Source: Wenzhouxiangellaceae bacterium (GTDB lineage: Bacteria > Pseudomonadota > Gammaproteobacteria > Xanthomonadales > Wenzhouxiangellaceae). From it: 32,931 nucleotides of DNA. Position numbers and translations under genes: made by a program. The stretch lies in NCBI GenBank assembly GCA_007135395.1, contig SLIZ01000234.1, positions 1 to 32,931 on the forward strand, in the 5' to 3' direction. Under the pieces are notes generated by a model. The model did no database searches. It was not told where the DNA came from and saw only the letters and a program-made list of their open reading frames with translations. Below are positions 1 to 32,931 of this stretch, piece by piece. Within the stretch, counting starts at the first letter, position 1. The number at the start of each line of letters is the position of its first letter.

Positions 1-1
1 A

Positions 2-385
2 ATCGATGAGTTTCCGGTCATCATGGCTGCCGCCGCCCTTGCCCGGGGCAGGACCCGGTTCCGGGGGGCGGCGGAATTGCGGGTCAAGGAGTCCGACCGG
101 ATTGCCGCCATGTGTGCGAGCCTCCAGGCCCTGGGGGTGGCGGTGGAAGAGCAGCCCGACGGGGCCGTCATTGAAGGTGGTGATGTAGACGGCGGGGTGG
201 TCGATAGTGGAGGTGATCACCGGATAGCCATGAGCCTGGCGGTGATTGGGCTGGCTGCGAAGGCTCCGGTGACCATCCGGGATACCCGCTGGATCGAGAC
301 CAGTTATCCCGGGTTTGTCGCGGATCTTCGCCGGATCGGAGCTCGGGTGGAAGAATCAGGAGACCAGGTGAATGGTGGAAAATAA
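2..385 (+). CDS. aroA: 3-phosphoshikimate 1-carboxyvinyltransferase (EPSP synthase), C-terminal part
   Basis: This is the 3' end of aroA; the gene enters from the left edge and only about 127 residues are present. The enzyme joins phosphoenolpyruvate to shikimate-3-phosphate in the cytoplasmic shikimate pathway. The sequence shows the conserved late motifs LRVKESDRIAAM and GDHRIAMSLAVIGLAA, then the C-terminal SYPGFVADLRRIGA block. The reading frame is open to the first base of the window, so the start lies outside. Its last 14 bases overlap cmk, which fits the aroA-cmk-rpsA order common in Gammaproteobacteria. The identity is very secure from the motifs. Confidence 0.95.
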   Translation: MDEFPVIMAAAALARGRTRFRGAAELRVKESDRIAAMCASLQALGVAVEEQPDGAVIEGGDVDGGVVDSGGDHRIAMSLAVIGLAAKAPVTIRDTRWIETSYPGFVADLRRIGARVEESGDQVNGGK

Positions 386-1064
386 TTCAGAGGTTCCGGT
401 GGTGGCCATTGACGGGCCTTCAGGGGCGGGCAAGGGGGCGGTTTCGGCCCGGGTGGCCCGGGAACTGGGCTGGCATCTGCTCGACAGCGGAGCGGTCTAC
501 CGGGCCGTGGCCCTGGCGGCACTGGCAGCAGACGTGAACCCTGAAGACCAGGCCGGGCTGGTAGGCCTTTGCGACCGCCTGCCCCTGTCGTTTCGCCCCG
601 GTGACGATGGAATCGAGGTTTATCTCGACCAGCAGCCCGTCGGCTCCCGGCTGCGCAGCGAGCAGGTCAGTGCCATGGCTTCCCGGGTGGCTGCGCTTCC
701 GGCGGTTCGCAAGGCCCTGCTGGAATTGCAGCGGTCTTTCAGACAGTCCCCGGGGCTGGTTGCCGATGGCCGGGACATGGGCACGGTGGTGTTTCCCGAT
801 GCCACGGCCAAGGTATTTCTTCACGCCAGCGTTGAGGAAAGGGCAAACAGACGATATAAGCAGTTGAAAGGAAAAGGAGAAAATGTTACTTTCTCGCGTC
901 TTTTCCAGGATCTTGAGGCGCGTGACCGGCGCGACCGTGAACGTGCGGTGTCACCCACCATAGCGGCGGCGGATGCCAAGGTTATCGATTCTACGGATCT
1001 GGGCCTTGATCAAGTCGTGGCTCAGGTTTTGTCTGTGGTCGAGTACCGCCTGCAAGATACCTGA
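372..1064 (+). CDS. cmk: Cytidylate kinase
   Basis: Cytidylate kinase phosphorylates CMP and dCMP with ATP in pyrimidine nucleotide salvage. The 230-residue protein has the usual family length. It carries the P-loop IDGPSGAGKG near residues 13-22, the substrate region LLDSGAVYRA, and the DGRDMGTVVFPDA segment that contacts the nucleotide. The ATG at 372 is preceded by AGGAG at 358-362, nine bases upstream, which supports this start. The gene overlaps aroA by 14 bases, so the two are probably translationally coupled. It is followed by a 143-base gap before rpsA. Confidence 0.97.
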   Translation: MVENNSEVPVVAIDGPSGAGKGAVSARVARELGWHLLDSGAVYRAVALAALAADVNPEDQAGLVGLCDRLPLSFRPGDDGIEVYLDQQPVGSRLRSEQVSAMASRVAALPAVRKALLELQRSFRQSPGLVADGRDMGTVVFPDATAKVFLHASVEERANRRYKQLKGKGENVTFSRLFQDLEARDRRDRERAVSPTIAAADAKVIDSTDLGLDQVVAQVLSVVEYRLQDT

Positions 1065-1207
1065 AATCAGTAAGTTACATGGTGTCGGCCCAGGTGGTCG
1101 GCGTTTTTTCAACGAGTGCGAAACGCGATTATGCGGCACGGAAACCAAGAGCGAGTGGGCGTTAGATGCAATCTCAGGCCCGGACCTTGCAGGAAAACAC
1201 AAGGGTA

Positions 1208-2878
1208 ATGACCGAATCTTTTGCTGAACTATTTGAACAAAGTCTGACCGAGGCGGACCTTCGCCCCGGTGCCATCGTCACCGGACGGATCATGGAGATC
1301 CGCGAGGACGTTGTAATTGTCAACGCCGGACTCAAGTCCGAAGGCGTTGTACCCATTCACCAGTTCAAGCGCTCCAACGGAGAGCTGGAAGTCGAGGTGG
1401 GTGATGAGGTCGAGGTTTCACTCGATGCCGTGGAAGACGGCTTCGGCGAGACCCGCCTTTCCCGGGAGAAAGCCAAGCGCGCCAAGGTCTGGGACAAGCT
1501 TGAAACAGCCCACGAGGCCGAAGAAAACGTGGTGGGCCAGATCAGTGGCAAGGTCAAGGGCGGCTTTACCGTCAATATTGACGACATCCGGGCCTTTCTC
1601 CCCGGCTCCCTGGTTGACGTGCGACCGGTACGTGACCCGGGTTACCTGGAAGGCAAGGACCTGGAATTCAAGATTATCAAGCTCGACCGTCGCCGCAATA
1701 ACCTGGTGGTTTCCCGCCGGGCTGTTGTCGAGCACGAGTACGCGGCCGAGCGGGAAGACCTGATCGACCGCCTGGAGGAAGGAGCGGTGGTCAAGGGTGT
1801 TGTCAAGAACCTCACCGACTACGGCGCGTTTCTGGATCTGGGCGGAATCGATGGACTGCTCCATATCACCGACATGGCCTGGAAGCGGGTCCGCCACCCC
1901 AACGAGGTTGTTGAGGTCGGCGATGAGCTGGAAGTTCGCGTGTTGCGGTTCGACCGGGAACGGATGCGCGTCTCGCTCGGACTCAAGCAGCTCGGTGATG
2001 ATCCCTGGCAGGACATCGACCGGCGCTACCCGCCAAGCAGCCGCCTGTTCGGCAAGGTCACCAACATCACCGACTACGGCTGTTTTGTCGAAATCGAGGA
2101 TGGTGTCGAAGGCCTTGTGCACGTCTCGGAAATGGACTGGACCAACAAGAACGTCAACCCCAACAAGGTCGTTCACGTAGGCCAGGAAGTGGAAGTCATG
2201 GTGCTGGATGTGGACGAGGAGCGGCGCCGGATTTCCCTGGGCATGAAGCAAGTCACTGCCAACCCCTGGGAAGCGTTTGCGGCCACCCACAACAAGGGCG
2301 ACCGGGTTTCCGGCGGGATCAAGTCGATTACCGATTTCGGCATCTTCATTGGCCTGGACGGCGGCATCGACGGACTGGTTCACCTGTCCGACATTTCCTG
2401 GATGATCCCGGGTGAGGAAGCGATCCGCAATTTCCGCAAGGGTGAGGAAGTCGAGGCCGTGGTTCTTGCGGTCGATCCCGAGCGGGAGCGGATTTCCCTT
2501 GGCATCAAGCAGATCGAACAGGATCCGTTTGCCACCTTCATGGCCGAGCACCCCCGGGGTTCGCTGGTTACCGGCAAGGTCCTGGAAGTCGACCCCAAGG
2601 GAGCGACCGTGGAGCTGGCCGATGGAGTCGAGGGCTACCTGAAGGCTTCGGACATGGCCAAGGAACGGGTCGATGATGCGACCAAACTCGTCAAGGAAGG
2701 CGATGAAATCGAAACCAAGTTTGTCGGCCTGGACCGCAAGAATCGGTCACTGACCCTGTCCATTCGGGCCAAGGAAGACGATGAACTGGCCGATGCCATC
2801 GACGAATATCAGTCCCAGGCCTCCAGCGGCAGCACCAAGCTGGGTGATCTGCTCAAAGAGCAGCTCGGCAAGGACTGA
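1208..2878 (+). CDS. rpsA: 30S ribosomal protein S1
   Basis: S1 is the mRNA-binding protein of the small ribosomal subunit. The 556-residue product has six successive S1/OB-type repeats. Signature stretches include [32 protein letters not shown] (here [18 protein letters not shown]) and repeated [19 protein letters not shown]-type units. I chose the ATG at 1208 because the protein then begins [13 protein letters not shown], the same start as E. coli S1. An earlier in-frame ATG at 1166 would add 14 residues without family support. AGGA lies at 1191-1194 and AAGGG at 1201-1205. The 143-base upstream gap probably holds the rpsA promoter or leader, but I see no convincing -35/-10 pair. A strong intrinsic terminator follows. 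Confidence 0.98.
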
Positions 2879-2889
2879 TGCTCCGGGTA

Positions 2890-2917
2890 CCGGGCAGCCA
2901 CGGGGCTGCCCGGTTTT
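2890..2917 (+). terminator. Intrinsic terminator of rpsA
   Basis: A perfect 10-bp stem, CCGGGCAGCC (2890-2899) pairing with GGCTGCCCGG (2904-2913), closes on a four-base loop and is followed directly by TTTT. It begins 11 bases after the rpsA stop codon. The stem core closely resembles the hairpin after the phasin gene at 23962-23986. Confidence 0.85.
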
Positions 2918-2949
2918 CCGGTTGAGAACAAGTAACGGGGAACTTGAAA

Positions 2950-3240
2950 ATGACCAAGTCGGAACTCATCGAAAGTCTGTCTGAGCAGCACAAGCATCTT
3001 AGTCAGGCCGATGTTGAGATGGCGGTACGGGCCATACTGGATCGCATGAGCCTGGCACTGTCGGAGGGGGATCGAATCGAGATTCGAGGTTTCGGAAGTT
3101 TTTCACTGCATTTTCGCCCGCCCCGGATGGGTCGGAATCCCAAGACCGGCGAACCGGTTGCACTGCCCGGTAAGCATGTTCCCCATTTCAAGCCCGGCAA
3201 GGCCCTGCGGGAACGGGTCAACGCCGCTGCAAATCTCTAG
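2950..3240 (+). CDS. ihfB: Integration host factor subunit beta
   Basis: IHF-beta pairs with IHF-alpha to bind and sharply bend DNA. The 96-residue protein matches the HU/IHF family over its length. It has the [20 protein letters not shown] segment of the beta arm and the NPKTGEPV...[10 protein letters not shown] tail typical of IhfB. The ATG at 2950 is preferred because the product then begins [10 protein letters not shown] like E. coli IhfB; a TTG two codons upstream is the alternative. GGGGA lies at 2937-2941, just upstream. It sits after the rpsA terminator and before lapA, as in many gammaproteobacteria. Confidence 0.97.
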
Positions 3241-3249
3241 GGAGTCCAG

Positions 3250-3549
3250 GTGTTTCGATTCATTCTCGCCTTGCTGGCCATACTCGCCGCCCTGGCGGGA
3301 TTGCTGATTGGAACCCTGAATCCGGAATACGTCGAGCTGGATCTTCTTTTTCTTGCCCCCAGCCTGCCATTGGGTCTGGTCCTGCTTGCCGGATTCAGTG
3401 CTGGCATCCTGGCCGGACTGCTTCTGGCCTGGTTGCTGTTTGGCATTCCCCGCGGTCTGCGTCGATTCCGTGGCCGAAAGCAGTCTGGCAGCACCGGTCA
3501 GGCAGTTGAACCGACAGATGGGCCGGACCTCAAGGACCGGGATGAATGA
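3250..3549 (+). CDS. lapA: LapA family (DUF1049) inner-membrane protein
   Basis: LapA is a small inner-membrane protein encoded beside LapB and linked to lipopolysaccharide assembly. The 99-residue protein has two hydrophobic segments, about residues 2-22 and 37-67, separated by a short loop containing LNPEYVELDLLFL. A basic, polar cytoplasmic tail follows. The start is GTG with GGAG at 3241-3244, five bases upstream. The gene begins nine bases after ihfB and overlaps lapB by eight bases, so ihfB-lapA-lapB is probably one transcript. Confidence 0.9.
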   Translation: MFRFILALLAILAALAGLLIGTLNPEYVELDLLFLAPSLPLGLVLLAGFSAGILAGLLLAWLLFGIPRGLRRFRGRKQSGSTGQAVEPTDGPDLKDRDE

Positions 3550-4714
3550 ACTGATCTGGCTGTTTCTGCTTCTGCCGATAGCCGCGGCCAGTGGCTGGAT
3601 GCTGGCCCGCCGAAGAAGCATGGTCAGGAACGGTCGCCAGACCTCCCAGCTTTCAAGTAATTATTTCCGTGGACTGAATTACCTGCTCAACGAACAGCCG
3701 GACAAGGCCATCGAGGTCTTTCTGAAACTGGCCGAGGTCAACCAGGAGACGGTTGAAACCCACCTGGCCCTGGGCAATCTCTTCCGTCGGCGGGGCGAAG
3801 TGGACAAGGCCATCCGGTTTCACAAGCACATCATCAGCCGCTCGGAATTGACCGGGGAGCAGCGTACCCAGGCTCTTCTGGAGCTGGGGGACGACTACAT
3901 GGCAGCTGGACTGCTGGATCGGGCCGAGAAGCTCTTTGCCGAGCTGGTGGATCATGAAGAACATTCCAGGGCGGCTTGCATGCACCTGCTTTCCATTTAC
4001 CAGCAGGAGCGGGACTGGAAAAAGGCCATTGAACAAGCAATCCGGCTCGGCCGGCTGACCGGTGAAAGCACCGGTGTCATGGTTTCCCAGTTCTATTGCG
4101 AGATTGCCGAACAGGCCCGGGGGCAGGGGGATGTCAACGCAGCCCAGCGCGCGGTTCGACAGGCGCGCCGGTTTCGCCCCGAGTGCTCCCGCGCCAGGAT
4201 CATCGAGGCTCGAATCGCGGTGGAAGAAGACCGCCTGGACGATGCCATCGAGGCCTATCGCTTTGCTTGTGATCTGGATGAAGGAACCTACACCCAGATT
4301 CTTGACGAGTTGCTCGAGTGTTTCCGCAAGTCCGGCCGTATGGATGAGGCCCGGGAGTGGCTCGAGCAGGTAGTCAAGGACTATTCGGGGATTTCTCCAG
4401 CCCTCGCCCTGGCCCGGATGATGGCCGAATCCGACGGACAGCGCGAGGCTGCCAATTTCATGCTTCGACGCCTGCAGAAACGGCCATCGGTGCGGGGCAT
4501 GCAGTACATTGCAGCGCTTATGATCGACCGGGGCGTGGGTGAAGTCGATCTGGACCCTGAAATGCTTGGCGAAATGGTTCGGCGCCTCCTCGATGGTCAG
4601 CCCATGTACCAATGCCAGCAGTGCGGGTTCAGCGGCCAGACCCACCACTGGCAATGCCCCAGTTGCCGTCAATGGGAGTCGACCCGGCCGGTGACCGGCG
4701 TCATGGGGGAATAG
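3542..4714 (+). CDS. lapB: Lipopolysaccharide assembly protein LapB (YciM)
   Basis: LapB is an inner-membrane TPR protein that, in E. coli, controls FtsH-dependent degradation of LpxC and so balances LPS synthesis. The product is 390 residues, against 389 in E. coli. It has an N-terminal membrane anchor (residues 1-20), a series of TPR-like helical repeats, and a C-terminal rubredoxin-like metal site with paired cysteines CQQC (358-361) and CPSC (372-375). The ATG at 3542 gives the conserved short N-terminus and overlaps lapA by eight bases. Reading further upstream would only extend into lapA in another frame. Confidence 0.95.
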   Translation: MNELIWLFLLLPIAAASGWMLARRRSMVRNGRQTSQLSSNYFRGLNYLLNEQPDKAIEVFLKLAEVNQETVETHLALGNLFRRRGEVDKAIRFHKHIISRSELTGEQRTQALLELGDDYMAAGLLDRAEKLFAELVDHEEHSRAACMHLLSIYQQERDWKKAIEQAIRLGRLTGESTGVMVSQFYCEIAEQARGQGDVNAAQRAVRQARRFRPECSRARIIEARIAVEEDRLDDAIEAYRFACDLDEGTYTQILDELLECFRKSGRMDEAREWLEQVVKDYSGISPALALARMMAESDGQREAANFMLRRLQKRPSVRGMQYIAALMIDRGVGEVDLDPEMLGEMVRRLLDGQPMYQCQQCGFSGQTHHWQCPSCRQWESTRPVTGVMGE

Positions 4715-5736
4715 TGTTACCGGTCGAGTGGTGGCTGTCGGTCCTGCTGGTGCTGGTTCTCAGTGTCGTTCTGGTTCCCCTGGTACGACTGTATGCCCTC
4801 CGTGCCGGCCTGGTGGATCATCCAGGTCCCCGTCGAAGCCACCATGAAGTCACGCCCCGGGGCGGAGGCCTGGCGATCGTCCTGGCCGCCGGTCTGGGCC
4901 TTTACCTGCTGCCGCTGCCAGGGGTCTGGAAGATCGGGTTTCTTGGCGCGCTGGCTGCCATTGCGGTGCTTGGATTTGTCGAAGACCACCGGTCCATCCC
5001 CGTCATGCTGCGACTTGTTTTCCAGATGCTGGTGGCGCTGGTGCTGGTTGCCTGCCTGGGCGGGATCTCCGCCCTGCCACTGGCCGGCGATACGGTTTTC
5101 GCACCGTGGCTGTGGAATCCGCTGGCGCTGATCGGGCTGGTCTGGATGATCAACCTGCACAATTTCATGGATGGTTCCGATGGCCTGGCTGCCACCCAGG
5201 GCGTGTCCTGCGGGCTGCTTTTTGCCTTTGCATTCGCCTGGACCGGGTTCCCCCTTGGCAGCGCCATGGCCTTATGTGTAGCTGCCGGGTATCTGGGGTT
5301 CCTGCCCTGGAACCTTTCCAGACCCGGGTTTTTCATGGGGGATGTTGGCAGCATGTCCCTTGGCCTGTTGCTCGGCATGCTGGTTCTAACGGGAATTCTG
5401 ACCGACTCGGTGCCCGTGTGGACCAGTATCCTTGTCACCTCCGTGTTTGTCGTGGATGCCACCGCCACACTGCTTTACAGAATGTTCACCAGGGGGCAGT
5501 GGTATACTCCGCACCGGGAGCACGCGTATCAAAGGCTGATCGAACTGGGTTGGTCTCATGGTCGGGTGTGTCTCCTGTATGCTGGCACGAACTGGTTGAT
5601 CGTGGCACCGGCACTGCTGTTATCCCTGGCCTGGCCGGAGTGGGGGCCGGTGTTGGCACTGATCACAGTGTTGCTGCTTGTACTGTCCTGGTTCGTGGTT
5701 CAGGGGGTTACTAAAAGAACAAGCATCGTCAATTGA
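4714..5736 (+). CDS. Polyprenyl-phosphate sugar-1-phosphate transferase (WecA/WbpL/MraY family)
   Basis: This multi-pass membrane enzyme probably moves an amino-sugar phosphate from a UDP-sugar to undecaprenyl phosphate, the first step of O-antigen or other surface glycan synthesis. The 340-residue protein is rich in hydrophobic helices. It has the family motifs DHPGPRRSHH (35-44), NFMDGSDG (150-157), GDVGSMSLG (209-217) and HREHAYQRL (267-275), which contain the catalytic aspartates and the cytoplasmic HR loop. The GTG at 4714 shares one base with the lapB stop codon. The following wbpM-type gene points to a WbpL-like role with 6-deoxy amino sugars, but WecA and WbpL cannot be told apart from sequence alone. 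Confidence 0.9.
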   Translation: MLPVEWWLSVLLVLVLSVVLVPLVRLYALRAGLVDHPGPRRSHHEVTPRGGGLAIVLAAGLGLYLLPLPGVWKIGFLGALAAIAVLGFVEDHRSIPVMLRLVFQMLVALVLVACLGGISALPLAGDTVFAPWLWNPLALIGLVWMINLHNFMDGSDGLAATQGVSCGLLFAFAFAWTGFPLGSAMALCVAAGYLGFLPWNLSRPGFFMGDVGSMSLGLLLGMLVLTGILTDSVPVWTSILVTSVFVVDATATLLYRMFTRGQWYTPHREHAYQRLIELGWSHGRVCLLYAGTNWLIVAPALLLSLAWPEWGPVLALITVLLLVLSWFVVQGVTKRTSIVN

Positions 5737-7634
5737 TGAAACTGCGTAACCTAAAACAAAGCCAGCATGGACTGAACCTGCGTATTTTCGTTGTGGTTCA
5801 TGATCTGGCAATGGCCTGCCTGGCCTGGGTCGTGGCCCGGATGATAGTCGGCTATCTGACCGGCTCTCCGGGAATCGGGGCTCGCCAGCTTGTTCTCGAA
5901 CTCAATGTAATTCTCGTATTCCAGGGCCTGATCCTCTGGCGCATGGGTTTGTATCGGGGACTTTGGCGATTTGCATCCCTGCCTGATCTTGGCAACCTCC
6001 TGCGTGCTGCCTTTCTCGGTGCTCTGGCCGGGACGAGCGTACTGTTCCTGATGGAAAAGCCGCTGGAGCAGATTGCTCCCATGGCCTGGCTTTTCCCCCT
6101 GTTGCTGCTGGTACTGCTGGGGCTGCCCAGGCTGGCCTACAGGGTCCTGACCGATATGCGCCAGGAGGTCCGGCGGCGGCGAGCGACCCTGCGCACGCTT
6201 ATCCTGGGCGCCGGGCGTTCTGGCCGCCTGCTTCTGCCCGAGCTTAAACGGCGTGGCGGTTACGACATTGTCGGATTTCTCGACGACGATCGACGGCTGC
6301 GTGGACACCACATCCATGATGTTCCGGTTCTCGATACCATCGAACGCTTGCCCAGGATTGCCCAGGAGGCAGCGGTGGATCTTGCCATCATTGCCATGCC
6401 TTCGGCCAATAACCAGCAGATGCAGCGGATCGTCGAGATCTGTGAAAAGGCAGAAATCGAGTTCAAGACCCTGCCGACGCTCAAGGAGCTGGGTTCGACC
6501 CTTGCCCGCCTGGATGACCTGAAACCCGTTGCCATTGATGATTTGCTCGGTCGCGAGCCGGTTTCCCTGAACTGGGAGGCAATCCGCTCCGGACTGGTGG
6601 GCAAGAAAGTCCTGGTCACCGGCGGAGGCGGGTCCATCGGTTCGGAGCTGTGCCGGCAGATTGCCAGGCTCAATCCCGAACGGCTGGTCATTCTCGACAG
6701 CAGTGAATACAACCTTTACCGGATTGATTACCAGCTCAAGTCCGAGTATTCCAGCCTGATCCTGGAAAGCGTACTGGGCAATGTCTGTGATTCGGCCACG
6801 GTGGAAAACCTGATTTCCCGTCATCAGCCGGATGTCATTTTCCATGCGGCGGCCTACAAGCACCTGCCCATGCTGCAGAATCAGGCCCGGGAGGCTTTTC
6901 GAAACAATGTGATGGGCACCATGCGGGTTGCCGAGGCGGCCATTCGCCATTCGGCAGAGACCTTCGTCCTGATTTCCACCGACAAGGCGGTCAATCCAAG
7001 CAATGTGATGGGTGCAACCAAGCGGATTGCCGAACTCTACTGTCAGCACCGCAACCAGATTTCCAATACCCGATTCATCACGGTCCGATTCGGCAATGTG
7101 CTCAACTCCACCGGTTCGGTGGTCCCCTTGTTCAACGAGCAAATTCGCCAGGGTGGTCCGGTAACCGTGACTCATCCGGAGATCTCCCGTTACTTCATGA
7201 CCATTTCCGAGGCGGGCCAGCTTATTCTCCAGTCTGCTGTGCTGGGCGACGGGGGGGAGGTCTTCGTGCTGGATATGGGAGAACCAGTGCGGATCTCCTA
7301 CCTGGCAGAACAGCTCATTCGCCTGGCCGGCAAGGAGCCGGGCCGGGACATCGAGATTGTCTACACCGGCTTGCGACCCGGAGAGAAGCTTTTCGAGGAA
7401 CTTTTTCACGCCCACGAAAACTACGCGGAGACATCTCACGACAAGATCCTTCTGGCTCGCAACAGCCGGCGGGATCTGAACTGGATTGTCAGCCGCCTCA
7501 AGGACGCCGAACGCGCGGTGCAAGGCTACGATATTCCGGCCCTGATGCAGATACTCAACGAACTGGTTCCGGAATTGGGACGGGCGAAGAGCGCGAAGTC
7601 CTCAAACGTGATTCCCATTGGCGAGGTTGGCTGA
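5736..7634 (+). CDS. wbpM: WbpM/CapD-type UDP-GlcNAc 4,6-dehydratase (membrane-bound, long form)
   Basis: Long-form dehydratases of this type make UDP-4-keto-6-deoxy-HexNAc, the precursor of QuiNAc/FucNAc-type O-antigen sugars. The 632-residue protein has four N-terminal membrane helices (roughly residues 15-130). A first Rossmann unit carries GAGRSGRLLL near 158-167, and a second SDR domain carries TGGGGSIG (295-302). The catalytic region has STDK (414-417) and Met425-x3-Lys429; methionine in place of the usual SDR tyrosine is the hallmark of this subfamily. The ATG at 5736 shares one base with the previous stop codon (TGATG); a TTG one codon upstream is also possible. Confidence 0.93.
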   Translation: MKLRNLKQSQHGLNLRIFVVVHDLAMACLAWVVARMIVGYLTGSPGIGARQLVLELNVILVFQGLILWRMGLYRGLWRFASLPDLGNLLRAAFLGALAGTSVLFLMEKPLEQIAPMAWLFPLLLLVLLGLPRLAYRVLTDMRQEVRRRRATLRTLILGAGRSGRLLLPELKRRGGYDIVGFLDDDRRLRGHHIHDVPVLDTIERLPRIAQEAAVDLAIIAMPSANNQQMQRIVEICEKAEIEFKTLPTLKELGSTLARLDDLKPVAIDDLLGREPVSLNWEAIRSGLVGKKVLVTGGGGSIGSELCRQIARLNPERLVILDSSEYNLYRIDYQLKSEYSSLILESVLGNVCDSATVENLISRHQPDVIFHAAAYKHLPMLQNQAREAFRNNVMGTMRVAEAAIRHSAETFVLISTDKAVNPSNVMGATKRIAELYCQHRNQISNTRFITVRFGNVLNSTGSVVPLFNEQIRQGGPVTVTHPEISRYFMTISEAGQLILQSAVLGDGGEVFVLDMGEPVRISYLAEQLIRLAGKEPGRDIEIVYTGLRPGEKLFEELFHAHENYAETSHDKILLARNSRRDLNWIVSRLKDAERAVQGYDIPALMQILNELVPELGRAKSAKSSNVIPIGEVG

Positions 7635-7637
7635 TTC

Positions 7638-8675
7638 GTGGGTGAGACGGTTTTCAGGCCGCCTGCGCCAAAGCAACGGGGAGAGGTTCAACGCCTGGTC
7701 CATCAGTCCTCCCTGCTGGAGGGTAATCCCCTGGGCGATCCATCCCGGCGGGATCTCTGGGCTTACCTGCCTCCCCAGAGCAAGGGGTCGGACCAACGCT
7801 ATCCCGTCCTGTGGTCCCTGGCCGCCTACACCAACGCCGGCCCGGGACAGGTAGCCTGGCGCAATCACGGGGAGACGCTCCCACAACGCCTTGACCGGCT
7901 GATCAGCGAAGGGCTCATGGCTCCGGCCATCGTCGTTTTCCCGGATGCCTATACCAGCCTGGGTGGCAACCAGTATGTCAATACACCTGCCATGGGATCC
8001 TATGCCGACTACCTGGCCCGGGAACTGGTGCCTTTCGTGGATGAACGACTGCCCACACTGACCGGGCCGGAGCATCGGGGGTTGTTCGGCAAGTCCTCCG
8101 GGGGATTCGGGGCACTGCATCTGGCCATGAATTATCCGGACGTCTGGTCGGCAGCGGCCAGCCACGCCGGCGATGCCGGGTTCGACCGGGTCTACCTTCG
8201 GGATTTCGTGGTTTGTGCCGGGGTACTGGGGAAATTTGACGGGGATATCCCGCGCTTCATCCGGAGTTTCTGGCGGTCAAAAAAGCCCGGCCATGCTGAT
8301 TTTCATGCCCTGATGACCCTGTGCCTGGCGGCCAGTTATTCACCGGACCCGGACCAGCCAATGGGCTTTCGCCTGCCTTTCGACCTGGAAACCTGCGAGA
8401 TTGACGAGACGACCTGGCAGCGATGGCTCGAGTTCGATCCGGTCCATGCGGTTGGTCGCCACAGCCGGGCCCTGTCCGGGTTGAAGGGGTTATGGATCGA
8501 TGCGGGAAACCGGGATCAGTACTTTATCCATTACGGAACCCGCCAACTTCATCGGGAGCTGGAGACCCTGAGTATCGACCATAACTACGAGGAGTTCGAC
8601 GGCACCCATTCCGGAATCGACTGGCGCTATGATCAATCCCTGCCGTGGCTTGTCGACCGGCTGGCCGGCGATTGA
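7638..8675 (+). CDS. Putative esterase, alpha/beta hydrolase (esterase D / enterochelin esterase-like)
   Basis: A 345-residue alpha/beta hydrolase of the putative esterase (esterase D) family; the substrate is unknown. The nucleophile elbow is GKSSGG with Ser153 in GxSxG context. A candidate acid lies in IDAGNRDQYF near residue 294, and the likely catalytic histidine is in DGTHSGIDWR near the C-terminus. No signal peptide is evident, so it is probably cytoplasmic. It starts at a GTG only three bases after the wbpM stop, which suggests cotranscription with the surface-glycan genes. It could act on a glycan acyl group or be an unrelated passenger; sequence alone does not decide. Confidence 0.8.
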   Translation: MGETVFRPPAPKQRGEVQRLVHQSSLLEGNPLGDPSRRDLWAYLPPQSKGSDQRYPVLWSLAAYTNAGPGQVAWRNHGETLPQRLDRLISEGLMAPAIVVFPDAYTSLGGNQYVNTPAMGSYADYLARELVPFVDERLPTLTGPEHRGLFGKSSGGFGALHLAMNYPDVWSAAASHAGDAGFDRVYLRDFVVCAGVLGKFDGDIPRFIRSFWRSKKPGHADFHALMTLCLAASYSPDPDQPMGFRLPFDLETCEIDETTWQRWLEFDPVHAVGRHSRALSGLKGLWIDAGNRDQYFIHYGTRQLHRELETLSIDHNYEEFDGTHSGIDWRYDQSLPWLVDRLAGD

Positions 8676-8760
8676 ACCGGGCCCGGCAATCGCAGCTCTT
8701 GAATCCGGCACCTGCCGCCGGCATCTTGGTCAAAGGTTCAGACCAGCCCCGGACAACTTC

Positions 8761-9336
8761 ATGCTGACCGTTACAGAATCCGCCCGCGAGTACTTCTCCC
8801 GACTGCTGTCGGACCAGCCCGAAAGTACCGGCCTTCGCCTGCAGGCAGTGCGGCCGGGCACGCCGGAGGCCGACTGTGAGCTCAACTATTGCACGCCGGA
8901 GGATGCGCTGCCTACCGACGAGGCGGTGGATTGTGAGCGGTTTGTGCTCTATGTGGACGGGGCCAGCCGGAACTGGCTGGAGGATGCGGCCATCGATTTT
9001 GAAACCGACGAGACCGGCGGTCAGCTGACGATCAAGGCGCCGGGTCTGAAAGGCCAGCGTCCCGGAGACGACGCGCCGCTGGCCGACCGGGTCCAGTGGG
9101 TACTCGATGCCCGCATCAACCCCATGGTGGCCTCCCACGGCGGCCAGGTCTTTCTGGTCGACATCACCGACGATCATGACGTGGTATTGCAGTTCGGCGG
9201 GGGATGCCATGGGTGCGGCATGGTAGATGTGACCCTGAAGCAGGGCGTGGAGACCACGCTGAAATCGGAAGTTCCCGAGGTCCGCGGGGTCCGGGATGTG
9301 ACCGACCACTCCACCGGGGAAAATCCCTACTTCTGA
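8761..9336 (+). CDS. nfuA: Fe-S biogenesis protein NfuA
   Basis: NfuA carries and delivers [4Fe-4S] clusters to target enzymes, especially under stress. The 191-residue length equals that of E. coli NfuA. The N-terminal half is a degenerate A-type domain (with RPGTPEADCELNYCTPEDA). The C-terminal Nfu domain has the cluster-binding Cys149-x2-Cys152 in GGGCHGCGMVDVTLK. The ATG at 8761 matches the family N-terminus; an upstream extension in frame into the esterase gene has no family support. An 85-base gap separates it from the esterase gene, and a strong hairpin terminator follows. Confidence 0.97.
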   Translation: MLTVTESAREYFSRLLSDQPESTGLRLQAVRPGTPEADCELNYCTPEDALPTDEAVDCERFVLYVDGASRNWLEDAAIDFETDETGGQLTIKAPGLKGQRPGDDAPLADRVQWVLDARINPMVASHGGQVFLVDITDDHDVVLQFGGGCHGCGMVDVTLKQGVETTLKSEVPEVRGVRDVTDHSTGENPYF

Positions 9337-9359
9337 CCCCATTGGAAAGCCGGCGAAGG

Positions 9360-9383
9360 AAAAGCCCGCCTTGGCGGGCTTTT
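9360..9383. terminator. Bidirectional intrinsic terminator between nfuA and the cytochrome pair
   Basis: An 11-bp perfect inverted repeat, AAAAGCCCGCC (9360-9370) and GGCGGGCTTTT (9373-9383), ends in a T run read on either strand. It lies between two genes that run toward each other, so it probably ends both transcripts. Confidence 0.85.
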
Positions 9384-9428
9384 CGCGCGTTCTAAGGGCC
9401 CGGAAGCAATCCTCGGGCCTGCCGATTC

Positions 9429-9764
9429 CTATCGAATCCGCAGCGGCACCAGTCCGTCCTGTCTGGAGTACCAGGCCGCCAGATCGCGGATATCCTGGTC
9501 GCTGAGGTCCTCGGCAAATGCCGACATTACATCGTGCTGGCGGGCGCCGGAACGGTAGGCCCTCAGCGCGTGGACCAGGTAGTCGTAGTACTGCCCGCCG
9601 AGTTTCGGATAGTCCTCCTCCAGCACCATGTTTCCGTCCTTGCCGTGGCAGGTCTGGCAGGTTTCGGATATCTCCAGGCCCCGCTGGGGATTCCCGGCCT
9701 CGGCGGGGGATGCAAACAGCACGGCAGTGGCCAGCATCCCGGCGACAATCAGTGAAGTGCGCAT
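9429..9764 (-). CDS. Periplasmic monoheme cytochrome c (cytochrome c4 half-like)
   Basis: A 111-residue exported class I cytochrome c. It has a signal peptide (about residues 1-23, ending SPAEA) and one heme site, CQTCH. The axial methionine is probably in HDVMSAFAEDLSD. The segment GGQYYDYLVHALRAYRSG is typical of cytochrome c4 domains, and the protein is clearly similar to its upstream neighbour. It begins one base inside the stop of that gene (TGATG), so the two are translationally coupled. It probably carries electrons in the periplasm, possibly to a terminal oxidase; the partner is not in the window. Confidence 0.9.
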   Translation of the reverse strand: MRTSLIVAGMLATAVLFASPAEAGNPQRGLEISETCQTCHGKDGNMVLEEDYPKLGGQYYDYLVHALRAYRSGARQHDVMSAFAEDLSDQDIRDLAAWYSRQDGLVPLRIR

Positions 9765-10132
9765 CAGGAATCCTCGTCTTCGGTCAGTGATACGAAATAG
9801 GCGGCCACATCATGAATATCCTCGTCCGACAGGGTCATGGCCTGGGCATTCATCGTGGGATGCCGTCGGCTACCGTCCCGGTAGGCTTTCAGGGACGCGA
9901 CGATGTAGCCGTAGTTCTGACCGCCAATCCGCGGAACCCGGTAGGTCGGATAGACATTGTTGTAGCCCGGGATACCATGGCAACCGGTGCAGGTGTAGGC
10001 AATGATTTCACCTTCTTCCGGGTCACCTTCGTAGTCCGCGGCCAGCGGACCGGACAGGGCCAGGAGCAGGCCCCAGACCACAAAAGCGACAAGCAGCCGG
10101 TCTGGCCGCCAACGTGCGTGACGATCACCCAT
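9764..10132 (-). CDS. Periplasmic monoheme cytochrome c (cytochrome c4 half-like), upstream member of pair
   Basis: A 122-residue exported class I cytochrome c. It has an N-terminal signal (basic region, then LLVAFVVWGLLLALSG, cleavage near GPLAA), a heme site CTGCH and a likely methionine ligand in HPTMNAQAMTLSD. It shares with the downstream gene the pattern P-x-IGGQ-Y-x-Y-x-V-x3-L-x-AYR-x-G. I chose the ATG at 10132, with GGA seven bases upstream; the ATG at 10144 is an equally simple alternative that adds four residues. The pair resembles the two domains of diheme cytochrome c4, encoded as separate proteins. Confidence 0.87.
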   Translation of the reverse strand: MGDRHARWRPDRLLVAFVVWGLLLALSGPLAADYEGDPEEGEIIAYTCTGCHGIPGYNNVYPTYRVPRIGGQNYGYIVASLKAYRDGSRRHPTMNAQAMTLSDEDIHDVAAYFVSLTEDEDS

Positions 10133-10169
10133 CTTGTATTCCATTATCGTCCAGAAAATCAAAACCGAA

Positions 10170-10175
10170 ATTATA
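10170..10175 (-). promoter_or_regulatory. Candidate -10 box for the cytochrome pair
   Basis: The minus strand reads TATAAT here, about 25-38 bases before the two candidate starts of the cytochrome operon, in an otherwise GC-rich gap. No good -35 match is seen 16-18 bases further upstream, so this rests on the -10 match and position alone. Confidence 0.35.
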
Positions 10176-10302
10176 CCGGGCCTCCGGGCCGGATGCATGA
10201 ATTCCGGCCCCGGCGGGGAAAATTCTGCGGCTGTTTCGCCGGGTCTTTCCCTGTAGAATTGCCGGGCAAACTCACAACAACATCTTCAGGAACGCCGATC
10301 CC

Positions 10303-11466
10303 ATGCGCCAGCTGGACCCCCTTGACCTCTACGATCTGGACGAAGAACTGACCGAAGAAGAGCGGATGATCCGCGACAGTGTGGCTCGCTTTGTGGACAA
10401 CAAGGCCATGCCCCTGATTGCCGAGTGTTTCGACCAGGGCCGGTTTCCCGACGAGCTGATTCCCGAAATCGCCGACCTGGGCCTGCTCGGTTCCAGCCTG
10501 GAAGGCTACGGCTGCGCCGGCCTGAATGCGGTCAGCTACGGCCTGATCTGCCAGGAGCTGGAGCGCTGCGACTCCGGACTTCGCAGTTTTGTCTCGGTCC
10601 AGTCTTCCCTTTGCATGTACCCCATTCACACCTTTGGATCGGAAAAGCAAAAGGAGCGCTGGTTACCCGAAATGGCTGCCGGCCGGGTCCTGGGGTGCTT
10701 TGGGCTTACCGAGCCCCACGGCGGTTCCGATCCGGCCAACATGAAGACCCACGCCCGCCGGGACGGGGACGACTGGATTCTCAACGGTGCCAAGATGTGG
10801 ATCACCAGCGGCACGATTGCCGACATCGCCATCGTCTGGGCGCGAACCGAGGACGGGGTCCAGGGATTCATCGTGGAAAAGGATTTTCCCGGCTTCCAGG
10901 CCAGGGATATTCACGCCAAGATGTCCCTGCGCGCCTCGGTCACCTCGGAACTCTTTTTTGACAACGTCCGGGTGCCCGAAGCCAACCGCCTGCCCGGGGT
11001 CAGCGGCCTCAAGGGGCCCTTGAGCTGCCTGAACCAGGCCCGTTACGGGATTACCTGGGGTCCCATCGGGGCAGCTATTGCCTGCCTGAAGGAGGCGCTG
11101 GACTACACCGCCGACCGGGAACTGTTCAAGCGCCCCCTGGCAGCCAACCAGGCGGTCCAGGTCCGCCTGGCGGACATGGCCCGCCGCATCACCACCGCCC
11201 AGCTTCTGTCCCTGCGCCTGGGGCGGCTCAAGGACGCCGGCCGGGTGCATCCGACCCAGGTTTCCCTGGCCAAGTGGAACAATGTGCGCATGGCCCTGGA
11301 TATCGCCCGGGACTGCCGGGATCTTCTGGGCGGGTCGGGTATCACGCTGGAATACGTGGCCATCCGCCACATGCTGAACCTGGAATCGGTGATCACCTAC
11401 GAGGGCACCGAAACCATTCACCAGCTTGTGGTGGGCCGGGAATTGACCGGCCACAACGCATTCTGA
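10303..11466 (+). CDS. gcdH: Glutaryl-CoA dehydrogenase
   Basis: This FAD enzyme oxidises and decarboxylates glutaryl-CoA to crotonyl-CoA in lysine, tryptophan and glutarate breakdown. The 387-residue protein has the acyl-CoA dehydrogenase fold with features specific to the glutaryl branch: SFVSVQSSLCMYPI near residues 95-108, GCFGLTEPHGGSDP, and the catalytic base Glu367 in ITYEGTETIHQ near the C-terminus. The FAD-binding segment is KMWITSGTIADIAIVWA. It stands divergent from the cytochrome pair and is followed after seven bases by the fused E1 gene, so the two are probably one operon. Confidence 0.93.
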   Translation: MRQLDPLDLYDLDEELTEEERMIRDSVARFVDNKAMPLIAECFDQGRFPDELIPEIADLGLLGSSLEGYGCAGLNAVSYGLICQELERCDSGLRSFVSVQSSLCMYPIHTFGSEKQKERWLPEMAAGRVLGCFGLTEPHGGSDPANMKTHARRDGDDWILNGAKMWITSGTIADIAIVWARTEDGVQGFIVEKDFPGFQARDIHAKMSLRASVTSELFFDNVRVPEANRLPGVSGLKGPLSCLNQARYGITWGPIGAAIACLKEALDYTADRELFKRPLAANQAVQVRLADMARRITTAQLLSLRLGRLKDAGRVHPTQVSLAKWNNVRMALDIARDCRDLLGGSGITLEYVAIRHMLNLESVITYEGTETIHQLVVGRELTGHNAF

Positions 11467-11473
11467 AGGTCCC

Positions 11474-13717
11474 GTGAAGGCTGGCAATCAGGCCACCCGG
11501 CAGCTCAACCGGGCCGAGGTGGTAGACGCAAGGTTTCGCCAATCCCTGGAGGCTCTGGAAGCCGCCCCGCCGGAGCGTCAATCCGGAGGGCCGTTTTCCG
11601 ACCGGGATCTGCTGGAGATGTTCGACTCCCAGATGCTGTCCCGGCAGATCGACCACATGGCCCGGATCAAGCGGCTGGAAAACAAGGTTTTCTACACCAT
11701 CGGCTCTTCCGGCCACGAAGGCAATGCCCTTATCGGCCGCCTGACCCGCCACACCGACCCGGCATTTTTGCATTACCGGTCCGGGGCTTTCATGGCCGAA
11801 CGCTACCGAAAGCTCCCGGAGCTGGATTTTCTCACCGATACCTGCCTGTCCTTTGCCGCCTCCAGCCAGGACCCGGCTTCGGGCGGCCGGCACAAGGTCT
11901 GGGGCAGCAAGCCCCTCTGGGTATTGCCCCAGACTTCGACCATTGCCAGCCACCTGCCCAAGGCCCTGGGAACGGCCCTGGCAATCGCCCAGGCCACCCG
12001 CCTGGGCCACGAGTTGCCGATTCCCGAGGACAGTATCGCGGTGTGTTCCTTCGGCGATGCCAGTGTCAATCACGCCACTGCACAGGCCGCGTTCAACAGC
12101 TGTGCCTGGACCCGGCACCAGGGCCTGCCCGTGCCGATCCTGTTTGTCTGTGAAGACAACGGTATCGGCATTTCCGTACCCACCCCGGCCGGCTGGATTG
12201 CCGAGTCCATGAAGGCCCGGCCGGGCATCGAGTATCGCCATGCCGATGGTCTGGACCTGGCCGCGGGATACGAGGCGGTGGCCGATGCGGTTCAGTTCTG
12301 CCGGCAGCGCCGGCGCCCGGTATTCCTGCACCTGGACACCACTCGGCTGATGGGCCATGCCGGTACGGACTTTGAAATCGAGTATCGAAGTCCCGAGGAA
12401 CTGGAAGCCGCCGAAGGCAGTGATCCTCTGGTCCGTTCGGCCCGACGGGTCGTGGCCCGGGGTCTGATGACCCCCGGGGAAATCCGGGACCGGTACGACG
12501 AACTCGGGAATCTGTGTCTGGAGTCTGCCGACCGGGCCGATGCCACCCCGCGGCTTGTCAGCGCCGAATCAGTTATGGCGCCGCTGGCCCCGGTCGACCG
12601 GGAGGCAGTTCATGCCCGGGCGGCCGATGCGGCCACGCCGGACCGGCGCCTGGAATCCTTCGGCGGGGAAAAGGCCCTGCCGGAAAGGGCCGATCGCAAG
12701 CACATGGCCATCCAGATCAATCGGGGTCTGGTCGACCTGATGGCCCAGTATCCCGAGGCCCTGTTGTTCGGGGAGGACGTTGCCCGCAAGGGGGGTGTTT
12801 ATACGGTGACCAAGGGGTTGATGAAACGGTTCGGCCGGGCCCGGGTATTCAACACCCTGCTCGATGAGACCACCATCCTGGGTCTTGCCCAGGGCTATGC
12901 CAACATGGGCTTTCTGCCCATCCCCGAAATCCAGTACCTGGCCTATTTCCACAACGCCTGCGACCAGGTTCGGGGCGAGGCCTGTTCCCAGCAGTTTTTC
13001 TCCAACAACCAGTTTGCCAACCCCATGGTCATCCGGGTCGCCGCGCTGGGTTATCAGAAGGGGTTTGGGGGGCATTTTCACAACGACAACTCCATTGCCG
13101 CCCTGCGCGACATCCCCGGGCTGGTTGTTGGTTGCCCGTCCCGGGGAGACGATGCGGTCGGCATGCTTCGCACCATGACCGCCCTGGCCCGGGAAAGCGG
13201 GCGGGTCAGTGTATTTCTCGAGCCCATTGCCCTGTACATGGCCAAGGATCTCTTCAAGCCCGATGACGGCGGCTGGTGCTTTTCCTACCCGGCCCCCGGG
13301 GAATACCTGCCCCTGTGGGATCCGCGGGTGTATTTTTCCGATGCGGCCGACCTGCTCATCGTCACCTTCGGCAATGGCGTCCCCATGGCCTTGCGCGTGG
13401 CTCGCAAATTGCAGGAAGCCGGCAAGGGGGCCGCACGGGTGCTGGATCTTCGCTGGATCAAGCCACTCAACCGCCAGGCTGTGATCGAACACGCGGGGGA
13501 TTGTGCCCGGGTACTTGTGGTTGACGAGGGCCGGCCGGACGGGGGTGTCGGGGAAGGCGTGATCGGTGCGCTGGTCGAGTCCGGACTGGCCAACCGGCCC
13601 ATCCGCCGCGTGACCGGGCGGGACTGCTACATTCCCCTGGGTGCGGCAGCCAACCTGGTTTTGCCCCAGGAGGAAGAAATCCTCACCGCGGCCACCGAAT
13701 TGCTGGAAAGCGGCTAA
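11474..13717 (+). CDS. Fused E1 alpha-beta 2-oxoacid dehydrogenase (thiamine-diphosphate enzyme)
   Basis: A single 747-residue chain joins the alpha and beta subunits of a branched-chain-type 2-oxoacid dehydrogenase E1. E1 decarboxylates a 2-oxoacid on thiamine diphosphate and passes the acyl group to a lipoyl E2. The alpha half (to about residue 350) has SSGHEGN (78-84), a ThDP motif starting GDAS (194-197) in place of GDGA/S, and EDNGIGIS around Asn229. The beta half (from about 400) has LFGEDVARKGGVY, LDETTILGLAQGYANMG and GGHFHNDNSIAAL. The start is GTG with GAAGG upstream. No E2 or E3 gene is present. Next to gcdH, 2-oxoadipate is a plausible substrate, but branched-chain oxoacids are equally possible. 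Confidence 0.85.
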   Translation: MKAGNQATRQLNRAEVVDARFRQSLEALEAAPPERQSGGPFSDRDLLEMFDSQMLSRQIDHMARIKRLENKVFYTIGSSGHEGNALIGRLTRHTDPAFLHYRSGAFMAERYRKLPELDFLTDTCLSFAASSQDPASGGRHKVWGSKPLWVLPQTSTIASHLPKALGTALAIAQATRLGHELPIPEDSIAVCSFGDASVNHATAQAAFNSCAWTRHQGLPVPILFVCEDNGIGISVPTPAGWIAESMKARPGIEYRHADGLDLAAGYEAVADAVQFCRQRRRPVFLHLDTTRLMGHAGTDFEIEYRSPEELEAAEGSDPLVRSARRVVARGLMTPGEIRDRYDELGNLCLESADRADATPRLVSAESVMAPLAPVDREAVHARAADAATPDRRLESFGGEKALPERADRKHMAIQINRGLVDLMAQYPEALLFGEDVARKGGVYTVTKGLMKRFGRARVFNTLLDETTILGLAQGYANMGFLPIPEIQYLAYFHNACDQVRGEACSQQFFSNNQFANPMVIRVAALGYQKGFGGHFHNDNSIAALRDIPGLVVGCPSRGDDAVGMLRTMTALARESGRVSVFLEPIALYMAKDLFKPDDGGWCFSYPAPGEYLPLWDPRVYFSDAADLLIVTFGNGVPMALRVARKLQEAGKGAARVLDLRWIKPLNRQAVIEHAGDCARVLVVDEGRPDGGVGEGVIGALVESGLANRPIRRVTGRDCYIPLGAAANLVLPQEEEILTAATELLESG

Positions 13718-13725
13718 CGAACATC

Positions 13726-13740
13726 TCGGGTTAAACCCGA
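13726..13740. repeat. Short perfect palindrome between the E1 and GMC genes
   Basis: TCGGGTT and AACCCGA form a 7-bp perfect inverted repeat around one central base in the 39-base gap after the E1 stop. No T run follows, so it is a poor terminator. It may be an operator or chance. Its AACCCG half-site resembles the palindrome at 19339-19355. Confidence 0.5.
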
Positions 13741-13756
13741 CAGGATCGAGACCGTC

Positions 13757-15208
13757 ATGATCACCAACGCCGAGAGCGATCTGCCAGAGGTTCTGGAGAC
13801 CGATGTGTGTATCGCCGGTGGCGGACCGGCGGGCATCGTGCTTGCCCTTGAACTGGCCCGAATGGGGCATGCCGTGGTCCTGGCAGAAGGCGGCGGCTCG
13901 GACCAGCCCGGATCCGGACAGTCACTATACGAAGGCGAGGTTTCCGGGCCCCGCAGCTATCCCCTGGCCGGTTCCAGACTGCGCTGGCTGGGGGGCACGA
14001 CGAATCATTGGGGGGGCTGGGTCCGGCCCCTGGACCCGGTGGATTTCCAGGACAAGTCCTGGTTCCCCATGCCCGCCTGGCCCTTCCGCTCTACCGAACT
14101 GGAGCCATGGTATGCCAGGTCCAATGAATGGTGCGAGGTGCCGGACTCCGATTACGGGGTGGCCAGCACCGGGGTGGGCGATTCGGGCAGCGTCATGGCC
14201 CTGGACCCGGAGACCGGTTTCAAGAACGCGCTTTTCCGGTTCAGCCCGCCGACCCGGTTCGGCCAGCGCTACCAGGATGCACTGGAGCGGGAAGAGAACA
14301 TCGATTGCCGGGTAAACCTGAACCTGGTTGAACTCGAGCAAGGCGAAGACAGGGTTCGGGCAGCCGTGGCCAGAACCTTCAACGGTGGCCAGTGCCGGAT
14401 CAGGGCCAGCCATTTCGTGCTGGCAACCGGGGGTCTGGAAAATGCCCGGATTCTTCTCAACCAGGGTCCGGTCCCCGGCAACCAGTCCGGTCTTGTTGGC
14501 GGGTGTTTCATGGATCATTTCGGATTTTCCCCGGGTTACCTGATGGCCGTCGGGGGCCTGGATTACCAGCGGTTTACCCACCGTGGCGCCGATCTCATGC
14601 CGGTCGTGGTGCCCACCGGTGACCACGTCATGTCCCGGGAACGTTCGAATGCCTGCTTTACATTTTCCGAAGCCGACCCGGATTCCTACCTGCCCAATGA
14701 ATACCTGGCCAACCCGGGAATCGCCACAGGCACCGGCCCGGATGTGAAGCGCTTTTCGGCCACGATGATTAATGAACCGGCCCCCTGGCCGGAAAGCCGG
14801 GTGGTCCTGGGCGACGACCGGGACAGCATGGGCCAGCGGCGGCTGCAGATCGACTGGCATCTGCCGGCATCGGATTTCAAGCGCGCCATTGGCCTGGCCG
14901 GGGATTTCTCCCGGGCTGTTGGCCAGGCCGGGGCAGGGCGCTTCAAGTGGGTCGGTCAGCAACCGCCGGATGACGATCATGTGCCCGGGCTGGGCTACCA
15001 CCACATGGGCACGACCCGCATGTCCGCCGATGCCGCCTATGGGGTGGTGGACCCGGACTGCCGGGTATGGGATCGGGACAATCTCTACATGGCCGGAAGC
15101 TCGGTTTTCCCCACCGCCGGGTTTGCCAACCCCACCCTGACCATACTCGCCCTTTGCTGCCGCCTGGCCGATCATCTGGATGAACGGATTTCCGGAGGCG
15201 GGCAATGA
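13757..15208 (+). CDS. GMC-type FAD-dependent oxidoreductase
   Basis: A 483-residue flavoprotein of the glucose-methanol-choline oxidoreductase superfamily, which oxidises alcohol groups of sugars, sterols or polyols. The dinucleotide-binding motif VCIAGGGPAGIVLALE is near residues 18-33. The region TTNHWGGWVRPLD follows, and the C-terminal block has the active-site GYHHMGTTRM plus AGSSVFPTAGFANPTLTI, the FAD-contacting signature. No signal peptide is seen. The stop overlaps the start of the next gene by four bases (ATGA), so a partnership with that putative lipoprotein is likely, perhaps like the small subunits of membrane sugar dehydrogenases. The substrate is unknown. Confidence 0.85.
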   Translation: MITNAESDLPEVLETDVCIAGGGPAGIVLALELARMGHAVVLAEGGGSDQPGSGQSLYEGEVSGPRSYPLAGSRLRWLGGTTNHWGGWVRPLDPVDFQDKSWFPMPAWPFRSTELEPWYARSNEWCEVPDSDYGVASTGVGDSGSVMALDPETGFKNALFRFSPPTRFGQRYQDALEREENIDCRVNLNLVELEQGEDRVRAAVARTFNGGQCRIRASHFVLATGGLENARILLNQGPVPGNQSGLVGGCFMDHFGFSPGYLMAVGGLDYQRFTHRGADLMPVVVPTGDHVMSRERSNACFTFSEADPDSYLPNEYLANPGIATGTGPDVKRFSATMINEPAPWPESRVVLGDDRDSMGQRRLQIDWHLPASDFKRAIGLAGDFSRAVGQAGAGRFKWVGQQPPDDDHVPGLGYHHMGTTRMSADAAYGVVDPDCRVWDRDNLYMAGSSVFPTAGFANPTLTILALCCRLADHLDERISGGGQ

Positions 15209-16263
15209 GGCGCCGCACATTCGTTGCCGGAGTGGGCTGGTCCCTGGTTGCGCTGAAATTCGGTCTGCTGGCCGGATGCGGCAATGGACGGGACACAATA
15301 CTGGATATCGCCCCGGATGCCGACGGTGCCCGGAAGGCACTGGAAGAGTATCTGGCCGGACTCGAAGGTGTGGAAAGCGCCGGCCCGGACTGCCTGATCC
15401 AGGCCGGCTCTAAAGAGCCGGTCGGGGACCTGCTGCAACGCTTGCGCGAATCCGGCCAGAAGGACCTTCAACAGGCCCTTGAGGCAGCCATAGTCTCGGA
15501 TTTCACAGTCGGCCGGGTTGTCGAGCTGGAAGGGTGGCAACTGAGCGTCACCGAATGCCTGGTGGCAGCCGCCGCTGCCCGAATCCGGGGCCTGGAATCA
15601 CCCCTGGCGAAAATTGACAGGGATGTGGAACTCGGGGAGATCGTCCCGATCGAGGACTGGGGTCCCAGGGAGACCCGGGAAAACCAGGTTTTCAATCCTC
15701 AGCCGGGGGATCGGGCGGCATTGTGGATCCGGGCCGATGGCCCGGTGCCCGACGGGGTCAAGGTGGTGATCGGGGGAGAGGTTCAGGAAACCGGTGTGGA
15801 TGACGGGCTAATTACCTGCATCCTGGATTCGGACCTGACCGAGCAGCTGATTTCGGCGCCGGCCCTGCATCGGGTGTTTCTGCTCCACGAGGATGCCGGA
15901 AAGATCCAGCCCGTCGGCCAGCTCCAGGTCCGGGAAGCCGCGCCCCCGGCTACCCTGGAAGATGGCAGCCAATCCACGGTATTCTGCGAAGTCGAGCGGT
16001 GGGGGCCGGCGAGAGCCCCGGCCGGATCGGCGTTCAATGAACAACCCGATGGCAACGCCGCCTTCTGGGTACGCATCGGATGTGCGCCTTCAACCGCCCG
16101 GCTGGTCCTGGATGGCACCCCCTTGCCGACCCACGTGGGCACCGGGATGGTCACCGCCCGGGTCCCCCACTACGAGGATCTCGACCAGGGTTCTCGGAAG
16201 CTGGTCATCGAAGATACCGACACCGGTGAGCGGGTCCTGGTGGGAGAATTTTCATCCCAATAG
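15205..16263 (+). CDS. Putative Tat/lipoprotein with two Ig-like repeats; function unknown
   Basis: I do not recognise this 352-residue protein as a named family. It starts MRRRTF and has a hydrophobic stretch ending in the lipobox LAGC with Cys25, so it is probably an exported lipoprotein, possibly sent through Tat given the arginines. Residues about 35-130 look helical. Two related domains follow, at about 152-244 and 266-352. Each has the order WGP, then FN-x-QP, then AA-(L/F)-W-(I/V)-R, then a G-rich strand pair, as expected of Ig- or IPT-like beta sandwiches. It overlaps the GMC gene by four bases, which suggests a small or anchoring subunit for that enzyme; this is inference. Confidence 0.75.
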   Translation: MRRRTFVAGVGWSLVALKFGLLAGCGNGRDTILDIAPDADGARKALEEYLAGLEGVESAGPDCLIQAGSKEPVGDLLQRLRESGQKDLQQALEAAIVSDFTVGRVVELEGWQLSVTECLVAAAAARIRGLESPLAKIDRDVELGEIVPIEDWGPRETRENQVFNPQPGDRAALWIRADGPVPDGVKVVIGGEVQETGVDDGLITCILDSDLTEQLISAPALHRVFLLHEDAGKIQPVGQLQVREAAPPATLEDGSQSTVFCEVERWGPARAPAGSAFNEQPDGNAAFWVRIGCAPSTARLVLDGTPLPTHVGTGMVTARVPHYEDLDQGSRKLVIEDTDTGERVLVGEFSSQ

Positions 16264-16276
16264 GCGGCAGGGTGGC

Positions 16277-16531
16277 TCAGTGCCGAAAATGGATGAAAAC
16301 CCGGCCGAAGTTTTTCGAGTCCTTTTCAATCCGGTGGTAGCGCTGCTTGATATCCGGGCGGTCGAGAAACCGCAGGACCCGTTTCTTCAATTGGCCGGAA
16401 CCCTTGCCTGGAATGACTTCCACAAGCTTGATGCGTTTTTCCTCGGCCTCGTCGAGCACCCGGTGGAGTTCGGCATCGATGGAGCCGCCCCGGTTGAAAA
16501 TCGGATGAAGGTCCAGTTTGAGCTTGGCCAT
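16277..16531 (-). CDS. Small stand-alone Smr domain protein
   Basis: An 84-residue protein that is almost entirely a Smr (MutS2 C-terminal-like) domain. It has the LDLHPIF motif near residue 6 and the IPGKGSGQLKKRVLRFL loop near 40-56; Smr domains act as nucleases or nucleic-acid binders. Its substrate and cellular role are unknown. It is shorter than E. coli SmrA/SmrB, which carry extra N-terminal segments. It converges on the lipoprotein gene with a 13-base gap and lies 18 bases downstream of rnt on the same strand, so it is probably cotranscribed with rnt. Confidence 0.8.
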   Translation of the reverse strand: MAKLKLDLHPIFNRGGSIDAELHRVLDEAEEKRIKLVEVIPGKGSGQLKKRVLRFLDRPDIKQRYHRIEKDSKNFGRVFIHFRH

Positions 16532-16549
16532 TGATTAACCGGCAGCCCG

Positions 16550-17218
16550 TTAACGTTCGCCTCGGCCGGTCATCCCGGCCCTGGCCACTTCCTCGGCAAA
16601 GGTATCCGGGGTATCCCGGTCTTCAAGCGCTTTCCAGCGATTGACGATGTTGCAGAAAAGCTCTGCCGTGCGCTCGGTGTCGTAGCGGGCCGAGTGGGCT
16701 TCCGACTGGTCCCAGGAAAGCCCGGCGGCAGTCACTGCCCGGGCCAGCACGGTCTGGCCGTAGGCCAGACCACCCAGGGTGACCGTGTCGAAGGTGGAAA
16801 AAAGGTGGAAGGGGTTGCGCTTGTAGCCGGTTCGCTCCACCGCTGCGTTGACAAAGGCCAGGTCGAACGACGGGTTGTGACCGACCAGTATTGCCCGCTG
16901 GCAGCCGGTTGACTTGAGTGCCTTGCGTACCGGCTGGAAGACATCTCTCAAGGCCACTGATTCATCCACTGCCGGCCGGAAGGGATGATCCGGACGGATG
17001 CCGTTTACTTCCATGGACTTGGGATCCATGTTGGCGCCTTCAAAGGGAGCAACATGGCGCATGATCAGGTCGCCGGGACGAATCCAGCCGTCGGTGTCCA
17101 TCTCGATGATGCACGCGGCCAGCTCCAGAAGGGCATCGGCCCTGGGATTGAAACCGCCGGTTTCCACGTCCACGACCACCGGGAGGAAGCCGCGAAAACG
17201 TTGAGCGATGGCTTTCAT
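16550..17218 (-). CDS. rnt: Ribonuclease T
   Basis: RNase T is a 3'-to-5' exoribonuclease that trims tRNA, 5S and 23S rNA 3' ends. The 222-residue protein is a DEDDh exonuclease. Asp17 and Glu19 are in [12 protein letters not shown], Asp119 is in [11 protein letters not shown], and His175 and Asp180 are in [17 protein letters not shown]. The overall pattern, including the C-terminal segment, matches RNase T more closely than the DnaQ epsilon subunit. It starts 42 bases after hvfC on the same strand, so it may share the transcript or use a promoter I could not identify. Confidence 0.93.
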
Positions 17219-17260
17219 GTATTGCCTTTGTCGGGAAGCTTGAACAGCTAGTATCCCATA

Positions 17261-18076
17261 TCAACTGTCGGGCCGGCCAACGGCCGGTGCGGGCGCGGTG
17301 CCCAGCAGGATATCCCGTTGTCGGAAAGCCTCCAGGATATCCCGGCCGCCCTGAATGACTGTTTCGTCCCCGGAGCGCCCCAGTTGCCCCGCGATATCCT
17401 GAATCTGCTCCAGTCCGCTGCGGTGATCTGCATCGCGCAACTGGACGAACAGGCGGGCCGAGACCGGGTTGAGAAGGTAAAAGCCCACCGTGTCATCGCG
17501 CTTTCGGTAAAGCAGCAGATGGGTGGGATCCTTGCCGCCCGCTTCGGGCGTGAAGCCCGGGCGAATTCGGTGGACCGGATACTCGAAGGATTCAAGCCAG
17601 GCCAGGGGTGAGACCACCGGGGGGTGGGCGAATATATCCCCTTCCGGGTCGGCGGGGATTGAATCCAGGTCCGTCTCGTCCAGTCCCAGGGCTGTTTCCA
17701 GCCATTCATACCGGGCCAGTTCGGCCAGAAAGGGCGGGTCGTCGACGCCGGAATCCCGGCGGGTGGAAAGAAACCGGAGAAACTCCCGGGGCAGTTCGGT
17801 AAACATGGGGGTCCGGGCCCGATGGTCGGTCATGAAGCCACGAACCAGCGCTTCCCAGGCATCGTCATCGTGAATGCGCCGGGTGACGGGAAAACTGCGA
17901 CGAAACAGTCCCTCCAGGTTGCGAAAGAACAGATCCCGGTAAATGGCCATGCGCCGGTCTTCCAGGCCTTCCGGTGGCTCCACGGCCCCGGGGTCGCGGA
18001 TATAGCCGGCGAATCGGGCCTGGAGCCTGGCCAGGGACTCAGGTGGCTTCTTGGCGGGTTGCTTGCGGTCGTTCAT
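17261..18076 (-). CDS. hvfC: HvfC/BufC-like partner protein (DUF2063) of the DUF692 oxidase
   Basis: A 271-residue protein whose N-terminal part (about residues 12-110) matches the DUF2063 family: [15 protein letters not shown], then [17 protein letters not shown] and FPVTRRI. Members form a complex with DUF692 multinuclear iron oxidases and help them bind their precursor peptide. The C-terminal half holds a second domain with [12 protein letters not shown] and [18 protein letters not shown], as in HvfC-type partners. The ATG at 18076 overlaps the end of the oxidase gene by 38 bases, implying coupled translation. It is the last gene of the precursor-oxidase-partner order. Confidence 0.88.
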
Positions 18077-18905
18077 GGCGTTTCTGAATGGCCCGGATGG
18101 TTTCGACTTCGGCCAGAAGCTCGGGCACCGGTGGAAAATTGAAGTCCCTTTCCAGCAATGTGGGAAGGGGGCCGAACCGGGCATAGGCATGGTCCAGGAG
18201 ATTCCATACCGGATCGATCACTGCAGCGCCGTGGGTATCGACAAGCAGATCCTCGGCCTCCTTGTAATGGCCGGCGATGTGGACGTAGGCGATGCGCTCG
18301 GCGGGCAGTGCATCAATGAACTGTTCTGGATCGTAGCCGTGATTGGTGCTGTTGACGTAGACGTTGTTGACGTCCAGCAGGAGATCGCAATCGGCCGCAT
18401 CAAGCACGCCGAGTACGAAGTCCAGCTCGCTCATCTCCTGGCCCGGCGCGGCGTAGTAGGAGATATTCTCCACGGCCAGCCGGCGGCCGGTGATCTCCTG
18501 GGCCTGGCGTATTCTGCCGGCAACCCAGTCGACGGCCTCCCCGGTAAACGGGATGGGCATGAGATCGTACATATGGCCGTGCTCGGAACAGTAGCTGAGA
18601 TGTTCCGAGTAGCACCGGACCTGGTGTTCATCCAGGAACCGGCGGACCCTTCGGAGAAACGTCTCGTCCAGGGGCTCCGGTGCTCCAAGGGACAGGGAAA
18701 GGCCGTGGCAGACCAGGGGGAAGCGCTCGGCATATTCGCCCAGCGCCTTGCCCAGCCGGCCGCCAACCCCGATCCAGTTCTCCGGGGCCAGTTCCATGAA
18801 GCCGACTTGCGACAGGTCATGCTCGCCAAGCGGGCCCAGGAGGGCCCGCCTGAGTCCAAGCCCGGCCCCTTCAATCGGGGCCGGAATGCCAGGCCGTTTG
18901 CTCAT
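18039..18905 (-). CDS. hvfB: HvfB/BufB-like multinuclear non-heme iron oxidase (MNIO, DUF692)
   Basis: A 288-residue TIM-barrel oxidase of the DUF692/UPF0276 family, which modifies cysteines of ribosomally made peptides using iron and oxygen. Likely metal ligands are all present: His68 (CHGLSLSLG), Glu101/His102 (SEHLSY), Glu146-Asn147 (VENISYY), Asp179 and Asn181 (DVNNVYVN), His209 and His213 (VHIAGH), Asp223 and His225 (DTHG), and Glu252 (LERDFNF). It begins nine bases after the precursor gene with no clear ribosome site, so its translation is probably coupled to the precursor. The neighbouring EGKCG precursor places it in the HvfB subgroup. Confidence 0.93.
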
Positions 18906-18914
18906 GAAGGATTA

Positions 18915-19256
18915 TCAGCTGCCGCAGCGACCTTCCCCGCACTTGCCTTCACCTTCCTTGTCATCGTCCTCATCACCTTCGTTGCCGCACTTGCCTTCGC
19001 CACACTTTCCTTCCCCGCACTTTCCTTCCCCGCACTTGCCTTCACTTTCCTTGTCGTCCTTCTTGTCCTTTTCTTCGTCGTTTCCGCAACGGCCTTCACC
19101 GCAATTGCCCTCGGCGCCGGCAATTTCATAGCCGGTGCCCAGGTCTTCGGCCTGGAAAGGGTTGTCGCTGGTGTTGGCAAACGTCGAAAGGGAAAACGAA
19201 GCTGCAGCCAGTGTTCCAATGGCGGTAACGAGGTGCTTCTTTCTGGTCGTGGTCAT
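18915..19256 (-). CDS. hvfA: HvfA-type RiPP precursor with eight EGxCG motifs (secreted, putative copper-binding peptide)
   Basis: A 113-residue precursor. Residues 1-27 form a signal peptide (basic start, hydrophobic core, likely cleavage after STFA). A spacer NPFQAEDLGTGYEIAG follows, then eight pentapeptides EG[K/R/N]CG: 49-58 (EGNCG, EGRCG), 72-91 (EGKCG four times) and 103-112 (EGKCG, EGRCG), separated by Lys/Glu/Asp linkers. The only cysteines are those eight (52, 57, 75, 80, 85, 90, 106, 111). In Haemophilus HvfA, such cysteines are converted by the oxidase into copper-binding groups. The ATG at 19256 has an excellent AGGAG site six to eight bases upstream; an earlier in-frame ATG at 19328 lacks a signal peptide. 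Confidence 0.9.
   Translation of the reverse strand: MTTTRKKHLVTAIGTLAAASFSLSTFANTSDNPFQAEDLGTGYEIAGAEGNCGEGRCGNDEEKDKKDDKESEGKCGEGKCGEGKCGEGKCGNEGDEDDDKEGEGKCGEGRCGS
18984..19043 (-). repeat. Four 15-bp tandem repeats encoding EGKCG
   Basis: Four consecutive 15-base units read GAAGG(C/A)AAGTG(C/T)GG(C/G) on the minus strand, each coding Glu-Gly-Lys-Cys-Gly. The units differ only at third codon positions. This shows expansion of the core motif by tandem duplication with selection on the peptide. Confidence 0.9.
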
Positions 19257-19338
19257 GGATCTTCTCCTGATGGTTGGCGGATCCCCTGTGGAAATCCGAC
19301 ATGAAACGGACTGGATTGGTTCGCACAACCCTACTAGA

Positions 19339-19355
19339 TAACCCGGGCCGGGTTA
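19339..19355. repeat. Perfect 17-base palindrome upstream of hvfA
   Basis: TAACCCGG and CCGGGTTA form an 8-bp perfect inverted repeat around one base, in the 115-base gap between the nth stop and hvfA start. No T run follows on the minus strand, so a terminator for nth is doubtful. It could be an operator for the hvf genes. I found no convincing -35/-10 or ECF-type promoter beside it. Confidence 0.5.
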
Positions 19356-19371
19356 AGAAATGGTTAGCCGC

Positions 19372-20034
19372 TCAGGTTTCGGGTTTCAGGGTGCCAGGAT
19401 CGGGCAGTTGCTTGTCCGGGAAACGGCACAGGTCGGTAATCGGGCACTGACCGCACAAAGGCTTGCGTGCCTTGCAGGTGTAACGGCCATGCAGGATCAG
19501 CCAGTGGTGGGCATGACGCAGATAGGCCCGGGGTACCCGCTTGAGCAGCCTTTTTTCCACCTCCAGGGGGGTCTTGCCCGGTGCCAGGCCGGTGCGGTTG
19601 GAGACCCGGAAGATGTGGGTGTCCACGGCCATGGTTTCGTGGCCGAATGCGGTATTGAGAACCACGTTGGCCGTCTTGCGGCCCACGCCGGGCAGGGCTT
19701 CCAGGGATTTTCGGTTCTCGGGCACCCGGCCCTGGTGCTGCTCGACCAGAATCGAGCAGGTCTTGATGATATTGGCCGCTTTGGAATTGTAAAGGCCGAT
19801 GGTCTGGATGTACTCCTTCAGGCCGACTTCGCCCAGTTCCAGGATGGCCTCGGGGGTGTTGGCTACGGGAAACAGGCGCCGGGTGGCCTTGTTGACACCC
19901 ACATCGGTGGCCTGGGCGGACAGGATGACGGCGATGAGCAGTTCGAAGGGGCTGTCATATTCGAGCTCGGTTTCCGGGGCCGGATTGAGATCCGACAGCC
20001 GTCTGAACATTTCTTCCCGGTCGGCGGGCCTCAT
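19372..20034 (-). CDS. nth: Endonuclease III
   Basis: A DNA glycosylase/AP lyase that removes oxidised pyrimidines in base excision repair. The 220-residue protein has the helix-hairpin-helix [11 protein letters not shown] with catalytic Lys120, and Asp138 in VDTHIFRV, at the same numbers as in E. coli. The C-terminal [4Fe-4S] site follows C-x6-C-x2-C-x5-C ([17 protein letters not shown]). The ATG at 20034 overlaps the rsxE stop by four bases (ATGA); a longer upstream reading frame is not supported by the family. The rsxE-nth coupling is conserved in many gammaproteobacteria. Confidence 0.97.
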
Positions 20035-20726
20035 GCCGGCACACCCGCCCGGGATTGATCCGGTTGATTGCCGATTGCCGGGGACGGACGGGCTCGCAGG
20101 TTGATGGCCTGGCGCACGGCCACCATCAGCCCCAGGGCGATGAAGGCGCCGGGGGGCAAAATCGCCAGGAGAAAACTCCAGTCCCGGGGCAGCAGTTGCC
20201 ATTCGAGCCCGGCAAAGGCCTCGCCCAGCAAAAGGTGCATATCCGAAAACAGGGTTCCGCTGCCGGCCAGTTCCCGTATCGAGCCCAGGACGATCAGGAC
20301 CAGGGCAAATCCGATGCCCTGGGCAAGTCCGTCGGAGACCGAGGCCGAGACCGTCTGACGCGACGCAAAGGCTTCTGCCCGGGCGATGATGGTGCAGTTG
20401 GTGACAATCAGGGGAATGAAAATTCCAAGGCTCCGGCTCAGGCCGGGAAAAAAGGCCTGCAGGATGAGATCCACGGCGGTGACCGTGGCGGCAATGACCA
20501 TTACGAAGGCCGGAATCCGGATTTCAGGGCGCAGGAAACGGCGGATCAGGGATACCGTGGTGTTGCTGACCACCAGCACCAGCAGGGTGGCCAGGCCCAG
20601 CCCCAGGCCGTTGACCGTGGTTGTCGAGACGGCCAGCAGGGGGCAAAGTCCGAGCAGCTGTACCAGCCCCGGGTTGTTGTGCCAGAGGCCTTCACGCCAG
20701 ATTGTGCCTTGATTCGGTTCGGCCAC
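20031..20726 (-). CDS. rsxE: Electron transport complex subunit RsxE/RnfE
   Basis: RsxE is a six-helix membrane subunit of the Rnf/Rsx complex, which moves electrons between NADH and ferredoxin coupled to an ion gradient (or reduces SoxR in E. coli). The 231-residue protein has the conserved [33 protein letters not shown] and [12 protein letters not shown] segments, with the cysteine-bearing helices typical of RsxE. It normally ends the rsxABCDGE set, but here the gene before it is phaC, 28 bases upstream. The other subunits are absent from the window, so its function here is uncertain. Confidence 0.93.
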
Positions 20727-20754
20727 GGTTGCTTCAGGTCTCGCTGGTGGCCGG

Positions 20755-22506
20755 TTATTGTTTCACATAACTGCCTGGGGCCGGTTCGATGATTTCCAGT
20801 TCCCGGTCACCGGGTTGGCGGGCGGGAATCCGGCGCCCGCTGTACTTCTTTTGCCATTCGTGCCAGTGGGGCCACCAGGAACCCGTGGTGTATTCGGCTC
20901 CCTGGATCCAGTCCTCCGGGTCCTCGGGGAGATCGTCGTTGGTCCAGTAGCCGTATTTTTCCGCTGCCGGCGGGTTGATCACCCCGGCAATATGACCCGA
21001 GCCGGCCAGCATGAAGGTCACCGGCCCGGAGTAGATTCCCGTGGCCTTGTAGACGGAAGGGTAGGGCGCGATATGGTCTTCCCGGGATGACTGGAGATAG
21101 ACCGGAAGATCAGTGGTCCGAAGGTCGATGGGAACCCCACCCATCTCGATACCGCCGGGCTCGACCAGCCGGTTTTCCAGGTACATGTTGCGAAGGTAGA
21201 AGGTATGCATGGCTTCGGGCAGCCGGGTGAAATCGGAGTTCCAGTACAACAGGTCGAAGTGGGGCGGAGAATTGCCAAGCAGGTAGTTGTTGACCACAAA
21301 GGTCCAGATCAAATCATTGGCCCGAAGCATGTTGAACGTCATGGCCATGCTTTCGCCTTCCAGAAAACCCCGCCGGGAAATCTTCTTTTCGAGGTTTGTC
21401 AGCTGTTTTTCATCTATGAACACCCGCAGGTCGCCGGCATCGGCAAAGTCCACCTGGGCGGTGAAGAAGGTGGCTGACTGGATCCGGTCATCGCCTTTTT
21501 CCTTCATGTAGGCCAGGGTGGGTGCCAGCAGGGTGCCGCCGATGCAGTAGCCGATGGTGTTGACTTCCCGCTGCCCGGTGGCTTTCTCGATGGCATCCAG
21601 GGCCTCCAGGATTCCCTCGTGCATGTAATCCTCGAAACGCTGATAACGCAGTTTCTCATCCGGGTTGACCCAGGAAATGACAAAGACCGTGTAGCCCTGG
21701 TCCACCGCCCACTTGATAAAGGAATTCTTTGGTTGGAGGTCAAGTATGTAAAACTTGTTGATCCACGGCGGGATGATCAACAAAGGCCGCTGATAGGCCG
21801 TCTTGGTGGTCGGTGCGTACTGGACAAGCTGCATCATCCGGTTCTGGAAGACCACCGACCCCGGGGTGGTGGCGATATTCTTCCCCACCTCGAATGCGGA
21901 CTTGTCGGTCATGGAGATGAGCAGTTTTCCCTGCCCGGCCTGGAGGTCCTCCAGCAACATGCGAAAGCCGCGCAGCAGGTTCAGGCCCTTTTCTTCCCGG
22001 GTTCTTTTCAGGACCTCCGGGTTGGTCAGCACGAAGTTGGCCGGTGACAGGGTGTCGGCGAACTGGCGGGTATAAAACCGGATCCGGGCCCGGTCATCGG
22101 CGCTCAGTTCCCGCATGCGGTCAACATTTTCCAGCAGCCAGTCCGCCGTGAGCAGATAGCCCTGCTTGAGAAAATCGAAGATGAGCTTTTCGTCCCAGGC
22201 CTCCGAGCGAAACCGGCGGTCGCCCCTGCCCGGGCTGGCCGCCGGCTCGACGGTCTGGCCGACCACGCGCAGGCCAAGGTATTTCATCAGCTCCAGGTAG
22301 CGCCGGGTCAGGTCCAGCTGGGCGGCCAGGACCCGGTGAGGATGGGTCAGGGTGCTCCAGGCCGCCGCCCACATGGGACGCTTGAGGTTGAGCGGGTCAA
22401 TGGTGGGCAGTTCGATGCTCTTGATCCGGTCGATGACCAGGCCCGCGGAAAGACGGGAGATCTGGGCCATTTCCCGGGTCAGGCTGGTGGTTGGTTCCTG
22501 GCTCAT
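20755..22506 (-). CDS. phaC: Class I polyhydroxyalkanoate synthase
   Basis: PhaC polymerises (R)-3-hydroxyacyl-CoA, mainly hydroxybutyryl-CoA, into storage granules. The 583-residue protein is the usual class I size. The nucleophile box is GYCIGG with Cys321, and the other catalytic residues are Asp477 ([13 protein letters not shown]) and His505 ([13 protein letters not shown]). The conserved [13 protein letters not shown] motif is also present. The ATG at 22506 follows a GAGGAGG site that sits right after the phaB stop codon; the frame runs 28 codons further upstream into phaB but has no such site. It is cotranscribed with phaB. Confidence 0.95.
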
Positions 22507-22525
22507 GCTGTTTGCTGCCTCCTCA

Positions 22526-23281
22526 TTACAGTCGAAGCGCTCCGTCAACGGCGATGTCCCGGCCGTTGACGTAATCGTTTTCGATGACAAAGCGAATGGC
22601 CGACGCGATTTCCCCGGGCTCGGCCAGCCGGCCGGCGGGAATCTGCCCGGTTATCCGGTCGATGGCCTTTTCCGGCATGGATGCGACCAGTTCGGTGCGG
22701 GCAAACCCGGGAGAAACGGATGCGGCCCGGATTCCGTGGCGGGCAAGCTCCCGGGACCAGGTTACTGCCATGGCCGCAACCCCGGCCTTGGCGGCTGAAT
22801 AATTGGTCTGGCCGAAATTGCCGGCGCTGGAAATGCTGCAAATATTGATGATCACGCCTTTCCGGCCGGCGCGGATCATGCAGGTTGCCGCCTCCCGGCC
22901 GCAGAGGAATACGCCGGTCAGATTTACATCGAGTACCTGCTGCCATTGCTCCAGGGACATTCGGGACTCGATCTCCCCGTTTCTGGCCTTGACCAGCAAT
23001 CCGTCCCGTGTGATTCCGGCATTGTTGACCAGCCCGTCAATTCCATCGAGATTCGAATCGAGTTCGGCAAAGGCCTCGGCAACCCGGGACTCACTGGTGA
23101 CATCGGCGACCACGGCATGATGCCCGGTGCCCGGAAGCCCGGCCAGGGTCTTTTCCAGCGCATCCTGATCAAGATCAATCAGGCCGACCCGGGCGCCCTG
23201 GCCGGCAAGGTCGTGTGCCATGGCCTTTCCAAGGCCCCTGCCGGCGCCGGTTATCACGATGCTGCTGCTGTTCAGATTCAT
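22526..23281 (-). CDS. phaB: Acetoacetyl-CoA reductase (short-chain dehydrogenase, FabG-like)
   Basis: A 251-residue SDR enzyme, probably reducing acetoacetyl-CoA to (R)-3-hydroxybutyryl-CoA with NADPH to feed PhaC. It has the cofactor motif TGAGRGLG (11-18), NNAG (86-89), Ser149 in INICSISSAGN, and Tyr161-x3-Lys165 in NYSAAKAG, and ends with the typical DIAVDGALRL. Being directly upstream of phaC (19 bases) favours PHB synthesis, though sequence alone does not fully exclude a 3-oxoacyl-ACP reductase. AAGGGA precedes the ATG. Confidence 0.85.
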   Translation of the reverse strand: MNLNSSSIVITGAGRGLGKAMAHDLAGQGARVGLIDLDQDALEKTLAGLPGTGHHAVVADVTSESRVAEAFAELDSNLDGIDGLVNNAGITRDGLLVKARNGEIESRMSLEQWQQVLDVNLTGVFLCGREAATCMIRAGRKGVIINICSISSAGNFGQTNYSAAKAGVAAMAVTWSRELARHGIRAASVSPGFARTELVASMPEKAIDRITGQIPAGRLAEPGEIASAIRFVIENDYVNGRDIAVDGALRL

Positions 23282-23391
23282 TCAGGTCCCTTCTTGATTG
23301 TTTTTTGCCGGAAATACCCGTGGAAATCCGGGCCCGGGAGTCGCCGAGGAGCCGAAGCATCAGGCGATTGGCATGCAGTTTGGTGCCAGGA

Positions 23392-23889
23392 TCAGCGTCC
23401 GGATTCGTCGGAATCCTCTTTCCGGTTTCCGCTGTTTCCCGGATTGAGCGCTTCCGACCACAGGGAAAACATCTGTTGCTGGAATTTTCGAAAGGGCTCG
23501 ATCGTATTGCCGGCAAGATCGTCCAGCCCGGCTTTTCGCATGGTCGACTCCCAGGCGTCATCCACCGATTCCTGCTGGGATTCCAGGTGAGTCATGACCT
23601 GTTCCAGGTAACCCCGTGCCAGGTCCTTCATGGGATTGGAGTTGACCTTGATCATGGCCTCGAGAAACTCGTTGCTCAGGACCGGTCGGCCAAGCAATTC
23701 CTGGTCGGCAACAATCTGGAGGAGAACCGAGCGTGTGACATCCTTGCCGGTCTTGGCTTCGACCACCTGAACCGGCTGGCCGGACCCGATCAGGTCCCGG
23801 ACGTCATTCAATGTGATGGACTGGCTGGTTTCGGTGTCGTAGAGACGGCGGTTGGCGTATTTCTTGATAACTCGAACGGGTCGACCCAT
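23392..23889 (-). CDS. phaR: Polyhydroxyalkanoate synthesis repressor PhaR
   Basis: PhaR binds both PHB granules and DNA; free PhaR represses phasin genes and is drawn off when granules form. The 165-residue protein begins with the conserved DNA-binding block VRVIKKYANRRLYDTETS and SITLNDVRDLI, followed by the granule-associated region with MKDLARGYLEQVM. The ATG at 23889 gives the family start MGRPVRVIKKY; a frame extension upstream lacks support. It lies 110 bases before phaB and downstream of the phasin gene. Confidence 0.93.
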   Translation of the reverse strand: MGRPVRVIKKYANRRLYDTETSQSITLNDVRDLIGSGQPVQVVEAKTGKDVTRSVLLQIVADQELLGRPVLSNEFLEAMIKVNSNPMKDLARGYLEQVMTHLESQQESVDDAWESTMRKAGLDDLAGNTIEPFRKFQQQMFSLWSEALNPGNSGNRKEDSDESGR

Positions 23890-23961
23890 TGCGATTTCTC
23901 GGATTAGACGTGGTTCAAGTGTACCTTGCCATCGGTCCCTGGGCAGGACTGCGAACCGGGT

Positions 23962-23986
23962 GCCGGCAGCCACAGGGGCTGCCGGC
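23962..23986 (-). terminator. Hairpin after the phasin gene, weak terminator
   Basis: GCCGGCAGCC (23962-23971) and GGCTGCCGGC (23977-23986) form a perfect 10-bp stem with a five-base loop, 28 bases past the phasin stop on the minus strand. There is no T run, so termination may be partial or the hairpin may protect the phasin mRNA end. The stem is close to that of the rpsA terminator. Confidence 0.45.
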
Positions 23987-24013
23987 GGGTACAGCGCGGA
24001 TCTGGTCTAGGAC

Positions 24014-24409
24014 TTAGCTGGACTTGGAAGCCGGCTTGGTCTTGGTCTTGGTCGCCGCCTGGGGGGCAAACGGGAACATGCCGGAGAAATCCATGTTGCG
24101 TGCAAATTCCTGACCGATCTCGGTCAGCTGCTCGCGGGATTCATTGCCAATGGCAGCCAGGGATTCCAGGTGCGCGTTGACCTGCTCGGCGTAGTCCTTC
24201 GTAGCTGCCGACTGCCGGGCCAGGTAGTCGCTCGGGCTGGACATGTCCTGGGTTTCGGCGTAGCGCTTCTTGTTGAGTTCAAGCAGCTTCTGGGTCGCGT
24301 CAAGGTTCTGGCGGGCGGTCTTGTCGATGGCTTCGAAGACGATTTCCTGGGCCTTGCGGGCTTCGGAAAGTGCCGGATGGTCTAAGTCAAATGCGTTCTT
24401 GTTGGTCAT
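24014..24409 (-). CDS. phaP: Phasin family protein
   Basis: A 131-residue phasin, a small amphipathic protein that coats PHB granules and controls their size. It is predicted largely helical, with the family features DKTARQNLDATQKLLELNKKR and SAATKDYAEQVNAHLESL, and a basic, flexible Lys/Thr/Ala/Ser-rich tail. No signal or membrane segment is present. It is the first gene of the pha group, with its own promoter and two candidate PhaR sites upstream. The gene symbol is by family and context. Confidence 0.88.
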   Translation of the reverse strand: MTNKNAFDLDHPALSEARKAQEIVFEAIDKTARQNLDATQKLLELNKKRYAETQDMSSPSDYLARQSAATKDYAEQVNAHLESLAAIGNESREQLTEIGQEFARNMDFSGMFPFAPQAATKTKTKPASKSS

Positions 24410-24456
24410 TTCACGGTCCTCTTTGATGATCTTTCAGTTCGGGTTCGGCACATACA

Positions 24457-24503
24457 TTTGTGCGTTGCACCAAAGTGTATCAGGACTCTTTGTGCAGTGC
24501 AAC
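24457..24503 (-). promoter_or_regulatory. Phasin promoter with two candidate PhaR operators
   Basis: On the minus strand TTGCAC (24497-24502) and TACACT (24474-24479) are spaced by 17 bases, a weak sigma-70 pair. Two 15-base direct repeats, TTTGTGCGTTGCACC (24457-24471) and TTTGTGCAGTGCAAC (24489-24503), match at 12 of 15 positions and start 32 bases apart, about three helical turns. One covers the -35 and the other sits just past the -10, near the expected start of transcription. This is the layout expected of repressor sites; assignment to PhaR is inference from the neighbouring phaR gene. Confidence 0.6.
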
Positions 24504-24605
24504 ATCAATCGTGAGCAGATCGCCAGTTTTCTCCGTAAACCGTCCGGCACTGAACGCCTGGAAGGTACAATACCCCGCTGATTTCAGCCTCCGGAGAACT
24601 TAATC

Positions 24606-25691
24606 ATGTCAACCGACCGGGATGCCCTGCATAAGCGACTCGGGGAAATCTCTGACCCTCATACGGGCCTTCCCCTGGGCCAGGCCGGGGCCGTTCGGGG
24701 TCTGGCTGTGGAGTCAGGGCGGGCTGCGGTGGATATTCGGCTGGGTTATCCGGCTGAAGGCTGGCGATCCGGCCTGGTTTCCGAAGTGCGCCAGGCCATC
24801 CACTCGGCGGCCGGCATTTCGGAGGTGACGGTGGATGTGGACTGGAAGGTGGCCCAGCACGCGGTCCAGCACGGATTGACTCCCCTGCCGGGAGTGCGAA
24901 ACGTCATTGCCATCGCATCGGGCAAGGGGGGGGTGGGAAAATCCACGGTTGCGGTGAACCTGGCCCTGGCCCTGCAGGCCGAAGGGGCCCGGGTTGGCGT
25001 CCTGGACGCGGATATCTACGGGCCGAGCATTCCCCGCATGCTGGGCCTTGCCGGTCGCCCGGAGCCGACCGAAAACAAGAAGATCCTGCCCATGGCTGCC
25101 CACGGTCTCCAGGCCATGTCCATCGGCGTGCTGGTGGGAACCGACCAGGCCATGATCTGGCGCGGGCCCATGGCTACCCAGGCCCTGCAGCAGATGTTCA
25201 ACGATACGGTGTGGGACGACCTGGACTACCTGGTCGTGGACTTGCCCCCCGGGACCGGAGATATCCAGCTGACCCTGGCCCAGCGAATCCCGGTGGCCGG
25301 CAGCCTGGTGGTTACAACGCCCCAGGCGGTGGCCCTGGACGATGTCCGGCGGGCTGCTTCCATGTTTGCCAAGGTCAAGGTGCCGGTTCTGGGTGTCGCT
25401 GAAAACATGAGTTCCTACATCTGCCCGAAATGCGGCCACGAGGAAGCGGTTTTCGGCACTGGCGGCGGGCAGTCCATTGCCGAGGAAATCGGGGTGCCCC
25501 TGGTCGGCCAGGTTCCCCTGAACGCCGGACTGGGCCGTTCTGGTGACGAGGGGGTTCCCGTGGTGGCCGCCGAACCGGAAGGTGAAGTGGCCGGGCGCTT
25601 TCGGACCATGGCCCGCAATGCGGCCGGGCGCCTTTCCCGGGAAGCGGCCAACAAGAAGGTTCGAATGCCGAAGATTTCGATCACCGAGTAG
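24606..25691 (+). CDS. apbC: Mrp/ApbC family iron-sulfur cluster carrier ATPase
   Basis: This cytoplasmic P-loop ATPase binds and transfers Fe-S clusters. The 361-residue protein has an N-terminal MIP18-like domain (about residues 1-85), then the deviant Walker A GKGGVGKS (106-113), [12 protein letters not shown], the DLPPGTGD motif (212-219), and the cluster-binding Cys273-x2-Cys276 in CPKCG. GGAG lies about eight bases before the ATG. A TACAAT at 24566-24571 could be a -10 box, but no -35 match goes with it. dcd follows after 74 bases, a conserved pairing in gammaproteobacteria. Confidence 0.95.
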
Positions 25692-25765
25692 AAAAAGTAT
25701 CCCGGCCATGGGCTATCCTTCGCCGGACTCGACAACAAATCAATCTGACAAACGGGATCCATTCC

Positions 25766-26335
25766 ATGAGTATCAAGGCCGACCACTGGATTCGCCGGAT
25801 GGCCACGGAGCACGGCATGATCGAACCGTTCGAACCCGGGCAGGTCCGCCGGGCCGAGGACGGCTCCCGCCTGATCTCCTACGGAACATCCAGCTACGGC
25901 TACGATGTCCGTTGTGCCGATGAATTCAAGATCTTCACCAATATCAACACCGCCATCGTCGACCCCAAGGCATTCGACGAAAAGAGCTTCGTGGATTTCA
26001 AGGGTGATTGTTGCATCATCCCGCCGAATTCCTTTGCCCTGGCCCGGACGATGGAGTACATGCGCATTCCGCGCAACGTGTTGACGATCTGCCTGGGCAA
26101 GTCGACCTATGCCCGTTGCGGCATCATCGTCAATGTCACACCGCTGGAGCCGGAATGGGAGGGGCATGTGACCCTGGAGTTTTCCAATTCAACCCCGTTG
26201 CCGGCCAAGATCTACGCCCACGAAGGGGTGGCCCAGTTCCTGTTCTTCGAGTCAGATGAGCCTTGCGAGATGTCCTACCGGGACCGGGCTGGTAAATACA
26301 TGGGTCAGCGCGGCGTAACACTGCCCCAGGCCTGA
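25766..26335 (+). CDS. dcd: dCTP deaminase
   Basis: Converts dCTP to dUTP, the main route to dTTP in gammaproteobacteria. The 189-residue protein matches the E. coli enzyme closely in layout. It shows [11 protein letters not shown], the catalytic region [11 protein letters not shown] and the active-site glutamate in [17 protein letters not shown], and ends with a nucleotide-binding YMGQRGV segment. The ATG at 25766 is the natural start, with GGGA nearby. Confidence 0.97.
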
Positions 26336-26489
26336 TTCGGGCGCCGGGTCCGGCGGCACTCAGGGGGTGCTTGTCGAGCGCGGTGCAAGGCAGGCAGGAA
26401 TCCCCCGCCGGACCGGGGCCGGGATGCTGAACAGGGCAGGATTCGGATTTTCTGCAGCTGGGTATCGGAAAATCTAATCCTTGGAATCT

Positions 26490-26508
26490 CCGAAATTGAA
26501 AAATTCGG
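26490..26508. repeat. Imperfect inverted repeat upstream of gltB
   Basis: In the 239-base gap before gltB, CCGAAATT and AAATTCGG form an imperfect 8-bp inverted repeat (one mismatch) in a locally AT-rich stretch. It lies about 65 bases before the gltB start and could be part of the promoter or operator. No clear -35/-10 pair or sigma-54 site was found, and the rest of the gap holds nothing I recognise. Confidence 0.35.
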
Positions 26509-26574
26509 GGATACACTTCAATTCATGAGATATATCCATTCTTGCCGAAGGCAGCCCGTGGCTGGAGCCTGTTG

Positions 26575-29500
26575 ATGCTTCCTCGCGCTCAGGGTTTGTA
26601 CGACCCTGCTGGGGAGCATGATGCCTGCGGCATCGGGCTGATCGGCCACATGGAAGGGCAGGCCAGTCACGACATAGTCAACGACGGACTGCGGATGCTG
26701 GCCCGGATGGAGCACCGGGGGGCCCGGGGGGCTGAACCCAATACCGGGGACGGGGCCGGCATTCTCACCGCCATTCCGGATGCGTTCTTCCGCCAGACTT
26801 TTTCCGCCGATTTGCCACCACCGGGTCGTTATGCGGTGGGCATGGTGTTCTTTCCCAGGGACCTGAAGGCTCGCATGGCCTGCCGGCGTGTGCTCGAGCG
26901 CTACATTGTCGAGCATGGTCAGAAGGTACTGGGCTGGCGGGACGTACCCACCGATGCCGCCGGTGCCGGCCTGGGGCCGTCCGCGCTGGAAAGCGAGCCG
27001 GTGGCACAGCAGCTGTTCCTGGCTGCCCGGGGCCAGGTCGCCCGCAATTCCAGTGCGTTCGAGCGCACCCTGTATACCCTGCGCAAGCAGGCCTATCACG
27101 AGATCAAGGGACACGGAAGCAGCGGAGGGCTGGGTTCGGACGCGGAAGGCTATTACATGTGCTCCCTGTCGGCGCGCACCCTGGTCTACAAGGGGCAGTT
27201 GACCGCTGAGCAATTACCCCGCTATTTCCCGGACCTGATGGCGCCGGAATATACCTCCCATCTGGCCATGGTTCACAGCCGCTTTTCCACCAACACCTTC
27301 CCGTCCTGGGAGCGGGCCCAGCCCATGCGGATGACCTGTCACAACGGGGAGATCAATACCATCCGGGGCAATGTGAACTGGATGCGGGCGCGCCAGGGGC
27401 AGATCGACAGCGGCGTACTGGGAGACAACCTGGAACGGCTGATGCCGGTGATCGACCCCCTGACCAGCGATTCGGGCATGCTGGACAATGTGATGGAGTT
27501 TCTGGCCATGGGCGGGCGCGAGCTGCCCGAGGCGGCCATGATGATGATTCCCGAGGCCTGGGAGAAGGATACCCCCATGGAAGTCTCGCGACGCGCCTTT
27601 TACCAGTTTCATTCCAACCTGATGGAGCCCTGGGATGGTCCCGCCGCGGTCGCCTTTACCGATGGCCGGGTGCTGGGTGCCATTCTCGATCGCAACGGAC
27701 TCCGTCCCGGGCGCTGGCTGCTGACCCGGGACCAGCGGGTCATCCTGGCCAGTGAGACCGGGGTACTGGATGTGCCCGAAGACCAGATCCGCAGGAAGGG
27801 CCGGCTGGAACCGGGCAAGATGTTCCTGGTGGATTTCGGTCTTGGTCGAATGGTGGTCGATGACGAGATCAAGGCCCGGGTCTCCGGCCGCTACCCTTAC
27901 GGGAAATGGCTGGCATCAGAGGAGCACCATCTTTCCGACCTGCCGGTGGATGTCCACCGGCTGCCGGCATTGCTGGATCGCAAGCGCCGGCGGGCGCTGA
28001 TGCGGGCGCAGGCCTACGACCGGGAACAGTTGAGGATGCTGCTTGCGCCGATGGCCGGTCAGGGGATTGAAGCAATCGGTTCCATGGGCAACGACGCGGC
28101 CCTGGCGGTACTCTCACGGCGACCCCGGCTGCTGTACGATTACTTCAAGCAGCTTTTCGCCCAGGTAACCAACCCGCCCATCGACCCGATCCGGGAATCC
28201 CTGGTCATGTCTCTTGCCACCGCCATAGGTCCCGAGGGCAGCCTGCTGGAACCCTTGCCCGGTGATTGCCGTCGAATCCGCCTGGATTCGCCCCTGCTGG
28301 ACCGGGATCAACTGGCCTCCCTGCGAGGTCTGGTCGGGATTGGCTGGAAGGTTGTCAATCTAGATGCCACGTTCTCCCGTCCCGGCTCCGGGGTTCGCTC
28401 TGGAGAAGTGCTGGAACAGGCCCTGGATCGGCTGGTGAAACAGGCCGGGCAGGCGGTAAGGGCGGGTGCAGGGCTCGTGATTCTTTCGGATCGACGTACC
28501 GATGCCACCCGGGTAGCCATTCCCACCTTGCTCGCCGTCGGCTGTGTTCATCAGCACCTGGTAACAAACCGGTTGCGTACCCGGACCGCGCTCGTGGCTG
28601 AAACTGCTGATGCCCGGGAAATCCACCATTTCTGCACGCTGGCCGGGTACGGAGTGGATGCCATTCACCCCTGGCTGGCACTGGAAGTCCTGTGCGAGCC
28701 GGAGGCCGGTGGCCTGGAGGAACCGGCGGAAACCCGGGTGCGGCGGTACCTGGATTGTGCCGGCCAGGGAATGCTCAAGGTCATGTCGAAAATGGGTACT
28801 TCGACCCTGGCCAGTTACAAGGGTGCCCAGCTTTTTGAAGCCGTCGGCCTGGGAGAAACGGTCATCGACCGGGGCTTTACCGGCACGGTAAGCCGCCTGA
28901 AGGGCATTGGTCTGGAAGAACTGGCCCGGGAAGCCCTCATGCGCCACCGGGACGGGTTCCCGGACCGTGTCATGGATGATGATTCCATCCTGCCCGGTGC
29001 CGGGGAGTACCACTGGCGGGCCGGTGGCGAGGCACACGGGATCAATCCTGAAACCCTGGCCAGCCTGCAGCAGGCGGCACGCACCAATGCGCCGGAGGCT
29101 TTTCGTCGATTTTCCAGGGCGGTCGACGAAGATCCCCGGCAGCGAAGCACCCTTCGCGGATTGCTGCGGCTGCGTCAACGGACGGACCGCAGGGTGCCCC
29201 TGGCAGAGGTCGAATCGGCCGAATCCATCGTCCGGCGGTTCAGGACCGGGGCCATGTCCCTGGGTGCGCTTTCCAGTGAGGCCCATGAAACCCTGGCGGT
29301 AGCCATGAACCGGGTCAGCGGGCTTTCCAACTCCGGTGAAGGGGGTGAGGACCCGGCCCGCTTCGGCCTGATGCCCAACGGAGATTCCGCTCGTTCAGCG
29401 ATCAAGCAGGTGGCTTCCGGCCGGTTTGGTGTCACCGGTTACTATCTCGCCAATGCCGACCGGCTGCAGATCAAGATTGCCCAGGGCGCCAAGCCGGGGG

Positions 29501-31155
29501 AGGGGGGACAGCTTCCCGGCTTTAAGGTCAGCGAGGAAATTGCCAGGATTCGCTGCTCAACCCCCGGCGTGGGCCTGATCAGTCCGCCTCCCCATCACGA
29601 TATCTATTCCATCGAGGATCTTTCCCAGCTCATCTTCGATTTGAAAAACGCCAATCCGGATGCCTCGGTGAGCGTCAAGCTGGTATCGGCTGCCGGGGTT
29701 GGAACCGTGGCTGCCGGCGTTGCCAAGGCCCACGCCGACCATATCCTTATCGCCGGCCATGATGGAGGCACCGGTGCGGCACCGCTTACCTCCATCAAGC
29801 ATGCCGGGCTGCCCTGGGAGCTGGGCCTGGCAGAAGCCCACCAGACCCTGGTTCTCAACGACCTTCGGGGTCGGGTGCTGCTGGAGACCGATGGTGGGCT
29901 GCGTACCGGCCGGGATGTGATCATTGCTGCCTGCCTCGGGGCCGAGGAGTTCGGCTTCTCGACGACCCCGATGATCGCCATGGGCTGCATCATGATGCGA
30001 AAGTGCCACCTCAATACCTGTCCGGTAGGCATCTGCACGCAGGATCCGGAGCTGCGGAAAAAGTTTTCCGGCACCCCGGAACACGTTCTCAACTACCTGT
30101 TCCTGGTGGCCGAGGAAGTGCGCGAACACATGGCCGCCCTGGGTGTGCGAAGCCTGGACGAAATCATTGGCCGGGCGGACCTGCTCAAGGCCACCGATGC
30201 CCGCGATCACTGGAAGAGCGCAGCACTGGATTTTTCCGATATTCTGCTGCCGGCCCAGCGCCTGCGCCCCGGGGCCGCCGGGCGCCGCATGGTTGCCCAG
30301 GATCACGGACTGGACCGGGTGCTGGACCAGAAGCTCATTCGCCTTTGCCGCGCCCCTCTGGCTGGCGGGGCTCCCGTGAATCTGGAGCTGGAGCTGACCA
30401 ACACGGACCGAGCCACCGGTACCCTGCTCAGCCATCAGATCTTTACCCGCCACGGGGAACAGGGCCTGGCCGAAGGCACGATTCACCTGAACTTCCATGG
30501 CACTGCCGGACAGTCCCTGGGTGCCTGGCTGGCCCCCGGGGTGACCATCGAGCTGGTCGGCGATGCCAATGACTACGTGGGCAAGGGCCTGTCCGGCGGC
30601 CGTATCATAGTGCGCCGGTCCAGTGACAGTCGGCTTGACAACGACGACCCGATCCTTATCGGAAACGTTGCCCTTTACGGAGCTACCCGGGGCGGGTTGC
30701 ATGTCCAGGGGATGGCAGCCGAGCGATTTGCCGTGCGCAATTCCGGGGCGGTGGCGGTGGTCGAAGGGGTCGGCGATCATGGATGTGAATACATGACCGG
30801 AGGCCGGGTGGTGGTGCTGGGGCCGGTAGGCAGGAATTTCGCGGCCGGCATGTCTGGCGGAATTGCCTGGGTCTGGGACCGGGACGGCACCCTTGCCCAT
30901 CACTGCAACCGGGACATGGTGGATATCGAGCCCCTGGACCAGGTGGAAGGCGGGGACGACCCCCGGGAATGGGTCGAGGCCCACCTGCGCTGGACCGGAT
31001 CCGGCCGGGCCCGGTACCTGCTCGACCACTGGGAAGACGAGCGTCACCGGTTCTGGCGGATCATGCCCCACGACTACCGCCGGGTTCTGGAGTCAGAACA
31101 GGCATCCCGGGTCATTCCCCTGCAAAAGGCCCGGGAGGTGACCGATGGGCACTGA
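26575..31155 (+). CDS. gltB: Glutamate synthase (NADPH) large subunit
   Basis: GOGAT large subunit makes two glutamates from glutamine and 2-oxoglutarate, the main ammonia-assimilation step with glutamine synthetase. The 1526-residue chain has a class II amidotransferase domain whose catalytic Cys18 (in EHDACGIGLIGHM) is exposed after removal of a 17-residue propeptide. The FMN/2-oxoglutarate synthase domain follows, with the [3Fe-4S] site CIMMRKCHLNTCPVGIC (near 29986-30036), then a C-terminal GXGXG beta-helix domain. The ATG at 26575 has GGAG seven bases upstream; a TTG at 26542 would lengthen the propeptide. It overlaps gltD by 11 bases. Confidence 0.96.
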   Translation: MLPRAQGLYDPAGEHDACGIGLIGHMEGQASHDIVNDGLRMLARMEHRGARGAEPNTGDGAGILTAIPDAFFRQTFSADLPPPGRYAVGMVFFPRDLKARMACRRVLERYIVEHGQKVLGWRDVPTDAAGAGLGPSALESEPVAQQLFLAARGQVARNSSAFERTLYTLRKQAYHEIKGHGSSGGLGSDAEGYYMCSLSARTLVYKGQLTAEQLPRYFPDLMAPEYTSHLAMVHSRFSTNTFPSWERAQPMRMTCHNGEINTIRGNVNWMRARQGQIDSGVLGDNLERLMPVIDPLTSDSGMLDNVMEFLAMGGRELPEAAMMMIPEAWEKDTPMEVSRRAFYQFHSNLMEPWDGPAAVAFTDGRVLGAILDRNGLRPGRWLLTRDQRVILASETGVLDVPEDQIRRKGRLEPGKMFLVDFGLGRMVVDDEIKARVSGRYPYGKWLASEEHHLSDLPVDVHRLPALLDRKRRRALMRAQAYDREQLRMLLAPMAGQGIEAIGSMGNDAALAVLSRRPRLLYDYFKQLFAQVTNPPIDPIRESLVMSLATAIGPEGSLLEPLPGDCRRIRLDSPLLDRDQLASLRGLVGIGWKVVNLDATFSRPGSGVRSGEVLEQALDRLVKQAGQAVRAGAGLVILSDRRTDATRVAIPTLLAVGCVHQHLVTNRLRTRTALVAETADAREIHHFCTLAGYGVDAIHPWLALEVLCEPEAGGLEEPAETRVRRYLDCAGQGMLKVMSKMGTSTLASYKGAQLFEAVGLGETVIDRGFTGTVSRLKGIGLEELAREALMRHRDGFPDRVMDDDSILPGAGEYHWRAGGEAHGINPETLASLQQAARTNAPEAFRRFSRAVDEDPRQRSTLRGLLRLRQRTDRRVPLAEVESAESIVRRFRTGAMSLGALSSEAHETLAVAMNRVSGLSNSGEGGEDPARFGLMPNGDSARSAIKQVASGRFGVTGYYLANADRLQIKIAQGAKPGEGGQLPGFKVSEEIARIRCSTPGVGLISPPPHHDIYSIEDLSQLIFDLKNANPDASVSVKLVSAAGVGTVAAGVAKAHADHILIAGHDGGTGAAPLTSIKHAGLPWELGLAEAHQTLVLNDLRGRVLLETDGGLRTGRDVIIAACLGAEEFGFSTTPMIAMGCIMMRKCHLNTCPVGICTQDPELRKKFSGTPEHVLNYLFLVAEEVREHMAALGVRSLDEIIGRADLLKATDARDHWKSAALDFSDILLPAQRLRPGAAGRRMVAQDHGLDRVLDQKLIRLCRAPLAGGAPVNLELELTNTDRATGTLLSHQIFTRHGEQGLAEGTIHLNFHGTAGQSLGAWLAPGVTIELVGDANDYVGKGLSGGRIIVRRSSDSRLDNDDPILIGNVALYGATRGGLHVQGMAAERFAVRNSGAVAVVEGVGDHGCEYMTGGRVVVLGPVGRNFAAGMSGGIAWVWDRDGTLAHHCNRDMVDIEPLDQVEGGDDPREWVEAHLRWTGSGRARYLLDHWEDERHRFWRIMPHDYRRVLESEQASRVIPLQKAREVTDGH

Positions 31156-32668
31156 TCGGGACCGGCCGATCGGTATCGGCAAGCGTGAGCGGGCTTTCCT
31201 GGAAGTCCCCCGCCAGCCCATGGCGCTGCGCGCGCCGGACAGGCGGCTGACCGATTTCCGGGAGATCTATGATTCTTCCGACCCGACCGAGTTGCAGCGT
31301 CAGGGAGCCCGCTGCATGGACTGCGGTATTCCGTTCTGCCAGTCGTCTACCGGTTGTCCCATCGACAACCTGATCCCGGAATGGAACGAGCTGGTCTACC
31401 AGGGGGAGTGGAAGGCGGCCTGGGAGCGGCTTGTGGCTACCAACAATTTCCCCGAGTTTACCGGCCGTATCTGTCCTGCCCCCTGTGAATCAGCCTGTGT
31501 CCTGGGAATCATCGAGCCGGCGGTAAGTATCAAGTCAATCGAGTGCGCCATTGCCGACCGGGCATTTGCCGAGGGCTGGGTCCAGCCCCGGGTGCCGGGA
31601 ACCCGGACCGGACGTCGGGTAGCGGTGGTGGGATCCGGCCCGGCCGGGCTGGCGGCGGCTGACCAGCTCAACCAGGCCGGCCACCAGGTCACGGTTTTCG
31701 AGCGGGATGATCGGGCCGGCGGGCTGTTGACCTACGGGGTGCCCAACATGAAGCTGGACAAGTCGGTGGTCGAGCGCCGGGTGCGCCTGCTTCAGGCCGA
31801 GGGGGTCGAGATTCGGACCGGGATCGATGTGGGGGGGCGCCGGCCAGGTTCTCTTTCTCCCGCGCAGCTTCGCCAGGACTACGATGCCATGTTGCTCGCC
31901 TGCGGAGCTCTGGAGGCACGGGACCTGGATCTGCCCGGCCGAAGCCTCAAGGGAGTTTGCCAGGCCATGGATTACCTGAGTGCCAGTACCCGGACCTTGC
32001 TCGACGGAATGCCCTCCGGCGAGAGCGTGCCGAATGCCCGGGGCCGGAATGTGGTGGTCATCGGTGGCGGAGATACGGGGACCGACTGTATTGCAACGGC
32101 ATTGCGCCAGGGCTGTCAGTCCCTGGTCAACATCACCCGGCGAGAGCGGGAGCCGGACCAGCGGGATGCAGTCCATCCCTGGCCCGGGTTGCCGGGTACC
32201 TTTCTGGTCGATTATGGCCACGCCGAAGCTGCAGCAGCCTTTGGAGGCGACCCCCGTGCCTATAAGCTGTTGCCGGTGGCATTTATCGATGATGGTCGGG
32301 GGCGGGTTTGCGCCCTGCGGGTGCGACGGCTGGAATGGAACCGTGACGACGACGGTCGGACCCGGGCTCGGGAAGTGCCCGGTTCGGATACGGATCTGCC
32401 GGCCGAACTGGTCCTGCTGTCGGTAGGCTTCACAGGCCATGACAGCCCCGGACTGCTTGCCGGGCTGGGTCTGAAAGACGAGGGAGGTCGGCTGGGGGCG
32501 AACCCGGACACTCTGGATGGGGGCATCGAGGGCGTTTTTGTTGCCGGGGACATGCGCCGCGGGGCTTCCCTGATCGTCTGGGCGATTGCCGAGGGTCGCC
32601 GGGCGGCCCGCCGGATCGACCAGTACCTCATGGGTGACAGTGATCTGCCCGATGTGGATGGGCTCTGA
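31145..32668 (+). CDS. gltD: Glutamate synthase (NADPH) small subunit
   Basis: GltD takes electrons from NADPH through FAD and two [4Fe-4S] clusters to the large subunit. The 507-residue protein has N-terminal cluster cysteines 57, 60, 65, 71 (CMDCGIPFCQ...GCP) and 110, 114, 118 (CPAPCESAC). It has an FAD motif VVGSGPAGLAAA near 161-172, a second dinucleotide motif VIGGGDTGTD for NADPH, and the late FVAGDMRRGASLIVWAI block. A GGGAGG site precedes the ATG inside the end of gltB, so the pair is coupled. The chain is slightly longer than usual because of insertions in the second half. Confidence 0.95.
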   Translation: MGTDRDRPIGIGKRERAFLEVPRQPMALRAPDRRLTDFREIYDSSDPTELQRQGARCMDCGIPFCQSSTGCPIDNLIPEWNELVYQGEWKAAWERLVATNNFPEFTGRICPAPCESACVLGIIEPAVSIKSIECAIADRAFAEGWVQPRVPGTRTGRRVAVVGSGPAGLAAADQLNQAGHQVTVFERDDRAGGLLTYGVPNMKLDKSVVERRVRLLQAEGVEIRTGIDVGGRRPGSLSPAQLRQDYDAMLLACGALEARDLDLPGRSLKGVCQAMDYLSASTRTLLDGMPSGESVPNARGRNVVVIGGGDTGTDCIATALRQGCQSLVNITRREREPDQRDAVHPWPGLPGTFLVDYGHAEAAAAFGGDPRAYKLLPVAFIDDGRGRVCALRVRRLEWNRDDDGRTRAREVPGSDTDLPAELVLLSVGFTGHDSPGLLAGLGLKDEGGRLGANPDTLDGGIEGVFVAGDMRRGASLIVWAIAEGRRAARRIDQYLMGDSDLPDVDGL

Positions 32669-32931
32669 GGGGGCGGCTTCCCTAACTACCCGCGTGGCCC
32701 ACTAGTGTACCCCGCCACTCATTCTGTAACATTCAGCGAGTCGGAAAGCGCTTAGCCGGAAGGCAGGCCTCGCCGGGAATGGCAGCGTCCTTGCCAAGAG
32801 GCCTAACGCTGCGGATGAGCGCTTTCCGGCTCGCCCTTCGGGAGCGCGTCTGAGCCGACATTGCTGCGTTCCAATCCTTGTAAAGGGCGCGCCATTCACT
32901 GCGGATTGCGCCTTGCACTGTCGACTCAGTC
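32669..32931. repeat. Non-coding region with a nested inverted repeat, probable dispersed element
   Basis: No credible gene follows gltD. The main structure is a 17-base arm pair, GCGAGTCGGAAAGCGCT (32736-32752) and AGCGCTTTCCGGCTCGC (32818-32834), with one mismatch. Inside it is a second pair, GCAGCGT (32782-32788) and ACGCTGC (32806-32812), so transcript or strand could fold into a long branched hairpin. Small open frames on the minus strand are of the arginine-rich, low-quality kind often wrongly called genes in such repeats. The tail from about 32850 has no further structure that I can see. Confidence 0.6.

Follow-up and report, generated by a model that had tools for sequence, protein, structure and literature searches.

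The 32,931-nt stretch of DNA analyzed here (the window; contig SLIZ01000234.1 of a Wenzhouxiangellaceae bacterium) carries a three-gene cassette that, with a probability of roughly 0.88, is a captophorin operon of the EGKCG (oxazolin/fontiphorin-like) type making a Cu(I)-binding 5-thiooxazole peptide. At the locus itself, this reading draws on gene content, family membership, intact catalytic and selectivity residues, a signal peptide recognized by inspection and conservation across relatives; for chemistry, copper binding, export and physiological role, it draws on characterized homologs. The cassette is a sound but unexceptional example of a RiPP class that is large and already described.

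Organization of the cassette and its precursor

The genes for the precursor, the oxidase and its partner lie in this order on the minus strand (Table 1). A gap of 9 nt separates the precursor stop from the oxidase start, and the oxidase gene shares 38 nt with the partner gene, whose start codon is an inferred one; this spacing fits a single operon. Related loci were collected by scanning GTDB genomes with the window oxidase, which yielded 80 loci, the best of them from Wenzhouxiangella and other Lysobacterales. The order precursor, MNIO, partner recurs in most related loci examined, and many Lysobacterales relatives keep the longer order of nth, precursor, oxidase, partner and rnt that is found in the window. 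Within the limited flanks of the 80 loci, 27 had a detected nth and 29 a detected rnt. From the conserved nth-hvfABC-rnt setting, the cassette looks vertically inherited, and the same setting points to a role that is inherited and housekeeping-like, not to a mobile accessory.

Table 1. Positions of the cassette genes, their neighbors and associated elements in the window.
Feature	Position	Strand	Remarks
rnt (RNase T)	16550-17218	-	direct flank of cassette
hvfC-like partner (DUF2063 + NGO1945_C, PME type 1)	17261-18076	-	271 aa; NF050145; relative of 3DEE
hvfB-like MNIO (DUF692) oxidase	18039-18905	-	288 aa; NF003818, PF05114; relative of 3BWW
hvfA-like precursor gene	18915-19256	-	113 aa; scored against NF050137 and NF050188
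NPFxAxxLxxGYxxA-like segment of precursor	19119-19163	-	between signal peptide and first motif
Possible leader hairpin, CGGATTTCC-ACA-GGGGATCCG	19278-19298	-	9 bp; 22-42 nt upstream of precursor start; z -1.2
Perfect 17-nt palindrome, TAACCCGGCCCGGGTTA	19339-19355	.	between nth and precursor; read directly
nth (endonuclease III)	19372-20202	-	direct flank of cassette

The precursor contains eight EG[K/R/N]CG motifs and eight cysteines in total, all of them within the motifs, which run EGNCG and EGRCG, then four copies of EGKCG, then EGKCG and EGRCG (blocks of 2+4+2). Its N-terminal sequence reads MTTTRKKHLVTAIGTLAAASFSLSTFA followed by NTSDNPFQAEDLGTGYEIAGA, after which come the eight motifs; by inspection, approximately residues 1-27 form a Sec-type signal peptide with an RKK n-region, a hydrophobic core and an STFA end. 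Synonymous codons vary among the repeats (GGC/GGA/GGT and TGC/TGT), which argues that the repeats are kept at the protein level and do not reflect recent DNA slippage. The precursor passed the cut-off of the HvfA family model for the repeat domain (NF050137; 52.7 bits, cut-off 19.5) and fell below that of the HvfA equivalog (NF050188; 43.9 bits, cut-off 95), so that it need not have precisely the Haemophilus function. The NPFxAxxLxxGYxxA-like segment is conserved in the precursors of most relatives and could be a candidate recognition site for the partner.

Oxidase active site and predicted chemistry

The oxidase passed the HvfB model (NF003818; 432 bits, cut-off 360), matched PF05114 with 344 bits and has 3BWW as a solved relative (E 8e-72). 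The partner passed the HvfC model (NF050145; 266.5 bits, cut-off 142), also matches PF09836 and PF22106 (DUF2063/RRE, PME1) and has 3DEE as a solved relative. Both structures have been named as members of the captophorin/HvfABC system (PMC12668002). The iron ligands of VcMbnB (His55, His91, Glu135, Asp165, Asn168, His194, Asp209, and Glu238; PMC8888699) and the essential HvfB residues N175/D242/H244 (PMC13419390) have their counterparts in H67, H102, E146, D178, N181, H209, D223/H225, and E252 of the window oxidase. In FonB, D249 is the catalytic base, and R15, R16, and F250 are tied to EGKCG selectivity (PMC12668002); the corresponding residues in the window are D254 and R19, R20, and F255, respectively. 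These correspondences were set by motif and spacing in alignments rather than by structure. In 110 aligned oxidases, the ligand, base and selectivity positions show conservation of 97% or more, and they line up with 3BWW. Sequence, family models and active-site residues together back the initial annotation in placing the cassette in an HvfABC-type copper-peptide family, with a precursor made of a signal peptide and eight motifs without further cysteine, an intact DUF692 oxidase having all its ligands, and a DUF2063 partner gene.

An oxazolone/thioamide was the first assignment for the Haemophilus product, which two groups have since reassigned to 5-thiooxazole (PMC12668002; PMC13419390). The initial annotation was right as to family and needs updating as to the chemistry, and one modified ring per cysteine (-4 Da) is to be expected. 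FonBC, HvfBC, and NgoBC make 5-thiooxazole on EGKCG peptides, and their products bind copper (PMC12668002); by analogy, the product of the window would carry 5-thiooxazoles and bind Cu(I). In such a pathway, the HvfC partner would present the precursor, in the cytoplasm, to the mixed-valent di-iron site of HvfB, which would bind each motif cysteine via its thiolate and use O2 in a four-electron oxidation to form 5-thiooxazole from the cysteine and the preceding residue. Moving along the repeats, HvfB could install up to eight rings (-32 Da); the unmodified mature peptide has a calculated average mass of 8861 Da. Once modified, the peptide would be exported by Sec and lose its signal peptide. 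In the periplasm or outside, its thiol-bearing rings would then bind Cu(I), the most likely function being the buffering of excess copper.

A less likely alternative is that the same chemistry serves a role other than excess-copper buffering, such as acquiring copper, handling another soft metal or countering oxidative stress. Clusters of this type have been linked to several stresses and, in Haemophilus, to virulence (PMC12668002; PMC13419390), and the neighborhood of the cassette genes showed no copper-specific regulator. However, Cu(I) is bound by the characterized members, and under copper stress growth is better with bufferins (PMC12452194). Buffering of excess copper is the role that we favor, although support for EGKCG peptides acting on copper in their native hosts is still thin.

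Variation among related loci

An EGxCG-type precursor was recognized beside the oxidase in 67 of the 80 loci, on which the motif statistics rest. These 67 precursors show more than 40 kinds of block pattern, including 3+4+3, 4+4, 2+2+2, and 8+2, and the 43 genomes of the taxonomic family to which the window belongs contribute patterns such as 2+3+2, 2+2+3, 4+3, 3+5, and 4+6. Although 2+4+2 was not seen again among the relatives' precursors, block patterns differ even among near relatives, which rules it out as a special architecture; it represents one draw from a character that varies freely. In the Wenzhouxiangella lineage, linkers of the acidic/Lys kind are the usual ones. At position 3 of the 440 motifs, K (250) is followed by S (94), A (57), T (13), E (8), N (6), R (6), Q (5), and G (1), so that N and R, each recurring six times, are ruled out as special variants. 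The grouping, the linkers and the EGNCG and EGRCG variants, all of which had been considered unusual, are ordinary within this family, and R at position 3 is accepted by FonBC (PMC12668002). Close relatives differ freely in motif number, grouping and the residue before the cysteine, whereas their oxidase active site is fixed, a combination that supports loose, repeat-by-repeat modification. In eight precursors from Tahibacter, Dokdonella and relatives (L015, L023, L024, L034, L035, L044, L047, and L063), EF-hand-like DxNxDG stretches lie between EGxCG blocks and not only after them; EF-hands have been described as fused to the C-terminus (PMC12452194).

In vitro, a peptide with two repeats was modified by FonBC whereas one with a single repeat was not; A, R, and T were tolerated at position 3, and F and E were processed poorly (PMC12668002). 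Every motif of the window sits in a block of at least two repeats, matching this minimal substrate, and since FonBC accepts R, the EGRCG motifs would be expected to be modified; the EGNCG motif would probably be modified too. Partial modification, with free thiols left in the EGNCG motif or in the end blocks, is an improbable alternative. It gains from the drop in FonBC turnover with F or E and from the absence of Asn among the reported single variants assayed at position 3 (PMC12668002), and loses from the acceptance of A, R, and T and from relatives in which S, A, or N predominates at this position and whose oxidases share the same active-site residues.

The initial annotation was right that a DoxX-like gene is missing, while its view of this absence as unusual, and the name HvfD, did not hold; the DoxX-like gene of the Haemophilus oxazolin cluster is named HvfX (PMC13419390). 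In the source genome (271 contigs, ~92% complete), no match to DoxX (PF07681) was found in the window or elsewhere, nor was a second MNIO or precursor. Of 36 MNIO loci of the window's taxonomic family, 17 have DoxX at a distance of no more than 5 kb from the oxidase, and the other 19, which include the window and some loci near contig ends, have no adjacent DoxX. One of these 19 belongs to a single-contig genome (G037) with no DoxX anywhere, and the biochemically proven fonABC likewise has none (PMC12668002). DoxX is optional in the wider HvfABC family.

Some oxidase loci have no recognizable adjoining partner: L118 (G036), L126 and L132 (both G028), L130 (G018), and L113 (G014). The single DUF2063 gene of each of these genomes sits elsewhere. 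DoxX directly follows the oxidase in L118 and is next to it in L126, and in L113 an 895-aa protein is encoded between the two.

The region between nth and the precursor holds a palindrome (Table 1), possibly a terminator-like stem without a T run, or an operator. Precursor leaders proved more structured than control leaders: at positions -55 to -15, they had a mean z of -1.08 (n=74) vs. -0.24 for other genes of the same loci (n=71), with z below -1.5 in 41 and 13% of leaders, respectively, a comparison that carries no formal probability because the leader sequences are related. Ten Wenzhouxiangella relatives (L004-L010, L117, L119, and L120), all without adjacent DoxX, share a promoter-like TTTAAC...TGCTAG and, just downstream of it, a hairpin in which ATCAAG is invariant; a by-eye search of the relatives' leaders for an ECF-type promoter upstream of the precursor found nothing shared. 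This hairpin covaries, with two pairs changed on both sides and eight compensated cells, the ten relatives falling into two groups so that few independent events lie behind the count, and 91.7% of its cells are paired vs. 26.7-48.3% in slid controls. The ATCAAG version is absent from the window, whose own hairpin differs and has a z of only -1.2, so that nothing is claimed for it. No known RNA family was detected in the window at gathering thresholds. We consider it unlikely that a structured mRNA leader controls peptide production in the captophorin operons of this group, with a distinct promoter/leader type in the DoxX-less cassettes and the possible hairpin of Table 1 as the window's version.

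Comparison with characterized systems

That the oxidase is a methanobactin-type enzyme forming oxazolone/thioamide groups for copper uptake is highly improbable: fold and iron ligands are the same, but the MbnB model scored 43 bits, far below its cut-off of 325 (the ApyH and ChrH models likewise fell far below theirs), the partner is of the DUF2063/PME1 kind, the R/R/F residues of EGKCG-type enzymes are present, and the Haemophilus product is now a thiooxazole (PMC12668002). Judged by sequence, the cassette belongs instead to the EGKCG branch of captophorins, together with oxazolin, fontiphorin and gonophorin.

Like fonABC of Fontimonas thermophila (fontiphorin, a captophorin; PMC12668002), the cassette consists of only three genes, with a multi-motif EGKCG precursor, a PME1 partner and no DoxX, and its MNIO has the equivalents of R15/R16/D249/F250 of FonB. 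In contrast to the window's eight motifs, the fon precursor has seven, and its chemistry is experimentally proven, whereas that of the window is predicted. With hvfABC(X) of nontypeable Haemophilus influenzae (oxazolin; PMC13419390), the cassette shares a signal-peptide precursor, paired EGKCG motifs and the HvfB and HvfC families; in Haemophilus, the AEGKCGEGKCG pairs number three and a DoxX-like hvfX lies next to the other genes. The Caulobacter bufferins Buf1 and Buf2 (PMC12452194), which are thiooxazole peptides associated with copper, have related MNIO and partner families. Unlike the window precursor, however, theirs are of the DUF2282 or 6/12-Cys type, and the window oxidase is below the BufB cut-off (NF050167; 262.8 bits, cut-off 310). 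The Buf_EGKCG/oxazolin family of a recent survey (~2,000 proteins; PMC12452194) has the same EGKCG repeats, Sec signal, MNIO and DUF2063 partner, with DoxX optional; the strict 17-residue repeat of the survey is not seen in the window precursor, and there is no difference in kind. The cassette adds one natural example to this very common, recently defined RiPP class.
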